From NCBI GenBank assembly GCA_024641305.1, contig JAHEDI010000008.1, positions 1 to 63,849 of the forward strand: DNA of 63,849 nucleotides, read 5' to 3'. The notes below the pieces were generated by a model. That model had not been told where the DNA came from, searched no databases, and was given only the letters and a program-made list of their open reading frames with translations. The stretch is from a bacterium. Lineage in GTDB: Bacteria > Actinomycetota > Acidimicrobiia > Spongiisociales > JAENVV01. The translations under genes were made by a program, and so were the position numbers. Positions 1 through 63,849 of this stretch are shown one piece after another. Each line of letters begins with the position of its first letter. Within the stretch, counting starts at the first letter, position 1.

Positions 1-620
1 GTCTCCTGGCGGGCATGACGGGTAAGACCCATCTCATATTTGACGACGTATCCATCATGCGGTCGATGGCCAACATGACCGTGGTGGCACCTGCCGACGA
101 GGTGGAAACCCGCCAAGCTCTGGCCGCCATAGTCGACTATCCCGGGCCTGTGTATGTGAGACTCACTCGACCCGCGACGCCGGTCCTTTTCGGCGACGAC
201 TACCGGTTCGAACTCGGCAAGGCAGTGACCCTTCGAGAAGGAAGCGACATAACGCTCTTCTCCACGGGAGTACAAACCACCCGTGCCTTCGAGGCTGCCG
301 GGATCCTGGCTGACGAAGGAATCGAGGTAAACCTTGTGCACGTACCCACCATCAAACCGTTGGATGTGGAAGCCATTGTGAGCGCGGCCCGAAAGACCAG
401 GCTGGTCATGACGACCGAAGAGCACACCATCATCGGCGGCCTCGGAGGCGCAGTCGCCGAGACGCTGGCGGAGCGTTTCCCGGTGCTCATGAAACGACAC
501 GGATTGGCCGACGTTTTTGGTGAATCAGGACCGAACGACGCCTTGCTGGACAAGTACGGCCTCTCGTCAGTCCGAGTAGCAGAATCTGTCAGGGAGTTCG
601 TAGCGTCGCAAACTGCATAA
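1..620 (+). CDS. Transketolase family protein, C-terminal subunit (5' partial)
   Basis: The open frame runs in from the left edge, so the N-terminus is missing. About 205 residues remain of a usual length near 310. The visible part has the end of the pyrimidine-binding domain (DDVSIMRSMANMTVVAPAD, then the PGPVYVRLTR segment) and the transketolase C-terminal domain (TLFSTGVQTTRAFEAAGIL, then TTEEHTIIGGLGGAVAE). In this family a split transketolase acts with a separate ThDP-binding N-terminal subunit, expected just upstream outside the window. The SDR gene that follows on the same strand would fit a sugar or polyol catabolic cluster; that link is inference. Confidence 0.85.
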   Translation, partial: LLAGMTGKTHLIFDDVSIMRSMANMTVVAPADEVETRQALAAIVDYPGPVYVRLTRPATPVLFGDDYRFELGKAVTLREGSDITLFSTGVQTTRAFEAAGILADEGIEVNLVHVPTIKPLDVEAIVSAARKTRLVMTTEEHTIIGGLGGAVAETLAERFPVLMKRHGLADVFGESGPNDALLDKYGLSSVRVAESVREFVASQTA

Positions 621-737
621 CCGGTTTGGACCAACGACGTGAAGGCTTCCACTCCGAGCTCGAAAACCTCACTGTCCCGACGCTCGATCCGTATGCTTGA
701 TCGGTAGCCTTCGTCCGCAACCCTGAGGTGTATGTTC

Positions 738-1514
738 ATGTCTGCGCTGTTCTCTTTGGTCGATCGTATTGCCCTGGTGACAGGAGGATGTGGAGGTATC
801 GGACGGGGTTTAGCCCGTGGTCTTGCTGAGGCAGGTGCCGATATCGTCATCGCAGATATCGACCTGACGGGAGCTGATGAATTGTGTGCGGAGATCGAAA
901 CCATGGGCCGCCGGTGCCTTGCGGTCAAGACCGATATCACCCAAATTGAGGATGTGGAACGCCTGGTGAGCACAACCACTGCCACTCTCGGCGGCCTGCA
1001 TGTCCTGGTCAACAACGCGGGGACCAACATTCGAAAGCGGCTCGACGAGGTCACGCCGGACGATTGGGATCGAGTACTCGACTTGAACTTGAAGGGCTAC
1101 TTCTTCCTTACTCGCCACGCTGGTCAAACCATGGCGGAGAATGGCGGAGGGAAAGTGATCAACATGGCCTCCCTCATGGCAACATCGGTATTCAGGAATC
1201 CTCACGGCCAGACCTATGCTCCCTACAGCGCCAGCAAAGGGGGCGTCATATCGCTCACGCGGGCGCTGGCTGTCGAGTGGGCGGCCAAGAATATCCAGGT
1301 CAATTCGATTTGTCCGACATTCATCGAGACCCCACTGACACAACGCCTCAAAGATGACCCTGTTGTGTTCGACGCGATCATTGGTCGTACCCCCATGGGC
1401 AGGTTTGGACGAGTCGACGACCTCGTTGGCCCTTGCGTCTTTCTCGCATCACGCGCCAGCGATCTCGTCACCGGCACCACGCTCTATGTTGACGGCGGTT
1501 GGTCAGTCTCGTAG
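738..1514 (+). CDS. SDR family NAD(P)-dependent oxidoreductase
   Basis: A classical short-chain dehydrogenase of about 258 residues: TGGCGGIG cofactor-binding loop near the N-terminus, VNNAG motif, and catalytic YSASKGG (Tyr-x-x-x-Lys). The length and the C-terminal TGTTLYVDGGWSVS ending fit gluconate 5-dehydrogenase or 2-deoxygluconate dehydrogenase-like members that act on sugars and sugar acids. Two ATG codons lie close together (732 and 738). The GAGGTG ribosome-binding sequence ends at 730, giving a normal spacing only for 738. The gene follows the transketolase subunit by about 110 bases, so a shared carbohydrate pathway is plausible. The substrate is not determined. Confidence 0.85.
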   Translation: MSALFSLVDRIALVTGGCGGIGRGLARGLAEAGADIVIADIDLTGADELCAEIETMGRRCLAVKTDITQIEDVERLVSTTTATLGGLHVLVNNAGTNIRKRLDEVTPDDWDRVLDLNLKGYFFLTRHAGQTMAENGGGKVINMASLMATSVFRNPHGQTYAPYSASKGGVISLTRALAVEWAAKNIQVNSICPTFIETPLTQRLKDDPVVFDAIIGRTPMGRFGRVDDLVGPCVFLASRASDLVTGTTLYVDGGWSVS

Positions 1515-1721
1515 CCGATTCTCAAAGGTCCATGCCGATGGCAGCTGCAGAACTCAGGTATTCATAAGCGCTGCGACTAACGCCAGAAAAACCCCCTCGG
1601 TTGGCTACACCAAGAGGAACCGGGTAAGACCTCTTCTGCTACCCAAGCTGAGTGAGGTCATAGGACGTACGACTGGTTGCCGGGAACTCGCAACGGCTCC
1701 AGTCGATGCGAGCCAGCACTC
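1515..1721. other. Intergenic gap between convergent genes
   Basis: About 200 bases between the convergent SDR and luciferase-like genes. I find no RNA gene, repeat or convincing hairpin terminator; open frames here are short and lack family resemblance. Confidence 0.5.
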
Positions 1722-2708
1722 TCACGTTAGGTGCGGCATCACTTCTTCGGCCCACAATTGCGCGACCTCTTGCCATGCGTACTCCGGAGGTGTCACGAGG
1801 AAGCTCTCCACCCCGATGGATCGCAGCTCGCGAACCCGATCGATACATTCCTCTGGAGTTCCGGAAAGCGTGAATCGCCGAACGAGGTATTCCGAGACCA
1901 ACTCGACGGGAACCCGTTCTTCGAGAGGTCGACTGATGTCGAACGCATCCATGAACCGCCGCACCCCCTCACGCTCACCTTCCGGAACCGAATCGAGTGA
2001 GAGCCGAAAGTTATGATGTGCCCGGTTGGCGATGCGACGGCGGGCCAGACTGCGCGCATTGTCACCGTCCTCCGAGACGTAGATGATGCCGGCGACCATG
2101 AGATGAATTGAATCCGGGTCTCGACCTGCTTCTTCGGCACCCTTGGCGATGTGGCGACGAGCCGACTCGATGACGTCGAGGTCGAAACCGCTCCCGAGCA
2201 TCACCCCGTCGGCGACCCGACCCGCTGCCTCAAGACCCCGGGGTCCGTCCACAGCAAAATAGATCGGAACCGTGGTGTCTCCCGCTGAGTAACGAAGGCG
2301 AACGGGACCAACCGCCGAATCCACCGTTCCCCCGCTCAGGAGAGATCGAATGTCCTTCGTCGCCTGCTCCATATCTGCCAATTTGGTCGGCTTGCGACCG
2401 AAGGTGTATGTGTTCGAGTCGCCGGTACCGATACCCAAGATGAAACGGCCTCCGGTGATCTGGTTTGCCGTGGCAGCCTCCCCGGCCAGAAGCGTCGGAT
2501 CACGAAACACCACGTTCGTCGCCGCGGTTCCCACCGCAATCCGGGTCGCCACCGTTCTAGACGCCGCGATGAGCTGAAATGGGTCGAGGACATCGAGCTG
2601 ACCGTCAGCCACGAACATCCCTGAGTAGTTCAACTTCTCGGCCTGCTGGACTCTGGCGAGGAATGACTCGAGGGTCGTTGTCGACGTGTGCAAATAGAAC
2701 CTGGTCAT
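1722..2708 (-). CDS. LLM class flavin-dependent oxidoreductase (luciferase-like, probably F420-type)
   Basis: A 328-residue luciferase-like TIM-barrel oxidoreductase. Recognisable parts are the opening strand FYLHTSTTTLESFLARVQQA, the RIAVGTAATNVVFRDPTLLA segment, and RFILGIGTGDSNTYTFGRKP around the flavin phosphate site. The C-terminus has the SGTPEECIDRVREL helix typical of actinobacterial F420-dependent members. A GAGAGGAATAA ribosome-binding sequence directly precedes the ATG at 2708. Reactions in this family range from F420-dependent reductases to monooxygenases, and the substrate cannot be read from the sequence. It is followed only by convergent genes, so it looks monocistronic. Confidence 0.85.
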   Translation of the reverse strand: MTRFYLHTSTTTLESFLARVQQAEKLNYSGMFVADGQLDVLDPFQLIAASRTVATRIAVGTAATNVVFRDPTLLAGEAATANQITGGRFILGIGTGDSNTYTFGRKPTKLADMEQATKDIRSLLSGGTVDSAVGPVRLRYSAGDTTVPIYFAVDGPRGLEAAGRVADGVMLGSGFDLDVIESARRHIAKGAEEAGRDPDSIHLMVAGIIYVSEDGDNARSLARRRIANRAHHNFRLSLDSVPEGEREGVRRFMDAFDISRPLEERVPVELVSEYLVRRFTLSGTPEECIDRVRELRSIGVESFLVTPPEYAWQEVAQLWAEEVMPHLT

Positions 2709-2816
2709 TTATTCCTCTCAGAGTCCAACTGGAAATGCGATGGTAATTGGGACGTAGACAATCGGTGACGGTTCGGTCGGGCTTAAACCACGGTAACCGC
2801 GATCGTCGCTCCACAG

Positions 2817-3194
2817 CTAATGATCGAGCAGCCAGTGCACTCTGCTGATCGACACGACGTAGTGAACGATGATTAATGCCCCGAACCCGATCGCAATGTT
2901 GGGGCGCACGGCCAGATAGAAACCTCCGGCGGCACCTCCTAGAACCACCAACTCGATCCCGAGGCGCAGCCAACCTGGCACTTCCACGGGAGCTTTGCCT
3001 GAGCGACTCGGATCATCCACCACGTTGAACACGCCCCAAATACCCGCCGCTGTCACAGGCACCAAGACCACCGCCACCCATCGGACCCAACCGGACAACG
3101 CAGACCAGGCGCCGATCGCCAGCCCCACCAGGGCGGCGAGTTCCAGGCCGAACCGCAAAGCCAGGTTCCACCGGGCCATCTCAGGAGCGTTCAT
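2817..3194 (-). CDS. YrdB-like (DUF2568) small membrane protein
   Basis: About 125 residues with four predicted hydrophobic helices. The phrases GIWGVFNVVDDPSRSG and PGWLRLGIELVVLGGA are typical of the YrdB/DUF2568 family, a four-helix inner-membrane family of unknown function. Two in-frame ATGs exist, at 3215 and 3194. I choose 3194 because GGAGG sits seven bases upstream of it. The gene lies just downstream of the CPBP protease on the same strand, with a gap of about 45 bases, so the two may be cotranscribed. Confidence 0.75.
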   Translation of the reverse strand: MNAPEMARWNLALRFGLELAALVGLAIGAWSALSGWVRWVAVVLVPVTAAGIWGVFNVVDDPSRSGKAPVEVPGWLRLGIELVVLGGAAGGFYLAVRPNIAIGFGALIIVHYVVSISRVHWLLDH

Positions 3195-3238
3195 CTCAAT
3201 CCTCCGATCAGGCATATTTGCTGGCAGGAAGTTCGCCC

Positions 3239-4060
3239 CTAGGCGTCCGCTTCCATGACGCCAACAGCCCGACCCACGGTTGGCTTAAGGGCAACTGCGG
3301 CGGCGATTCCAGCAACAAGTGTGATCACGAAGAAGGGGACCTCCCAGTCAACGGTCGTCAACTCGGGGATCACGGTCTCCCACACATCATCGAAAGCATT
3401 GATGGCCGAGTGGAGCAGCGCAACGACGAGTACGCTCTCGCCACTCCGATGAAAAACCCAAGAAAAGACAAAAGTGAGTGCGATCACACTCAACAAGAAG
3501 GCCGCGATCGACACGACATCACGGTCGAGAAGAACGGGCAAGTGCCAGGCGCCCCATAGTCCCCCCATCAGCAGGGCTGCTCGACGAGGAGCTAGGCGTT
3601 GTTCGTGCCGCCCCAACGCAAATCCACGAAGTCCAGGTTCTTCTCCCAAGCCGGCACGGGTGAACAGATAGGTAAGGAGTCCGGTCTCGGCCCCGAATAG
3701 AGAAGCTCCCACCAGGTTGGCGTCAAGAGAAACGGTCTTGGCGCCCGGAGCGAGCCAAGCCCCCACGCCATAGGCCAGCAGCGGACCTCCCAGGGCCAGC
3801 ACATACCAGCGAACCGGCACCTTCCACGTCGTTAGCCGCCGCAGGAAGGCTTGCCGATCGACTCCACCGCCGAACACGACAACAAGCGCGGCGATCGTAA
3901 AGGCGAACTTTGGGATTCGATCGAGGAGAAACGCCGCCACTGGCGAATAGCTGCCCGTAATCACTTCGGGATCGACGCCAGCAGTCAGCCCGATACCCCA
4001 GGCAATCGCAAACGCGATCACCCAGAACGAAACCGTCGGATAGCTGCGGATTAGTCGCAT
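3239..4060 (-). CDS. CPBP family intramembrane glutamic endopeptidase
   Basis: A 273-residue polytopic membrane protein of the CPBP/Abi (CAAX protease-like) family. The glutamate motif reads GEEPGLRGFAL (EExxxR) and the first histidine motif reads GGLWGAWHLP; about seven to eight hydrophobic helices surround them. Relatives cleave membrane or prenylated proteins, or serve in bacteriocin self-immunity; the target here is unknown. The first 63 codons and the promoter-side DNA are duplicated about 1.3 kb to the right as a broken fragment (5189-5381). Confidence 0.85.
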   Translation of the reverse strand: MRLIRSYPTVSFWVIAFAIAWGIGLTAGVDPEVITGSYSPVAAFLLDRIPKFAFTIAALVVVFGGGVDRQAFLRRLTTWKVPVRWYVLALGGPLLAYGVGAWLAPGAKTVSLDANLVGASLFGAETGLLTYLFTRAGLGEEPGLRGFALGRHEQRLAPRRAALLMGGLWGAWHLPVLLDRDVVSIAAFLLSVIALTFVFSWVFHRSGESVLVVALLHSAINAFDDVWETVIPELTTVDWEVPFFVITLVAGIAAAVALKPTVGRAVGVMEADA

Positions 4061-4064
4061 GTCA
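3867..4064. repeat. Direct repeat copy 1, 5' part of the CPBP protease gene
   Basis: This 198-base stretch matches 5189-5385 with about 11 substitutions and one single-base gap, roughly 94% identity. It covers the first codons of the intact CPBP gene and a few bases before its ATG. Weaker similarity continues past 4064 around the shared sequence cgtctcggggac. Confidence 0.85.
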
Positions 4065-4411
4065 GATACCCGATCTCGCCAGGAACTGGTTTCGTCTCGG
4101 GGACCCGGACGCCAAACTCGGATCGGCCAGTCGGCCAGCTCACTTCGTGACCGTTCGTCGCTCCGACAACCGGATATTGACGATCCAGGTGATCGTCAAT
4201 CACGCGGAGGGGGCGAAGCTCAAACATGGGACTCGAACCTACACCAGATCAATCGCCAGCGCCTTCAAGACACAGAGACGGGGACTGAAACTGCTCGGAC
4301 CTTCTTGGTTGGGCCCTACAAGAGGATCCGAGACGGCTTTGAGTCCCGAGAGCCTCGACGCCCCGACACGGTTCCTATCAACGTGGGGGGTACGTCATCC
4401 GTCGCCGCCGA
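4065..4411. other. Intergenic region without a recognisable gene
   Basis: About 350 bases between the CPBP start and the end of the next membrane protein gene. The short frames here have no family resemblance. On the minus strand, ggttcgagtccc at about 4231-4242 looks like a tRNA T-arm, but no acceptor or anticodon arm surrounds it. Confidence 0.4.
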
Positions 4412-5023
4412 CTACACCAGGTTGTAGACCCTCGTCAGGAGTATCAGGGCGCCCAAACCGAGCGCAGTTGCTCCGGTAGCGGCGCCCAGCACGGTGAGTG
4501 GGCGACGGGTGCGGATCGCCACGGCAGCCAACAACGCCAACCCGACGGTGGCATCGAACCAGACCACGGACCACCGCTGATCAGATAGATTGCGCATCGT
4601 GACGAAGACGGCCTCGGCGAGCAGGCCGCCGCCGAGCAAGGCGCCGATGATCGCCGCCCGCTGCGTGGTTTGATGCAGCGCGTTGGCCAGCGCCGCCGCC
4701 AGCGGGGCGACCGTCAGCGCCATCACCGCCCAGAAGATCACGAGCCGAGGTCCCGGTGCGTAGCCGTAGTCGAACGCCCTCGTCACGTAGTACCCGGTGA
4801 TCACTCCTACGAACAACATCACCGCCCGTTCAGCGGCGACTTGCGACGTCCTGGCGACGACACCTACGACGACCAGCGCCGCCAACCAGATACCACCATG
4901 GCTGGTGAGTGCACCGGCCCATCGAGCGGCGCCATCGGCGTATTGGGCGAGGGCGCCAAGGATGACCCCGGCGCCGATGTGGACACCAATCGGTTGAGCG
5001 CGCCTCCCCAAACCTCCACGCAT
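4412..5023 (-). CDS. Multi-pass membrane protein, resembling the DUF6518 family
   Basis: About 203 residues with six or seven hydrophobic helices and few charged residues, so an integral membrane protein. The overall pattern (short N-terminal tail, GVILGALAQYADG, a conserved-looking TGYYVTRAFDYGYAPGPR loop, Leu/Ala-rich C-terminal helices) resembles actinobacterial DUF6518 proteins, which have no known function; I hold that assignment loosely. The frame is open back to 5074, but the earliest start there is TTG. I chose the ATG at 5023. The gene lies between the two copies of the CPBP 5' repeat. Confidence 0.55.
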   Translation of the reverse strand: MRGGLGRRAQPIGVHIGAGVILGALAQYADGAARWAGALTSHGGIWLAALVVVGVVARTSQVAAERAVMLFVGVITGYYVTRAFDYGYAPGPRLVIFWAVMALTVAPLAAALANALHQTTQRAAIIGALLGGGLLAEAVFVTMRNLSDQRWSVVWFDATVGLALLAAVAIRTRRPLTVLGAATGATALGLGALILLTRVYNLV

Positions 5024-5188
5024 AGTCTCGTGTTCGCTTCGTTCGCTCCTCATGGCGAGAGATGCTATCCGCAATCACTCGATCGCTGCTGACCCACGAT
5101 TCCATGCATCTCCCATCTCTGACACCCTCATCCACGTTCGTAGCCGTGTAGGCGGATGTCCCAACATCTACCCGTGACGACCGGAGTC

Positions 5189-5381
5189 CCGCCGAACACG
5201 ACAACAAGCGCGGCGATCGTGAAGCAAACTTTAGGATTCGATCGAGGAGAAACGCCGCCACCGGCGAATAGCTGCCCGTAATCACTTCGGGATCGACGCC
5301 AGCAGTGAATCCGATACCCCAGGCGATCGAAAAAGCGATCACCCAGAACGAAACCGTCGGATAGCTGCGGATTACTCGCAT
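5189..5381 (-). pseudogene. Truncated duplicate of the CPBP protease gene (5' fragment)
   Basis: Reading leftward from the ATG at 5381, the first ~52 codons encode MRVIRSYPTVSFWVIAFSIA and onward, almost identical to the start of the intact CPBP gene (3239-4060). A one-base deletion near 5224 (gtgaagcaaac against gtaaaggcgaac) then shifts the frame, and all similarity stops at 5189. Only about a quarter of the parent gene is present and none of the catalytic motifs. It is a dead remnant of a local duplication. Confidence 0.8.
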
Positions 5382-5385
5382 GTCA
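5189..5385. repeat. Direct repeat copy 2 of the CPBP gene 5' part
   Basis: Partner of 3867-4064, in the same orientation and 1.3 kb apart. Weaker similarity extends to about 5465. The interval between the two copies holds one membrane protein gene. Confidence 0.85.
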
Positions 5386-5867
5386 CCCGCCCCACCTCAC
5401 AAGCAGCCGATCGCGTCTCGGGGACTCGTTCCCCAAACAGGAAGCGGCCAGGTGGCCAACCCAGTCCCACGCTTGATCGTTCAGCACGTCGACGAACTGC
5501 TCTTTGACCGTCCGCGTCGTGGTGGAATCATGAGGGAGTCGTGCATGGGTGCGGACGGGTCAACCGCCAGAGGGATAAAGACCGCTGCCGCTCTCTAGGA
5601 TCTGCCATGAACACAGTGGCCCAACGTCTCCGCAATGGGACGATCCGGTGCGGGTATCGGGTCCCATTCGTGTTGGACGTTGCCAATCTAGGCACGGTTG
5701 GCCTCGAGTAGCGCGGCTGGTCGTGGACCTGCTCGCCTGGCGCGGTCGTGGCCGCGATATCCGACAGCGAACGGCTCGTGACCGGTACACGCTGACGACC
5801 GAAGCCAGTGGTGTTCCGTCGCCGAGCACCCGGAGAAACGCATCTCAGAGACGAAGGGAGATCAACA
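5386..5867. other. Intergenic region, no supported gene
   Basis: About 480 bases. The left end is a degenerate continuation of the repeat. The remaining short frames overlap one another on both strands and show no domain resemblance. Confidence 0.4.
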
Positions 5868-6172
5868 ATGTCCACAACGCTGAAGCTGACGCACAAGGCA
5901 ATAGGAGCGGAGGTCCGTCGTGACACGTTTGACGTCGTGGTTGACGGGGAGCTCGTCGGGTCGCTCGAAATGCCCGACACGGTTGAGCTCCCAGTTGAGC
6001 CTGGGCGTCACACCCTGCAGGTCCAGTGTGGCCGAAACTCGAGCCGAACTGAGAGCTTCGATGCTACCGGGGCGAAATTGTCGCTTTCCGATGCACCGGC
6101 AAGAGGTTTCTACCGCTGTTCCTCGCGTCCTTCGTCGTTCACAGCCTGGCCCTCGTACTCGTACGCGAGTAG
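5868..6172 (+). pseudogene. Small PEGA-like/membrane-tail hypothetical protein, frameshifted
   Basis: Starting at the ATG at 5868, preceded by gaagggag, the frame encodes MSTTLKLTHKAIGAEVRRDT, followed by a beta-rich segment (DGELVGSLEMPDTVELPVEPGRHTL cut into strands). After about residue 68 the reading becomes low-complexity. In the neighbouring frame it continues sensibly as IVAFRCTGKRFLPLFLASFV and a hydrophobic tail ending at TAG 6170-6172. One base appears to be missing near 6071-6077 (ggggcgaaatt; an extra g restores GEIVAFRC). The reconstructed protein is about 101 residues, a small soluble domain plus a C-terminal membrane anchor. Function is unknown. Confidence 0.6.
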
Positions 6173-6730
6173 GCGCAGACTCCACGCCGAGCCCGAGCCG
6201 CGGTCAGAACGCGACCCGGCGTGGGCATGAATAAGCCGCGGCTCGGAAGCGGAGCACAGGTCGGAGTCTTGGCCGCCACCTCCAGGTGCGGCCTCGCCGC
6301 CCGAGGTGGCAGATGCCTAGCGTCCGAACGCGACGCAAGCTGCCGATGGCCTTTCAACGGAGGTGGGAGTCGGCCTGATGCGGGTGCGGGCGGGTCCAGA
6401 TTTTCGTAGTTACCACCAGTCACAGGCTTGCTGGTTTCTTGTGGGTGCTTGACGTCGCGGAGGGATTGCTTCACGTTGATAAACGCACCCAACCTCAGAT
6501 CTGCATCGCTACTCTGTGAATCGTGACGGACGCAGCCGACCGACGATTCGAGAGACCACCACTGGTGGCACTTGAGTGACGCGCATTGACTCTTGCGTTG
6601 TCGATCTCGGTCCGCTGACTACGCAGATGCTCGCTCACCCATCGCGGCGTCACTAGCACCCTTGGCCAATGGAATCTCGCCGCCGGACAGGTCACGAGTC
6701 TGACCGCCCACACCACCCGAAGGAGCCGCC
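6173..6730. other. Intergenic region without a recognisable gene
   Basis: About 560 bases ahead of the DHFR-like reductase. Frames on both strands are arginine-rich shadows with no start or ribosome-binding support. I see no hairpin terminator or RNA gene. Confidence 0.4.
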
Positions 6731-7372
6731 ATGTCGCTCGTACGTATCCACAACTTCTCGATCTCGCTCGACGGATTCGCCACTGGTGAGGGGCAAGCCC
6801 TCGACGCGCCGTTCGGCCACGCCGGCGGTCGGCTCCACGAGTGGATGATCGCTACACGGTTCGGCCACGAAGTCGTCCTCGGTGAGTCGGGCGGCACCGC
6901 GGGTGTCGACAACGTGATGGCCGACCGGCACGGACCCGGGATCGGCGCCGAGATCATGGGCGCTGGCAAGTTCGGCCCTCCCGGTTGGCAGGACGACCCG
7001 GAGTGGCGTGGGTGGTGGGGCGACAACCCGCCGTTCCACACGCCGACCTATGTCCTGACTCACCGCCCGCGCCCGTCGATCGAGATGAACGGGGGCACGA
7101 CGTTCCACTTCCTCGACGCCTCGCCGGAGGAAGCACTCGCCGTGGCCCGAGGCGTTGCCGCCGGCCAGGACGTTCGCATCGGCGGGGGCCCGACCATGGC
7201 GCGCTCGTTCATCGCCGCCGGTCTCGTCGACCACCTGCACATCGTGCAGGTGCCGATCCTGCTCGGCCGCGGGGTTCGGCTGTGGGACGGACTGGAAGGG
7301 TTAGAACAGCAGTACACCGTGGAGGTGGTTTCGACGCCGAGCGGTGTCACCCACTTCACGTTCAGCCGATGA
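6731..7372 (+). CDS. Dihydrofolate reductase family protein (RibD C-terminal-like)
   Basis: A 213-residue protein of the DHFR/RibD-C reductase family. Seen are the SISLDGFATG opening, the GGTTFHFLD strand, then GQDVRIGGGPTMARSFIAAG, which forms the NADPH phosphate-binding GGxxxA loop, and the DHLHIVQVPILLGRG motif that follows it. Members reduce pyrimidine or unknown small molecules, so the substrate is not assignable. The start is well supported by gaaggag seven bases upstream of the ATG. The gene stands alone between a gap and a convergent gene whose end lies 14 bases downstream. Confidence 0.85.
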   Translation: MSLVRIHNFSISLDGFATGEGQALDAPFGHAGGRLHEWMIATRFGHEVVLGESGGTAGVDNVMADRHGPGIGAEIMGAGKFGPPGWQDDPEWRGWWGDNPPFHTPTYVLTHRPRPSIEMNGGTTFHFLDASPEEALAVARGVAAGQDVRIGGGPTMARSFIAAGLVDHLHIVQVPILLGRGVRLWDGLEGLEQQYTVEVVSTPSGVTHFTFSR

Positions 7373-7386
7373 CGCCGACTTTTTCT

Positions 7387-7785
7387 TCAACCCGACCATT
7401 CAGCAACAGTGGGGCCAATGGTTGACCCGAAGCGGTGCTCAGCCGTCGAAGCTTGAAATCGAGGCGCTGATGATCTCAGTGCTGGCGCCGTCGTCCGCTC
7501 GACGGCGGCGAGAACAGCGCGGTTCTCGAGATCGATGATCTGCGCCAACTGGCCGATTTCACCGTCGACCCATGATATGAGAAACAAGCCGGGGCGTAGT
7601 TCGCGAATGTAGATGGGTTCGCGGAGTTCGCCTCGACGTTCGGTTACGATGACCCGGGTGTGACCATCGAACGTATTCGTGAATCCCCAGCCGTTGTCGT
7701 ACGAAAGGCTGATGGATTTCTTATCGAATGTGGCGATTAGATCAAGTTCGGCCACGAGGCATCTCTTTTGGGCCGAAGGGTTCAC
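7387..7785 (-). CDS. MoaF-like small beta-rich hypothetical protein
   Basis: About 132 residues. The pattern FTNTFDGHTRVIVTERR, IYIRELRPGLFLISWVDG, then QIIDLENRAVLA resembles the lipocalin-like MoaF/phenolic-acid-decarboxylase fold, in which repeated strands carry PGLxxxSW and xxDxxN phrases. The resemblance is by eye and the biochemical role is unknown. The longest frame begins with GTG at 7785. A second GTG at 7755 has AAAGAG upstream and may be the true start. The residues after about 95 look low-complexity and may be poorly conserved. Confidence 0.5.
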   Translation of the reverse strand: MNPSAQKRCLVAELDLIATFDKKSISLSYDNGWGFTNTFDGHTRVIVTERRGELREPIYIRELRPGLFLISWVDGEIGQLAQIIDLENRAVLAAVERTTAPALRSSAPRFQASTAEHRFGSTIGPTVAEWSG

Positions 7786-7970
7786 ATTCTGCGGTCAAGA
7801 ACCAGCCATCGATTCGGGCAGTGTACGTGTGCTTTATCGGCGTTGACCTCTGACGAAGTCGATGGGCCCCTTACAGCTCGTTGTCCACGCCGACAGCTGC
7901 AAACCCGAATCCAAGCGCGATCGGACCGTTTCACGCAATGAGGAAGACCTCAAACAACCTAGGACATAAG

Positions 7971-7997
7971 AAACGAGGCCCTTCGGGCCTCGTTTTC
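7971..7997 (-). terminator. Intrinsic terminator downstream of initiator tRNA
   Basis: A near-perfect stem, aacgaggccc pairing with gggcctcgtt around a ttc loop, with a run of T on the plus side and an A/T-rich tail on the minus side. It lies about 10 bases past the 3' end of the tRNA and could also stop plus-strand transcripts. Confidence 0.8.
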
Positions 7998-8004
7998 CGG
8001 TTCG

Positions 8005-8078
<74 letters not shown>

Positions 8079-8168
8079 CCGTTGTGAGGGACATGGTACG
8101 CCACGCGAGCCGATAACGTCAAAGCCGCCCAGGACCAACAGCTGCGCTACGGCCACCAAGGGTCGGCA

Positions 8169-9206
8169 TTACCAACAGATCGAGTAGACCTCACCGGTGA
8201 TACGGCCAATCAATTCGCCGCCGACCTCGATGATCCGACCTGCCGAGACGTCGAGCGAGCACGACACGGCCGGAACCAGATCAACCGAGCCTGGCTCGAC
8301 CGGCGTGATTGACCCGTCCGGAATAGCGATCAGGCTGCCGGCCGACTCACCCGCTTGATCTTGTCGTTCTACGTACAACGTGTGGGAATCAACCCACCCG
8401 ATGTGGGTCAATACGGACTGCCCGGTGGCTTCGAGCAGGTCACGATCGATGGCAACCACCGAACCGTCAGAAACATCGATGACCCGGTGAAGCCCACCGA
8501 ACGCCGGGTCGGGCCCATAAGCCCCCACCAACAAGAAGGCGCCATCTGGCGAGAATAGGCCGCCGTCAGCAAGGACGCCCGGATCGAAGACAACCTCGTG
8601 GGTCGTCCGGGCTACGTCCACTGTGACGATCGCCCACGAAACCGGAGCCAAATCATCCACAACCCCGGCTGCGGCGACAACCACCGCGGCATCGGTACAC
8701 GAGACGTCGAGGACCCAGACGGCGGGTTCAAAAACGCCGACATCGGATTCAGGCGGGGCCAGCAGGACCGTCCTGGCGGTTCCCTCGACCAGCACAAGAC
8801 CGTCGCGACCGCTCACGATGACCTCAGAACCACCGAGAACATAGATAAGTGAATCTGTTCGCAACAGGCGAACGTCGACGGCGGCCGCCTTCATGGTCAA
8901 CGGGTCGAGTAACCACACAAACCGGGTCACTCCGCCGGTGTTGGTCAACATCGTCTCCGATCCGAGACACCCCGACCCACCGTATGGTTCTGCGACCAAC
9001 AGGTCAACGGTCGGTAGCCCGGCAGCGGTGGTCGTGGTCGACCGTGGAACGGTCGATGCGACTGTTTCGGGAGTCAACGCCGCCGTCGAGGACACCGGAA
9101 GGTCAAGCGGAGGCAGGGTGGGGACCGGGACTTGAGCACTTCCCGTGCAGGCCGCAAGAAGGAACAATCCCAAGCACACCCCCACGATCGATCTCACAAT
9201 CGTCAC
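8169..9206 (-). CDS. Secreted lipoprotein, unknown function
   Basis: A 345-residue protein with a lipoprotein signal peptide: short basic start, hydrophobic core GVCLGLFLL and lipobox LAAC, so it is probably anchored outside the membrane. A Thr/Ser/Pro-rich spacer follows (STVPRSTTTTAAG). The rest is made of regular beta-strand phrases such as SPDGAFLLVGAYG and IGWVDSHTLYVE, which look like blades of a WD40/TolB-type propeller. No catalytic motif is visible. It begins with GTG just 16 bases after the ferric-reductase-like gene, so it is probably the last gene of that operon, and its sensing or binding role may relate to it (inference). Confidence 0.7.
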   Translation of the reverse strand: MTIVRSIVGVCLGLFLLAACTGSAQVPVPTLPPLDLPVSSTAALTPETVASTVPRSTTTTAAGLPTVDLLVAEPYGGSGCLGSETMLTNTGGVTRFVWLLDPLTMKAAAVDVRLLRTDSLIYVLGGSEVIVSGRDGLVLVEGTARTVLLAPPESDVGVFEPAVWVLDVSCTDAAVVVAAAGVVDDLAPVSWAIVTVDVARTTHEVVFDPGVLADGGLFSPDGAFLLVGAYGPDPAFGGLHRVIDVSDGSVVAIDRDLLEATGQSVLTHIGWVDSHTLYVERQDQAGESAGSLIAIPDGSITPVEPGSVDLVPAVSCSLDVSAGRIIEVGGELIGRITGEVYSICW

Positions 9207-9221
9207 AACGGCAATCCTACG

Positions 9222-9806
9222 TCAACGGTTCCCCGCTGCGGACCCTTGAGGTACGGTCGCCGGGATGATCGCCCGGCGTCGTTTCCGGCCGTTGATCAAC
9301 CGGTAGGTTCCAGTAAACACGACCCCAACCACCGATACAGTCAGGGTGATCACGAATAGCGGCCGGAGTGCATCGGTCCCGGCAAAGGCTCCGTGGAGTC
9401 CCGAAAACCAGAACGTGACGTAGCTCATGAGGTGGATGCCACGCCAGATCCGTTTCGGGAGCCGCTTCATAGCCAGCGAGGTTGCTTCAACGGCGACGAG
9501 ACCCCACATGCCAAGGACACCGAGAGCTACCGGTCCTGGCTTCCACTCACTGGCAAACGGCACCAAGACGTCCGTCAGGTCGAATTGCACATAACTGTCG
9601 GCGATAAGCGACCCCACATGCACAACTACAAACGCCACCGTGAGGCCGCCCAGCCATCGATGAAGATCGAGCAGCCAGACCGGTCGACGGTGTTTGGGAA
9701 ACAGGTCGGTCGACAGAAAGATCCCCCACAGCACAGAAGCCGTCAGAAAAAGCCAGGCGACGACCCCAGACCCGCGAGCCAGAAACCACCAAAACTGCTC
9801 ATTCAT
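9222..9806 (-). CDS. Ferric-reductase-like transmembrane cytochrome b
   Basis: A 194-residue membrane protein with five or six helices. Two histidine pairs are placed as in the ferric reductase-like/YedZ (MsrQ) family: H49 and H63 on one helix (LDLHRW and VVVHVG), H125 and H138 on another (RGIHLM and SGLHGA). These probably bind two haems across the membrane. There is no C-terminal FAD/NAD domain, so electrons must come from a partner. Its ATG overlaps the stop of the ApbE gene (TGATG), which suggests translational coupling and a joint role in transmembrane electron transfer. Confidence 0.85.
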   Translation of the reverse strand: MNEQFWWFLARGSGVVAWLFLTASVLWGIFLSTDLFPKHRRPVWLLDLHRWLGGLTVAFVVVHVGSLIADSYVQFDLTDVLVPFASEWKPGPVALGVLGMWGLVAVEATSLAMKRLPKRIWRGIHLMSYVTFWFSGLHGAFAGTDALRPLFVITLTVSVVGVVFTGTYRLINGRKRRRAIIPATVPQGSAAGNR

Positions 9807-10729
9807 CAGGATGCCTCAAGCGTTGGGCGGGCGTTCAGATTGTCGGACGCGAAATGACTCCCGTCGAGTGTCGTACCAACTCCGGTCAGGCCATTCGACC
9901 TCAAGTAGTCGATCACGCCATCGGAGCCCACCAGGATCGCGCCGGTGGCATGCGCTTCGGCCTGCCATCCGGTTGCGGCAACGACCGTGACCCCGGCGAG
10001 ATCAGTCGTTGAACAGTCACGCGAGGTTGGATCGATGAGATGGTGGCGAGTCGAACCATCATGTTGCCAACGGCGCGACACGGTGCTCGAGGTCGCTACC
10101 CCGCCGCCATCGAACTCAATGGTCAACAGATCATGATCGACTTCAAGTGGGTCTTCGACCACGATCTGCCATCCGGTCGGAGTTGGGGGTCGGCCGGCAG
10201 CGAAAAGATCTCCGCCGATGCTGACCAGCGCACCAGCCGAACCGTCCGCCAGGAGCTCATTGACAACCAGGTCGGCGGCCAGGCCCTTGCCAAGGCCCCC
10301 CGGGTCAAGCGCCAGTCCGGGAGGAACCCACACTTGCGATCGTGGGCCGTCGAGTATGACGTCATGGACACTGAGGCCCATGCACGAAATATCGATGGTG
10401 ACACTGACCCGGGCGGGATCTTCAATGCTTGCGGTGTAGCCGGCGACGAGCAGTTCGTGCATGAGAGTCGGATCGAATCGTCCGTCAGTCTCGACGCTGG
10501 CAGCCTGCATGGTCTCGATAAGGACGAGGGTGTCAGACGAGACCGGGACCCACTCCTCCTGAGACATGTTGATCCGGCTGATGTCGCTGCCACCCAGAAA
10601 CCGACTCCACCGTTGTTCAAGCTGATGCAGACGCCGTTCGGCGTTCTTGATGGCTCCCGGGGCAGGGTCCACCACGATGACGTGAGCTTCCGAGGCCATC
10701 ACCCGAAAGTGATGTTCAACGACTGCCAT
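9806..10729 (-). CDS. apbE: FAD:protein FMN transferase (ApbE family)
   Basis: A 307-residue ApbE-type flavinyltransferase, which attaches FMN covalently to a Thr/Ser of extracytoplasmic redox proteins using FAD. Visible family signatures are RWSRFLGGSDISRIN near the N-terminus, DPGGLGKGLAADLVV with the GGxGKG nucleotide-binding stretch, GALVSIGGDLFAAG, and HHLIDPTSRD followed by the VTVVAATGWQAEAHAT metal-binding/active region. No signal peptide is evident, unlike many ApbE proteins. It overlaps the upstream gene by 14 bases and the cytochrome b gene by one. No obvious FMN-accepting SGAT motif appears in the neighbouring proteins. Confidence 0.9.
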   Translation of the reverse strand: MAVVEHHFRVMASEAHVIVVDPAPGAIKNAERRLHQLEQRWSRFLGGSDISRINMSQEEWVPVSSDTLVLIETMQAASVETDGRFDPTLMHELLVAGYTASIEDPARVSVTIDISCMGLSVHDVILDGPRSQVWVPPGLALDPGGLGKGLAADLVVNELLADGSAGALVSIGGDLFAAGRPPTPTGWQIVVEDPLEVDHDLLTIEFDGGGVATSSTVSRRWQHDGSTRHHLIDPTSRDCSTTDLAGVTVVAATGWQAEAHATGAILVGSDGVIDYLRSNGLTGVGTTLDGSHFASDNLNARPTLEAS

Positions 10730-11189
10730 TGGTCCTCGCCACCGGGGCGGCCGACTGAGGGGCCTGGACGACCCGCACGACCGGTTGGGCCGTCAACGCA
10801 ATGGGACCCGAAGCTGACACCGTCGCCACATCCTGTGTGGCCGCTGGTGCTGTCGTATTGTGATGGAGTACGACGATCCGACCGGGCGCTTCAGCGGGAA
10901 CCAGGGGCAATGCAGCCTGAGTCTGGGCTTCGGCGGCGTGAAGGCCGAGGGCGGCGACGATGCTGAACATCGCAGACACGCCGAGAGCGGCGGCCGCCAC
11001 CCGAGACCCAAACGCCGCATGACGACGTTTGGTGGGCCGGCGGGTCCCTCCCGGTCGCGAATCAGGTCGAACAGAATCAGTCCGGGAGGCGGGCGGTACC
11101 GGCGCTCCCGCCTGGTTGGCCCGCTGGCGCAGTTTCTCGATTCGGGCCAACTGGGCAGGGTCGACAGATGTCAGGGCGGTATCAGTCAT
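10716..11189 (-). CDS. Single-pass membrane-anchored protein of unknown function
   Basis: About 157 residues. A basic, Pro/Arg-rich cytoplasmic N-terminus (about 65 residues) is followed by one hydrophobic segment (RVAAAALGVSAMFSIVAALG) and an Ala/Val/Thr-rich extracytoplasmic tail. The frame is open to 11243, but I place the start at 11189, where ATGACTGA overlaps the stop of the preceding gene by eight bases. No domain is recognised. Its position between the exported 187-residue protein and ApbE suggests that it is part of the same redox module. Confidence 0.65.
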   Translation of the reverse strand: MTDTALTSVDPAQLARIEKLRQRANQAGAPVPPASRTDSVRPDSRPGGTRRPTKRRHAAFGSRVAAAALGVSAMFSIVAALGLHAAEAQTQAALPLVPAEAPGRIVVLHHNTTAPAATQDVATVSASGPIALTAQPVVRVVQAPQSAAPVARTNGSR

Positions 11190-11745
11190 CGTCGCCGCGG
11201 CCCTCGTGCTCTTCATAACCGTCATCAGACCCGTGGTCGTCATCGGAGTACGTAGCCGAGGCAGGGCCGACCGTGCCGGGTTGTTGTTCGGTCACGACGA
11301 CCGGTTGATCAACCCGTGCTTGGACTGTACCGTCCGGACCAAGTGCCGCGACGAACTCCAGTGTTCCCGAGTCCGACACGAAGGTCACGAGGAGCTCGGT
11401 ATCAGAAGTTTGACTAAGCGACCAGGCCCAGCCTTCATTGGCGTTAACGGTCCCAAGACGAAGGGTCGACAAAGTCGAGTCCAAGACGACCGTACCAGCC
11501 GCATCGACGGCGAACTCCTGAGAGACGACCCCGGTCGTGGTATCGGTCGGAGCCGGCGCATCGTCTAGGTAAATATCGACTACCTCAGGCTCGGTAACGG
11601 CAACCGGAACATTGGCGGCGAGTGTGCCGAGCGGGCTCTTGTCAGCCGAGGACAGGATACCCATGTTGGCGCCGACGGCAGTGGCGGCGGTGAGAACGAC
11701 TGCCGCGACGGAGGCTGCAGTGATCATGGCGTTTCGTCGTTGCAT
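11182..11745 (-). CDS. Exported protein of unknown function with acidic tail
   Basis: 187 residues with an N-terminal signal or anchor (MITAASVAAVVLTAATAVGA), a central beta-rich part and a very acidic, His-containing C-terminus (YSDDDHGSDDGYEEHEGRGD), which could bind metal ions. It is the first gene of the minus-strand run exported protein - anchored protein - ApbE - cytochrome b - lipoprotein, and it diverges from the OmpR/kinase genes. No family is recognised; a role as electron-transfer partner or metal sensor is inference from position. Confidence 0.65.
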   Translation of the reverse strand: MQRRNAMITAASVAAVVLTAATAVGANMGILSSADKSPLGTLAANVPVAVTEPEVVDIYLDDAPAPTDTTTGVVSQEFAVDAAGTVVLDSTLSTLRLGTVNANEGWAWSLSQTSDTELLVTFVSDSGTLEFVAALGPDGTVQARVDQPVVVTEQQPGTVGPASATYSDDDHGSDDGYEEHEGRGDDD

Positions 11746-12004
11746 GGTGTTGACCTTTCAAGAGAATCGTTTCGTGGATTCTTTGGATGTGGTTTCACCA
11801 TACAAAGTGGCGATCCAACACAAACCCAGCGCCGGGTTAGCAATTGGTAAAGATCTTTTCGAACCGGAGACCGGCGTTGATCAGGCACCCGATCGAGCCC
11901 ATGGTCGTTGGTGAATCGAGCATCTCGCCTACCTGATGGTTGAGTCGATTTCCCCCCGGATCTTGGCCTGAGGGGCGATTCCGGAGCGTTTTGGCCAGCC
12001 AATG

Positions 12005-12022
12005 GTTAGGAGTTCGTTAGGA
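12005..12022. promoter_or_regulatory. Candidate OmpR-family operator, two GTTAGGA direct repeats
   Basis: GTTAGGA occurs twice (12005-12011 and 12016-12022) with an 11-base period, the geometry on which dimeric OmpR-type regulators bind. The pair is itself flanked by TTGGCC (11991-11996) and GGCCAA (12026-12031). It lies in the divergent control region about 50 bases before the response regulator gene. Confidence 0.5.
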
Positions 12023-12071
12023 AACGGCCAAGACCTTGGCATAGCGCCAGCAATCCTGCGAACCTGACCGT

Positions 12072-12755
12072 ATGCGCCTGCTGGTAATCGAAGACGACCG
12101 CTCGATCGCCGAACCGCTCCGTACCGGACTCACCCGGGAAGGCTTCGAGGTTCACCTGGTCGGTACCGGTGAAGAAGCGTTGGCGGCCCCTCCGGCCGAC
12201 CTGGTTTTGCTCGACCTCGGACTGCCAGATCTCGACGGACGGGTCGTGTGTCGGGAGCTACGGGCCCGGTCCCAGGTACCGATCATCGTCGTGACCGCCC
12301 GTGGAGAAGAAATCGATCGCGTCACCTTGCTCGAACTCGGAGCCGACGACTACGTCGTCAAACCGTTCGGATTCCGGGAACTCGTCGCCCGGATTCGGGC
12401 CGTCCTTCGCCGATCGACTCAGGATCAGATCGCCCAACCGGCGCCTACCGGAAACACGTCAATCGAGGTCGGCGAACTGAGCATTGATCGCCGCACCCGC
12501 AAAGTAACCCTGGCGGGCCTACCCGTCACCCTGACACCTAAGGAGTTCGACCTGCTCGCCTATCTGGCAGCCGACCCGGGCACGGTTCACACTCGTGACC
12601 AGATCATCTCAGATGTCTGGGATGAGAACTGGTGGGGACCGACCAAGACCCTCGACGTTCATATTGCGTCGCTTCGCAAAAAGGTCGGACCCGCCGCCAT
12701 CGAGACCATTCGCGGGGTGGGTTTCACCGTGCCTGATCAACCGCCCACACCATGA
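12072..12755 (+). CDS. OmpR-family response regulator transcription factor
   Basis: 227 residues: an N-terminal receiver domain (acidic pair in VIEDDRS, phospho-acceptor Asp48 in VLLDLGLPD, Thr in IIVVTARG, Lys in DYVVKPFG) and a C-terminal winged-helix domain (LTPKEFDLLAYLAADPG, DVHIASLRKKVG, then TIRGVGFTV). It controls transcription on phosphorylation by the kinase encoded next, with which it shares an ATGA overlap. No ribosome-binding sequence is obvious before the ATG, so the message may be leaderless. The paired GTTAGGA repeats upstream are its likely site, which would allow it to control both itself and the divergent ApbE/cytochrome operon. Confidence 0.92.
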   Translation: MRLLVIEDDRSIAEPLRTGLTREGFEVHLVGTGEEALAAPPADLVLLDLGLPDLDGRVVCRELRARSQVPIIVVTARGEEIDRVTLLELGADDYVVKPFGFRELVARIRAVLRRSTQDQIAQPAPTGNTSIEVGELSIDRRTRKVTLAGLPVTLTPKEFDLLAYLAADPGTVHTRDQIISDVWDENWWGPTKTLDVHIASLRKKVGPAAIETIRGVGFTVPDQPPTP

Positions 12756-14167
12756 CACGACGACTCATCGTGTCGTACATCATCGTGACGGTGTTCGTCC
12801 TACTCGTGCTCGAAATTCCGCTTGGCCTCTTCTTTCAGCAGCGAGAACTTGACCGACTCACCGCCGATGCCGAGCGAGACGCCACCGTTCTCGCTTCTAT
12901 CTACGAGGACGCCCTTGAGAAGGACACGATCCCCGATCCGGTTCCTGCCGCCAAATACAATCGCAACACCTCGGCCCGGGTAGTGATCGTCGACGACCAG
13001 GGTATCTCACTCGTCGACACGGCGGCCAACACCGACCGGGATTTCTCGACCAGACCAGAGTTTGAGATAGCCCTCAGCGGTGGTCGGGCGACAGGAATTC
13101 GCCACTCGGACACCCTTGGCGCCGACCTGCTGTATGTAGCAGTGCCGGTTGCCTCGGGCGGAAATGTTCACGGGGCGGTCCGCATTACGCTCGATACCCA
13201 CGAAGTGACGGAGCGTGTCCAGCGGTTTTGGATCGGCCTCGCGGGTGTCGCGATCGTTGTCCTGATCGGGGTGGCTGCCGTCGGCAGAACGCTAGCCAGC
13301 TCGGTTATTCGACCCATCCGGCACCTGCAAACCACGGCGGCCCGATTCGCCGGTGGCGACCTGACTGAAACCGTTCCCGACCCCAGTTCTCCGCACGAAC
13401 TCATTTCGCTCGAAGAAGCAATGAACACGATGGCCCAACGCCTGGACCGACTTCTCGAACAGCAACGCCAATTCGTCTCGGATTCGTCACACCAGCTTCG
13501 GACCCCGCTGACCGCCCTGCGGCTCAGGTTGGAGAATCTTCAGAGCACGATTGACGACCAAATGCAGGTGGAGGAACTTGATCTCGCCGTAGACGAAATA
13601 GCGAGACTCTCGGAACTGGTAGACAATCTCCTCCACCTGGCCAAGGCGGACCGCGCCCAAGAAGTGGCGCCCTGCAACCTCACGAAACTGACCCAGGACC
13701 GGGCCGATACCTGGACCGCCGTCGCCGACGAGGCGGGCCTCACAATCGAGACGCAGATTCCCGCCCACGAGGTCTGGGTAAGCGCGGTCCCGGGTGGCGT
13801 CGAACAGATCCTCGACAACCTCCTCGACAACGCCATGAGCGCCTCACCGACAGGCGCCACGATTAGCGCCACCATTTCGGAAGGGACCGATCGGCACGCC
13901 CTGTCGGTCTCGGACACAGGTCCGGGCCTCGATGCCGAAGACAAACGGCTGGCAACCGAGCGCTTCTGGCGCGCCGATCCGAGCAAGCCAGGTACTGGCC
14001 TCGGCCTGGCAATCATTAAGAGCCTCGTAGAGGCATCACACGGCGACCTGGCTATGACCGACAATTCGCCGACCGGCTTGGTCGTGACCGTCACTTTCGA
14101 CGCAGCAGGACCACCAAGTTTGAATCCTGCCACTCCGGCGGGACAAAGCAACAGGAGACAGCAATGA
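12752..14167 (+). CDS. HAMP-domain sensor histidine kinase
   Basis: A 471-residue membrane kinase. A first helix lies near residues 5-25, then an extracytoplasmic sensor region of about 130 residues, a second helix (GLAGVAIVVLIGVAAVG), a HAMP linker (RPIRHLQTTAARFAGGDL), and the H-box SDSSHQLRTPLTALRLRLEN with the phospho-accepting His. The ATPase domain has an N-box (QILDNLLDNAMSAS), G1 (SDTGPGLD) and G2 (GTGLGLAIIKSL). It pairs with the preceding OmpR regulator and overlaps the haem-binding gene by ATGA. The ligand sensed is unknown; redox or metal status is suggested by the neighbours only. Confidence 0.92.
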   Translation: MTRRLIVSYIIVTVFVLLVLEIPLGLFFQQRELDRLTADAERDATVLASIYEDALEKDTIPDPVPAAKYNRNTSARVVIVDDQGISLVDTAANTDRDFSTRPEFEIALSGGRATGIRHSDTLGADLLYVAVPVASGGNVHGAVRITLDTHEVTERVQRFWIGLAGVAIVVLIGVAAVGRTLASSVIRPIRHLQTTAARFAGGDLTETVPDPSSPHELISLEEAMNTMAQRLDRLLEQQRQFVSDSSHQLRTPLTALRLRLENLQSTIDDQMQVEELDLAVDEIARLSELVDNLLHLAKADRAQEVAPCNLTKLTQDRADTWTAVADEAGLTIETQIPAHEVWVSAVPGGVEQILDNLLDNAMSASPTGATISATISEGTDRHALSVSDTGPGLDAEDKRLATERFWRADPSKPGTGLGLAIIKSLVEASHGDLAMTDNSPTGLVVTVTFDAAGPPSLNPATPAGQSNRRQQ

Positions 14168-14607
14168 ACTGGCGCAAGTGGTTGAAACGGAGTCCGCTCA
14201 TCCTGATCGGTCTGTTCGTGGTGATTCAGGCAGTACCGTATGGTCGCGCCCATGACAACCCGCCGGTACTCGCCGAGCCACAGTGGGATTCGGAGGCCAC
14301 GAGACAATTGGCGGTGGCGGCCTGTTACGACTGTCACAGCAATGAGGTTGTGTGGCCGTGGTACACGAACATCGCCCCCATTTCATGGCTGGCCACCCGT
14401 GACGTCAACGAAGGTCGCCGCAGGCTCAACTTTTCAATGTGGAAAACCGGCAGGCAGGAAACTGACGAGTTGGGCGAATTGGTCGAGTCCGGCGAGATGC
14501 CTCCCATTTACTACGGCTGGATACACTCGGCTGCCCGACTGACGGACTCCGAAAAACAGCAATTGATCGGCGGATTGGAAGCAACCATCAGGAACGGTCG
14601 GGGTTAA
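14164..14607 (+). CDS. Haem-binding domain protein (Haem_bd, CxxCH)
   Basis: 147 residues with one N-terminal membrane segment (PLILIGLFVVIQAV) and an extracytoplasmic Haem_bd domain. The haem attachment motif is CYDCH at residues 54-58, followed by NEVVWPWYTNIAPISWL, which is characteristic of this family, and by ESGEMPPIYY, whose Met may be an axial ligand. It is likely a membrane-tethered c-type cytochrome. It overlaps the kinase stop by four bases. Being cotranscribed with the two-component genes and opposite a cytochrome b/ApbE operon points to a shared electron-transfer role. Confidence 0.85.
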   Translation: MNWRKWLKRSPLILIGLFVVIQAVPYGRAHDNPPVLAEPQWDSEATRQLAVAACYDCHSNEVVWPWYTNIAPISWLATRDVNEGRRRLNFSMWKTGRQETDELGELVESGEMPPIYYGWIHSAARLTDSEKQQLIGGLEATIRNGRG

Positions 14608-14632
14608 AGAGTGCCGCTCCTTCATCATCGGC

Positions 14633-14670
14633 CCTCACGGGTCGCATCTCGCAGGGGTTGACCCGTGAGG
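14633..14670. terminator. Bidirectional hairpin between convergent genes
   Basis: cctcacgggtc (14633-14643) pairs perfectly with gacccgtgagg (14660-14670) around a 16-base loop. It sits between the ends of the haem-binding gene and the TetR gene. It has no strong T-run, so it may be a weak terminator. Confidence 0.6.
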
Positions 14671-14690
14671 TGATGGCCGGAGCGGACCGG

Positions 14691-15272
14691 TCATATCACC
14701 CGAGGGCGGTCGGGCCTTCGTCCGTCGAGGAAGCTGCGCACGTGATCCTCGGCGTCGACCTCGGGCAGTGGAAGGCCCAGCCCCGCACGACGGAACATGT
14801 GCGTCACCATGATTGGGCCTAGCAGCGCGCTCAGGGTCAGCAGCGGGTCTTCCGCCTGCAGGAGACCCTGCGACTGATATCTCACCATGATCTCAACGAC
14901 GACACCGATGTTCGCCCACGCGACGCTGAACGCAGTTTCGAGATCTCTCCTCTGTGACAACTCGGTAAGCAGCATTGGGACAATCGCCCCATGAAGCAGG
15001 CTCGTCTCAAGATAGGCATCGACGATGGATCGCAAGTCGGCTTCGAGATCGCCCGAGTAGGAGACTTTGCCAATCGGGACATCTGACCATTGGTAGTTGA
15101 TGGCCCGCTCGAACAGTTCGGCCTTGCTGCCATACTTCCGAAAGAGCGTCGCCTCGTTCACCCCGGCCGCCCTGGCGATCTCCTTGGTGGTTGCTCCTTC
15201 GTACCCATGCAAAACGAAGAGACGAACCACCACCTCGAAGATCCGCGGCTCATCGGTAAGTTTCGGAATCAT
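14691..15272 (-). CDS. TetR/AcrR family transcriptional regulator
   Basis: 193 residues with a TetR DNA-binding domain: FVLHGYEGATTKEIARAAGV, then NEATLFRKYGSKAELF. The ligand-binding part is helical and unassigned. The open frame continues upstream to 15584, but GAGGAGCG directly precedes the ATG at 15272, so I use that start. It is divergent from the nitroreductase-like gene, and palindromic half-sites overlap that gene's promoter, so it most likely represses its neighbour and itself. Confidence 0.88.
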   Translation of the reverse strand: MIPKLTDEPRIFEVVVRLFVLHGYEGATTKEIARAAGVNEATLFRKYGSKAELFERAINYQWSDVPIGKVSYSGDLEADLRSIVDAYLETSLLHGAIVPMLLTELSQRRDLETAFSVAWANIGVVVEIMVRYQSQGLLQAEDPLLTLSALLGPIMVTHMFRRAGLGLPLPEVDAEDHVRSFLDGRRPDRPRVI

Positions 15273-15306
15273 CGCTCCTCGATCGGTAATCCAGCATAGG
15301 CAAGCG

Positions 15307-15347
15307 TTGACTTGCAATCCAGTACTTGATACAGTTTCGCAAGTATC
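15307..15347 (+). promoter_or_regulatory. Promoter of the nitroreductase gene with overlapping operator
   Basis: TTGACT (15307-15312), a 17-base spacer and TACAGT (15330-15335) form a good vegetative promoter. Inverted half-sites TACTTG (15323-15328) and CAAGTA (15340-15345), and GATAC/GTATC just inside them, straddle the -10 box. That is where a repressor such as the divergent TetR protein would bind. Confidence 0.6.
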
Positions 15348-15371
15348 TACACGCAAAAGACCGGCGGCAGT

Positions 15372-16553
15372 GTGAGTGTCCAAAAAGAACGAACCGATGA
15401 CTTCCTGCGTGGCCTCGGAGCGAATGAGCGAGCAATCCTTGAGCGCATACCATGGCGGTTCTTGAGGAAACTTGCCGCCCGTGCCGTTCGGGCCAAAATG
15501 CGAGCCCAGTTCACCGGATGGCTGCAATATCTGCTCCCTCTGGTCGTAATCGTTCCACTCACCTTGATCGGAGCCATCGCACAATTGCTCGACGCCGGGT
15601 GGCTAGCGCGTCCCCTCGTCGGTATGGCGGGGCTGATTTTCGCAGTCGCCGCATTCGATCTCGTGACCGTGAAGTTCAAGCTACGAGTCCCGGAGCACCA
15701 CCCAAGTCGAAACGACGACCTTGATCTATTCGACATGATGCGGGTTCGGCGCTCATGCCGTTCTTTCCAAACCCGGAGGATGTCGGCGGCCGACCGGGTC
15801 GAACTCATGGAGTCGGTGCGAGTTCATGTCCAGGAACCGACCATCGGTCCAACCCCGGTCCGCCTCGAATACATCGCAGCATCACTGACGGTTTGGCCGA
15901 CGGTCAACGCAACCGAGTTCCTCGTTGCGATCGTGCCGAAGGAGTACAACCGGACGTCCGTTATCGACGTAGGCAGGTGCCTCCAGAAGGTCGTCATGGA
16001 CGCCACCCGCATGGGCCTCGGCACCTGTTGGATCGGTCCTGGTGCGGATCACGCAAGCATCCTTCAGCACCTGGGCGACCGATTCGATCCCGATCAGGAG
16101 CAGATCATCTGTGTCTGTGCAGTCGGCTACAAGTCCAGTTACATCCCGCTATTCCTGCGAGTTTTCAATGCCCAGTTCAAACGACGTCTGCCGCTCTCCG
16201 AACTCGTCTTCGCCGACTCGACGTTCGAGCATCCGGCCGATGTGACCGTCGATCCGTTCACCCAGTTTGGCCGCACGTTCGAGATCTGCCAGTGGGCACC
16301 GTCGTCGTATAACGGGCAGACGACGCGGTGCGTGGTCACGAGCTCCGGCGATGAGGTTCCCCGGGTGGATTTCTACACGACTACTTCCTCGCAGTACTAC
16401 GCGCCGGTCGCCCTCGGAATCTGGTCCGCCAACTGGGGCATGGGTTGCGAAGCACTCGGCATCGACGGAGAATTCATGATCCTCACGCCCCCGCACGTGC
16501 CGAACACCCTTCCGCGTTATGACCTGAGTTGGGTACCGAACCAGCGCGGCTGA
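15372..16553 (+). CDS. Membrane-anchored nitroreductase-like protein
   Basis: 393 residues beginning with GTG. The N-terminal 100 residues contain two hydrophobic helices (LQYLLPLVVIVPLTLIGAIA, then LVGMAGLIFAVAAFDLVTV). The remainder is a nitroreductase fold: MMRVRRSCRSFQTR near the FMN-contacting start, TRMGLGTCWIGPG, and a second FEICQWAPSSYNGQTTR segment resembling the SPSxxNxQPW motif of these flavoenzymes. The two nitroreductase-like signatures suggest a long or duplicated form. It is probably regulated by the adjacent TetR protein; the substrate is unknown. Confidence 0.8.
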   Translation: MSVQKERTDDFLRGLGANERAILERIPWRFLRKLAARAVRAKMRAQFTGWLQYLLPLVVIVPLTLIGAIAQLLDAGWLARPLVGMAGLIFAVAAFDLVTVKFKLRVPEHHPSRNDDLDLFDMMRVRRSCRSFQTRRMSAADRVELMESVRVHVQEPTIGPTPVRLEYIAASLTVWPTVNATEFLVAIVPKEYNRTSVIDVGRCLQKVVMDATRMGLGTCWIGPGADHASILQHLGDRFDPDQEQIICVCAVGYKSSYIPLFLRVFNAQFKRRLPLSELVFADSTFEHPADVTVDPFTQFGRTFEICQWAPSSYNGQTTRCVVTSSGDEVPRVDFYTTTSSQYYAPVALGIWSANWGMGCEALGIDGEFMILTPPHVPNTLPRYDLSWVPNQRG

Positions 16554-16710
16554 CGCACCGTCGCTGACGAAAGATCGCCAACTTCTTACGACTGACCATT
16601 TCAATCCACTTTCGGGGCGAAAAGCCCTCCTGTCCTGTCCGGTAAACCTGCGGTAGCCTGGTGTTTCATCCCAGCCAACAAAACCGCCAGACCAAAACGA
16701 TGGAGAAAAC

Positions 16711-17013
16711 ATGATTCTCGAAATCGCCGATTTTCGTACCAATGATCCTGCCGACTTCGAGGTAGGTATGGAAGAGGTCAAGGACGTGATTGCCGCCGCC
16801 GACGGCTACCAGGGCCACACGGTGCAGCGCAGCGTCGAGACGCCTGGTCGTTACGTGCTCGTCGTACGGTGGGAGTCCATCGCCCATCACCAGGCGTTCC
16901 GGGCGTCGGACGCCTTTCAAACATGGGTCGGACGACTTGGACCCCACCGGGACGGAGCTTTCGTCGAACACACCGAAACCGTACTCAGCAACGGCTGGGA
17001 CCTCTCGAGCTGA
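16711..17013 (+). CDS. Antibiotic biosynthesis monooxygenase (ABM) domain protein
   Basis: 100 residues forming a single ferredoxin-like ABM domain. The pattern ILEIADFRTNDPADFEVGME, a central GYQGHTVQRSVETPGRYVLV strand pair and VRWESIAHHQAFRAS is typical of this family of dimeric monooxygenase or haem-degrading-like proteins. Whether it is catalytic is unknown. GGAGAAAAC precedes the ATG. Its end overlaps the convergent DUF1858-like gene by 29 bases. Confidence 0.82.
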   Translation: MILEIADFRTNDPADFEVGMEEVKDVIAAADGYQGHTVQRSVETPGRYVLVVRWESIAHHQAFRASDAFQTWVGRLGPHRDGAFVEHTETVLSNGWDLSS

Positions 17014-17251
17014 CCTCGGTCGCCGGGTTGGCGGGCGGCACCTGGCCGACGGCGGTTCGCAACGTGACGAGGAACTCGTCAATGGGGACCCGATGTACCC
17101 GCGCTGCCCACTCCACGGTCAGGGCTTTCGTGAGGAACTTGCGGATGTCGTATCCGGCGACTCTTTTGATACCGAATGCTTCCATCACCTCGGCAATGTC
17201 GCCGTATTCCTCCAGAATGTCGGACACCTTCGTAGTCTTGGCGATCTCCAT
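16985..17251 (-). CDS. DUF1858-like small protein
   Basis: About 88 residues. The segment KVSDILEEYGDIAEVMEAFG followed by a turn and a short helix matches the DUF1858 fold (hybrid-cluster-protein-associated domain), although the usual Cys residues are absent. AAAGGAT lies six bases ahead of the ATG at 17251, so I prefer that start to 17269. Function is unknown. Its last 29 bases overlap the convergent ABM gene. Confidence 0.65.
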   Translation of the reverse strand: MEIAKTTKVSDILEEYGDIAEVMEAFGIKRVAGYDIRKFLTKALTVEWAARVHRVPIDEFLVTLRTAVGQVPPANPATEVSSRGPSRC

Positions 17252-17326
17252 CGTTGATCCTTTCGCCAACCACGGTGATCAGCCCGCTCCGACCTTAGAC
17301 AACCCGAACCAGTTCGGTGATGATCC

Positions 17327-18367
17327 TCAACTGTGGTCGGATGGGTCGCGGCCCTCCATCCGGGCGACATGATGATCTGTCAGGTCGTGGCAGCCCTCCA
17401 GCCCGGCCGGATCAACGTGGACCACGGCGTCAAGAGCGTATGGCAGCCGGTGGGCCAGTTCATGGGCGACCCGTTCACCGACATCATGGCCGATCGTAAC
17501 CGACGCGTCAGGGTCGACGCCGACCGATACCGTGGCCAGCAGTCGATGCCCGGAAAACCGCAGACGCATGTTGGTGACTTCCCTCACTCCTTCCACCCCG
17601 CCCGTGATTTCAATCGCCTGTTCGACCAGTTTCGGGTCAACGGCGTCGAGCAACCGGCCAAACATCTTGACGGCCGTACGCCGGAGGATGACCAGAATCA
17701 CAACCGCCACCACCAGACCGGCTACGGGGTCCACCCAGTTCCACCCCACCAGGGCGCCGACGCCTGCCGCGACCACCGCCAGCGACGTATAAGCGTCGCT
17801 GCGGGCGTGGTACCCGTCGGCTACCAGGGCTTCGGACCCAATCCTTTTACCTGACCTGATCCGGTAGCGGGCTACCCACTCGTTGCCCGCAGCTCCGATG
17901 AGGCCGGCGGCGATGACCCACGGAGCGAAGTTGAGTGGTTGGGGGTCGATCAGGCGTTTGGCAGATTCCCAGCCGACCGCCCCGGCCGAGGCGGCGATCG
18001 CCAGAACGATAACAATTCCTGCCAGGTCTTCGGCACGGGTGTAGCCATGGGTGAACCGGGCGGTCGGTTGACGGCGCCCCAGAACAAAGGCAATCAGCAA
18101 CGGCACGGCCGTCAACGCATCTGTCAGGTTATGCAACGTATCCGAGAGCAACGCGACGGAGCCGGTAAAAACAACAATTGCGGCTTGGAGGAGGGCCGTG
18201 ATACCAAGGCCGATCAGCGAAACCTTGGTCGCCCGGATCCCTTCAGAACTCGGGTCGGTGACAAAACCGGACTCGGCATGGTCATGCGAGTGGTGGCCGG
18301 GGCCGCGCCATCGACGCCACCAAACGACCTGATGGTGTTCGTGGTCAGTAGGTTCGTGCTCAGTCAC
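17327..18367 (-). CDS. Cation diffusion facilitator (CDF) family transporter
   Basis: 346 residues with a His-rich cytoplasmic start (HEPTDHEHHQ, then GPGHHSHDHAESG), six membrane helices and a C-terminal metal-sensing domain. Transport-site motifs are LLSDTLHNLTDA in helix II and ADGYHARSDAYTSL in helix V, giving the His/Asp ligand set of Zn2+/Cd2+-type CDF exporters. The ion is inferred from the family. It extrudes divalent metal in exchange for protons. It stands alone, 70 bases upstream of the DUF1858-like start, with a short gap to the frameshifted HEAT gene. Confidence 0.92.
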   Translation of the reverse strand: MTEHEPTDHEHHQVVWWRRWRGPGHHSHDHAESGFVTDPSSEGIRATKVSLIGLGITALLQAAIVVFTGSVALLSDTLHNLTDALTAVPLLIAFVLGRRQPTARFTHGYTRAEDLAGIVIVLAIAASAGAVGWESAKRLIDPQPLNFAPWVIAAGLIGAAGNEWVARYRIRSGKRIGSEALVADGYHARSDAYTSLAVVAAGVGALVGWNWVDPVAGLVVAVVILVILRRTAVKMFGRLLDAVDPKLVEQAIEITGGVEGVREVTNMRLRFSGHRLLATVSVGVDPDASVTIGHDVGERVAHELAHRLPYALDAVVHVDPAGLEGCHDLTDHHVARMEGRDPSDHS

Positions 18368-18415
18368 CTGTGCAGCCTACGTCAGCCGGGCCGTTCCCCA
18401 AACAACCTGCCATTT

Positions 18416-19506
18416 CTACATGGAGCTGTCGAGCAGTTCGAACGACGTCGCAGCGACCACCGAGCCGGCCACCTGCAATTCGACCTGGTGGGGACCGGCG
18501 GTGTATTTACGAGTTGAAGCCGTTTCGATCTTGCGCCGCTTCGTCAAAACGGATTCGGCCATCGACGCCAGATCCAGCGTGGCCCACTTGAATACTTTGC
18601 TCGACACTTTGCCCCGGACATTTGGGTGGTGGATCACAAAGTCGACAACCAGGCGTTGGCCAGTCTGTGCCGATGACCGCAAGACCGCTCGGAGTTCGAT
18701 GTATTCACCGAGTCGTACCGACGACGGCTCAACATGAAGGAGACGACTTCAACGTTGGCGTCCGTAGTGAGGCCGAGGACAGCCAGAGCTCCCGGGTGTC
18801 CCTGCTTCACCAGGCTGCGGAGCGCATGGCTGATCATCCGCTTGTCGACTGTTTCTTCGTCCATCCATCGGCCGAGCGTTGCGACGACTATTTCTGGAAA
18901 GTCCTTGGCAATGTCGTTGAGGTAATTGGCTACGGACCTGCGAACCATCTCGCAAGGGTCATGGCGAAGGCGTTCCAACACGGCCATGCCAATGGTTGGG
19001 TCAGCCGAGAGCGCCTCGACCCGCCGACCCCAGGGAAGTCGGGGCCTGGTACCTTCAGAGGCCGGTCGGCGGACCTGGGCGTCGTCGCTTTCTACCCATC
19101 GATGGACGGTCGCCATGGTTTGATCAAGGTGGCGTTCCAGGAACGGGCGGATGGCGAACTCGCAGCTCCAGGCCACCGTCAGTGACTCCATCGCTTCGAG
19201 CGACTCGACCGGGTAATCGACTCCGTGACGTTCCACGAAGGTACAGAGTGGCCAAGCCGCAAACCCGTCCATCCCTCCCTCGGCGGCACGCACGACAATC
19301 GCTACTGCGTCCGGGAACGACACTGGGAGCGTTTCGAAAAGGCGATCAGCTACTGCCGCGACGCGATCCTTCAGTTCGAGACCTGTGAGTTCGACCGACA
19401 CCGGCATAAACGCATTTCGATCAAAGGCGGGGTAATGGCCGCTGACGCGATCGGCAATCAGCCCAACCTCAGGCGCTGCCAACCGATCTTTGAGAGGTTC
19501 GGGCAC
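18416..19506 (-). pseudogene. HEAT-repeat DNA alkylation repair-like protein, frameshifted
   Basis: The first 260 residues (GTG start at 19506) contain helical HEAT-like repeats with phrases such as RHDPCEMVRRSVANYLNDIA and RMISHALRSLVKQGHPGALA, as in AlkD-type DNA alkylation repair proteins. After VEVVSFMLS the frame becomes nonsense. In the next frame it resumes as PSSVRLGEYIELRAVLRSS and runs to a stop at 18416, giving the beta-rich C-terminus usual for this family. One base is missing near 18725-18728 (AGCCGTCG where AGCCCGTCG would restore the frame). The repaired product would be about 363 residues. It is either a recent mutation or a sequencing error. Confidence 0.75.
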
Positions 19507-19538
19507 CCCGCAGTCCTAGAACGGCAAACTTGGACAGT

Positions 19539-20144
19539 TCACTTCAGTTCTGAGCGCCAGGATTCGATCATCGTTCTCACGGCCTGGGCGACCGCTTTTG
19601 CCCCGGACGGGTCAGGGTTTCCCCGCCTTCTCACGAACAACCCGAGGGCGAGCGTGCCGAGGACCTGTGCGCGCCACGCAGCCCCACCTGGCGTGAGTTC
19701 GCCGGAGCGCTCTGATCGTTCGACCGCGGCGGCAAACGCGTTGGTCAACCGGTCGATGTACTCGTCAGCCGACTGGCTAATGAGCGGATCCGAATAGGCC
19801 AATTCGGTGATGGAGTTTGTGAGTAGGCAACCAAGAGCACCCCGGTCCGGGAATTCCTCGGCTATCTGCACGACCACATCGAAAAAGGCGACAACTTCGT
19901 CGATACCGCCAACGCCGTGTTCCAGACCGCACAACATGGCCTCCACTCGAGTATCCGTATAGAAGCCGAGGGCCGCTTCGAACAAACCATGCTTGTTGCC
20001 AAATGCCCCATACAAGCTGGATTTCGATATCCCGGTGGCGGCGACAAGGTCGTCTACCGACGTGGCTTCATACCCCTTCGCCCAGAAGGTTTCCATCGCC
20101 TGTTCGAGAACATACGCCTCGTCAAATACTCGGATTCGCGCCAT
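19539..20144 (-). CDS. TetR/AcrR family transcriptional regulator
   Basis: 201 residues. The DNA-binding helices are clear (VLEQAMETFWAKGYEATSVD, then ATGISKSSLYGAFGNKHGLF). The rest resembles regulators with the C-terminal TetR_C-like domain that govern adjacent SDR or redox genes (GALGCLLTNSITELA). It is divergent from the SDR gene at 20300, and an AT-rich palindrome lies in between. It probably represses that SDR and itself. Confidence 0.9.
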   Translation of the reverse strand: MARIRVFDEAYVLEQAMETFWAKGYEATSVDDLVAATGISKSSLYGAFGNKHGLFEAALGFYTDTRVEAMLCGLEHGVGGIDEVVAFFDVVVQIAEEFPDRGALGCLLTNSITELAYSDPLISQSADEYIDRLTNAFAAAVERSERSGELTPGGAAWRAQVLGTLALGLFVRRRGNPDPSGAKAVAQAVRTMIESWRSELK

Positions 20145-20165
20145 GTTTCAGATAAACCAAAATTA

Positions 20166-20181
20166 TGGAATATTCATTCCA
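20166..20181. promoter_or_regulatory. Palindromic candidate TetR operator
   Basis: TGGAAT (20166-20171), four bases, ATTCCA (20176-20181) is a perfect inverted repeat in an AT-rich stretch, 22 bases from the TetR start and about 120 bases before the divergent SDR. Confidence 0.5.
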
Positions 20182-20299
20182 CAATGGTAGTTGGACTATT
20201 CGATCCACTATACGAGGGCATCGAGTTCCAGGGAGCCACCAACTCGACCCTCGGCATCGACATCACCGTCAAGACAGAAGCAACCATGGAGGAAACGTC

Positions 20300-21280
20300 A
20301 TGAGTGACAACAACGGCAAGATAGCCCTCGTTACGGGCGCAACGTCTGGACTCGGCTTCGAAGCCGCCGCCCAACTGGCCGAATTGGGCTATGACCGAAT
20401 CACGATCACGGGTCGCAGCGCCGCAAAGGCCGACGCGGCGCGAGCCGAACTCATCGCCCGGACCGGGCGGGACGTGTACGAAACGATTGCGCTGGACCTG
20501 GGCAACCCCGATAGCGTGCGAAACGCCGCAGAAGAGATGGCCAAACGCGGCACCAAGTTCAATCTTCTGCTTCTCAACGCCGGCTCCGTCGGTGGGGCGA
20601 ACCTGGTCAAGACCGCCGAGGGCATCGAAATCACCTTTGCGTCTTCGCTCATTGGCCACCACCAGCTCTCCATGCAGATGATTGCAGACGAAATGCTGGC
20701 TGAACATGCCCGAATCGTGATTGCCGGCTCTGAAGCTGCTCGGGGTGATGTGCCAACGATGAACGCGGTGAATTTGCCGGACTTCGCCGCCAAACATCAC
20801 AGTGGTGACCTGCCAGCGGCCGCCGAAAGCCTTATCCGATCGGACAGATCGGTGAAGTACAAGCCGGGCAACGCCTACGCAAGTGCCAAACTGTTCGTCG
20901 CCTACTGGAGTGCCGAGTTAGCTCGAAAGCTCCCGGCCGGTACGACCGTGAACGCGGTGTCGCCAGGCAACGCCCCCGACACGAACGCGGTTCGCAATGC
21001 CAACTTCTTCATGCGCCGCATCATGCTCCCGGTCATGAAGGCGATGCCCGCTCGCATGGGCATGGTCTCACCGGTTTCGGTGGCGGCGGGTCGCTATCTT
21101 GAAGCTTCCAGATTCCCCGACGATGTCAGCGGCGGGTTCTTCGCGTCGGCGCCGAAGAAGATGACCGGACCATTGCACAAGGTTGTGCTCCCCCACGTTC
21201 TCGATCGAGCGAGTCAGGCAGCTGCTTGGGACGCAATCGTGTCTGTTTCTGGCGGCGTTGACTACCCAACCCACGTGTAA
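20300..21280 (+). CDS. SDR family NAD(P)-dependent oxidoreductase (retinol-dehydrogenase-like)
   Basis: 326 residues. Rossmann motif VTGATSGLGFEAAAQLAELG, NAG motif in LLLLNAGSVGG and catalytic NAYASAKLFVAYW (Tyr-x-x-x-Lys). Its length and long C-terminal part fit the extended/retinol-dehydrogenase-like SDRs. GGAGG seven bases before the ATG at 20300 fixes the start, although the frame is open to 20165. It is paired with the divergent TetR gene, suggesting substrate-induced expression. Confidence 0.88.
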   Translation: MSDNNGKIALVTGATSGLGFEAAAQLAELGYDRITITGRSAAKADAARAELIARTGRDVYETIALDLGNPDSVRNAAEEMAKRGTKFNLLLLNAGSVGGANLVKTAEGIEITFASSLIGHHQLSMQMIADEMLAEHARIVIAGSEAARGDVPTMNAVNLPDFAAKHHSGDLPAAAESLIRSDRSVKYKPGNAYASAKLFVAYWSAELARKLPAGTTVNAVSPGNAPDTNAVRNANFFMRRIMLPVMKAMPARMGMVSPVSVAAGRYLEASRFPDDVSGGFFASAPKKMTGPLHKVVLPHVLDRASQAAAWDAIVSVSGGVDYPTHV

Positions 21281-21464
21281 TCAGACCTGCCCGGCGCGCG
21301 GCGACTAACGAGGCCCCGCGCCGCTCCGATCCTGCATCCCACGTTCAGGTTGCACAGGGGCCCGGCCGGCCCGGACTTCCAGCGCTTGGCTGGTACCATC
21401 CGATCTGCGATGTGTAGCGGATTCACGAGGGTCCTGACCCACGCCGAACCGGGAGCGGATACAA

Positions 21465-21860
21465 GTGACACCGGACCGAATGCCTGTCATACTCGTGGCA
21501 GACGACTCACGACTTGTCACCGAGTTGTTTAAGCGTGTCCTGCAACAACATGGTTTTCGAGTAATTACAACGGCAAACGGCACTGAAGCACTCGAAATTG
21601 GGCTCACTCAGCAACTCGACCTGGCGGTGATGGATCAGGTGATGCCGGGACGAGTCGGCGCCGAGGTACTCCAGGCATGGAGGGCCGCCGGCATCGACAT
21701 ACCAGTGATCATGGTGTCGGCCGTCGAGGAGCCACGTATGCGCGAGCAGGCCCTTGAGCTCGGGGCCAGTTTCTACCTCTACAAACCGATATCGAGCGAT
21801 GAACTTCTCGCCGCGGTCGACCGCCTCTTGGATCCCGACGGAGGAGTCACGGCTCAGTGA
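21465..21860 (+). CDS. Single-domain (CheY-like) response regulator
   Basis: 131 residues consisting of a receiver domain only: acidic pair in VADDSRLV (Asp13/14), phospho-acceptor Asp57 in LAVMDQVMPG, Ser in VIMVSAVE and Lys107 in FYLYKPIS. It starts with GTG at 21465; an ATG at 21480 is an alternative. No output domain and no kinase are nearby, so an orphan kinase must act on it. It overlaps the HEAT-repeat gene by GTGA and probably controls that protein or the glycosyltransferase by protein contact rather than DNA binding. Confidence 0.88.
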   Translation: MTPDRMPVILVADDSRLVTELFKRVLQQHGFRVITTANGTEALEIGLTQQLDLAVMDQVMPGRVGAEVLQAWRAAGIDIPVIMVSAVEEPRMREQALELGASFYLYKPISSDELLAAVDRLLDPDGGVTAQ

Positions 21861-22978
21861 TTTCGCTCAGCCAGGTCGTCTTGTTCCTGGTCGCTCTCAC
21901 CATCGCGGCCATGGCGACCCTTTTCGTCGTCAAGCTAAGCCGCCACTATCGGGAACGCAAGGAGGCGTTTCGGGGCGCCGTGTACATCTCGACGCTTGGC
22001 GAGATCGTGACTAGATCGATGGAGCCAAGTCACGACATCGATGCCTGGGCCGACGACCCGGCGTTTCACGACACGTTGATCGACTTCTTTACCCTCGTAG
22101 CCGGAGAAGAGCAACGCATTCTCGTGGACCTTGCCGATCGGCTCCACATGATCGACCGGTTCCACGATGATTTGGCCAATGCCCACCGGATCTCGACGCG
22201 CTTGCGGGCCGTGGCGGCTCTAGCGGTTATTGCTACACCAAAGTCTCGACCGCACCTTATCGCTGCACTGAGCGACAGCTCCCCCGAGGTCCGGATCGAA
22301 GCAGCGGCCGGACTTTCTATCATCGGGCACGAAGACGATGTGCGACCGATTGTGGCGGCGCTGGAGAACGAAGATCCGTGGGTAGCCGAACGTTTCGCCG
22401 ATGCACTGGTCCGTTTTGGCAAAGTGGCCGTTCCGACCCTCTCGAACTATGTGCTCATCGCTGGACCGCTTCTCGACCCTGCCCCTCGCCAGTTACCGGC
22501 GGTCGTGCGCTGTCTGGGCCAAATCGGCGACCCCCGGGCCGTGACCGCACTATTGACCGCCCTGGACGGAACCGATGCTCAGCTCAGGATCCGGGCGGCC
22601 GCTGCGCTAGGGCACCCGTGGGGCCTACGAGTGCTCGACGCGCTGTTGCGCCGGACCTCGGACCCCGACTGGCGGGTCCGGGCACAGGTGGTGACCGCCC
22701 TGGCACCACACAACGACCCAAGCTCGGTCCCTGTGCTCGTCGCGGCGTTGACGGATCAGGCCTGGTGGGTTCGCCAAAATGCCGCCGCGACGCTCGGAAC
22801 CATCGACGGCGGAATCGAGGCACTCTTCAAGGCACTCGATCACGAAGACCGATACGCCGCTGATGCGGCGCGTGCCCAACTCATGGCCAGGGGCCCGAAG
22901 GAACATGACAATCCATCAATGGCCGCCAGATTCGCCGAGCTCTACCAGCCTGCCGCCGGCCCAGACGAGGTGACCTGA
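21857..22978 (+). CDS. Membrane-anchored HEAT-repeat protein
   Basis: 373 residues. One N-terminal membrane helix (VVLFLVALTIAAMATLFVV), then a helical region and about seven HEAT/PBS-lyase-like repeats between residues 110 and 350 (for example DSSPEVRIEAAAGLSIIGH, then DPDWRVRAQVVTALAPHNDP and DQAWWVRQNAAATLGTIDGG). HEAT repeats form protein-binding solenoids, and no catalytic site is visible. It is sandwiched by overlaps between a CheY-like regulator and a processive-type glycosyltransferase, so it is a plausible adaptor between signal and polysaccharide synthesis. Confidence 0.8.
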   Translation: MISLSQVVLFLVALTIAAMATLFVVKLSRHYRERKEAFRGAVYISTLGEIVTRSMEPSHDIDAWADDPAFHDTLIDFFTLVAGEEQRILVDLADRLHMIDRFHDDLANAHRISTRLRAVAALAVIATPKSRPHLIAALSDSSPEVRIEAAAGLSIIGHEDDVRPIVAALENEDPWVAERFADALVRFGKVAVPTLSNYVLIAGPLLDPAPRQLPAVVRCLGQIGDPRAVTALLTALDGTDAQLRIRAAAALGHPWGLRVLDALLRRTSDPDWRVRAQVVTALAPHNDPSSVPVLVAALTDQAWWVRQNAAATLGTIDGGIEALFKALDHEDRYAADAARAQLMARGPKEHDNPSMAARFAELYQPAAGPDEVT

Positions 22979-24367
22979 GTGTTAAGGACCATTTCACTCA
23001 TCATCCTGGGATTCTTCATCGCCATGGAGATCCAGACCATGGTGATGCTGGTTCTCTCTTCCCGGGCCCTCGTGCGCGACGCCCGAACGGCCAAATACGG
23101 GCGGGTCGAAGACATGCTCCGATCCCCCTCGACACCACCGGTTTCGCTGATCGTTCCCGCCTACAACGAAGCCGCCGGCATCGTCGAATCCGTCCGCTCA
23201 CGAACGATTCTTTCGTATCCTCGCTACGAATTGATCGTGGTCAACGACGGGTCAACCGACGACACCCTTGAGCGTCTCATTGAGGCGTTCAAGCTTCGAA
23301 GGGTCGACCTTCCGATTCGGCCCGACCTGGCCCACGCCCCGATCCGCGCCATCTACAAGTCGACTCTGGCCATTCCGCTCACCGTCGTAGACAAGGAGAA
23401 TGGTGGAAAGGGCGACGCTCTCAACGCCGGCATAAACGCGTCGACGTTTCCCTATGTTGTGGTAACCGACGCCGACATGATCTTCGAAGAGGATTCCCTG
23501 ATCCGGGTGATGCGGCCCTTTGTCCAGGACCGAGGTCACACCGTGGCAGTGGGTGGAAACATTCGCCCGCTCAACGGATGCCAGGTATCGATGGGGAGGG
23601 TGACCGAGTCAAGTCTCCCCAAGTCTCTTCTGGAACTGACTCAGGTCGTCGAATACCAACGGTCTTTTCTCGGATCGCGACCTGGCTGGTCTTTCATGAA
23701 CGGCCTCCTGCTCGTGTCGGGGGCGTTCGGGGCGTTCAACAAACAGGCCGTGATTGAGGCACACGGCTTCCCACAACACCACCTTGGCGAAGACCTGGAT
23801 CTCACCATGCGCCTACATCGGACTCAAAGGGAAGCAGGCCGGCCTTACCGAATCGTGTATGCCCCCAATGCCGTCGTGTGGACCGAAGTGCCGTCAACGG
23901 CACCGGTGCTGCGTAAACAGAGGATCCGTTGGCATCGTGGGCTCAGGCAGGTGATACAAGATCACGGGAAGATGCTCTTCAACCCACGCTACGGCTTCAT
24001 CGGTATGGTCGCCTGGCCGGCATTTTTCCTGTTCGAATTCGTCGCACCGATCCTTGAGGCGCTCGGGTGGATCATCATGCCGCTCACGCTGATCCGCTCC
24101 GAAATCGAGCCTGCCCTGGTGATTGGGCTCCTTCTGGTGACGCTCCTGATCGCCGTGCTCAACTCTCTGGCTTCGCTTTACCTCGACGAACGATATGGGC
24201 ACTTCAATTCGCCGCCCGACGCATTACGCCTCCTCAGGACAGCCATCCTCGAGAACTTCGGGCCCCGTCAAAGAACAGTCTGGTGGCGATTCCGGTCGCT
24301 GTTCTGGCGACGAGGCAAGATCGAATGGGGCGACATGGAACGTACCGGGGTGGGCAGACTCGGCTAA
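22979..24367 (+). CDS. Membrane glycosyltransferase family 2 (processive type)
   Basis: 462 residues with one N-terminal and about three C-terminal membrane helices flanking a GT-A domain. Motifs: PAYNEAAG, VVNDGSTDDT (nucleotide-sugar binding), VVTDADMIF (DxD), then HHLGEDLDLTMR with ED as catalytic base, and KQRIRWHRG (the R/QxxRW acceptor motif) as in PgaC, hyaluronan and cellulose synthase-like enzymes. It probably polymerises or exports an extracellular polysaccharide. It starts with GTG immediately after the HEAT gene's stop. Confidence 0.88.
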   Translation: MLRTISLIILGFFIAMEIQTMVMLVLSSRALVRDARTAKYGRVEDMLRSPSTPPVSLIVPAYNEAAGIVESVRSRTILSYPRYELIVVNDGSTDDTLERLIEAFKLRRVDLPIRPDLAHAPIRAIYKSTLAIPLTVVDKENGGKGDALNAGINASTFPYVVVTDADMIFEEDSLIRVMRPFVQDRGHTVAVGGNIRPLNGCQVSMGRVTESSLPKSLLELTQVVEYQRSFLGSRPGWSFMNGLLLVSGAFGAFNKQAVIEAHGFPQHHLGEDLDLTMRLHRTQREAGRPYRIVYAPNAVVWTEVPSTAPVLRKQRIRWHRGLRQVIQDHGKMLFNPRYGFIGMVAWPAFFLFEFVAPILEALGWIIMPLTLIRSEIEPALVIGLLLVTLLIAVLNSLASLYLDERYGHFNSPPDALRLLRTAILENFGPRQRTVWWRFRSLFWRRGKIEWGDMERTGVGRLG

Positions 24368-24489
24368 TGAGCACGCGGTGCCATGGGACCTGCCTACCGG
24401 AGCGTGGACCGGGCTTCCAATGCGACCCAAACGGGGTCGGTGAGTCGGGTGCCAGGTCTAAGTGGCGCTACACCTGTTCTACCGCGCAG

Positions 24490-24520
24490 CGATGGTGGGC
24501 GGGGTCGCCGCCCACCATCG
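24490..24520. terminator. Strong bidirectional terminator
   Basis: A perfect 13-base stem, cgatggtgggcgg with ccgcccaccatcg, and a five-base loop, between the convergent glycosyltransferase and 5'-nucleotidase genes. It is 10 bases from the nucleotidase stop. Confidence 0.8.
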
Positions 24521-24529
24521 TTGACACCT

Positions 24530-26335
24530 CTACGGAACGACCACCACGGGCACACCGGTCTGAACAAGCTGCCAGTCCATACTGGCGAACCCCACCGGGT
24601 CGATCACACCGTTGCTTATCACCCAGTCGATTATGGACTCGCGGATGTCGGCCAGCGGATTCCACAGGATCGGTGCTCCGACCACGTGCGGGAACCCACC
24701 GCCACCGTTCTGACGGTAGTTGTTGATGGCCACCGCGAACTTGTCTGACGGAACGATCGGCCCGCCCGCGTATTGCAGGTTCGTGATGCGCGATCCGACC
24801 GGCTGGTCGATATCGATGTCGTAGGACAAGCCGTAAATCACGTCGTAGTTGTAGTCGGGGCCAATGCCCGAGACGTCGTCTGGTGTGTAAGGCCCGGGTA
24901 GGGCGGGCGACTTGAAGAACTGGGCGGACCGCTCGAGGTAGTCCTTCAGCTGGGCCCCGGTGAGCTCAATTGCCAACAGCGTGTTGTCATAGATGTACAT
25001 ACCCGCCACGTCTCGCACCGACACATCTCCTGCCGGGATACCGGCGCTACGGTTGAACGGTGCTGCGATCGATAACACCGGCATCGTCTCGAAAGGCGTA
25101 CCTACCAGTCCGGCCGTGACAGCCTCTGCCTGAACGAAGTTGATAAAGTCGAGGGCCGCCACATCGCGATACCGCGCAGCCGCCAAGGACATCTCGGCGC
25201 TCGACGTGCCGATTACAGAGTTCACATAGTCCAGTGTGAGCTGGTGCGGCTCAGCCAACAGCGACGTGATCGCAGAGTCTTCGGGCACACCGGTGACATC
25301 CATAGTGGTGGACGTCTTCGCCATCACTTCCCATTGGCCCTTGATCTTCTGAAGGTCGAAGTCCATCACCGTGAGCCGCCGCCCCCAGTTCAGGGGCTGA
25401 GATAACAACACTTCCTCGCCGGTGTTCGGGTTGGTGATCATCTCTTGGGGAATGTTCCGGTGGGAGTGCCCGGCGACGATGGCATCGATACCGGGTACCT
25501 GCTCGGCGAGGAGGCGTGCGAAGTTTTCGGGCCATGGCAGGGCATCGCCGTATGACGATCCCGAGGTAGCACCGGTGTGAGCGAGCACGATCACGATATC
25601 GGCACCTTCGTCGCGCATGATCGGGACGTATTTACTGGCAATCTCAACGCCGCCTTCAAAACTGACGACCCCGGTTACGTTGCTCTTGTCCCAGATCGCA
25701 CTGCCCGGTGTTGTGACGCCGAGGATGCCGACCCGGATCGGTTTCTGACCCTTCAGTTTGACTGTCTCAATCACGTAGGGCGTGAACGCGGGCTTCGTGG
25801 TTTCCCATTCCATGACGTTCGCTCCTAGCAGCGGAAAGTCCAACTGACTTTCAAACTCGCGGAGGAAGGGAACGCCGTAGTTGAACTCGTGGTTGCCTAC
25901 CACCATGGCGTCATAGCCCATGGCGTTCATCGCGAGCGCCATGGGGTGCATGGCGCCGGTCACGGTGAACGGCTCGACTTTGGAATAGAACTGAACTAAT
26001 GATGATCCCTGGATGGTGTCACCGTTATCAAGCAGCAGAGTGCGCCCCTCACCCCTGTCGCTGCGTACTTGCTCGACGAGCGTCGACACCTTCGCCAAGC
26101 CCGTCTCGGTACTGAACGGCTGGTTGTTGAAATAATCCCAGTTGAGGGCGTAACCGTGAAGATCGGTAGTGGCCATCACAGTGATGGTCTCCTGATGGTT
26201 GGCCACCGCCACGGGATTGGTCGGGGCGGCCGTCGCCGGGAGGGCGGTCGCAACCGCCATGAGTAGGGCAACGACGCCGATCCACAGATGATTGACGCGG
26301 CTAGTTGTATGGTGCGACTGGACGTTTGTGCGCAT
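24530..26335 (-). CDS. Secreted bifunctional metallophosphatase/5'-nucleotidase
   Basis: About 601 residues. A signal peptide (WIGVVALLMAVATALPATAA) precedes a calcineurin-like metallophosphatase domain with metal ligands in TDLHGYALN, NGDTIQGS, VGNHEFNYG, VLAHTGA and AGHSHRN, and a C-terminal 5_nucleotid_C substrate domain (NNYRQNGGGGFPHVVG binds the nucleobase). It removes phosphate from nucleotides or cyclic nucleotides outside the cell. AAGGAGA six bases before the ATG at 26335 supports that start over 26359. No LPxTG anchor is seen. A second, divergent member is at 55950. Confidence 0.9.
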   Translation of the reverse strand: MRTNVQSHHTTSRVNHLWIGVVALLMAVATALPATAAPTNPVAVANHQETITVMATTDLHGYALNWDYFNNQPFSTETGLAKVSTLVEQVRSDRGEGRTLLLDNGDTIQGSSLVQFYSKVEPFTVTGAMHPMALAMNAMGYDAMVVGNHEFNYGVPFLREFESQLDFPLLGANVMEWETTKPAFTPYVIETVKLKGQKPIRVGILGVTTPGSAIWDKSNVTGVVSFEGGVEIASKYVPIMRDEGADIVIVLAHTGATSGSSYGDALPWPENFARLLAEQVPGIDAIVAGHSHRNIPQEMITNPNTGEEVLLSQPLNWGRRLTVMDFDLQKIKGQWEVMAKTSTTMDVTGVPEDSAITSLLAEPHQLTLDYVNSVIGTSSAEMSLAAARYRDVAALDFINFVQAEAVTAGLVGTPFETMPVLSIAAPFNRSAGIPAGDVSVRDVAGMYIYDNTLLAIELTGAQLKDYLERSAQFFKSPALPGPYTPDDVSGIGPDYNYDVIYGLSYDIDIDQPVGSRITNLQYAGGPIVPSDKFAVAINNYRQNGGGGFPHVVGAPILWNPLADIRESIIDWVISNGVIDPVGFASMDWQLVQTGVPVVVVP

Positions 26336-26611
26336 GATCGTCTCCTTGGCCGACGCCAAGGGGGCGCCGCTGAATCTCCACCGTTTATCAGAACCAGTCT
26401 GTTTGGTGTTGCCCGCCGGCGGCTAGGGGCGAAGGTGAGTAAACGGCTCCACCTCATCGAGGAGAAGGTTCCGCGGTGGCGACCCTCGTTCGGTCGCCAG
26501 TGCAACCAACGGCTAACCCGGCGTCCCACGCTCGGAAGACCTCTTCGATACGGCCCTGACAATCAATCAACACCCTCGGTCGCAAGAAGTCAGAGATCGT
26601 CGTTACGACGG

Positions 26612-29470
26612 CTACGGCGCTGAGGCCTCGGCGAGCTTGGCGAGCGCTTCGGTGATCAGGTCACGGGCCTCGTCGACCTTCGATTGGTATGTGCCGAGGT
26701 CACCTGCGTTGAGAGCCTCCTGCGCGGCATTAAGCGCCGCGTCAGCCGCCGCAACGAGATCGGCTACCTCCGTAGGCAACTCCCCAATGGGCACATCCGT
26801 GATCGGTGTGATATCGATTCCGGCCTCGTAGCCAGGGAATGTGAGCGCCAGGGCCTGATCGAGCGTCTCGCCTATGGCGATCCGATTATCGAACACCACC
26901 GCCACCCGCTTGAATTCGGGAATGGTGTTCTCTCCGTCACCCTGGAGGTAGATCGGTTGCACGAAGATGATCGAGTCCTCGACCGGCACAACGAGCATCT
27001 GACCCTGGATGATCGTCGATCCCTCTTGCCCGAGCAGGGTACGTAGCGCCGAGTAGTCCGAATCCTGGTTGATGTCTTTCCCAACCAGGCCGGGCCCGTC
27101 GAACTGGGCGTTGGCGGGTAATCGGAAATCGATGAACTCGCCGTACCGACCGGGATCACTCTTAGCTATGAGGAAAGAGATCATGTTTTCTTTGTTCTCG
27201 GGCACGAACGGTTGCATGATCAAGAAGGAAAGCTGGTCCTCGCCGGGGAGCTTCATGAGCAGGTAGTACGGCAACATCGTCCGGTTCTGGAGGGCCTGCT
27301 CGGCCGCCGTGAACTGCGCAAGGAACCGGGTAACTTCAAGCTCAGACGTGGAAGGATCGGCCGCCACCGACCAGGGGTCCGAGTTCTCAAGAAGCTCCCG
27401 AACCTCGTCGACATGATAAAGCTGATACATATCCGCCTGCACCCGGAACAGATCTTCCGGATATCGCAGGTGTTCGCGAAGCGAATCAGGCATCGCTGAC
27501 TGATCCGTGAACATCTCGGGGAAGACCGCCTCCCACGATTGAATAATCGGGTCGGTGTCCTCAACGACATAAAAGGTCATGGTTCCGTCATAGGCATCCA
27601 CGACGGCCTTTACGGAGTTGCGGACGTAGTTGAAGCGGGTTGGCAGCGGAAGTCCAGGGAAGCTGCGTGGGACGGCGGCGAGGCGACCAGTCGATGCCGA
27701 CTGAGAGTATGGGAACGAATCAGACACCGAATACATGTCGATGACCCAGTGCATGCGTCCATCAACCACAACCATGTATGGATCTGAGTCCGTCCGAAGG
27801 AACGGGGCGGTAGTCGCCACCATGTCAAGGATGTTTCGGCGCATCATGACCTTGCTCTCACCGTCAATCTGGCCCGAAATGAGTGTGTTGAAATCGGTAA
27901 AACGCAACGCGAAGGCCGCCCGACGGAAGAATCCGCCCAGCGGAATGCCACCCTCACCATCGTACGAGGAGTACGTCGGGTCCGGATCGACTTCACGCTC
28001 GTCCGAGTTGGCAAACACGAACGTTCCAGCTTCAAGTAGCTCACCGAAATAGACCCGCGGCTCATCGACCTCGAGTTCGGGGACCTCTGACAGCGGCGGA
28101 ATGTCCTTGACCAAATAGTCGGGCTTACCCTGATCGGTGACATCGTTGGCAGGCGACACCACGATCCCGTATCCGTGGGTGAAGACGAGGTGTTCATTGA
28201 CCCATCCACTCGACTGCTCGTCAGCAACCATTTCACGAACACCAAGCTCAACCTGCGTCTCGCGTCCGTTGAGCTCGTAACGATCAACGTCGATATCGTC
28301 GAACTCGTAATACGGACGAAGCTCCTGGGACGACCGATAGGTCGACGCCAGCACCACGGGATCCCACAAGCGGAGATTCTCGACCGTGTCAGCATTGTTC
28401 GGCAAGTCGGCGGCGCTCAGACCATTGGTCGCCGGGAATTCAACGACCTCGATTTCGGCAAGATCGAACCCGAGCTTCGTAAACTCCATGTGTCGTTCGG
28501 CGTACGGGGTCTCCTTGGTAATGAAGTTCGGCGATACCTGGAACCGTTCGACGATCTGGGGATACGCCACCCCGACGATGAGCGCCACAACCAGCCACCC
28601 GCCCCCGGCGACGGCGGGCAGCAGCCAACGCTTCTGCCACATATTCGCCAGGAAAACGAACCCCGCAACCAAAGCCACAATGGCGAGAAGCTGGTTGGCT
28701 GGGATCTGGGCGTTGACATCGGTAAAGAAGGCGCCCCGGTATGGCTCTCCAGGAGCATCGAGCAGATCATATGAGTCGAGCAAATATCCCCAGGCCTTCG
28801 TAAAAGCCAAGGCCGCCAAGATCACACTGACATGGGACTTCACTCCCGGGCGCACCTCGGGCGGGCGGTCAGGCAGGAGCTTGATGCCGCCGTTGAGGTA
28901 GTGGATAACCGCCACCACAATCAACGTGATGACCAGTTGGGTGAAAAGCCAAACATTGACCATTCGCATGAACGGCAACTGGAACACATACAATGACAGA
29001 TCGTTTCCGAACACTGGGTCGAGCTTGCCGAACGATTCCGGGTTCAAGAACTGCAGGGCTGGGAGCGCCCAATCAACCGTTGATCCAGCACTCAGGAGAG
29101 CGAACACGCCGGCGACCAGCAGCAGGATCCGGCGCATGCGTGGCTCCAACCAGTCGTTGAAGCGCTCGATCATTTCGTCCTGACCCTCAATCACCAACAG
29201 ATCAAAGCGGGGTGAGATCCGTTCGGCGGCATAGAGGTTCGAATACAGGATCACAAAGGAGAGTACGAAACCCACGGCTCCAAGTGCCAGCCGACTCCCA
29301 TTAAGGGTCCACCAAACCGACGTGAGATTGACCGAATCGAACCACAAGTAATCGGTCCACAAAACGGCCAGTCTTCGGAGGACCTCGTAAGCCGCAAAGA
29401 GAACAACCGCGATGACGACCAGATTGAGCCGACGAGGAGCCCCGGTTGATGGTGATGAGTTAGAGATCAT
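26612..29470 (-). CDS. UPF0182 family membrane protein
   Basis: 952 residues, typical of UPF0182. About seven membrane helices fill the first 310 residues (for example LNLVVIAVVLFAAYEVLRRL and LFTQLVITLIVVAVIHYLNG), followed by a very large extracytoplasmic domain (YAERHMEFTKLGFDLAEIEV, QPFVPENKENMISFLIAKSD) and a short Ala-rich helical tail. The family is widespread in Actinobacteria and its function is not established. It is transcribed away from the DivIVA-like gene with a gap of 28 bases, in the same direction as YlbL and the DivIVA-like gene. Confidence 0.93.
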   Translation of the reverse strand: MISNSSPSTGAPRRLNLVVIAVVLFAAYEVLRRLAVLWTDYLWFDSVNLTSVWWTLNGSRLALGAVGFVLSFVILYSNLYAAERISPRFDLLVIEGQDEMIERFNDWLEPRMRRILLLVAGVFALLSAGSTVDWALPALQFLNPESFGKLDPVFGNDLSLYVFQLPFMRMVNVWLFTQLVITLIVVAVIHYLNGGIKLLPDRPPEVRPGVKSHVSVILAALAFTKAWGYLLDSYDLLDAPGEPYRGAFFTDVNAQIPANQLLAIVALVAGFVFLANMWQKRWLLPAVAGGGWLVVALIVGVAYPQIVERFQVSPNFITKETPYAERHMEFTKLGFDLAEIEVVEFPATNGLSAADLPNNADTVENLRLWDPVVLASTYRSSQELRPYYEFDDIDVDRYELNGRETQVELGVREMVADEQSSGWVNEHLVFTHGYGIVVSPANDVTDQGKPDYLVKDIPPLSEVPELEVDEPRVYFGELLEAGTFVFANSDEREVDPDPTYSSYDGEGGIPLGGFFRRAAFALRFTDFNTLISGQIDGESKVMMRRNILDMVATTAPFLRTDSDPYMVVVDGRMHWVIDMYSVSDSFPYSQSASTGRLAAVPRSFPGLPLPTRFNYVRNSVKAVVDAYDGTMTFYVVEDTDPIIQSWEAVFPEMFTDQSAMPDSLREHLRYPEDLFRVQADMYQLYHVDEVRELLENSDPWSVAADPSTSELEVTRFLAQFTAAEQALQNRTMLPYYLLMKLPGEDQLSFLIMQPFVPENKENMISFLIAKSDPGRYGEFIDFRLPANAQFDGPGLVGKDINQDSDYSALRTLLGQEGSTIIQGQMLVVPVEDSIIFVQPIYLQGDGENTIPEFKRVAVVFDNRIAIGETLDQALALTFPGYEAGIDITPITDVPIGELPTEVADLVAAADAALNAAQEALNAGDLGTYQSKVDEARDLITEALAKLAEASAP

Positions 29471-29498
29471 GAAACGCCATTCTATGGCGATTCAAAAC

Positions 29499-31484
29499 TC
29501 ATGCGTCGAGTACGACCGTGCAGGAACATTCGTCGTGGAGTGGAGGCACCGCCGACCCGGCGAACCCGCGGTTTGGTGAGACCGGTCCGGCCTCGGCCAT
29601 CGTCCGACATTCGATACAACCTCGTCCGGCGACGGCCCACACCATCGTCGGTGCCTCAACGCTGACGAGCGCCCTGGCGATCCCCCGGTGGTAGGCAGCC
29701 CGAGCGATGGCCCGCACCCGACGTTCGGCGGTATCGGTCCGCCAGGCCCGGTAGGCCCGACTAACGGCCGAGGCGGCGGCCCGTGGACCATCCCCCTTGG
29801 AAGCCGCCGTAACCAGATCGGCGGCGATCGCCTCGGCAAACGCAGTGCTGACATTGGGGATATCAGCCTTATGCGACTTGGGTCGACCTGGATTCGAGCC
29901 GGTCATCTCTTCGACTGCTTCATAGCCTGCCGCGAACGATTCCTGAGCAACGATTGTCAGGCCACCATGAACCCGTTCGGTCAGTTCGGCGACATCCGGC
30001 TCCCACTCGTCTTCTGCCACTCGCATCTGTTCGAGGGCAATGTTCTGCGCCTCGGTGAGCTGGCGCTTGATGTCTCGAAGGACCCGATTCATGATCGGCA
30101 GCAACAGATGATCTCTCAGCTCAAGGGCATCCGGAGGGGCTTCGACGGTCACGGCCACCAGGCGGTCCGCTTGGGCGGGTTCCACATCCCCGTCGGCCTT
30201 ACGGGCGTCGTGAACCTCTTCATGAGCATCGTTATCGGCAACTGCTGGCGTGACGACCGGAACTTCGGCCGTTTCGCGCAACGCCGCGAACAGCCCACCC
30301 AAGTCGTCCGGGTCAGGCTCGGCCGCTGGCTGCACCGGCTCTTCCGCGGCGACCCCGACCTCCGGAGTTTCCACGGTCGGTTCGCCGGAGTCGATCTCGC
30401 CGGTCTTGTCGGTTGCGTCCTCGCCGAGTTCAAGTACCTCTGCAGCTGGCTCGTTTTCGAGGGTCTCGTCGTGAGCAGTGACGTCCGGCGCTTCGACTTC
30501 GTCGTGTTTGGCCGGGATGATCTTGATTATCGAGAACTCTGCCTCCTCTGGTTCGTCGGGCACCCGAGGGGCGTTGAGCCGGCGCACCTCCTCGGCCATT
30601 TCGGAGGCATCGATTGGAGCAGCATTCGGAGGGTCGACTCGCTTCGGTGCAGGAATGAGCTTGATGCCGTCGGAATCCCAGTCAGGGCTATCAGCCGAAG
30701 GCTTTTCGATAACCTTTACCGAGGAGTCGACATACGCAGCGGCCGGAGGGGCGGCCTCAAGTTCTTCGCGTTTACGCTTCAAGTCATCTTCGAGCCGAGC
30801 CACGGCGACCTGAACGGAGTCGAGTTCAGAAAGTAGCTCAACCCGGCGAACTTCCAGCGATCGAGCTCGTTCCTGAGCAGCATCGGCCTGGGTTCTCGCC
30901 TTTTCGACAATCTCATCATGCTGGGCGCGGGCATCGACCAGCAGCCGCTCCGATTCCATTCGAGCGAGCCTCATGAGCTCTTCGCTCTCACGGCGGGCAT
31001 TCGACTGAATTCGATGGGCGTCACGTTCGGCTTTGCCAACGATCGCCAACGCCTCCCGAGCCGCCTCTTCTACGGCATGCTTCGCCTCTTCCAACGATTG
31101 CTCGATGAGCGTTTCGGCCGCGATCCAGGCGTCGCGTCGCAAATTCTCGGCCGCTTCGCTGGCCTCCCGACGAGACAGCTCAATCTCTTTGTGAGCCGAA
31201 TCACGCCAAGTGGTTACTTCACTGGTGGCTCGATTACGCAACGTGTCAGCAGCTTGATGGGCTGCCTCGAGAATATGTCTGAGTTCGTCCGCGAACGAGT
31301 TGAAGTCGATGGAAGTCTCGCCCATCTGTTCGAGCCGGGCGAGGAGCGCGTCCTTTTCCCGAGCCAGTTCATTGATGCGAGCAGCCTGGCCCTCGATGTA
31401 TGAGTTGACCTGACCCTGATCAAACCCTCGCAGTTTGGTCGAGAAGGGCGGCGAATCTTCAAAGCCGGTGGACATGGGCGCCAC
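29499..31484 (-). CDS. DivIVA-like coiled-coil protein with a C-terminal Cys/His motif
   Basis: 661 residues. The first 30 (PPFSTKLRGFDQGQVNSYIE) match a DivIVA N-terminal domain. A long charged coiled coil runs to about residue 260, then an acidic Pro/Glu-rich linker to about 450. A helical C-terminal domain ends with C623xxC626 and PPLH650xxC653xC655. This closing pattern resembles the metal-binding end of phage Mu gpF/SPP1 gp7-type minor head proteins. DivIVA proteins mark curved membranes and the division septum. The role of the C-terminal domain is unknown. Confidence 0.75.
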   Translation of the reverse strand: MAPMSTGFEDSPPFSTKLRGFDQGQVNSYIEGQAARINELAREKDALLARLEQMGETSIDFNSFADELRHILEAAHQAADTLRNRATSEVTTWRDSAHKEIELSRREASEAAENLRRDAWIAAETLIEQSLEEAKHAVEEAAREALAIVGKAERDAHRIQSNARRESEELMRLARMESERLLVDARAQHDEIVEKARTQADAAQERARSLEVRRVELLSELDSVQVAVARLEDDLKRKREELEAAPPAAAYVDSSVKVIEKPSADSPDWDSDGIKLIPAPKRVDPPNAAPIDASEMAEEVRRLNAPRVPDEPEEAEFSIIKIIPAKHDEVEAPDVTAHDETLENEPAAEVLELGEDATDKTGEIDSGEPTVETPEVGVAAEEPVQPAAEPDPDDLGGLFAALRETAEVPVVTPAVADNDAHEEVHDARKADGDVEPAQADRLVAVTVEAPPDALELRDHLLLPIMNRVLRDIKRQLTEAQNIALEQMRVAEDEWEPDVAELTERVHGGLTIVAQESFAAGYEAVEEMTGSNPGRPKSHKADIPNVSTAFAEAIAADLVTAASKGDGPRAAASAVSRAYRAWRTDTAERRVRAIARAAYHRGIARALVSVEAPTMVWAVAGRGCIECRTMAEAGPVSPNRGFAGSAVPPLHDECSCTVVLDA

Positions 31485-31527
31485 GATACCGCGCCCCGTG
31501 TCGATATTCGGCGCTTTCAGACCGAAA

Positions 31528-32580
31528 TCACGACTGTTGACCGGTCAGGTAGGCGAGCGCGTCGAGATATGTCTCAACCCGAACCTTCTCGATGTCTACA
31601 TCAAATCCTTCTAATTCATCCCAGTTGTCGGCAGGGACGAACATCACATCAGCCCCGGTCGCCTGAGCGGCGACGATCTTCTGGCGGATACCCCCGATCG
31701 GTCCAACCGAGCCATCGAGGTCAATCGTGCCAGTGCCGGCGATGACCCGACCGCCCGCCAGGTCTTCTTCGGACAACATGTCAATCAGGGTTAGCGTGTA
31801 CATGAGACCCGCCGAAGGGCCTCCCACGTTGGTGGTATCGATCTCTATATCGATCGGTGAGGTGTAGCTCCAGTTGTAGGTGGTGGCCAGAAAGCCGACC
31901 ATGGGTCGGGTCGGATCGGACACATGCTCGACGAGGGTCACCGTTAGGGAGACGGGCTTCCCGTCGCGCAGAAGCTCAAGGGCGACCTCGTCACCGACGG
32001 CACGCTCACCAATCAACGAGGTCAGATCGCCGGAAGTCATTACCGGGACACCATCGACCTTGACAATCACATCGTCAGGCAGGAGCACGCCTTCGACCGG
32101 GGAACCCTCAGTGAGCCCCGCCACAAGCACACCTTCGCCACTCACGGTCACGTCATATCCGAGGTAATTGAGCGCCACGTAGACGGCGTTGGTCTTGGAC
32201 TCGTCCATCGAAAGCCGATTCCTGGCGCGGTACTCCTCATCGGTTTGACCCACCGGTCGTACCGCCTCACGGGGAATAATGTCGACAGAGCTCTCGAACT
32301 GAGCCAACGCATACTCGATCACCGAAACCGGAGATAGCGAGATCGTCAGCATATAGAACTCGCCGTCGATCGGGTCCGGGTTGGCCATCGTGACAAGATC
32401 ATCGATTTCGTATGCCGGACCGGGAGAAAATGAATAGTACGGAAGCGTGACCGACGCACCGACCCCGATCAAAATTGCTGCGACCACGATGACGACCGCA
32501 AGGACGACCGGCCACCGCGCCGGGCGGTCGGGCGTCCTGGCATCGACCGCTGGAGGAAGGAGGGTGTCCATCCAAAGCAT
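31528..32580 (-). CDS. YlbL-type PDZ domain Lon-like protease
   Basis: 350 residues: one N-terminal membrane helix (WPVVLAVVIVVAAILIGVGA), a PDZ domain (GVLLPDDVIVKVDGVPVMTS) and an S16 Lon-like serine protease domain with the catalytic Ser in VGGPSAGLMYTL and Lys in GGIRQKIVAAQ. The orientation puts the protease outside the membrane. Bacillus YlbL-like proteases degrade a division inhibitor, and here the gene lies 44 bases upstream of a DivIVA-like gene. The open frame starts at 32580; the second Met (MDTLLPP) is also possible. Confidence 0.9.
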   Translation of the reverse strand: MLWMDTLLPPAVDARTPDRPARWPVVLAVVIVVAAILIGVGASVTLPYYSFSPGPAYEIDDLVTMANPDPIDGEFYMLTISLSPVSVIEYALAQFESSVDIIPREAVRPVGQTDEEYRARNRLSMDESKTNAVYVALNYLGYDVTVSGEGVLVAGLTEGSPVEGVLLPDDVIVKVDGVPVMTSGDLTSLIGERAVGDEVALELLRDGKPVSLTVTLVEHVSDPTRPMVGFLATTYNWSYTSPIDIEIDTTNVGGPSAGLMYTLTLIDMLSEEDLAGGRVIAGTGTIDLDGSVGPIGGIRQKIVAAQATGADVMFVPADNWDELEGFDVDIEKVRVETYLDALAYLTGQQS

Positions 32581-32666
32581 GGTAACTGTCCGGAATGCTT
32601 ATCTGACGCTCACTCAAGGATTCGAATCGCGAAAGCGACCAAGGCTGATACCGAAGGGTTATCATC

Positions 32667-33044
32667 GTGGCTATGCGACCCGAACTTATTATGATCGATG
32701 AAGAACGCGATGGCGGAAGCCTGACGGTCGTAGCCGTTCTTATCAGGAACAACGAGGAGTTCCGCGGCCGGGCCACTGGACCCGCCGACGCCTCCACGCA
32801 CCTCGACATCGTTTGCCGAGCGACGCTCGAAGCTGCCAAGGTCGCCAGCGACCGCCAGCTCGATGTCGATTTCGCCGGCCTCGCCATTACCGACGTGCAG
32901 TCAAAGCCGATCGCTCTAGCCCTGGTACGGGTCGACAACGGCGAGAACGTGTACGTCGGTACGGCTCGCGTGAAGTCAGATGGTGCCACCAAGGCGGTCG
33001 CCCGGGCCATCATGGATGCCATCAACCGGCCACTGTTCGGCTAG
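32667..33044 (+). CDS. Conserved-looking hypothetical protein, alpha/beta
   Basis: 125 residues (GTG start; an ATG two codons later is possible). The pattern of strands and helices (LTVVAVLIRNNEEFRGRATG, then STHLDIVCRATLEAAKV, then VYVGTARVKSDGATKAVARA) and the ending DAINRPLF look like a small ferredoxin-like domain. I recall similar modules in actinobacteria but cannot name a family. There is no signal peptide or catalytic motif. It is divergent from ylbL and convergent with rplL. Confidence 0.6.
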   Translation: MAMRPELIMIDEERDGGSLTVVAVLIRNNEEFRGRATGPADASTHLDIVCRATLEAAKVASDRQLDVDFAGLAITDVQSKPIALALVRVDNGENVYVGTARVKSDGATKAVARAIMDAINRPLFG

Positions 33045-33148
33045 CCACGAATAACCCCTGCGGTCCGATTCTCCGGGTCAGCGGGTAACCATCGTTCAAC
33101 GACCTGCCGGCAGTTCTCGCCGCTGAGCTCGTTGGTGACGTACAAAGA

Positions 33149-33180
33149 AAAAGAGGCCCGACAGAAGCCGGGCCTCTTTT
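33149..33180 (-). terminator. Terminator of the rplJ-rplL operon
   Basis: aaaagaggcccg (33149-33160) pairs with cgggcctctttt (33169-33180) over eight loop bases. Read leftward it ends in a T-rich run, 19 bases after the rplL stop. It can also stop the convergent plus-strand gene. Confidence 0.9.
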
Positions 33181-33198
33181 CAATTGACCGTGGTCGGA

Positions 33199-33585
33199 CT
33201 AACGAAGTTCGACACTGGCGCCGGCAGCCTCAAGGGTCGCCTTGGCTTTTTCGGCATCTTCTTTGCTGGCACCTTCAAGAACGGTACCGTTCGCTTCGAC
33301 GAGATCCTTGGCCTCTTTGAGACCGAGGTTCGTGATGCCACGGACCTCTTTGATGACCTGGATCTTCTTATCGCCGGGGCTGGTCAGGACAACATCGAAC
33401 TCGTCCTTTTCTTCCTCGACGGCAACATCGCCGGCAGCAGCAGGAGCCATCGCCATGGCCATCGGAGCGGCAGCAGTTACGTCAAACTTCTCTTCGAACG
33501 CATCCAAGAAATCTTTGAGTTCCAGGACGGTCATTTCTCCAAAGACTTCCAATAGGTCGTCTGTACTCATCTTCGTTTTCGCCAT
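33199..33585 (-). CDS. rplL: 50S ribosomal protein L7/L12
   Basis: 128 residues: helical N-terminal dimerisation domain ([20 protein letters not shown]), an Ala/Met hinge ([14 protein letters not shown]) and a compact C-terminal factor-binding domain ([20 protein letters not shown], then [20 protein letters not shown]). It forms the ribosomal stalk that recruits elongation factors. Its ribosome-binding sequence GAGGAGGAA is made of the last Glu codons of rplJ, and only two bases separate the rplJ stop from the ATG. Confidence 0.97.
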
Positions 33586-33587
33586 GG

Positions 33588-34322
33588 TTATTCCTCCTCG
33601 GCGGCCGCGGCGACTGGCGCCTCGGTCTCTAGTTCGGTCACAACTTCTTCGTCAGCCTCGGCTGCCGGTTCAGAAACGACTTCATCGTCAGCAGCGGCCT
33701 CTGCCTGAGCAGGAGCCTCTCCATCTGTGTCAGTCACCTCTTGAGAAGCGGTAGCTTCCGTTGATTCAGCCGCGTCTTGCGAAGCGGGCGCATCCTGGGA
33801 AGCGGGGTCGGTTTCTTTCTTTTCAAGCAGTTGCGAGAACAGCGACGCGGCATCGCGCGTGAACGACTGGAGCATCCCGGCAAAGTTGACCAACGGTGCC
33901 TTGGCAGCACCAGCTATCTTGGCCAACAAGACTTCGCGAGGCTCAATGTCAGCGAGCTTGGTCACCGACTCAGGGGTCAGCATCTCAGTGCCAAGAACGC
34001 CTGACTTGATAACCAATGCTTCGTTCTCTTTCGCAAAATCCCGAAGGACCTTGGCGATCGAAACGGCGTCAGTATCAGCGAAGGCCAAACCGGTGGGACC
34101 CGTAAGGTCATCACCAAATTCGATCCCAAGCTCATCGGCGGCTCGACGAGCCAACGACATCTTGACAACCTTGAACTCACCACCAGCTGCCCGAAGCGCC
34201 CGACGGAGCTTCTGCTGCTGGTTGACGCTCAACCCACGGTACTCGGCGAGGTATGTAGCCCGCGCCGAGCCCAACCGGTCTCTGATCTCTTCAACTGCCT
34301 GGACCTTCTCAGGTCGTGGCAT
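33588..34322 (-). CDS. rplJ: 50S ribosomal protein L10, with long acidic C-terminal extension
   Basis: 244 residues. Residues 1-169 are a normal L10 ([20 protein letters not shown], then RREVLLAKI-like and [19 protein letters not shown]), anchoring the L7/L12 stalk to the ribosome. Residues 170-244 are an added tail of Ala, Glu, Asp, Ser-Gln repeats ([13 protein letters not shown], then [20 protein letters not shown]). GAGGAGGAG sits upstream of the ATG at 34322; the open frame continues to 34388 only by chance. A hairpin attenuator lies directly before the ribosome-binding site. Confidence 0.95.
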
Positions 34323-34480
34323 AGACTCCTCCTCAATAGGAAAAGGTTCTTCGACCGCAGAACGAAGAACCTCAGAGGAGGGCTTCAACCTGCGTAGGAC
34401 GAGCTTGTCGCTCTTTTGACCTCAAAGGGTCCGACGGTCTGGGGTCGAAGACTGGTCTTTTGACCAGGCTTGGAGTTGTG
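34323..34480 (-). promoter_or_regulatory. Ribosomal protein L10 leader (probable autoregulatory RNA)
   Basis: About 155 transcribed bases precede rplJ. They contain CTGGTC-ttTT-GACCAG (34452-34467), further structured sequence and the terminal attenuator. L10 leaders in many bacteria bind the L10/L12 complex and switch between readthrough and termination. Assignment is by position and structure; the conserved L10 kink-turn has not been verified. Confidence 0.55.
34341..34371 (-). terminator. Attenuator hairpin in the rplJ leader
   Basis: On the minus strand GGTTCTTCG and CGAAGAACC form a nine-pair stem closed by TTCTGCGGT and followed at once by TTTTCC, which is a complete intrinsic terminator. 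It ends about 20 bases before the rplJ ATG, so transcription can stop before rplJL. Confidence 0.8.
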
Positions 34481-34486
34481 CCTGCA

Positions 34487-34515
34487 AGCATACCGGCAGG
34501 ACTTCTCTGTGTCAT
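34487..34515 (-). promoter_or_regulatory. Promoter for rplJ-rplL
   Basis: Reading leftward: ATGACA (34510-34515), 17-base spacer, TATGCT (34487-34492). This vegetative-type promoter would start the message near 34480 and separate rplJL from rplKA. Confidence 0.6.
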
Positions 34516-34970
34516 ATCCACCGGGTTTCTTCAGACGTACTCACGCACCGTGACGGGATGAGGCCATCCTCCCCTGAAATTTCACTTGCCGTGGCCTTCC
34601 ATGAAATTCGCCGTAGACAGGTTCGGGAAGAGGCGCGATAGTCGAACCAGATACCCGGGGCATCACACCGGGCGGGGACAGACAACGGAAAGGCTGTCAG
34701 ACAGACAAACCACTAAGACCTTCCCTAACGCAGACAGACCTGTCGGGCAACGCTCTGGAGCGACCCACTCTCTCAGAGCAATCGTGGACCCTACCCTGCG
34801 CGATTGCGAACAGCTCCGGCGAAGCTCTGACTCTGCTCAGCGGAAGTCATCCCCACATCGAAGAACGCCCGGTCCGCAGCCCGGGCGTTCTTCTTGATCG
34901 ACCGGACGGCGAAACGTCCCGTTCGTGTGCACACTCAGGCAACTTCAACATCGTCGGACGGTCGGCCAAC
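34516..34970. other. Gap between rplA and the rplJ promoter
   Basis: Apart from the hairpin at 34860-34893 I see no gene here. The frames are short shadows. Confidence 0.5.
34860..34893. terminator. Hairpin terminator-like element in the rplA-rplJ gap
   Basis: gaagaacgcccgg (34860-34872) pairs perfectly with ccgggcgttcttc (34881-34893) over eight bases, with a TTCTT tail on the plus side. Together with 34971-35006 it insulates rplKA from rplJL. Confidence 0.65.
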
Positions 34971-35006
34971 GAAATGAGTCTTCCTCGGCCGAGGAAGACT
35001 TATTTC
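34971..35006 (-). terminator. Terminator after rplA
   Basis: A 24-base perfect palindrome (agtcttcctcgg with ccgaggaagact, 34977-35000) extended by outer gaaat/atttc pairs, 24 bases past the rplA stop. It has a short tail, so it may be partly leaky. Confidence 0.75.
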
Positions 35007-35029
35007 AACTATCAAACGATCAAGACCCG

Positions 35030-35728
35030 CTAGGCCTTCTTTTTTGGCACATACGGCTGAACCCGGATTCCGGGGCCCATGGTTGATGCCACCGAGATAT
35101 TGCGGATGTAGACACCCTTTGAGGCAGCCGGGCGGGCGCGGCTGATCTCGCCAGAGATCGCAACGAAGTTCTCGAACAGCTTGTCGGCCTCGAAAGAAAC
35201 CTTGCCGATCGGGACATGCACGTTGCCGAACTTGTCGTTGCGGTATTCGATACGGCCACCCTTGAATTCGGTTACGGCCTTACCGATGTCCTGGGTCACG
35301 GTGCCGGCCTTCGGGTTAGGCATCAAGCCCCGTGGTCCGAGCACTCGACCGAGCGTCCCTACCTTGGCCATCATGTCGGGTGAGGCGATCATCAGGTCGA
35401 AGTCGAGGGCACGACCGGCCGTAAGTTCCGCAACAAGCTCTTCTCCACCAACGAGATCAGCACCGGCTGCTTCGGCTTCGGCATGCTTTTCGGATGAGGC
35501 GATCACTGCAATGCGGACCGTCTTTCCGGTTCCGTTTGGAAGCGACACGGTTCCTCGTACCAGTTGATCGGCTTTGCGAGGGTCGATGCCAAGCCGAAAC
35601 GCCACCTCGACGGTTTCATCAAAGGTCGCCGTTGCCAAAGACTTGACGAGATCAAACGCCTCTTCGGCTTCATAATCGTTGTTGGCGTCGTAACGCTTTT
35701 TTGCTTCAACCGTCTTCTTACCGGCCAT
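35030..35728 (-). CDS. rplA: 50S ribosomal protein L1
   Basis: 232 residues, the usual bacterial length. Family signatures: [20 protein letters not shown] at the N-terminus, [20 protein letters not shown] in domain II, and [20 protein letters not shown] in the hinge. L1 binds 23S rRNA at the E-site stalk and represses its own operon in many bacteria. The start at 35728 is preceded by GAGGAGAAGTAAAC. An upstream in-frame extension to 35911 is the duplicated intergenic segment, not coding. Confidence 0.97.
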
Positions 35729-35754
35729 GTTTACTTCTCCTCGTGGTTCAAACG

Positions 35755-35936
35755 GCGTGAGCCTCCCACCTAGATGGTTCTTCAGTTGTTCGCAGTTTCG
35801 GCAAAGCCATCCCTGCTGCCCGATTCGAAGAATCAGGCTGTGGTGCCAGAGGCGTGAGCCTCCCACGTATGCGGTTTCCAAATTGTCCGCAGTTTCGGCA
35901 AAGCCGAACACTGCATCCTGATTCCAAGAATCAGGC
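35755..35936 (-). repeat. Tandem imperfect duplication of a structured RNA segment (rplK-rplA)
   Basis: Two units of about 85 bases (35755-35838 and 35852-35936) share gcgtgagcctcccac at one end, cgcagtttcggcaaagcc in the middle and aagaatcaggc at the other. Read on the minus strand each unit begins with a CCTGATTC/GAATCAGG (or GAATCGGG) hairpin, continues with GCTTTGCCGAAACTGCG and ends in GTGGGAGGCTCACGC. The segment fills the whole rplK-rplA gap and may be the L1 regulatory site in two copies. Confidence 0.75.
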
Positions 35937-35938
35937 GA

Positions 35939-36367
35939 TCAGCCCTTGACCGTGATGCCCATCGAACGAGCGGTGCCCTCGATGATCTTCATGGCTGCGT
36001 CGATGTCATTGGCATTGAGGTCGGTCATCTTTGTCTCGGCAATCTGTCGTACCTGATCACGAGTGACTGATCCCACCTTGACGGTGTGAGGTGTGGCTGA
36101 CCCTTTCTCAAGACGCGCAGCCTGACGGAGCAGGACCGGTGCCGGCGGCGTCTTGGTGATAAAGGTGAATGAACGATCTTCAAAGACCGAGATTTCCACC
36201 GGAATGATGGTCCCGGTCTGTTTCGCCGTTGCCTCGTTGTACGCTTTGACGAAGTCCATGATGTTGACACCGTGCTGACCAAGCGCCGGACCAACGGGCG
36301 GAGCCGGGCTGGCTTGGCCAGCCGGGATCTGCAGTTTGATTACGGTCATCAGTCTCTTGCGACCCAT
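35939..36367 (-). CDS. rplK: 50S ribosomal protein L11
   Basis: 142 residues. N-terminal domain [20 protein letters not shown] with [18 protein letters not shown], the site contacted by thiopeptide antibiotics. The C-terminal rRNA-binding domain contains [31 protein letters not shown] precedes the ATG. It is part of the GTPase-associated centre. It follows nusG in the same orientation. Confidence 0.97.
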
Positions 36368-36495
36368 TATGTTTCCTTGATTTGAGGGTTTGGTTGCTTC
36401 TCAGGCTCTGATCAGAAGCGGATGCCGGCGTCGGAGCAAGACGCCAACATCGGACCAGGCCTGAAGGCGAAGCCGAGGCTTCCCCGAATGTTCGG

Positions 36496-37233
36496 TTAGT
36501 TCTTTTGGATGTCGGTGAAACCCAATTCCAGTGGAGTGTCTCGCCCGAAGATGTCGACGAGAACGGTGACTTTGGACTGATCGAGGTTGATGGATTCGAT
36601 GATGCCGTTGAAATCGGCGAATGGCCCAACCACAACTCTGACCGAATCGCCCATTTCCCATTCGGGTTTGAATTGCGGAGCTTTGGCCTCTTCGTCGACT
36701 TCGGCACCACCGAGGAACCGTTCTACCTCTCGCCGGGACAATGGAACGGGCTTCGTACCCGAACCAACGAATCCGGTGACGGCCGGCGTGTTCCGAACGG
36801 CATACCAGGTGTCGTCATCGAGATACATGCGGCAGAGGACATAGCCGGGCAACGACTTGCGTTGCACGGTCTCCTTCTTGCCATTCTTGATTTCGACGAC
36901 GTCTTCCATCGGGATGACGATTTCGAAAATCCGGTCTTCAAGATGCATGGACTTCGTTCGGGTTTCCAGGTTCATCTTGACTTTGTTCTCATACCCGGAA
37001 TACGAGTTGATCACATACCAGTCGCCTTGCTTGTCGTACGGGCTGACCGGCTTGGGCGGTATGGTCTCGACCGGTTCGGCAGGTACGGCGTCCGTAGGCG
37101 CCTCGACGACCTCGGCCACAACCGATTCGGTGGCCACCTCGCCGTCTACGTCAGTCGGAGGCGTGGCGTCAGGTTCGGAAGCCTCAGCTTCTTCGATCTC
37201 TTCAATCGCGTCGTCTTGCGCGATGTCACTCAT
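36496..37233 (-). CDS. nusG: Transcription termination/antitermination factor NusG
   Basis: 245 residues. A 60-residue acidic N-terminal extension, common in actinobacteria, precedes the NGN domain (DWYVINSYSGYENKVKMNLE, then PGYVLCRMYLDDDTWYAVRN and VTGFVGSG) and a C-terminal KOW domain (MGDSVRVVVGPFADFNGIIE). It couples RNA polymerase to Rho or ribosomes. Its ATG overlaps the secE stop (ATGA). Confidence 0.96.
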   Translation of the reverse strand: MSDIAQDDAIEEIEEAEASEPDATPPTDVDGEVATESVVAEVVEAPTDAVPAEPVETIPPKPVSPYDKQGDWYVINSYSGYENKVKMNLETRTKSMHLEDRIFEIVIPMEDVVEIKNGKKETVQRKSLPGYVLCRMYLDDDTWYAVRNTPAVTGFVGSGTKPVPLSRREVERFLGGAEVDEEAKAPQFKPEWEMGDSVRVVVGPFADFNGIIESINLDQSKVTVLVDIFGRDTPLELGFTDIQKN

Positions 37234-37574
37234 ATTCCCAACTCCAAGATGTACAGAAGACCCTCTTTAAAACCTATGTCAATCGCGAACACGAACGCGG
37301 TAAGCGCAACGGTGGTGATCATCGTCACCGCGGTGAAAGCCACCATCTGCTCCCGGGTAGGCCACGACACTCGCTTCAGTTCCGCCCGAACTTCCTTAAG
37401 GAAGTGCCAGACTCGCCGGAAAAAGGGTTCCCTGGCCTTCGTGGCCGGGGCAGCCCGCTTGGCGGCGGCGCGCTGAACAGCAGACTTTCCAGCCTGCGAT
37501 TCTTTCTCCTGCTGTGCGGCCTTTTCAAGACGCCGTTGCTCACGATCTTGGATGCGGCGTTGATCTCGGTTCAT
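37230..37574 (-). CDS. secE: Preprotein translocase subunit SecE
   Basis: 114 residues: a basic, Ala/Arg/Lys-rich cytoplasmic tail of about 60 residues, the conserved amphipathic helix ending in RRVWHFLKEVRAELKRVSWP, and one membrane helix (VAFTAVTMITTVALTAFVFA). The RxExKxVxWPT phrase is diagnostic. It clamps SecY in the Sec translocon. It lies 32 bases after tRNA-Trp. Confidence 0.95.
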   Translation of the reverse strand: MNRDQRRIQDREQRRLEKAAQQEKESQAGKSAVQRAAAKRAAPATKAREPFFRRVWHFLKEVRAELKRVSWPTREQMVAFTAVTMITTVALTAFVFAIDIGFKEGLLYILELGI

Positions 37575-37606
37575 GATCTTGTTGGTTCCTCATTCTGTCC
37601 GTGAAG

Positions 37607-37680
37607 CAGGGGTGGTGGGGTTCGAACCCACAACCTCCGGTTTTGGAGACCGGCGCTCTGCCAGTTCGAGCTACACCCCT
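37607..37680 (-). tRNA. tRNA-Trp (CCA)
   Basis: Complete cloverleaf on the minus strand: acceptor AGGGGTG with CACCCCT, D-arm TAGCTCGAACTGGCAGAGC, anticodon loop CTCCAAA (anticodon CCA), T-arm GTGGG-TTCGAAC-CCCAC. CCA is not encoded. It is immediately upstream of secE, as in other actinobacteria. Confidence 0.95.
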
Positions 37681-37751
37681 CTGGAGGGGAATTTCAGGCG
37701 CGGTAAGCAAGTATACGAATCCAAAGGTCGAACTGTAAAGCCGAGACAGAA

Positions 37752-38144
37752 CTACCCGTCCGGATCGGACCGCGAAACCACGAGATTCCGTCTCGAACGG
37801 ACCGCCGTCAGGGCAACGCCAACACAAACCGCCAGCCCGGCGGCAACCGCCAACCTTCCCCATGAGCGTGACTTGTACGGGTCATCAAGGCGCCCCATTA
37901 CCGCATCGACGAGCGAAGCCGGCGGAGTCCAAGAGTACCTGCGACCCTCTTCAAGAAGTTTGGCAATCTGTCGAAGTCGATCGGCCTCGCTTCGACAAAC
38001 CAGACATGACGACAAGTGGGTGGCGATCGACTCGGGGAGCGGCGTCGACGAACCGATGTATTCGGGAAGCAGCCGTCCGATCGATCGACAACGAATCTGA
38101 TAAGTCCGCGAAGCGGCCGCGGCGCCAATCCGATCGAGATTCAC
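37752..38144 (-). CDS. Zinc-finger anti-sigma factor
   Basis: 130 residues. An anti-sigma zinc-finger (zf-HC2) motif, ATHLSSCLVCRSEADRLRQI (HxxxCxxC), lies near residue 45 and one membrane helix (LAVAAGLAVCVGVALTAV) near residue 100. It probably binds and holds the sigma factor encoded just upstream, with which it overlaps by ATGA. The extracytoplasmic tail is very short, so the signal may be sensed by the zinc-finger/redox state or by a partner. Confidence 0.8.
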   Translation of the reverse strand: MNLDRIGAAAASRTYQIRCRSIGRLLPEYIGSSTPLPESIATHLSSCLVCRSEADRLRQIAKLLEEGRRYSWTPPASLVDAVMGRLDDPYKSRSWGRLAVAAGLAVCVGVALTAVRSRRNLVVSRSDPDG

Positions 38145-38704
38145 CAGTCGACATCCACAAGGAGAGCCCGAAGGCGTCGTCGTGCCCGATGCAACCGTAC
38201 CTTGGCGGCGCCGGCGGTAATCCCGAGCGCGTCAGCGATCTCAATATGCGACCATCCTTCGACGTCTTTGAGTACAACCACCATTCGCTGTTCGGCTGTC
38301 AGCGTATTGAGCGCTTCACGCAACGCCACCGAGAGATGGAGTGTGTCGTCAAGATGACCGGGATTGTGTCGGCGAGTTTCGTCCACAACCGTCTGAACCT
38401 CGTCGATATCGGCATGCCGGTGACGCTTCTGGCGGCGCCGGTGGGTCCAGGCCGTGTTGACGGTGATGCGATGCAGCCACGTCGAAAAGGCCGATTCCCT
38501 GCGAAACGCTGGCAGAGCTCGCCAGGCACGGACGAACGTCTCTTGAGCAACATCTTCGGCAAGATGAGGGTCGCGGACGAGTCGGACGGCCAACGTGTAG
38601 ACATCACGCTGATTCTGCTGAACAAGGTGGCGAAAGGCGTCTCGGTCGCCTGACTGAGCGGCCGCCACCCAATGATCATTGGGGTGAATCGGATGCGAAC
38701 TCAT
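38141..38704 (-). CDS. ECF-type RNA polymerase sigma factor
   Basis: 187 residues. Region 2: AFRHLVQQNQRDVYTLAVRL, then DVAQETFVRAWRALPAFRRE with the -10-recognising helix. Region 4: LTAEQRMVVVLKDVEGWSHI, then ADALGITAGAAKVRLHRARR, the -35-binding helix-turn-helix. It overlaps both neighbours by four bases, the MaoC gene before it and the anti-sigma gene after it, so the three are one transcriptional and translational unit. Confidence 0.92.
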   Translation of the reverse strand: MSSHPIHPNDHWVAAAQSGDRDAFRHLVQQNQRDVYTLAVRLVRDPHLAEDVAQETFVRAWRALPAFRRESAFSTWLHRITVNTAWTHRRRQKRHRHADIDEVQTVVDETRRHNPGHLDDTLHLSVALREALNTLTAEQRMVVVLKDVEGWSHIEIADALGITAGAAKVRLHRARRRLRALLVDVDW

Positions 38705-39561
38705 CGGGTAACCCTCACTTGGGCAGTGACACAGACCTCACCGGCCGAGACGAGAGTCATATCGACTTGAGCGGCGGTCGAGTCCATGGCCGTTACGGTA
38801 CCGCTAATCCGTCCACTATCACCTGCCAGAAACGGCTTTTTGAACCGGACGGACGCCTTGGACAACGGCACGGGTGCGTCAGTGTGCCGCCCGGCAGTCT
38901 GGAACATCCAAGCGGCAAGAAGCAGACCGTGACAGATGACCCGTGGCAGACCCCCCGCCCGCGCGGTGGCATGGTCCCAGTGGATTGGATTGAAATCAGA
39001 GGAGGCCGAGGCATACCGAACCAGATCGGCCCGGCTCGCCGATTTCGAAACCGGTGCGATGGCTGATCCAGCAGCAGGCATCCGCTCGGGGCGGACTATC
39101 TGGTTGTCACCGCGCCGATGAACGTCTGGCTCGACCTGCTCGGCGTCACTTGCCGGTGGTGCCTGTGGCGACATGATGAAGGTGGAAGACGAAGAGATCA
39201 CCGGGTCGCCGCCATGATCCACAATGGCAGCCCCGAATGACACGAACGCCATACCGCCACGTTCACGAATCCGCTCAACCGTCGCGGTAACAGCCAGCTC
39301 ACTGCCGACCAGAATCGGCCGATGCCACTCGAACGTCTGATCCGCATGTAACAGGATGCGGTTGTAATCGCCAACATCCGACCCGAACAAGAATTCGGGA
39401 GCTACCGCGAACAGAGCCACCGACGCGATCGACGGCGGAGCGAGTGTGGTCCACCGGATCGGATCATCACCCGTGGCCGCCACATAGGCATTCACCAACT
39501 GGGGCGTAACAGCCACCGAAAACGGTCCATATGACCGACCTGCCAGATGATCAATACTCAT
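38701..39561 (-). CDS. Two-domain MaoC (hotdog) dehydratase, HadAB-like
   Basis: 286 residues with two hotdog domains: an N-terminal FAS1/HadA-type half (FSVAVTPQLVNAYVAATGDD, then LLHADQTFEWHRPILVGSEL) and a C-terminal MaoC half with the hydratase motif RYASASSDFNPIHWDHATAR (Asp and His) and LPRVICHGLLLAAW. It likely hydrates or dehydrates an enoyl/3-hydroxyacyl thioester. Mycobacteria keep hadABC between rpmG and tRNA-Trp, the same place. The ATG at 39561 gives a normal N-terminus. It is translationally coupled to an ECF sigma gene. Confidence 0.85.
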   Translation of the reverse strand: MSIDHLAGRSYGPFSVAVTPQLVNAYVAATGDDPIRWTTLAPPSIASVALFAVAPEFLFGSDVGDYNRILLHADQTFEWHRPILVGSELAVTATVERIRERGGMAFVSFGAAIVDHGGDPVISSSSTFIMSPQAPPASDAEQVEPDVHRRGDNQIVRPERMPAAGSAIAPVSKSASRADLVRYASASSDFNPIHWDHATARAGGLPRVICHGLLLAAWMFQTAGRHTDAPVPLSKASVRFKKPFLAGDSGRISGTVTAMDSTAAQVDMTLVSAGEVCVTAQVRVTR

Positions 39562-39985
39562 GAGTTCACAGTAGTCGGGCCTCGGGCCCGGCGCCGGTGC
39601 GCCAGGCCCCATATGCGACGGTCACCCGCCCCGGTTCCAGCTACCAAACCACCATGCGGCCCCTAACGCCCACCAGGCCTTTACCGGGCAACTTCCACCG
39701 ACGAGCCTCTCCCCCAACCGGACCTGGCGGTTCGGGTGAGGGAGGTTACCAACGGTCCCATTGCGTGGATTCACCGGGTTGCTCCGACCCGTCCAGCTCC
39801 AAAAAGAAAAGGACGGCCGGTTGGCCGTCCTTTCTTGAGACCCACAAATTCCGCCCGCAGGTTCAGTGCTGGACACGGTACCACTAAGCACATTCGTGTT
39901 GTTTGAGAATCCCCTACTTACTTGCAGCTAGTCCGAATCACCCCAGTGGCGAGCAGCAGAACGCGGAGAACCACCCGCTCCACCG
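39562..39985. other. Intergenic region between rpmG and the MaoC operon
   Basis: Besides the terminators I see no gene or RNA. The promoter of the MaoC-sigma-anti-sigma unit should lie here, but no strong consensus is visible. Confidence 0.4.
39801..39836 (-). terminator. Second terminator after rpmG
   Basis: aaaggacggcc with ggccgtccttt around a four-base loop. On the minus strand the stem is followed by TTTTCTTTTT, a strong intrinsic terminator backing up the one that overlaps the rpmG stop. Confidence 0.85.
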
Positions 39986-40023
39986 CTAAACGAAACGAGG
40001 CCCGGGGGCCTCGTTTCGTTTAG
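39986..40023 (-). terminator. Very long terminator hairpin overlapping the rpmG stop codon
   Basis: ctaaacgaaacgaggccc (39986-40003) and gggcctcgtttcgtttag (40006-40023) form an 18-pair perfect stem with a two-base loop. The rpmG TAA (40020-40022) is inside the stem. Confidence 0.85.
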
Positions 40024-40181
40024 CGAGTTTCTTTGTGATTGGTGTGTGTTCGACACCAAGAGCAGTACTTGGAGAGTTCCAAGCGCTCTTTCGTGTTGGA
40101 CTTATTCTTGGTCGTCACGTAGTTGCGATGTTTGCACGTCTCGCAAGCCAGCGTGATGGCCGGTCGTTTGTCAGAGGGCAT
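40020..40181 (-). CDS. rpmG: 50S ribosomal protein L33
   Basis: A 53-residue gene. It starts [20 protein letters not shown] and ends with [13 protein letters not shown]. The CxxC...CxxC zinc-binding pattern (CETC and CSWC) marks the zinc-containing L33 form. GAAGGAAACC precedes the ATG at 40181. It lies 72 bases after tuf with a hairpin in between, so it is read through from tuf or has its own promoter. L33 sits near the ribosomal E site. Confidence 0.95.
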
Positions 40182-40208
40182 TCTCTGGTTTCCTTCGGTT
40201 TTGCAGAA

Positions 40209-40233
40209 CCTGGGCGGGAGTTTCCCGCCCAGG
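40209..40233 (-). terminator. Hairpin after tuf
   Basis: cctgggcggga with tcccgcccagg and a three-base loop, 20 bases past the tuf stop. No long T-run follows, so readthrough into rpmG is likely. Confidence 0.65.
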
Positions 40234-40253
40234 AGCTGCGATGCTCAGATGAG

Positions 40254-41441
40254 CTATTTGATCACCTTCGTGACGAAGCCGGCACCGACGGTGCGGCCAC
40301 CTTCACGAATGGCGAACTTGAGGCCTTCTTCCATGGCAATCGGAGCGATGAGTTCCACGGTCATTTCCGTGTTGTCGCCCGGCATAACCATTTCGGTACC
40401 TGCCGGCAGGGTGACTGAACCCGTTACGTCGGTCGTCCGGAAATAGAACTGCGGACGGTAACCGGCGAAGAACGGGTTCTGACGACCGCCCTCATCACGG
40501 GTGAGAATGTAGACCGAAGCCTCGAACTCGGTGTGAGGTGTGATCGAACCCGGCTTGGCCAGAACCTGGCCGCGCTCGACTTCGTCCTTACCGACACCAC
40601 GAACGAGAACACCGACGTTGTCTCCGGCGCGTCCCTCATCAAGCAACTTGCGGAACATTTCGATACCGGTTGCTACCGTCTTCCTGGTGGCCTTGATGCC
40701 GACGATCTCGACTTCTTCGTTGACCTTCAAGATTCCCTGCTCGACCTTACCGGTCACAACCGTTCCACGGCCGGTGATGGAGAAAACATCCTCGATCGAC
40801 ATGAGGAATGGTTTGTCGGTGTCACGCGCGGGCTCCGGGATGTACGAGTCCACCGCTTCCATGAGTTCCATGATCTGCTCGGCAGCAGCTTCGTCACCAT
40901 CAAGGGCTTTGAGTGCAGAACCACGGACCACCGGGACGTCGTCACCGGGGAATTCGTACTCGCTCAGAAGTTCACGAACCTCGAGCTCGACGAGTTCAAG
41001 TAGTTCCTCATCGTCGACCATGTCGGTTTTGTTCAGGAACACAACGATGCTCGGAACCCCAACCTGACGGGCGAGCAGGACATGCTCACGGGTCTGTGGC
41101 ATGGGGCCATCGGCGGCCGACACAACAAGAATGGCACCGTCGACCTGGGCCGCGCCGGTGATCATGTTCTTGATGTAGTCAGCGTGACCTGGCATGTCGA
41201 CATGGGCGTAGTGACGGTTGGCCGTCTCATACTCGACATGCGAAATCGAGATCGTGATTCCACGCTCTCGCTCTTCTGGCGCCTTGTCGATCTCGTCGAA
41301 TGCATAGACCGGGGACCCCGGAATGCGATCGCCCAACACCTTGGTGATGGCGGCAGTCAACGTGGTTTTACCGTGGTCGATGTGTCCCATCGTTCCCACA
41401 TTTACATGCGGCTTGGTCCGCTCAAACTTACTCTTGGCCAT
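40254..41441 (-). CDS. tuf: Translation elongation factor Tu
   Basis: 395 residues, the standard length. GTP-binding motifs: [10 protein letters not shown] (P-loop), switch [23 protein letters not shown] and [12 protein letters not shown] (NKxD); domains II and III follow to [11 protein letters not shown] at the end. It delivers aminoacyl-tRNA to the ribosome. AAGGAG precedes the ATG. It is the last protein of a tRNA-tuf arrangement (Tyr, Thr, Met upstream) like the tufB locus. No adjacent fusA or rpsL is seen. Confidence 0.97.
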
Positions 41442-41565
41442 GCCGGTTCTCCTTCTTGCGTGGCTCTGTCATTTCGTTTCGGAACGACTAGGCATACTGT
41501 CAGCCGTCAGCTCTCGACGCCGTAACGCGGACAGCTGAAAGCTGCTTTACGCCTATCCATTTCCG

Positions 41566-41639
41566 TAGCGGCGGGCAGACTTGAACTGCCGACCTCTCGA
41601 TTATGAGTCGAGCGCTCTTACCAACTGAGCTACGCCGCC
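41566..41639 (-). tRNA. tRNA-Met (CAU), elongator type
   Basis: Acceptor GGCGGCG with CGCCGCT (a G1-T72 wobble), D-arm GCTCAGTTGGTAAGAGC, anticodon loop CTCATAA, T-arm GGCAG-TTCAAGT-CTGCC. It lacks the GGG/CCC anticodon stem of the initiator. A CAU anticodon could also belong to tRNA-Ile2 (modified), so the charging identity is inferred. Confidence 0.88.
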
Positions 41640-41711
41640 TCGTGCTCGGCGAGAACACTTTGTTCAACGTCGTGACACTGCTGGTCTATTGGGCTTTCCG
41701 AAGAAAACCTG

Positions 41712-41784
41712 AGCCTCCTTCCGGATTTGAACCGGAGACCTCATCCTTACCATGGATGCGCTCTACCAACTGAGCTAAGGAGGC
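41712..41784 (-). tRNA. tRNA-Thr (GGU)
   Basis: Acceptor GCCTCCT with AGGAGGC, D-arm GCTCAGTTGGTAGAGC, anticodon stem CATCC/GGATG with loop ATGGTAA (anticodon GGU), T-arm TCCGG-TTCAAAT-CCGGA. Middle tRNA of the cluster upstream of tuf. Confidence 0.93.
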
Positions 41785-41821
41785 GTAAGTTGTACTAGAT
41801 CCCGGGCTTGTCCGAGATCCG

Positions 41822-41903
41822 TGCCGGGAGAAGGATTTGAACCTCCGAAGGCGAAGCCGGCAGATTTACAGTCTGCTCCCTTTGACCGCTCGGGCATCCC
41901 GGC
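41822..41903 (-). tRNA. tRNA-Tyr (GUA)
   Basis: A long-variable-arm (type II) tRNA of 82 bases: acceptor GCCGGGA with TCCCGGC, anticodon stem GCAGA/TCTGC with loop CTGTAAA (anticodon GUA), variable arm built on CGGCTTCGCCTTCGG, T-arm GGAGG-TTCAAAT-CCTTC. First gene of the tRNA-tuf unit. Confidence 0.93.
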
Positions 41904-41931
41904 AGACCGAGACTGCTCTCGGGCGGGGGTT

Positions 41932-41960
41932 AGATTAGCAATTCTGCGGCACCCGCCTAA
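41932..41960 (-). promoter_or_regulatory. Possible promoter of the tRNA-tuf unit
   Basis: Reading leftward: TTAGGC (41955-41960), 17 bases, TAATCT (41932-41937), about 30 bases before tRNA-Tyr. The -10 is good and the -35 poor. Confidence 0.4.
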
Positions 41961-41975
41961 TTGAGTTCCCTTGAG

Positions 41976-42494
41976 TCACTCCAACTGATCTTCGGTCTGG
42001 AGTCTCTGAGACCTAACAACCAGGAACAATCCCGCGCTCAGAGCAAGGATAGCGAAGGCTGCGCAGGCCACCGCCAACCCGGAGAATCGTTCCCGGGCCA
42101 GTTGGGCTGCATAGCCGATCACCGCGGCGACCGCCCCCATGCCATATCCGGTCCAACGAAGGATCTGGCCTTGCCGAAGCGCGGAAACGGCGTGGCCCTC
42201 TCCGAATTCCAGCAAGGCCGACGTTCTCCGGCGGACCATCGACCCAAGCCACCAGGCAGACGCACCCAGGTAGGCAACCACAAAAGCCAACCACTGTGGC
42301 TCAACCAGGAACAGGCCAACCAACCCTGCGCCCACCAACCCGAGCCACATCCGGCGGGTCTTCATGATGAATCCTATGCCCCAGGCCGGTCCCTTGACCG
42401 CCGAGATGACTGACGTTGCCATCCCCCACCCGGCGACGACCAGCGTCAAAACGATCGCGACGATCGTGGCGTTTTCCTGGGAAAGGACTATCAA
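41976..42494 (-). CDS. Small multi-pass membrane protein, unknown
   Basis: 172 residues with five hydrophobic helices (for example ATIVAIVLTLVVAGWGMATS and WLAFVVAYLGASAWWLGSMV) and a central cytoplasmic loop. It begins with TTG, overlapping the htpX stop as TTGA, and there is no alternative start with the same context. No family is recognised. Coupling to htpX suggests a membrane quality-control role, an inference only. Confidence 0.65.
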   Translation of the reverse strand: MIVLSQENATIVAIVLTLVVAGWGMATSVISAVKGPAWGIGFIMKTRRMWLGLVGAGLVGLFLVEPQWLAFVVAYLGASAWWLGSMVRRRTSALLEFGEGHAVSALRQGQILRWTGYGMGAVAAVIGYAAQLARERFSGLAVACAAFAILALSAGLFLVVRSQRLQTEDQLE

Positions 42495-43345
42495 CGCATT
42501 CCGCTCGACTGAGCGGTGAGGCGGGCGATACGTTCCTCGACGGGCGGGTGGGTCGAAAACAGCTTGCCCATGGTCTGGCGCGCATTGAGAGCTTTAAGCG
42601 GGTCGGCGATAAAGAGTTGCGAGACGGCCGGGTTGACCCGCATAGGAATCTGGGCGGTACCTTGACTGATCTTGGCGAGAGCTGACGCGAGGTTCAATGG
42701 CCGTCCGGTAATCATCGCCCCGGTTTGGTCGGCTTCGAACTCGCGAGAACGAGAAATAGCCATTCGAATGATCATGGCTGCGATCGGGGCGAGGAAAATC
42801 GACAGCAGAGCCATCACGCCTGCGATCGGGTTGTTGTCGCGGCCTCGGCCCCCCGAGAAGAGGGCCATGCGGCCAAAAATGGAGAGGGCGGCCGCCAGCA
42901 TCGCCGCGATCGAGGATATGAGAATGTCGCGGTTGCGGACATGAGCCAGTTCGTGAGCGATCACGCCCTCAAGTTCGTCGCGGTTCAGCAACTGAATGAT
43001 GCCGGCCGTGACGGCCACCACAGCATGTTTGGGGTTGCGCCCGGTGGCGAAGGCATTCGGCTGGGGCGAGTTGATGAAGTAGAGGCGCGGCTTTGGCATG
43101 TCCATGTACTGGGCAAGCCGACTCAAAATGGCTTGGACTTCGGGAAGTTCATTGTCCGGGACCGGCTGGGCGCGGGCCGACATGATCGCCATCTTGTCGG
43201 AAAAGAAGTAGGCGACGGCGTTGATACCGACCGCGAACAAGAGTCCAATGTAGATGCCCCCATTGGGGAAAAGCGCGATCCCGATCCACCACACGAGAGC
43301 GGAGAGGAATCCGAGAAGAGCGACGGTTTTCAGGTTGTTGGTCAC
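42491..43345 (-). CDS. htpX: Membrane zinc metalloprotease HtpX
   Basis: 284 residues. Two N-terminal membrane helices, the zinc site VIAHELAHVRNRD (HExxH) with a downstream glutamate in SREFEADQTGA, and two further hydrophobic segments. The family signature RLYFINSPQPNAFATGRNPK is present. It degrades damaged membrane proteins under stress. It is translationally coupled to the small membrane protein that follows. Confidence 0.94.
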   Translation of the reverse strand: MTNNLKTVALLGFLSALVWWIGIALFPNGGIYIGLLFAVGINAVAYFFSDKMAIMSARAQPVPDNELPEVQAILSRLAQYMDMPKPRLYFINSPQPNAFATGRNPKHAVVAVTAGIIQLLNRDELEGVIAHELAHVRNRDILISSIAAMLAAALSIFGRMALFSGGRGRDNNPIAGVMALLSIFLAPIAAMIIRMAISRSREFEADQTGAMITGRPLNLASALAKISQGTAQIPMRVNPAVSQLFIADPLKALNARQTMGKLFSTHPPVEERIARLTAQSSGMR

Positions 43346-43449
43346 CTACCAATCGTACCCTGTCGGCCCCTTTATGAAACGCCGGCGGTTAAACATCAAC
43401 TAAATTCTGGGCCCCATCGCTGCCATGGCTACGGGTGTGAAATGGGCAC

Positions 43450-43896
43450 TCACAATTGCTGGCGGTCGAGGTGCATGAGGACGTGAGGGCGGTCTCCCGC
43501 GGTCAGAAAAACGTCGCCGCTGGTCGCAAAACCGAACCGTTCATAAAAAGGGACCGCATCAACGCGGGCGTTGCACCACACCCGACCACCACCCCTAACT
43601 CGGGCGTGAGCCAGTAGTGCCTCGAGTATCTGTCCTCCAAACCCACTGCTTCGGAAAAGCGGCTCGGTGGCCATTCCACGAACTCGCCAGGCTTGCTCAT
43701 CACCTGATCCCGGATAGGAAGAACGCATGATGGTGCCGACTGACACAAGTGCACCATCCAACTCAATCCCATAGGTAGCCGTCGTTTCAAACTGCTCCTC
43801 GGGATATCTAACCGCGTCATCGGAAACGGCCTCCGGACGAAGAATCCGACGTCGAAGGGCGAGGGCATCGACAGGTGGGATGAGACTCAGTGGCAT
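43450..43896 (-). CDS. GNAT family N-acetyltransferase
   Basis: 148 residues forming one GNAT fold. The acetyl-CoA site reads RVRGMATEPLFRSSGFGGQILEA (V/I strand, then R/Q-x-x-G-x-G/A), followed by the terminal NARVDAVPFYERFGF. The substrate is unknown. It diverges from the MFS gene, sharing a short promoter region. Confidence 0.85.
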   Translation of the reverse strand: MPLSLIPPVDALALRRRILRPEAVSDDAVRYPEEQFETTATYGIELDGALVSVGTIMRSSYPGSGDEQAWRVRGMATEPLFRSSGFGGQILEALLAHARVRGGGRVWCNARVDAVPFYERFGFATSGDVFLTAGDRPHVLMHLDRQQL

Positions 43897-43955
43897 CAGG
43901 AGGACCCTAGTTGGGGCGACATCGAAAGCTGGCCTCGTCCTGCCACAATGCGGCC

Positions 43956-45323
43956 GTGCGGAAACTATGGACCATCGGCGTATTCGTTGTCTTGGCGTCG
44001 CTAGACAACGCTGCCATCATGATGATCCCGAGCATGGTGCTGCCGATAGCAGACGACCTCGGGGTGTCCGAGGCGGCTCTTGGTGGGCTCACGGCGGCCG
44101 TCATCCTGCTGACCGCATTCACCGCGGCCGTGTGGGGTTTCTTCGGAGATCGGACAGGTCGAAAGAACCTCCTCTTCTGGGGCACCATCATCTGGGTCGG
44201 GGGCGTATTCGCCGCCGCCAATTCTCAAACATATGGTGGCTTGTTCGTCGCCATGATGGTCGCCGCCATCGGTTTCGGATCAATCACGTCTGTCGGGTTC
44301 TCAGTCGTATCCGACTTCGTGCCGCCGCACCGACGGGGCCTGGCACTCAGCTTTTGGGGTCTATCTCAGGGGGCGGGCGGCTTGATCGGTGGGTTGGCAG
44401 CCAGCCAACTCGGCGCCGGCGACTGGCGCCGACCCATGGGACTTCTGGCAGCGGTCGGGGCCGGCTTCGCCGTCCTGTTTCTGACCACTCGGGACCCCGC
44501 GAGAGGCCAGTCGGATCCTGAATTGGCGGGTCGCGCATCGGAACTCGAAGAGCGGATCGAATTGGCCGAACTGCCGGCCATCATCCGGCGCCGATCGAAC
44601 ACCTGGCTCATCAGCAAAGGCCTCGCTGCCCAGTTCGCCTACGGGTCCCTCTTGTGGGTTCCTCTGCTGTATCAGACCAAGATCGCCGAACTTGGATACA
44701 GCATCGAAACCTCCACCCGGGCCGGTGGCTTGTATTTCTCGATCCTGCAAATCGCCGCGATTACCTCGATTGGCGCTGGATGGCTCGGTGATCGGTGGCA
44801 AAGACGAACGCTCAGCGGTCGGGCCCGCCTATCGACCTTCTCGATCCTTGGCGCAGTTCCCTTCTTTCTGGCGTTCTTCTTCGTTCCTCTCAAAGCCCTT
44901 CCCCTGACCGATGGAGCTAGTTCCAGCCAGGTGACCAGGGAAGTAATGGTCAGTTTTGTAACCAATGGATGGGTAGCCCTGGCCTTTCTCTTGGCCTTTG
45001 CGGCAGTGGTTTTGACGTCCGCCGACTCGCCGAACGCGTTCGCCCTCATCGTCGACGTCAATCTGCCGGAGCACCGAGGGACCGTTTTCGGGTTGGTGAC
45101 CCTGGCCGAGGGAGTTAGCCGGAGCATGGGCAATGGTCTGGTCGGTTGGGTCACGGCGACCTTCATAACCACGGCCGCAGTCTCGAAGAGTTACGCCATC
45201 GCCCTGGCCGGATTCCAGTTGTTCTTCTTGCCGACCGGATATTGCTATTGGCGTCTCACCAGAACGGCTCCTGACGACATCGAGGACGTCAAGCGAACCC
45301 TCACCCAACGAGCTGCGACATGA
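43956..45323 (+). CDS. Major facilitator superfamily (MFS) transporter
   Basis: About 455 residues with 12 predicted helices. The loop 2-3 motif FFGDRTGRKNLLFWGT (GxxxDRxGRK-like) is diagnostic. The second half contains GAGWLGDRWQRRTL, the repeat of that motif. The segment NLPEHRGTVFGLVTLAEGVSR near the end resembles MFS members related to sugar-phosphate or organic-anion carriers. The substrate is unknown. The frame is open to 43911; I use the GTG at 43956 because the next residues (RKLWTIGVFVVLASLDNAA) start the first helix normally. Confidence 0.86.
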   Translation: MRKLWTIGVFVVLASLDNAAIMMIPSMVLPIADDLGVSEAALGGLTAAVILLTAFTAAVWGFFGDRTGRKNLLFWGTIIWVGGVFAAANSQTYGGLFVAMMVAAIGFGSITSVGFSVVSDFVPPHRRGLALSFWGLSQGAGGLIGGLAASQLGAGDWRRPMGLLAAVGAGFAVLFLTTRDPARGQSDPELAGRASELEERIELAELPAIIRRRSNTWLISKGLAAQFAYGSLLWVPLLYQTKIAELGYSIETSTRAGGLYFSILQIAAITSIGAGWLGDRWQRRTLSGRARLSTFSILGAVPFFLAFFFVPLKALPLTDGASSSQVTREVMVSFVTNGWVALAFLLAFAAVVLTSADSPNAFALIVDVNLPEHRGTVFGLVTLAEGVSRSMGNGLVGWVTATFITTAAVSKSYAIALAGFQLFFLPTGYCYWRLTRTAPDDIEDVKRTLTQRAAT

Positions 45324-45352
45324 CCGAGCAGGTCGTACCGTACAAAGACCTA

Positions 45353-45381
45353 TTGCAGGCGGACTGGGCCCGTGATAGGTA
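45353..45381 (+). promoter_or_regulatory. Candidate promoter of the 45407 gene
   Basis: TTGCAG (45353-45358), 17-base spacer, TAGGTA (45376-45381), with a start near the well-formed ribosome-binding sequence agggaggcgac. Confidence 0.45.
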
Positions 45382-45406
45382 TTAACTACCAGCGAAGGGA
45401 GGCGAC

Positions 45407-45808
45407 ATGTATCAGCCTGATCCTCGGACTACCACCGACCTCGCAGATGTCCACACAGACCCGGTGCGTCATGTTTTCGTTGACGTGGAGTCGACTTCGC
45501 GCCCGGTCCCCGGTCCAAGAAGACACATGTTCGAATGCGACGTTGACATCCGTGTGTCTGACGGCCGGGATGAGAAGCTGTACCAGACGAGCCTCACGAT
45601 CCACCACCCGAGAGGATGGATGGGCATTGAGGCAGGGTTTGCCTACAACATCGATCCGCGCGAATACCCGACATTTGATGAGCGAGCCGACATTGCGTAC
45701 GGTCGGGCCGTTGCAGCGCTAGCCACCGACCAATTGGTGTCGGTGGCGATGCTTGGCACGGGCAAGCCGATTTTCGTCGACGAAATATCCGACCCCGACG
45801 AGGATTAG
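45407..45808 (+). CDS. Hypothetical protein, 133 residues
   Basis: A soluble, acidic protein with a strong ribosome-binding site (AGGGAGG six bases before the ATG). It contains a beta-rich core (RHVFVDVESTSRPVPGPRRH, then FECDVDIRVSDGRDEKLYQT) and a helical, Asp/Glu-rich end. No signal peptide, membrane helix or family is recognised. It has its own promoter-like sequence and is convergent with the GT39 gene by a 12-base gap. Confidence 0.65.
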   Translation: MYQPDPRTTTDLADVHTDPVRHVFVDVESTSRPVPGPRRHMFECDVDIRVSDGRDEKLYQTSLTIHHPRGWMGIEAGFAYNIDPREYPTFDERADIAYGRAVAALATDQLVSVAMLGTGKPIFVDEISDPDED

Positions 45809-45820
45809 CCAAGCCGCCCG

Positions 45821-47278
45821 TCAGTTGTAATGTTTCACCGACTCCCAGACGCCAGACAGTTGAGCGTCCGGTTCAAGGCAGAGATATAGGGGAAGGCCGG
45901 CTTCTTCGTTCGCTACGCCGTACGGGTTGGAAATTGATGCAACGGTCTCATATCCCGGGCATACGAGATCCATTACGTCCTTCACATAACCGACTCCGAT
46001 GATCGGCCCATGGGCATCGGGCGGGCCCCACAAAAAGTAGTTGTTATGCCCTGAATTGGCGGATGGCAACCCGACGGCCGGGCCGAGAATGTCAATAGCG
46101 CCCGCCTCACCGTATGAACCGGTGAAGATGACTGTCTCAGACCTCAACTCAACAGGGATCGCCCCATACAGAGCGCTCACTTGATCGACAAGCTCGGGCC
46201 AACCTACGGTTTCACCGAGTTCGCCTGTGGCGTCAAAGGTTGACGCCGAGGAGATCGGCATGACAGGCAGCGAGATCACAACGCCGATCGCCAGTCCCAG
46301 CCCGGTAACAACGGCCATCCAACGTCGCGCCGGCAACCGCAGCTCCTCAAACCAGATCGCTCCTGACGCCAGCAACAACGAATACATCGGAGCGATGTAG
46401 TAAGCCTTCCCGCCCGTCAAAAGAAACACCACAAACAGGACTACATAGACAATCGCCAATGACCGCCAGACTCTGAGTTCTTCAGCTCGGGCCAGACGCC
46501 ACCAGCCGATAGCTGCAGGAACCGCCAAGACGATGGACAGCAGTAGCGGCTGAAAGAGCGCAAATGCCAGGGGTCCTTGGCTACGAGCCTGGAGGGCCTG
46601 AGCCATCTCAAATTGGGGTAACCGATGGTCGATCTGCCACAAGACATTGGGAAGCGCGATCAACGCTGCCAACGCAACGCCCATCCACGGCCAGATACCA
46701 GCCAATAACCGCCTTTGCTGAGTAGCGATGATTCCAATGAGCAACGCTCCCGCCAGCAACAACATGGTGTGCTTGTTCAGCGCACCAAGCCCGACGACGA
46801 CTCCGAGCGCCAACCAAAGCCTGGAATTGGCTCCGCCGAGGATATGGACGGCAATGAGAAGGGCCGCCGTCCAAAGAGCAAAATCGAAAACGGCGGTGCT
46901 GAGCAGGTGACCCTCCCCCAGCACCACCCCGGCAAACCCGGCGGCAGCCGCCGCGTATCCCTGGGCGGTCGAACCGCCGCCGAGACGTTTGGCAAGAAAA
47001 GCAGCCATCAGAGCGATCGCGCCGACCGCCAGAGCAGGCAACACGCGCAACGCGAATGGAGAAGGACCGGCAATCAGCTCCGAGAGACGGGCGACGAGCG
47101 GAGTCAATGGCGGCTGATCGACGTATCCCCAGTCGAGATTGCGGCCCGCCACGACGAAATACAACTCATCGCGATGGAATCCGTACCGGGGAGCGGCGAC
47201 CAGAAGCAGCCCGACAGAAGCGACGGCCGCCACCACGGCACTCCGGGAGATTCGGAACCTCACAGCCATTGGCGCCAT
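45821..47278 (-). CDS. Glycosyltransferase family 39-like membrane protein
   Basis: 485 residues with about eleven helices. The first extracytoplasmic loop carries GFHRDELYFVVAGRNLDWGY, where the DE pair corresponds to the catalytic acidic residues of PMT/ArnT-like GT-C enzymes using polyprenyl-phosphate sugars. A later VDQPPLTPLVARLSELIAG phrase and a C-terminal globular segment (KDVMDLVCPGYETVASISNP) complete the family pattern. It probably transfers a sugar to lipid or protein outside the membrane. Confidence 0.85.
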   Translation of the reverse strand: MAPMAVRFRISRSAVVAAVASVGLLLVAAPRYGFHRDELYFVVAGRNLDWGYVDQPPLTPLVARLSELIAGPSPFALRVLPALAVGAIALMAAFLAKRLGGGSTAQGYAAAAAGFAGVVLGEGHLLSTAVFDFALWTAALLIAVHILGGANSRLWLALGVVVGLGALNKHTMLLLAGALLIGIIATQQRRLLAGIWPWMGVALAALIALPNVLWQIDHRLPQFEMAQALQARSQGPLAFALFQPLLLSIVLAVPAAIGWWRLARAEELRVWRSLAIVYVVLFVVFLLTGGKAYYIAPMYSLLLASGAIWFEELRLPARRWMAVVTGLGLAIGVVISLPVMPISSASTFDATGELGETVGWPELVDQVSALYGAIPVELRSETVIFTGSYGEAGAIDILGPAVGLPSANSGHNNYFLWGPPDAHGPIIGVGYVKDVMDLVCPGYETVASISNPYGVANEEAGLPLYLCLEPDAQLSGVWESVKHYN

Positions 47279-47400
47279 TCTGGCAGGTGGTATCTCGAAA
47301 TTCCCTCGCTAGGCCTAAAACAATGTTTTCGCGACCTCCGATCACCGCAAATCCTCGAAGAGTACGATCCTTGAACCGGATCGATGTGAAAGGAGCCATC

Positions 47401-47787
47401 ATGCTTTCCGATTATCCAATCGTGGCAGCCCTCCCCGCGAGTGACATTGGGCGGGCCCGTAGGTTCTACGAGGAGACCCTTGGCCTGGCACCCGACCCCG
47501 ACGCCGGGGACAAGGAGGCCAGCTTCCCGTGTGCTGATGGAACGGCGCTTTTTGTCTACCGATCGTCATTTGCAGGAACCAACCAGGCAACGGCGGCGGC
47601 ATGGCAGGTACCGGACCTCAGATCCGTCGTCGCCGAACTCCGCAGTCAAGGAGTCATCTTCCATGAATATGATCTGCCTGGTTTGAAGACCGAGAACGGA
47701 GTCGCCGTTCAGCCCGACGGAACCCAGGCCGCCTGGTTCACCGACACCGAAGGCAACATCCTCGGTCTTAGTCAGCGAGCCACATAG
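47401..47787 (+). CDS. VOC family protein (glyoxalase/bleomycin-resistance-like)
   Basis: 128 residues, two beta-alpha-beta-beta-beta modules: the first IVAALPASDIGRARRFYEET, then LYSxxxF-like ASFPCADGTALFVYRSS, and the C-terminal AAWFTDTEGNILGLSQR. Such proteins bind a metal in the cup, but here the usual metal-ligand glutamate near the end (EGNILGL) is not clearly kept. AAAGGAG precedes the ATG at 47401; the frame is open further upstream only by chance. Confidence 0.85.
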   Translation: MLSDYPIVAALPASDIGRARRFYEETLGLAPDPDAGDKEASFPCADGTALFVYRSSFAGTNQATAAAWQVPDLRSVVAELRSQGVIFHEYDLPGLKTENGVAVQPDGTQAAWFTDTEGNILGLSQRAT

Positions 47788-47794
47788 CATTCGT

Positions 47795-47830
47795 TTGTTG
47801 GACCAATTGTTGGACCAATTGTTGGACCAA
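47795..47830. repeat. Three perfect tandem copies of a 12-base repeat
   Basis: ttgttggaccaa occurs three times without a mismatch (47795-47806, 47807-47818, 47819-47830). Each copy contains the palindrome ttggaccaa. The array fills the short gap between the VOC stop and the DUF429 start. Confidence 0.95.
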
Positions 47831-47850
47831 CTCGAAACGGGCGACCGCCA

Positions 47851-48492
47851 GTGAGGGCGGTCGGAATCGACGGCAGCGCCCGACGATGGGCGATTGTCGC
47901 CCTCGAATCTGGCAGCTTCGCGGGCGCCACCGTATGCGAAGCCCTCACACCGTCACCGCCAATCTGTGACGGAGCAACGGCAATTGGGATCGACATTCCG
48001 CTCACCACCCCCATGAAAGGGCGTCGGAGCGCTGAGTCACTGGCGCGCAGCTTGTTGCCAGGACGGTCGTCGTCGGTATTCTCGACGCCACCTTCCGACG
48101 TACTCGCCGAGGCAACCTATCAGGCGGCTCTGAATCGAGCGCGTCAGGTATATGGCTACGGAATCTCTGCTCAGGCCTACGCCCTCCGCCGGGCCATTTT
48201 TGATGCCCGGGGAAGCCAACTGGCGCTCCATGAAGTCCATCCGGAGCTCAGTTTCAGCTTCATGAACTCCGGCGACCGCCTGGCCTCCAAGAAATCCTGG
48301 ACCGGCATGCGACAGCGCTTGGAGCTCCTTGCCGACCACGGTATCACCATTCCAGTGGACGTGGGTATGGCCGGTGGAGTCCCCACCGACGACCTCTTGG
48401 ACGCCTGCGCGGCCGCATGGAGTGCCGACCGGATCGGCCGCGGCTCAGCTCAGAAGATCGGAGACGAAGCCGGTGGATACATCTGGATTTAG
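47851..48492 (+). CDS. DUF429 (RNase H-like) domain protein
   Basis: 213 residues beginning with GTG. The family pattern is clear: VGIDGSARRWAIVAL strand with acidic residue, AIGIDIPLTTP, PGRSSSVFSTPPSDVL, and EVHPELSFSFMN with the HPE motif, then GVPTDDLLDACAAAWSADRI with the DDxxDA motif. These keep the acidic residues of an RNase H-like fold, so a nuclease is predicted, but none is proven. It is 13 bases from the dehydrogenase gene. Confidence 0.88.
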   Translation: MRAVGIDGSARRWAIVALESGSFAGATVCEALTPSPPICDGATAIGIDIPLTTPMKGRRSAESLARSLLPGRSSSVFSTPPSDVLAEATYQAALNRARQVYGYGISAQAYALRRAIFDARGSQLALHEVHPELSFSFMNSGDRLASKKSWTGMRQRLELLADHGITIPVDVGMAGGVPTDDLLDACAAAWSADRIGRGSAQKIGDEAGGYIWI

Positions 48493-48504
48493 TACCCTGC
48501 TCAC

Positions 48505-50001
48505 ATGACCCTGCTCGACGCTCTCACCCCCAACATGCCCATCCCGTACGGCGGGAATCAAGTTGCGTACGTTTCGGACGAACTTGCCGATGCCTTCAAG
48601 CCTGGTGACCGACTGGTCGTCGTCCAGGATACCGGGGATCTTCTGCATATCCCGGCTCCGGTATGGTCGGTCGCATCGGGAGCAGTTGGTCGAGCGGCCG
48701 GCGCCTTTTCGGCGATGGGTTCGACAACCGACGAACAGGTCACCGCCTACTACACCGAATTCGCCGCCCGACTCGCCGACGACAAGTCATTTGCCCACAT
48801 TCGCGCAGCCAACGACGCGGATGTGGCTGCCGCCCGGGCACGCGGCAAATCAACGACCCGCCTGGTGCTGTCGGACACCATGCGCTCTGACATGATCGCC
48901 GGACTTGACGGTTGGGCCGAGACACCTGCCCTATCAGGTTCGGTGGTGGAGCAGGTTGATCACGACGGGTGGTCGGTGCGGCTCGTACGGGCCGGCCTCG
49001 GCGTCGTCGGATTTGTGTTCGAGGGCCGGCCAAACGTGTTCGCAGATGCCACGGGCGTACTGAGAGCCGGTAACACGGTGGTGTTCCGGATCGGCTCTGA
49101 TGCCCTCGGGACTGCCCGGGCGATCGTCGAACATGCGCTGGACCCGGCCATCGCGGCCGCTGGATTACCGGAGGGAGCAGTCTCTTTGGTTGACTCCCCG
49201 GCTCGATCAGCCGGCTGGGCAATGTTCTCAAACTCTCGACTTTCGTTGGCCGTGGCCCGCGGTAGCGGTGGGGCGGTCGCTCAACTCGGTTCCGTGGCAC
49301 GCCAGGCTGGGGTCCCGGTCAGTCTGCACGGAACCGGCGGAGCCTGGATCGTCGTTGGACCCGGCGCCGACCCGGATCGTCTCCGACGAGTCATCCAGCA
49401 CTCTCTCGACCGCAAAGTGTGTAACACACTGAATACGGTGTGCGTGGTTGGAGACCGGACCGACCTGGTGCTGGCAGTTCTCGATGGATTGGAAGCCGCC
49501 GCCAAGGAGTTGGGTACCAATCCAAAATTGCACGTAACGGAGACCGCCCGTCGGTATGTGCCCGAGGCTTGGTTCACGACCCTTCTCCCCATAAACCGGG
49601 CCGAAGGAGACGTGATCGAACCGAAAGCCGCACCCATTGCCGCCGACCGTTTGGGCGATGAGTGGGAATGGGAACAGAGTCCCGAAATGACGTTGGCGAT
49701 GGTCGAGAGTATCGACGAGGCCGTCACGCTGTTCAATACCCAGAGCCCGCGATTCGCCGCGAGCCTCATTGACACCGATTCCGGGCGTCAGGAACGATTC
49801 TTCGCCGGGATTGACTCTCCGTTCGTCGGAGACGGTTTTACCCGATGGGTGGACGGCCAATACGCTCTCGACCGGCCAGAACTCGGCCTGTCGAACTGGC
49901 AATTCGGGAGGTTGTTCGCTCGAGGCGGGATTCTGTCAGGTGACTCGGTGTTTACAGTCCGAACCAGGGCAACCCAAACCGACCCCAATCTTCGGCGGTA
50001 G
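48505..50001 (+). CDS. ProA-like aldehyde dehydrogenase (glutamate-5-semialdehyde dehydrogenase family)
   Basis: 498 residues against about 415 for ordinary ProA. An 80-residue N-terminal extension precedes an aldehyde dehydrogenase fold: GVVGFVFEGRPNVFADATGV (NADPH site), RIGSDALGTARAIVEH, and the catalytic Cys in DRKVCNTLNTVCVV, matching the ProA PSVCNAxE-type active site. It may make glutamate 5-semialdehyde from glutamyl phosphate in proline synthesis. The extension and the lack of proB or proC neighbours leave a different substrate possible. Confidence 0.75.
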   Translation: MTLLDALTPNMPIPYGGNQVAYVSDELADAFKPGDRLVVVQDTGDLLHIPAPVWSVASGAVGRAAGAFSAMGSTTDEQVTAYYTEFAARLADDKSFAHIRAANDADVAAARARGKSTTRLVLSDTMRSDMIAGLDGWAETPALSGSVVEQVDHDGWSVRLVRAGLGVVGFVFEGRPNVFADATGVLRAGNTVVFRIGSDALGTARAIVEHALDPAIAAAGLPEGAVSLVDSPARSAGWAMFSNSRLSLAVARGSGGAVAQLGSVARQAGVPVSLHGTGGAWIVVGPGADPDRLRRVIQHSLDRKVCNTLNTVCVVGDRTDLVLAVLDGLEAAAKELGTNPKLHVTETARRYVPEAWFTTLLPINRAEGDVIEPKAAPIAADRLGDEWEWEQSPEMTLAMVESIDEAVTLFNTQSPRFAASLIDTDSGRQERFFAGIDSPFVGDGFTRWVDGQYALDRPELGLSNWQFGRLFARGGILSGDSVFTVRTRATQTDPNLRR

Positions 50002-50030
50002 CAGCCGCAGAACCTTTCCCGGAAGCCCGT

Positions 50031-51362
50031 CTAGCCGTCGGCGTTGCCGGTGAAGTTGAAGCGGGCCAGTCGGGCGGCGGGAGCCCGGACATAGGCCGGG
50101 CCGGCGTCGGCGTGCCCGAATCTCGGATCGTTGCTCAATCCCAGAACGTTTCCTGGAGCGAGCGCTTCGACAAATGATTGAGTGAATCGCATGTTGGTCA
50201 ACCCCCGGACGATCTCACCGTTCTCGATGAGGAACGTGCCATTGCGAGTCAGCCCGGTCACTTCCACCGTCAACGGCTCGAGGCACCGGCAGTAGTTGAA
50301 GGTCGCGACATAGATGCCACGCTCGACTTCGCCGATCAACTCGTCGACCGTCTTGGTACCTGGCGCCAAAATAATGTCCATGGGCCCGCCGCCGTACCAC
50401 TCACCTAGATCTCCCGCCGGAGCATACCCATTGGAGCGCACTCCCATGCGGAGACCGGTCCGGCGACTGTGACAAGGTTCACCGGAAACTCCGGCATCGA
50501 CCAGGACGACCCGTTCCTTTGGAGTCCCCTCGACATCGAACGCATAATTGACGCCACCGAGCGCGAGCGCATCGTCAACGATGGTTATTGCCCGATCGAA
50601 CTGATTGGCCCCTGGATCAACGAACGACTCCTGGTCGACAACACTCCGGCCGCCGAAACCATAGAGCCCGATTTCCATGACCACCTCGGCCATAGCATCG
50701 TGGCCGAGCACGACCTCATAGGTGCCGGTTTCGATGGTGATTGGATCGGCACCCAGGATGGCCCGCTCGTAGGCCAGCCGACCCAATGCGTCAGCGTCAA
50801 GCGACCGGACATCGGACGAACAGTGATGGGCCGATCCGGACGAGGTGTCAGTGCGAAGAATCCCGTCGAAAACGGTCCTGGTTGCCACTCCGTCGGCCAT
50901 CTGCCCCTTCGTGTTACCGAAGGCCGATTCCAATCGTTCCGTGGAGCAGAAACCAGCCCCGTTCAGATCGGGACCGGCTCCCAGGAACGCCTTTACTGCA
51001 TCCGCCCGATACTGAGGGGTCGGCTCGGTTTCATCCCGGCCAGGCATTTCCCCGAGTGGAGCGGGTGATGCCAACCCGGGCCAATCCGAATCAATCGGTG
51101 AAATCCGGACGAGTTCAAGTCCTTGTTCGACCAGGCGGGCCAGCCCAGCATCCGAGGTTGACGATCCGACCAACTCGGCAACGCGACCATCCGAGATGAC
51201 CGTGAGGACGACACTGGAGCGAATCTCACCGACGTTCTGATGGATGAACGAGTTGGCGAAACGAGTCAGTTCGGACGGACCGATAGTCGCCACGACCTGA
51301 GCGTCGGCTCGATCACCGATCCGTTCCAAGACCTGATTACGAACTGCAATCGGGTCGGTCAT
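50031..51362 (-). CDS. tldE: TldE/PmbA-type metallopeptidase-related protein
   Basis: 443 residues of the TldD/TldE (PmbA) family without the metal-binding HExxxH of TldD. Family parts include VVLTVISDGRVAELVGSSTS at the N-terminus and PMDIILAPGTKTVDELIGEV, then GTFLIENGEIVRGLTNMRFT near the end. TldE forms a heterodimeric protease with TldD for peptide processing in microcin, gyrase-inhibitor or other unstructured substrates. The ATG at 51362 overlaps the TldD stop (ATGA), so the pair is coupled; the frame is open further upstream. Confidence 0.85.
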   Translation of the reverse strand: MTDPIAVRNQVLERIGDRADAQVVATIGPSELTRFANSFIHQNVGEIRSSVVLTVISDGRVAELVGSSTSDAGLARLVEQGLELVRISPIDSDWPGLASPAPLGEMPGRDETEPTPQYRADAVKAFLGAGPDLNGAGFCSTERLESAFGNTKGQMADGVATRTVFDGILRTDTSSGSAHHCSSDVRSLDADALGRLAYERAILGADPITIETGTYEVVLGHDAMAEVVMEIGLYGFGGRSVVDQESFVDPGANQFDRAITIVDDALALGGVNYAFDVEGTPKERVVLVDAGVSGEPCHSRRTGLRMGVRSNGYAPAGDLGEWYGGGPMDIILAPGTKTVDELIGEVERGIYVATFNYCRCLEPLTVEVTGLTRNGTFLIENGEIVRGLTNMRFTQSFVEALAPGNVLGLSNDPRFGHADAGPAYVRAPAARLARFNFTGNADG

Positions 51363-52798
51363 CCCGTCACCCCCACTCTGACGTTGCGGAAACGACCTGG
51401 CGAAGCTGAATGACCGGTGTGACCGGTCTGCATGGGCTGGCCTTTTCCGCAGTTCGGCGTCCCCCAATGAACCCACTCATCGGGTCCCGCCAGGCGATCC
51501 AACGACCCCCAAAACGTCGGGGTAATTCCCGTGTACGTCGGGTTTCTAAGCATTCGCCCCAATTTGCCGTTCTTGATCTCCCAACCGATCTCAGTTCCAA
51601 ACTGAAAGTTGAGTCGCTGGTCATCAATCGACCAGGACCGGTTGGTTGCCATGTAGATACCATCTTTCGTGTCGGCCACGATCTCGTCGAAGCTGCTGTC
51701 TCCCGGGAGTAAACCAACGTTCGTCATCCTCACCATCGGCATGCGCGCGTACCCATCCCCACGCACCATCCCACCCGGCTCGACTCCGGCAATGGCCGCC
51801 GAGTCACGACCCGAAAGCACGCCCTTCCAAACTCCTTGATCCACAATCGTCACGTTCTGAGCGGGGGTTCCTTCGTCGTCATATCCGTAGGTTCCCAGGG
51901 CGCCCGGAATCGTCGCGTCGGCGGTGATGTTCATCAGTGAGGACCCGTATCGGAATGACCCGAGTTGTTCCAACGGGAGGAACGAGGTTCCCGCGAAGGC
52001 AGCTTCCCAGCCAAGAATTCGGTCGAGTTCGATGGCATGTCCGACCGACTCGTGAATCTGCAAAGAAAGTTGAGAGCCATCGAGTATCAGGTCTACTTCG
52101 CCAGCTGGGCATTGATCGGCTCGCAAAAGGGCGGCAGCTTCGTCGGCCAACTGACCCGTGTGCTCCGCAAAAGCGAGATCTCGAACGACTTCATAGCCGC
52201 CGGTTTCAAACTGACCGTATGACTGCGGGTACGAGCGCACCTGGGACTCGCCGCCTTTGACGGCGACGGCGCTCATACCGCCACCGGACTCAACGATGTG
52301 TTGATGAATACGCGAGCCCTGAGAGGAGACAAACCACTTCTCGGTGTCCCAGAACATGAACGTCGCCACCGCCTTCGTGACATCCGCCCCCGACATCATG
52401 GCGGCGGTGAGGTCGATGGCGAGATCGGCCTTTTCGGTCAGTGAAACCTCGAACGGGTCTTCCATGTGGGGTGTCTCATAGGTGTCGACAACCGCTGGCA
52501 CGGCCGCCAGTTCCAAAGCTTGACCGGGAACGGTCGATGAAGCCAGGGCGATGGCGGCGGCTTGACGACCGGCCATTCGTGCCCCAACCGCAGTGAGGTC
52601 CTCGGTGGCGAAGAACCCCCAGGAGGAGCCCACCAGTGCCCGGACACCCACCCCGGCAGATTCGGATTCCCGAAGTCCTTCTATGGCGCCATTACGACCG
52701 GACACCGCCTGTTCTCTGCGGATCACAACCCGAGCATCCGCGTAGCTTGCTCCGCTGGCCAGGGCAGCGGCCACTCCTTCGTCCGAGATTTCAAACAA
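51359..52798 (-). CDS. tldD: TldD family zinc metallopeptidase
   Basis: About 479 residues. The zinc site is LQIHESVGHAIELDRILGWE (HExxxH). The N-terminal GASYADARVVIRREQAVSGR and the C-terminal MTNVGLLPGDSSFDEIVADT are typical of TldD. I prefer the TTG at 52798 because GGAGG lies 10 bases upstream and the product begins like other TldD proteins (FEISDEGVAAALASGASYAD). The longer frame from TTG 52837 would overlap the SDR gene by 16 bases. Confidence 0.87.
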   Translation of the reverse strand: MFEISDEGVAAALASGASYADARVVIRREQAVSGRNGAIEGLRESESAGVGVRALVGSSWGFFATEDLTAVGARMAGRQAAAIALASSTVPGQALELAAVPAVVDTYETPHMEDPFEVSLTEKADLAIDLTAAMMSGADVTKAVATFMFWDTEKWFVSSQGSRIHQHIVESGGGMSAVAVKGGESQVRSYPQSYGQFETGGYEVVRDLAFAEHTGQLADEAAALLRADQCPAGEVDLILDGSQLSLQIHESVGHAIELDRILGWEAAFAGTSFLPLEQLGSFRYGSSLMNITADATIPGALGTYGYDDEGTPAQNVTIVDQGVWKGVLSGRDSAAIAGVEPGGMVRGDGYARMPMVRMTNVGLLPGDSSFDEIVADTKDGIYMATNRSWSIDDQRLNFQFGTEIGWEIKNGKLGRMLRNPTYTGITPTFWGSLDRLAGPDEWVHWGTPNCGKGQPMQTGHTGHSASPGRFRNVRVGVTG

Positions 52799-52821
52799 TT
52801 GTTCACAGCCTCCGGTTTTCG

Positions 52822-53589
52822 TCAGCGGCTTCGCCAACGGACAACAATCTTCCTGATCACCCCGAACCGCAGTAGCGGCACCACGACGCGGTAAAGCCTA
52901 CCGCTCACCTGCACGGACTTACCGGCTTCGACTGCCTTGCGCCCATCATTGACGACGACCGACGTTCGATACCAAAGCAGTTTCGGAAGCCCTGACTTCA
53001 TAACCCCAAGCCCGCCCACGTCATGGAACTCGGTGTGGGTGAACCCCGGGCATAAGGCGGTCACATGGACACCGTGAGGCTTGGCCAGCATCGCCAACTC
53101 CTCGGACAGCCTCACCACATAGGCCTTGGCGGGCCCATAGTTGGCACCGCCGGGCGCCACCACAAGTCCGGCCACCGACGCAACGTTAACGACCCGACCA
53201 TACGTACGCTCCTGCATGCCGGGGAGATACAGATGACACATCTCGGCCACCGAGGTCATCATGAGGCGTATAAAGGCCTCATGATCGGCCCAGTCCCGAT
53301 CACGCAGGAGATGCGGACCGGACACTCCGGCATTGTTCACCAGATAGTCGATGATGAGTCCTGCCGACTCGGTACTGGCAAAGATTTCATGAGGCGTGCC
53401 AGGCAGACTCAAATCGCCCGGGTACACGACGACTCCCACCCCGTGGCTGTTCCGCAGCTGAGTTGCCAGATCTTCAAGCCGGTCGGTCCTGCGGGCTACG
53501 AGCACCAGATCGAACCCGTCGGCCGCCAATTGCCTGGCGAACTCTTCTCCTATCCCGGCGGAGGCGCCAGTAATCAGTGCCGTAACCAC
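52822..53589 (-). CDS. SDR family oxidoreductase (DltE-like)
   Basis: 255 residues (GTG start). TGASAGIGEEFARQLAADGF cofactor loop, YLVNNAGVSGPHLL and catalytic ANYGPAKAYVVRLSEELA. The YxxxK context (YGPAKAY) and the short C-terminus resemble the DltE/SDR subfamily of unknown substrate. It precedes tldD by 23 bases. Confidence 0.87.
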   Translation of the reverse strand: MVTALITGASAGIGEEFARQLAADGFDLVLVARRTDRLEDLATQLRNSHGVGVVVYPGDLSLPGTPHEIFASTESAGLIIDYLVNNAGVSGPHLLRDRDWADHEAFIRLMMTSVAEMCHLYLPGMQERTYGRVVNVASVAGLVVAPGGANYGPAKAYVVRLSEELAMLAKPHGVHVTALCPGFTHTEFHDVGGLGVMKSGLPKLLWYRTSVVVNDGRKAVEAGKSVQVSGRLYRVVVPLLRFGVIRKIVVRWRSR

Positions 53590-53615
53590 GAGTCAATCGC
53601 CACCAGACAACGGCA

Positions 53616-54221
53616 TCAAGCTGGTCGGTCGATCGAAAACACGTCACTCGTCGTGGTGTAGTCCATGCCGGCCATCCGACCAACCGCATTCAGCTTCCGT
53701 TGATCAATCCGGGTACCGTCAAGAAGCTCATCGTCGACGTGAAACACCTTGATCTCGCCAATGATCAGATTGCCACTCATCGGTCCGTTGCCAACCGCAA
53801 TGATGTCTACCAGCACACACTCGAACGAGGCCTTAGCCTCGCCCACCCGGGGCGCCGCAATCATTTCGGAAGGGACTGCGGTGAGGCCGGCATGGGCAAA
53901 TTCGTCGACGTCGTGATCAAGGGTTGCCGACGTCGCGTTAACCGCTTCAATAACCTCGCGGGTGACGACATTATGCGTGAACTCGCCACTTTGCCGGACA
54001 TTTGCAAGCGTGTCTTTTGGCTGCCCATCCCTCGTAAGCGGAGACACCACCACGCATGGAGGGTTTGCTCCCACGACGTTGAAAAAGGAAAACGGGGCCA
54101 GATTGAAAACGCCGGAATCGCCGACCGAACCGATCCATCCAATCGGACGGGGGACGACCAGTCCGGCGGCCAGTCTGTAGCCATCCATCGGCGCCAGGTC
54201 CGCCACCCGGAACGTCACCAC
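53616..54221 (-). CDS. Flavin reductase family protein (FMN-binding split barrel)
   Basis: About 201 residues. Recognisable phrases are GYRLAAGLVVPRPIGWIGSV, then GVFNLAPFSFFNVVGANPPC with the FMN-binding NxAPfS segment, and PKDTLANVRQSGEFTHNVVT. Such enzymes reduce FMN or an oxidised flavin with NAD(P)H and often feed a partner oxygenase. The longest frame begins with TTG at 54239, overlapping the nitroreductase; GTG at 54221 avoids that. The nitroreductase gene is directly upstream. Confidence 0.85.
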   Translation of the reverse strand: MVTFRVADLAPMDGYRLAAGLVVPRPIGWIGSVGDSGVFNLAPFSFFNVVGANPPCVVVSPLTRDGQPKDTLANVRQSGEFTHNVVTREVIEAVNATSATLDHDVDEFAHAGLTAVPSEMIAAPRVGEAKASFECVLVDIIAVGNGPMSGNLIIGEIKVFHVDDELLDGTRIDQRKLNAVGRMAGMDYTTTSDVFSIDRPA

Positions 54222-54226
54222 GCGTT

Positions 54227-54748
54227 CTAGCCGTTCCAATGATTGCGATGAACCAATTCGTCGAGCGGCTTGCGTCCCACCGGGATACGGCTGCGTTGCT
54301 CCCGGCGAGCCTCTTTTTCCGCCTGCTTGTTCTCATAGCCGAGGGCAACCGCGTAGCGGCAATAGGCGCTATCCGGGAGTTGGAGAACCGCTCGGGCCGC
54401 CGCGTCATCGTGCAGGGTCACCGGGCAGGATCCCAGCCCGATGGCATCGGCCGCCAGCATCAGGTTCTGAGCAACCCGACCCGTGTCAAAGTCGTACCCG
54501 CCTTCCATTCGCACCAGGGCAATTGCCATCGGAGCGTTGATGACCGGCGTCATGAAGCTCCCGGTCTCGACGAGTCGAGCCTTCTGCTCAGGATCGTCGA
54601 CGACTATGAATGACCATAGCTGCAAGTTCTTGGCCGATCCGGTCCACCGGGCCGCTTCCAGGACCGACGCAAGGTCTTTGTCCGAGACCGGACGTTTCTG
54701 GAAACGTCGAACCGTCCGAAGGCCAACAATATCGTCATAGGTTGCCAT
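54227..54748 (-). CDS. Nitroreductase family protein
   Basis: 173 residues, a compact nitroreductase: IVGLRTVRRFQKRPVSDKDL at the FMN-phosphate site, LEAARWTGSAKNLQLWSFIV (SPSxxNxQPW-like), and AADAIGLGSCPVTLHDDAAA. TTGAGGAG precedes the ATG. Pairing with a flavin reductase suggests a two-component flavin system or a shared stress response. The substrate is unknown. Confidence 0.88.
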   Translation of the reverse strand: MATYDDIVGLRTVRRFQKRPVSDKDLASVLEAARWTGSAKNLQLWSFIVVDDPEQKARLVETGSFMTPVINAPMAIALVRMEGGYDFDTGRVAQNLMLAADAIGLGSCPVTLHDDAAARAVLQLPDSAYCRYAVALGYENKQAEKEARREQRSRIPVGRKPLDELVHRNHWNG

Positions 54749-54844
54749 GAGAACTCCTCAAAGTCAGGGCTGAGGAAGCCTAACCTGGCGTCCCGCCGCT
54801 TCCCTGCGGACGTCTCGGATCTTATTCTCTTGAAGGAGCCAACC

Positions 54845-55633
54845 ATGGAAAGCAGACCGCCCCGTAACAAACGATCGAACTGGATCCGATATGGCGTCGT
54901 GGTACTCGTGGTTTCGGCGGTTGTAGGACCAGCGGCTGCATACGCCGGTGACACGTACAGCGACGTGCCCAACACCAACATCTTCCACAACGACATCGAC
55001 TGGATGTATGAGAACGGTATAACCCTCGGATGCAACGGACCCAACTTCTGTCCAAAGGCCGCCGTAACCCGGGAACAGATGTCGGCGTTCATGCATCGGC
55101 TGGCTATCAGCCGCGTTGTCAACGCCGCAACCGCCACGATGGCGTCAACGGCCACGAACGCAACCTTGCTTGCCGGGAAAGGACCCAATTCGTACTCCAA
55201 CCCGGTTTTCGGTTCAGCTTCGACGGTTGTGGGACCCGGCTACTTTGATGCTATACCGATGGTGACTGTGACCTTCACGGCGCCCGCCAACGGTTACGTT
55301 GCGCTGTCCTACTTCGCCTCCGTCGCCTATTGGACGACGGACACTGCCGCCGCCATCGGCGTCGGAGAAGACGACCCGACGTGCCTCAATGCCGACTTCT
55401 GGGCCTACACTTCGGTCTCGGCAGCGCCAGGCTCCGATTATGGGACAGCGGCCGGATCGGTCGTGTTACCCGTCGCCACTGGGACTCATACTTATTACTT
55501 GTGCGGTGCTCGGGACTACGGAGATGTTGATCTTTTGAGCGCCAACCTCCAGGGGGTCTTCTCCACTGTTGGGACGACGAATGTCGCCGCGTTGGCATCG
55601 GTGGCTGGTTCCGCCCAGCCTTTCGACAGATAA
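54845..55633 (+). CDS. Secreted protein with one SLH domain
   Basis: About 262 residues: a basic start, a signal helix (VVLVVSAVVGPAAAYAG) and one S-layer homology domain (YSDVPNTNIFHNDIDWMYEN, then NFCPKAAVTREQMSAFMHRL), then a beta-rich C-terminal part with Cys pairs. SLH domains usually bind pyruvylated cell-wall polymer. GAAGGAGCCAACC before the ATG fixes the start at 54845. The gene lies 0.3 kb before the secreted nucleotidase. Confidence 0.85.
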   Translation: MESRPPRNKRSNWIRYGVVVLVVSAVVGPAAAYAGDTYSDVPNTNIFHNDIDWMYENGITLGCNGPNFCPKAAVTREQMSAFMHRLAISRVVNAATATMASTATNATLLAGKGPNSYSNPVFGSASTVVGPGYFDAIPMVTVTFTAPANGYVALSYFASVAYWTTDTAAAIGVGEDDPTCLNADFWAYTSVSAAPGSDYGTAAGSVVLPVATGTHTYYLCGARDYGDVDLLSANLQGVFSTVGTTNVAALASVAGSAQPFDR

Positions 55634-55949
55634 GGTGCGTGGTTCGACGACTGCGGCATGAACCTTGCCCGGAGGGTTCCATCGCCCGGATATCGTCAGA
55701 CGGATCTTCGGAATTGAAAAATCACCGAATTGACGACTCCCTCGCCGAGCGACAATTGACAGATGTTGGCCTTCTGAGCTGGCCCCAAAGTCGCTCTTTG
55801 TCATCGGAATCAAAGTCCCAACGCCGGGAGTGGCCAAGAAAGCACATTTTCCCGTTCGAGAACGACCGCCACCGTGTGTGGTCTGCTAGAACCAAAATAT
55901 TCGGCCCGCGCTTCTGCGCCCGGGCCTCTTCTGGAGGAAGGAAGAACCG
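55634..55949. other. Intergenic region before the 5'-nucleotidase
   Basis: About 316 bases. A GC-rich inverted stretch lies near 55902-55926 (ggcccgcgc...cgggcc). No gene is seen; ttgaca at about 55755 has no fitting -10. Confidence 0.4.
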
Positions 55950-57731
55950 ATGTCTGTTTCTACTATCAGCTCCGGGGCACACTTGGATACATCGAGGCGC
56001 CGGGTAATTGCCGTCTTTATCGCATTCGTTACCGCCCTGGCGTCGCTCGGAGCTTTGGCTAACCCCGCCGACGCCAAAAAGAAGGCTGATCCACCAGGAC
56101 AACTCGTGCAGGTCCAGTTGTTGGCGTTCAACGACTACCACGGTCACCTCGAGTCCAATACTCCAGGCATGATCGACGGCACGGCTGCCGGCGGTTCCGA
56201 GTATCTATCGGCCGAACTCAACCGATTACGGTCCGGCCACAAGTACAGCCTGACCGTCGCCGCCGGCGACCTCATCGGTGGCTCTCCAGCTTTCTCAGGA
56301 CTCTTCCATGACGAGCCGTCGGTCGAGTCTCTCAATGCCATGGGCCTCGACGTTTCGAGTGTCGGAAACCATGAGTTCGACGAAGGCGTCACCGAATTGC
56401 TCCGGATGCAAGATGGCGGCTGTCACCCGGTCGACGGTTGCTACTTCCCCGCCAACCCCTATGCAGGGGCCAACTTCCAGTGGCTGGCCGCCAATGTCGT
56501 AAACGAGACCACCGGTGAAACCCCACTCCCGCCGTACTGGATCAAGAAGATTGAGAGTGTCAAGGTCGGATTCATCGGCATGACCCTTGAGGCAACCGAC
56601 ACGCTGGTCGCCGCGGCCGGTATCCAGGGCTGGAATTTCCTCGACGAAGCCGAGACAGCCAACGCCTTGGTCCCAATACTGAAGGCACAAGGTGTCGAAG
56701 TTATCGTCGTGTTACTACATGAGGGTGGCTCGCAGACACCCCCACCCGGAGCGATCGATGCCTGCGTCGGTATCTCCGGACCGGTGGTAGCCATCAATGA
56801 CGCTTTGGATCCCGAGATCGATGCACTGATCACGGGTCACACGCACCTTCCCTACAACTGTGTTCTAGCCGATTCAGATGGCCAGCCTCGCATCGTTACG
56901 AGTGCTTATTCGTACGGCCGGGTGGTATCGGAACTGAACCTGGTTCTCGACAAGCGCACCAACGACGTTCGCCGTGATCTCAGCACCGCCACGAACCATC
57001 TTGTTGACCAGAGCGCGTTGACGCCAGATCCGGCCTTGACGGCGATCATCGCTAAGTGGCAGCCGCTGTACGATGTGGCTGGCAGCACACCGATCGGGAC
57101 GATCACCGCCAATATAAATCGCGGAGGTACCAATGGCTCGGACCGTGGTGTCGAGTCGGCGGCCGGCAATCTGGTGGCCGATGCCCAGCTGTGGTCGACA
57201 TCTTCTAGCGGAGCCCAGGTGGCGTTCATGAACCCCGGCGGGGTGCGCTCGGACCTAACCTACGCTCAGTCGCAGACACCTCCGGAGGGCGACGGCGTGG
57301 TCACCTTCGGCGAGGCGTTCACGTTCCAGCCGTTCGGCAACACGCTGATCACCTTCCCGATGACGGGAGCTCAGATCGTCTCGGTGCTCCAGCAACAGTG
57401 CCAACCCACGGGCTCCAGCCGGGCGTTCCTCCATCTGGGAGTGTCAAACGGGTTCACATACGACCTGTCCAAAACGATCGTGGCTGGCAACTGCACGTCT
57501 GTGACGGTTAGCAACGTGAAGCTCAACGGCGTCGCCCTCAACCCGGTAGCCACCTACCAGGTCACGGTGAACAATTTCCTCGCCGACGGGGGGGACAACT
57601 TCACCACGTTCGGGACCATTACGGCACCAAGGCTAGATGGAGGCAACGACCTCCAGGCCCTCGCCAACTACCTGGCGGCGTTTAGCCCGGTGGCTCCCCC
57701 GAGCACCGATCGGGTCAACGAATTGCCCTAA
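55950..57731 (+). CDS. Secreted bifunctional metallophosphatase/5'-nucleotidase
   Basis: 593 residues: signal peptide (VIAVFIAFVTALASLGALAN), metallophosphatase domain with FNDYHGHLESN, AGDLIGGSPAF, VGNHEFDEGV, VLLHEGGSQ and GHTHLPYNC as metal ligands, and a C-terminal nucleotide-specificity domain (VNNFLADGGDNFTTFG near the end). It lacks the LPxTG anchor, so it is probably released or loosely bound. GGAGGAAGGAAG precedes the ATG. It is clearly a different paralogue from the one at 24530. Confidence 0.92.
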   Translation: MSVSTISSGAHLDTSRRRVIAVFIAFVTALASLGALANPADAKKKADPPGQLVQVQLLAFNDYHGHLESNTPGMIDGTAAGGSEYLSAELNRLRSGHKYSLTVAAGDLIGGSPAFSGLFHDEPSVESLNAMGLDVSSVGNHEFDEGVTELLRMQDGGCHPVDGCYFPANPYAGANFQWLAANVVNETTGETPLPPYWIKKIESVKVGFIGMTLEATDTLVAAAGIQGWNFLDEAETANALVPILKAQGVEVIVVLLHEGGSQTPPPGAIDACVGISGPVVAINDALDPEIDALITGHTHLPYNCVLADSDGQPRIVTSAYSYGRVVSELNLVLDKRTNDVRRDLSTATNHLVDQSALTPDPALTAIIAKWQPLYDVAGSTPIGTITANINRGGTNGSDRGVESAAGNLVADAQLWSTSSSGAQVAFMNPGGVRSDLTYAQSQTPPEGDGVVTFGEAFTFQPFGNTLITFPMTGAQIVSVLQQQCQPTGSSRAFLHLGVSNGFTYDLSKTIVAGNCTSVTVSNVKLNGVALNPVATYQVTVNNFLADGGDNFTTFGTITAPRLDGGNDLQALANYLAAFSPVAPPSTDRVNELP

Positions 57732-57756
57732 CAAACCAACCGACAAACCAAATGGA

Positions 57757-57788
57757 GTTGGACCCGACCCTCACCGGTCGGGTCCAAC
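57757..57788 (+). terminator. Terminator after the 5'-nucleotidase
   Basis: gttggacccgacc (57757-57769) pairs perfectly with ggtcgggtccaac (57776-57788) over a six-base loop and is followed by ttgttgg. It starts 26 bases after the stop. Confidence 0.85.
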
Positions 57789-57849
57789 TTGTTGGAGCAG
57801 TAGTACTGCAGAGGAGTCGGGTCTCGGTCCAACCGAATGGCCCTGGGTG

Positions 57850-58239
57850 ATGGAATTCCCACGTAACTTTGGCCTACCACGACCAGGAGAGCGGACCACC
57901 TCAGAACTCGAAGAGCTCACGAACCTCGCAGAAACGTCTGGATCCCCTTGGCTGACGGCGTCAGTGGACGCCACTCTCGGATTGATCGACGAAGCGCGGG
58001 GCAACCACCGAACGGCTCTCAATTGGATTCTGGCGGCCATCGAAGTGGGAGATGGCTTGAGCCTCGACTTCCATACCGTCCAGCTTCGCATCGCCGCTTC
58101 TCGTTGCGCCTACGCACTCGACGACCTAAACCTGGCCGAAGAGCTACTCGTCGCGGCCCGCATTCAGGCACGCACCATGGGTATTACCGTCATTTTGAAC
58201 CAGATCGACACCATGGAAAACACCCGAGCGGCAGGCTAG
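57850..58239 (+). pseudogene. Possible remnant of a TPR/LuxR-type helical protein
   Basis: The last ~129 codons of an open frame look protein-like: helix pairs such as GNHRTALNWILAAIEVGDGL and HTVQLRIAASRCAYALDDLN, then AEELLVAARIQARTMGIT, resemble the tetratricopeptide-like part found at the end of AfsR/LuxR-family regulators. There is no ribosome-binding sequence before the ATG at 57850 and no N-terminal domain. The region just before it is the nucleotidase terminator. It may be a truncated fragment; a short active protein is not excluded. Confidence 0.4.
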
Positions 58240-58451
58240 ATATCGCGAATCACCTGGCATTACCGGCCCCTCTTCCCGGACGGGACTTATGGCCATTGTC
58301 ACGAATCTGAGAATCCGATACCTTCGTAACAAGCGGTTGTTACACGAAGGCAAGACCGGGAAACGTAAACCGCAAGATTGGAGCGGCTCGACCGCCAGGC
58401 GAGTCACCGTGGGCAGGGGCCCCGAGAGCTTGATAGCGAGATGCTGGACGG

Positions 58452-58899
58452 TTAGCGGGGTCCGCCCGCGCCATGCTCTGCCACATGTTCGATCCTGACG
58501 AGCATTGGTGCCGATGGTCTGACCTTGCCGCTCAGGTAGGTGCTCAGTCGCGAAGCACTGGTTCCGACGTGGGAAGCGAACGCGACGTTGGTGAGGCCTG
58601 AACGAGCCACCGCGCTCGCAGCCTGGCGGCCACTTCGTCCCGATCGGCACGATCGGCGTCAGCCCGGGCACGTTCAACCGCCAACCCGAACAACGTGCCG
58701 ACCCCGTCGGGCTGTCGATACGACAAATAGCGTTCCACACGCCGAGAAACGGGCCCCCAAGGGGCCCGCCGAAGCTCGGCGAAAATCGGCTGCCATCAAC
58801 GACGAGGCCGCGATCGATCACCGTGACGAGCGCTTCGTAGGGCCAGGTACGAATGTCGTCGGTCGGCGAGGCGTCAACGTTGCGAAAAGCAATGGGCAT
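58452..58899 (-). pseudogene. Helix-turn-helix regulator with two frameshifts
   Basis: ATG at 58899 begins MPIAFRNVDASPTDDIRTWP, as in a family of small actinobacterial HTH proteins. A first base is missing near 58780-58785: the next frame gives AELRRAPWGPVSRRVERYLS. A second is missing near 58610-58614: the third frame then gives VARSGLTNVAFASHVGTSAS and RLSTYLSGKV, an HTH helix pair, ending at TAA 58452-58454. With two bases restored the gene is exactly 149 codons plus stop. It would be a DNA-binding antitoxin-like or regulatory protein if intact. Confidence 0.8.
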
Positions 58900-59014
58900 C
58901 AGACTGCCCCGCTCAGGCGCCTCCCCACCTGCTTCTTGCGCCACCCTGATACGGTCACCGAGAAATCTTGCGCGTTTGTGAACCGTTTGCGGACCGAACA
59001 TCGACAATAAGGGG

Positions 59015-59551
59015 GTGAAAGAGCGCGATCTCGAGGAATCGTCCGATGAGGAACTGATCAAGTTGATCGCCGCCGGCGATGCGGGAGCACTACGGGTCCT
59101 GTACGACAGGCACGTGGGATGGCTAGTCATCCGGTTGGCGCATCGCTGTTCGGATCGTGAAATCGTCGACGAGGTCGTGCAGGACACGTTCCTGGCAGTG
59201 TGGCGAGGCGCGGGTCGGTTTCGAGGCGATGGCCCGGCGGCAGCGTGGATCTGGGGGATCGGTGTTCGTCGCCTTGTGGAGCGGTTCCGACGCCGACCTC
59301 TCCCTCGGTGGCGCCGGGAGGGATCAGAGACGGAACCTTCGGCAGAGGAGTTGGTGTTGTTGGGAATCGAACATGGCGATTTGGCTAAGGCGATCGATCG
59401 GTTGTCGCCCGAGCTGCGTGCGGTCCTGCGGGCCACAGTGCTCGACGGGTTGACGACCCGCGAGGCGGCGGGGCTGTTGGGGATTCCGGCGGGAACTGTG
59501 AAGTCCCGGATGGTGCGGGTGCGACGGGAACTACGGGAGGCTTTGACGTGA
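59015..59551 (+). CDS. ECF-type RNA polymerase sigma factor
   Basis: 178 residues starting with GTG. Region 2: ALRVLYDRHVGWLVIRLAHR, then VDEVVQDTFLAVWRGAGRFR. Region 4: LSPELRAVLRATVLDGLTTR, then EAAGLLGIPAGTVKSRMVRV. The gene heads a compact operon and overlaps the anti-sigma gene by GTGA. Its promoter is not obvious; the gap to the frameshifted HTH gene is about 115 bases. Confidence 0.92.
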   Translation: MKERDLEESSDEELIKLIAAGDAGALRVLYDRHVGWLVIRLAHRCSDREIVDEVVQDTFLAVWRGAGRFRGDGPAAAWIWGIGVRRLVERFRRRPLPRWRREGSETEPSAEELVLLGIEHGDLAKAIDRLSPELRAVLRATVLDGLTTREAAGLLGIPAGTVKSRMVRVRRELREALT

Positions 59552-60375
59552 GCTGGCATGTAGATCATGAACTGCTCGTTCATTATCAAGGCGGTCGGTT
59601 GGGTGATACCGCGTCGTTCTCGGTGGAGGCTCACCTCGTTGGCTGCGCCCCATGCCGAAGATTGATATCAGACGCCATTGATCCGGCCCGACGAGACCAG
59701 CTCTGGGCCGGAGTCATCGACAGGATGGACTGGCCGGACCCACGCCGGGCCGAGAGGGCACTTGCCCGGGTGGGGGTCCCCGCTCACACTGCTCGCCTGC
59801 TGGCTACGACACCCTCGATTCGGATGCCGTGGCTTTTGTCGATGGTCACGGTGTTGGTCGCGGCCGTGGTGGCATCCCACAGCTTCGGTGAGGGCCCATT
59901 CCTGTTTCTGGTCGTAGCCCCGCTGGTCCCGGTCGCCGGGATCGCCGTTTCGTTCGGTCGTTCCATCGATCCCCTCTACGAGGTAGGCCTGGCGACACCC
60001 ACCGGGGGGTTTCGACTAATGCTGATCAGGGCCACTTCAGTCCTTGTCAGTTCACTGGCCGTCTCGATGGTACCGGCGGTCTTGCTTACCGAGGCCCGCT
60101 GGATGGTCGTGTGGATGATCCCGGCACTGGCGGTGACGGTGCTGACACTGCTCGTCTCGACGGTTATCTCTGTTTCCGCGGCGGCCGGGGTCGTTTGTAC
60201 GCTTTGGCTCGTTGGAGTGGCCATGACCGAATTGGGTGCATCCACCCGATACGCCGCTTTCGGCGCATCCGCTCAAATGACCTTTGGGGGGCTCGCACTG
60301 GGATCGGCTGCATTGCTGATGATCCGCCGACAATCATTCGAACGCGTCGGGCACGATTGGAAGGAGACGGGATGA
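59548..60375 (+). CDS. Membrane zinc-finger anti-sigma factor
   Basis: 275 residues. A cytoplasmic zf-HC2-like zinc finger (VEAHLVGCAPCRRLISDAID, HxxxCxxC) occupies the first 45 residues, and about six membrane helices follow (for example MVTVLVAAVVASHSFG, LIRATSVLVSSLAVSMVPAV). Six helices is unusual, because most anti-sigmas have one. It probably inhibits the sigma factor encoded upstream. It overlaps the ABC ATPase gene by ATGA, so transport and sigma control look linked. Confidence 0.85.
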   Translation: MSWHVDHELLVHYQGGRLGDTASFSVEAHLVGCAPCRRLISDAIDPARRDQLWAGVIDRMDWPDPRRAERALARVGVPAHTARLLATTPSIRMPWLLSMVTVLVAAVVASHSFGEGPFLFLVVAPLVPVAGIAVSFGRSIDPLYEVGLATPTGGFRLMLIRATSVLVSSLAVSMVPAVLLTEARWMVVWMIPALAVTVLTLLVSTVISVSAAAGVVCTLWLVGVAMTELGASTRYAAFGASAQMTFGGLALGSAALLMIRRQSFERVGHDWKETG

Positions 60376-61232
60376 ACAACAGTATCGAGTTGGAGGGCGT
60401 CACCAAAAGGTACGGGTCGGTACATGCCCTCGACAGGGTCGATCTAACGATAGGTAGCGGGATCACCGGTCTGCTCGGTCCCAACGGAGCTGGGAAAACG
60501 ACCCTGCTCCGGATTCTGGCCACGGTGCTGGCGCCCGACTCAGGGGCCACAGTGCTACTCGGACGAGACCCGGCCATGTCCGACGATAGAACCGAGATCC
60601 GCCGGCGACTCGGATACATGCCCCAGGAGCCGGGGTTCTACCGCAATTTCACCGTATTTGAATTCGTCGACTACGTGGGGATCCTCAAACAAATCACCGA
60701 CCGAAGCCAGCGTCACGACGAGGTCCGACGGGTCCTCGACCATGTCGACCTCACTGAGGTCGCACGCCGAAAGATCAAGGCTCTGTCGGGCGGAATGCGC
60801 CGCCGATTGGCCCTCGCTCAAGCACTCCTCGCCCATCCGGACCTGCTCTTGTTGGACGAGCCGACCGCCGGTCTCGACCCCGAGCAGCGGCTCCGGTTCC
60901 GCGCGGTGGTGTCCCAGCTCCCCAACCGGCCGGTCGTCCTGTTGTCGACCCACCAGACCGAAGATGTCGTAGCCCTATGTGAGCGCGTGATCGTTCTGGC
61001 CAGTGGGGTGGTGAGATTCGACGGAACACCGATGACCATGACCGAAGCCGCACGAGGGAGAGTCTGGACGGCCACCGAGCAAGACATTGGCGCCCTTCTC
61101 TCGTGGAGGATGGGAGACGGGAAGTTCCGCCACATCGGGGACCCACCCGCCGGAGCGGCCCAAGCCGAACCGACCATCGACGACGCCTACTTGCTCCTCG
61201 CCGGTCGCGACGCTCTAACGGTGGCATCATGA
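60372..61232 (+). CDS. ABC transporter ATP-binding protein
   Basis: 286 residues. Walker A GLLGPNGAGKTTLLRI, Q-loop YMPQEPGFYRNF, signature LSGGMRRRLALAQALL, Walker B LLLLDEPTAGLDPEQ and a switch His (LLSTHQTED). The C-terminal extension (VWTATEQDIGALLSWRMGD) is typical of CcmA/DrrA-like exporters. It pairs with the membrane proteins that follow. It starts at 60372 with ATGA overlap, and its stop overlaps the permease start in the same way. Confidence 0.93.
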   Translation: MNNSIELEGVTKRYGSVHALDRVDLTIGSGITGLLGPNGAGKTTLLRILATVLAPDSGATVLLGRDPAMSDDRTEIRRRLGYMPQEPGFYRNFTVFEFVDYVGILKQITDRSQRHDEVRRVLDHVDLTEVARRKIKALSGGMRRRLALAQALLAHPDLLLLDEPTAGLDPEQRLRFRAVVSQLPNRPVVLLSTHQTEDVVALCERVIVLASGVVRFDGTPMTMTEAARGRVWTATEQDIGALLSWRMGDGKFRHIGDPPAGAAQAEPTIDDAYLLLAGRDALTVAS

Positions 61233-62029
61233 CAGTCGACACCACGATCACTCCTGCCACACCGAATCAGACGATGGCCCAGCTCATGCAATTCGAGGGG
61301 CGCAAGCTCCTGACTAGCCCGTTGTTCCTCATCGGTCTCGCCCTCCCGGCATTGGGGTCTCTCGTATTCTTCCTGCAAGCTCTCAATGACCCCTCTGCAA
61401 CCTGGGTTGTGGACGGCTGGACGATCTTCGTCGGTTTCGTCCTCGCTGCGATATTCACCATGGTGGCCGTCAACCGGGCTGCGCTACGCGACGACCGCGA
61501 GCATGCCCGCGAACAGCATGATGCCCTCCCGGTCGGAGCGGAAACACGAATGCTGGCAATGGTGTCAGCCACATTGTGGCCGGCCACAGTCCTCGTGGTG
61601 CTGTTGGGCGGCGTCACCGGCTTTGCGGCGACCCAGGTAGAGATCGTCTGGCCGATCACCGTTCTGCGCATTCTCCAGATAGGAGCCTTGGTGCTGCTGT
61701 ACGGTGCGTTGGGCGTCGCCGGTGCCGTTTGGCTGAGAAACGCCTTTATGATCCCCATGATCGGCATCGCCTTTTACTTCATGCACCCCAGTGACGAAAT
61801 CTTGGCAAGCTGGCATGCGATCTGGCCCTTCGCCACCCCGGGCACACCAGTCATGGCGGGATGGCATCTCGTCTATCTGTTCGGTCTGACCCTTGCCTTT
61901 ACCGTCGCCGCTGTCGCCAGAACGGGACGTGGGCGAGCTGTCGTGATCGCAGCAATTGCCGCCATGACGATGATCGGCGCTTCACTGACCGTTCTGTTGA
62001 ATTGCCCTGTCAGCACATGCCTCGTGTGA
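61229..62029 (+). CDS. ABC-2-like membrane protein (permease)
   Basis: 266 residues with six helices. A cytoplasmic start (TMAQLMQFEGRKLLTSPLFL) is followed by ALGSLVFFLQALND and other hydrophobic segments as in ABC-2 type transporter permeases. It is overlapped by the ATPase gene (ATGA) and should form the export channel with it. The transported substrate is unknown. Confidence 0.82.
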   Translation: MTVDTTITPATPNQTMAQLMQFEGRKLLTSPLFLIGLALPALGSLVFFLQALNDPSATWVVDGWTIFVGFVLAAIFTMVAVNRAALRDDREHAREQHDALPVGAETRMLAMVSATLWPATVLVVLLGGVTGFAATQVEIVWPITVLRILQIGALVLLYGALGVAGAVWLRNAFMIPMIGIAFYFMHPSDEILASWHAIWPFATPGTPVMAGWHLVYLFGLTLAFTVAAVARTGRGRAVVIAAIAAMTMIGASLTVLLNCPVSTCLV

Positions 62030-62655
62030 CACGAGGAGCGTTCCGCTACACGGTGATGGCCATCCCTTGGGGAGCCCCCCTCATCGCCGCCGCCGTGACC
62101 ACCGTCCTGGCCGTCAGCGGTGCCGGCGACAACAAAGCCTTTCCTCTCCAAGTGGGTGCAGTCTTACTCGCGGGCGCCGCCGGTTTCGCCCTCGACGACC
62201 CGGCCTTCGAATTGCTCGCCGCCTCCCCCACCTCATTGTGGCGGCGACGGATCGGCCGGATCGCCGTCGTCCTTCCCCCCACCATCGTTCTTTGGGCGTT
62301 GATGGCACTGATCGTGGGTAGCGAAGGTGTCGAACCCACCCTGACACTCGTCGCGATACTCGCGGGAGCCCTCGGACTGGCGCTCGGCATCAGCGGAGTC
62401 GTGGGCCACCGGACAAGAGGGCGTGGCGGACCCTTCACGGCCCCGGTCCTGCTGATGGCGATAATCGTCTCAGGCGTCCTTCCCCCGGCGCTGCGTCCGC
62501 TGCCCATGGGCGACATCCCAGGAGGATGGCCCGCCCTCCAGGTGAGGTGGGCCACAGCCGCCGTCGTTGGTGTCATCGCACTCCTCATCTCGTCGAGAGA
62601 CGTGGTTCACCGCCGGATCCGGTCCGGAGCATGGAGAGCCACTGATGACGGTTGA
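62017..62655 (+). CDS. Membrane protein of the ABC/sigma operon
   Basis: 212 residues with about six helices (LIAAAVTTVLAVSGAG, LQVGAVLLAGAAGFALDDPA, AVVGVIALLISSRDVV). It is probably a second permease-like subunit. Start choice is open: the ATG at 62017, or a GTG at 62026 that makes the GTGA overlap seen between the other genes. No family is recognised. Confidence 0.72.
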   Translation: MPRVTRGAFRYTVMAIPWGAPLIAAAVTTVLAVSGAGDNKAFPLQVGAVLLAGAAGFALDDPAFELLAASPTSLWRRRIGRIAVVLPPTIVLWALMALIVGSEGVEPTLTLVAILAGALGLALGISGVVGHRTRGRGGPFTAPVLLMAIIVSGVLPPALRPLPMGDIPGGWPALQVRWATAAVVGVIALLISSRDVVHRRIRSGAWRATDDG

Positions 62656-63235
62656 TTCCCCCGGACGGGTCGGCGCCACTCGACTCGAGTGGACCTTCGC
62701 GCTGGTGATCGGTTTGTCAGCAAGTGGGTTCGCATTCCACTTTCCTGGAAGCTACGGCGAACCGGCGATCCACCTAGGAGCCGGGATATTCGGGCTGATC
62801 ATCGGAGCAGTCAACGGAGCCATCGTCGGTGCCTTGGTGGGATTGGCCATTCGGGCACCAAGCTCCAGCATCGGCCGACTAGTGGCCGCTATGTCGGCGT
62901 GCATTGGTATCACACACGGAATCTTTGATGGCTCATCCACTGAACTGCCTCTCATTGCATACGCGCTTTTGGCCGGGATAACCGTCGCAAGTGTCTTCGC
63001 CTTGGCCTTTGGGGACCGAACGGCACGGTCGATGGTCGTCATCACCCTGTCGTGGGGAGTCGGCATCTGGCTTGCCTCCCTGCTGGGCGATGCCATCGGT
63101 TTGCCCCTCGAGGAGACGCCATATGGATGGGCACTCGATCACGCTTTTGACGGGCTGGTGACCGGCCTCATATGGGGAGCGGCAACGTCGGCGATAGGTC
63201 TTCCCGACAGGCTGCGGAAGAGGGCATGGGATTAA
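62645..63235 (+). CDS. Membrane protein, last gene of the ABC/sigma operon
   Basis: 196 residues with about five helices (WTFALVIGLSASGFAFH, IFGLIIGAVNGAIVGALVGL, VITLSWGVGIWLASLLGDAI). Its ATG overlaps the previous stop by 11 bases. No family is recognised. A substrate-facing or regulatory role in the transporter is inference from the operon. Confidence 0.72.
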   Translation: MTVDSPGRVGATRLEWTFALVIGLSASGFAFHFPGSYGEPAIHLGAGIFGLIIGAVNGAIVGALVGLAIRAPSSSIGRLVAAMSACIGITHGIFDGSSTELPLIAYALLAGITVASVFALAFGDRTARSMVVITLSWGVGIWLASLLGDAIGLPLEETPYGWALDHAFDGLVTGLIWGAATSAIGLPDRLRKRAWD

Positions 63236-63411
63236 TTCAGCTGAACTCAACGGTGGGAGATGCCTTGATCGTCGGGCACTCAATGGCTGCCTGAGGCGCC
63301 GTTGGCTGAACACTCAACAAGAGAAGAGGAAGAGTGTCGGTTTGGCACCTGAAAGATCCTTTGATTCTCGACGGGATGTTGACGCTCGAACCGTCAAGGG
63401 AAGCGTTGAGC

Positions 63412-63849
63412 TCAGGAAGCGGGCTCAGGCACGATCGTGACCTCGGTGATCCATCCCCGTCCCCGGAACCAGGCGACCTGAACAACGAGGTCGGCGATCG
63501 TCGATGGGTCCATCCAGGTCGGTTCTTTCTCCTCCGGAGCGATCCCACCGAACCCCGTCTTGACACCGCCCGGCGAGACCAACGACACGAGGATCCCGGA
63601 GCCCTCCAACTCCTGACGGAGCGCCCTAGTCAGCCCGGTCACGGCAAACTTACTCGCTGTATACGCGGTCATCGTGGGGGCCCCTTCGAGACCGCGTACG
63701 GAGCCGATGTTGATCACATGGCCGCGTCCTTCCCGGTGCATCAGCGGGAGCACCGACCGTGTGACATTGACAAGGCCCGTGACGTTGAGCGAGAGCATGT
63801 CGTCCCAGTCGCTCTCGGTCAGTTCGCCGAACGGCGCCCAGCGGCCTCC
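63412..63849 (-). CDS. SDR family oxidoreductase (5' partial at window edge)
   Basis: The visible 145 residues are the C-terminal part of an SDR: HVINIGSVRGLEGAPTMTAY, then the catalytic TAYTASKFAVTGLTRALRQE (Tyr-x-x-x-Lys) and SPGGVKTGFGGIAPEE. The frame continues to the right edge, so the Rossmann N-terminus is outside. An internal Met at 63798 is not the true start (SDW-DDML runs before it in frame). Confidence 0.85.
   Translation of the reverse strand, partial: GGRWAPFGELTESDWDDMLSLNVTGLVNVTRSVLPLMHREGRGHVINIGSVRGLEGAPTMTAYTASKFAVTGLTRALRQELEGSGILVSLVSPGGVKTGFGGIAPEEKEPTWMDPSTIADLVVQVAWFRGRGWITEVTIVPEPAS

Follow-up and report, generated by a model that had tools for sequence, protein, structure and literature searches.

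A second DivIVA-type protein of Acidimicrobiia with a C-terminal MuF-type domain, probably captured from a tailed phage and set between a YlbL-type protease gene and a UPF0182 gene

How does a bacterial protein that begins like a DivIVA scaffold come to end like a minor head protein of tailed phages, and what may such an ending do in the cell? This question is raised by a gene lying in a stretch of 63,849 nucleotides from an acidimicrobial genome (contig JAHEDI010000008.1), here called the window, in which the following features were delineated.

29499..31484, minus strand: DivIVA-MuF gene, a single open frame from GTG at 31484 to the stop at 29499, 661 aa
31134..31445, minus strand: DivIVA domain, residues 14-117, with x-R-G-[FY]-D loop (PF05103, 39.2 bits)
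30750..31427, minus strand: long helical or coiled-coil stretch, residues ~20-245 (from the sequence; weak matches to coiled-coil families)
30129..30749, minus strand: acidic linker rich in Pro and Ala, residues 246-452, net charge -38 (from composition and charge)
30699..30719, minus strand: first copy of the linker motif, VKVIEKP, a looser copy, residues 256-262
30648..30665, minus strand: second copy, IKLIPA, residues 274-279 (from the sequence and the count of the strict motif in the order)
30510..30530, minus strand: third copy, IIKIIPA, residues 319-325
29502..30128, minus strand: predicted MuF-superfamily domain, residues 453-661 (AlphaFold, viral Foldseek, hhalign)
29607..29618, minus strand: C623xxC626
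29520..29546, minus strand: PPLHDECSC, residues 647-655, with H650, C653 and C655
31528..32580, minus strand: gene of a YlbL/SepM-type membrane PDZ-Lon protease, 43 bp upstream of the DivIVA-MuF gene
26612..29470, minus strand: gene of a UPF0182 membrane protein (PF03699, 822 bits), 28 bp downstream of the DivIVA-MuF gene

The 661-residue frame is not a chance one, since 55 of the 59 related genomes contain a match to it. Translation could also start from the ATG at 31475 (residue 4), and no clear ribosome-binding site was seen upstream of either codon that would favour one over the other. An earlier note, made from the letters of the window, had described the N-terminus as DivIVA-like, and this was borne out by PF05103, which aligned to residues 14-117 with an E-value of 8e-10 and 39.2 bits, exceeding its curated threshold of 28 bits (40.3 bits when the whole genome was searched). 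The x-R-G-[FY]-D loop, which we take to be the membrane-binding loop of DivIVA, reads LRGFD in the window protein, and the pattern RG[YFLM][DENS] was present in 113 of the 143 family members that were scanned. The Wag31 equivalog NF050102 gave 24.6 bits, below its cut-off of 260. A canonical DivIVA is found elsewhere in the same genome (contig C45:28671-29057, L183; PF05103 E 2e-26, 341-aa frame), and the window gene is thus the second DivIVA of this genome.

Behind the coiled coil, the disordered linker was poorly alignable among orthologues outside one short motif. Its strict form, [VI][RK][VIL][IVL][RP][PA], occurred in 23 of 45 members of the window's order, with 0.1 expected from shuffling, these orthologues being related by descent and not 23 independent events. 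A looser form stands directly after the coiled coil (around residues 247-272) in most of the proteins that have no C-terminal domain and in several that have no Cys/His tail. This motif is probably a docking site, still to be called putative.

The identity of the last 209 residues was approached through family profiles. Taken alone, the window's own sequence matched VG15 (PF25310) weakly, with 19.7 bits for a cut-off of 26, and the head-morphogenesis family phrog_4728, also weakly. Orthologues matched several minor-head and head-morphogenesis PHROGs, and the portal/MuF family phrog_2662 was reached at 7.8e-11 (L021) and twice at 1.7e-8 (L006 and L009), while the best E-values of orthologues for Phage_Mu_F were 3.9e-5 and 1e-4, and VG15 was matched at 4.6e-4. 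With Phage_Mu_F (PF04233), L074 scored 21.8 bits, and no member was seen to reach the gathering cut-off of 29.6. In profile-profile comparison, the profile A1, built from 29 orthologous C-terminal domains of DivIVA-type proteins only, aligned by hhalign with eight phage MuF proteins (97%, E 1e-11), and a combined profile reached 85-86 bits against phage MuF, as compared with at most 15.4 in 40 column shuffles and 11-15 for reversed alignments. The domains in A1 had been picked for having the Cys pair, so that its invariance there is by construction; helix residues were no criterion, and invariant helix positions were kept across the 29 sequences, with identity to the window protein falling to 27%. 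Tail-less orthologues alone (profile A2) gave no clear match to phage MuF (probability 3%).

The positions of C623xxC626 and of PPLHxxCxC, which the earlier note had placed in the last 40 residues, proved correct, and so did the resemblance to the metal-binding end of Mu gpF and SPP1 gp7 that it had pointed out there. The likeness extends beyond those residues. The Cys/His end alone matched phage MuF with an E-value of 4e-6; the helices without it did so at 1.5e-4 to 2.3e-4, against 0.39 for the reversed control, which indicates that the helices before the motif belong to the MuF domain as well. A simple coincidence of CxxC motifs was accordingly rejected, as the helices alone still match phage MuF and the shuffled and reversed controls fail.

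The comparison also held in the reverse direction. A search with A1 retrieved three stand-alone genes in other actinobacteria (genome E-values of 5.5e-8 for L188, 1.8e-6 for L190 and 2.7e-4 for L192), all minor-head proteins by PHROGs, of which L188 lies within a terminase-portal-MuF run, L190 adjoins a portal gene and L192 is near a tail gene. A scan of viral contigs with A1 gave 10 pattern matches and 0 confirmed relatives. The link to phages is too distant for tblastn; with this program annotated phages gave weak matches only (best E listed 2e-2), most of the annotated ones being minor head, head-morphogenesis or portal genes.

The predicted fold points the same way. AlphaFold models of the window domain (pLDDT 90.0, pTM 0.87) and of the domain of a class-level relative (pLDDT 94.4, pTM 0.90) were compared by Foldseek with predicted models of viral proteins, a comparison of predictions with predictions for two queries, and both gave matches of probability 1.00, with 22 and 60 matches at E<=1e-3, alignments of about 250 columns and TM scores up to 0.73. 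Among the matches listed, those with names were mostly minor capsid, head morphogenesis, capsid maturation or portal proteins; a few were phage proteins whose names refer to a toxin or an ADP-ribosyltransferase portion. Searches of solved structures (PDB) by sequence and by fold gave empty or chance matches, and no solved MuF structure surfaced in them. The C-terminal domain, laid out as four long helices followed by a small beta and Cys/His end, is thus predicted to have the MuF fold. With family HMMs, profile-profile alignment, reciprocal retrieval of prophage genes and the fold of two models in agreement, we consider it very probable that the window protein joins a DivIVA part to a homologue of MuF, as the earlier note had surmised.

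The place of the gene was no less constant. The adjoining gene was correctly named as YlbL-type in that note: its product has PDZ_2 and Lon_C domains and scores 173 bits with the SepM family of NCBIfam (cut-off 200). On the other side lies the UPF0182 gene, of a family to which we take Rv3193c to belong, and all three genes are on the same strand. The survey of gene neighbourhoods that had been proposed revealed a conserved order, protease - DivIVA-MuF - UPF0182, in nearly all related genomes with enough flanking sequence. Among 80 named loci (from Ilumatobacter, Aquihabitans, Acidiferrimicrobium, Acidimicrobiales and others), UPF0182 was found in 79, the protease in 72 and a DivIVA start in 73, several of the other loci being cut by contig ends, and many start and stop codons were 4 bases apart or overlapping. 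The three genes are probably expressed together. In three loci without a DivIVA-MuF gene (L217, L224 and L226), protease and UPF0182 genes adjoin each other, an arrangement suggesting that this pair is older and that the DivIVA gene either entered it later or was lost from it. A second UPF0182 copy is present outside the operon in the window's genome (contig C88:9297-11618, E 1.5e-155).

The window's genome contains no other match to Phage_Mu_F, and no portal gene of HK97 or SPP1 type (PF04860, PF05133) was found in it. A prophage remnant was rejected on the grounds of the conserved gene order, of the absence of a portal gene from the genome and of the spread of the domain: of 198 genomes in the class Acidimicrobiia, 134 have it (110 of 137 at a completeness of 90% or more). 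DivIVA-MuF genes in other classes of actinobacteria also adjoin UPF0182, and in several cases the protease gene is found some kilobases upstream. A tree computed from 124 columns grouped the cellular domains by taxonomy and separated them from the phage (nine) and prophage (three) sequences, with a support of only 66% for the fork between cellular and phage domains. One capture followed by mainly vertical inheritance is the simplest reading of these data, and we are strongly confident that the gene is not part of a prophage and was passed on mainly vertically. The domain would have come from a tailed phage at a time preceding the diversification of Acidimicrobiia and of some other classes of actinobacteria; the direction from phage to cell is suggested by how widespread MuF is among tailed phages, with 35% of those in a survey having it (PMC5576092). 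Three loci (L118, L129 and L138) bear the titles 'Bifidobacterium breve' or 'Acidobacteria bacterium' and look acidimicrobial; they are probably mislabelled metagenome bins.

The window protein can be set beside several known systems. It shares with DivIVA/Wag31 (PF05103) the N-terminal domain, the RG[FY]D loop, the long coiled coil and the acidic linker, but it ends in a MuF domain, matches Wag31 poorly and coexists with a canonical DivIVA. With the MuF superfamily (PF04233 and PF25310; Mu gpF, SPP1 gp7) it shares the helical domain with its CxxC...PPxHxxCxC end, on profile, fold and reciprocal evidence, whereas its domain is C-terminal on a DivIVA protein, stays below the Pfam cut-off, is inherited vertically across a class and adjoins YlbL/SepM and UPF0182 genes, with no portal or terminase neighbour. 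In the polymorphic toxins of temperate phages (Jamet 2017, PMC5576092), MuF is likewise part of a multidomain protein, but there a toxin follows MuF and the gene lies by portal or terminase genes, while here MuF is C-terminal, without toxin or phage context; such a toxin was rejected, as the protein stops with the MuF domain, six residues past the last Cys. SepIVA of mycobacteria and Streptomyces is another DivIVA-like coiled-coil protein that actinomycetes have in addition to canonical DivIVA, and the abstract that describes it mentions no MuF domain (PMC11571769). The YlbL/SepM and UPF0182 pair adjoins in some actinobacteria, while in Acidimicrobiia the DivIVA-MuF gene lies between the two. 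A literature search for a link between DivIVA and MuF found none.

What, then, may this protein do? The best explanation, which we consider reasonably probable, is a second DivIVA-type scaffold whose C-terminal MuF domain was captured from a tailed phage and became fixed between the protease and UPF0182 genes. From a mechanistic point of view, the DivIVA end would bind curved membrane at the septum or pole and self-assemble through its coiled coil, and the linker motif and the MuF domain would reach into the cytoplasm as docking modules. The function of MuF is stated to be unknown (PMC5576092); SPP1 gp7 binds the portal and so enters the procapsid interior, is dispensable for assembly and helps to start infection (PMC6316719). 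The MuF domain may have retained an ancestral binding to a ring-shaped or oligomeric partner, as that of gp7 to the portal, and may now serve to anchor or arrange a protein of the envelope or of division, for which UPF0182 and the protease are the foremost candidates. The most likely role of the domain is to dock proteins or to oligomerise, and docking by this particular mechanism is a plausible proposal that we rate a little short of even. A role in division or the envelope would be in line with the neighbours: YlbL helps to clear the division inhibitor YneA in Bacillus (PMC6051672), and Rv3193c is among the Tn-seq hits depleted without the divisome member Rv0954 (PMC8093794). More tentatively, a part of a phage head may have been made into a standing component of the pole or septum, where MuF would dock a ring or oligomer and an assembly would form around UPF0182 and the YlbL-type protease that is absent from most other actinobacteria.

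In the survey of the MuF superfamily the domain was tied to phages, and 85-87% of muf genes adjoined portal or terminase genes (PMC5576092). The window protein is likely an example of a phage head gene put to cellular use in a scaffold of the pole or the division site, which suggests an ancient acquisition of a viral component by these bacteria and its integration into a conserved operon for the envelope or for division. A DivIVA protein is thereby connected with UPF0182 and the YlbL-type protease, whose envelope genes are still poorly understood. A class-wide cellular MuF in a fixed neighbourhood, with natural losses of the His, of the tail or of the whole domain while the operon is kept, also offers a way to ask what MuF does outside the virion.

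These losses were quantified at the Cys/His end, which is complete in the window protein and variable among orthologues. In the window's order (n=50), the C-C-H-C-C set was complete in 23 sequences, the His was lost in 9 and the end was absent from 18, at least two of which (L017 and L033) are truncated where their contigs stop. Elsewhere in the class, the end was complete in 71 of 97 and the first Cys pair altered in 25 of 97, the latter being the only unbiased count there, as the named class loci were retrieved with a pattern requiring the H/C/C part. In genus g8 of family f6, the proteins, of about 400 aa, have no MuF domain at all, and another genus of the same family (L026) has it. Tail-less and domain-less orthologues occupy the same operon place. 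Conservation of the Cys and His residues, which the earlier note had named as support for metal binding, was therefore found only in part: erosion or truncation of the site in some branches means that metal binding is no family-wide need, which weakens it as a core function and leaves the MuF identity untouched. In the window protein, the complete site probably does bind metal and stabilise the end of the domain, as a dispensable feature of the family. Loss of the whole domain in one genus further implies that it cannot be essential everywhere.

The same losses are what would be expected if the MuF fusion were neutral and drifting away, the DivIVA part, the linker motif and the operon being the working parts: the tail is missing and the His lost in the proportions given above, g8 shed the domain with its operon kept, and the linker motif persists in proteins without tail or domain. 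We find this unlikely, because helix positions remain invariant in 29 sequences down to 27% identity and most of the class retains the domain. We regard it as equally unlikely that a DNA-binding surface of MuF lets the scaffold fix the chromosome to the cell pole. The title of Stiege et al. (2003), as cited in PMC5576092 and PMC6316719, calls SPP1 gp7 a DNA-binding protein, and residues 543-608 of the window protein carry a net charge of +6, but the net charge of the whole domain averages -4 to -8 depending on the group, and this slight acidity makes a simple tether less likely.

A defensive decoy, in which the polar scaffold binds the portals of infecting phages and spoils head assembly, could draw on the strong binding of gp7 to the portal (PMC6316719) and on the polar placement and high local concentration that DivIVA would supply; against it speak the vertical inheritance throughout the class, in an operon of housekeeping character, and the fact that the domain erodes while the gene stays, and we consider it very improbable. 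There is still less to be said for an old helical domain of cellular origin whose Cys/His end converged on that of phages, the likeness being superficial. Single-sequence scores under the Pfam cut-offs, the absence of a match among solved structures and the frequent emergence of CxxC...CxC knuckles would fit it, but phage MuF is still matched when the Cys part is removed and only the helices are kept (E 1.5e-4, as compared with 0.39 on reversal), the other shuffled and reversed controls fail too, A1 retrieves prophage MuF genes, and both predicted models align with viral head proteins along ~250 columns, at TM scores of up to 0.73.

Two further observations concern variants of the DivIVA-MuF protein. 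One genome (G008) has two paralogous tail-less DivIVA-MuF genes, on contigs C19 and C23 (L022 and L031). In family f86 (e.g., G461, G469 and G485), MuF matches lie in frames that are unusually short, at about 330-480 aa, and that may represent a shortened form of DivIVA-MuF.
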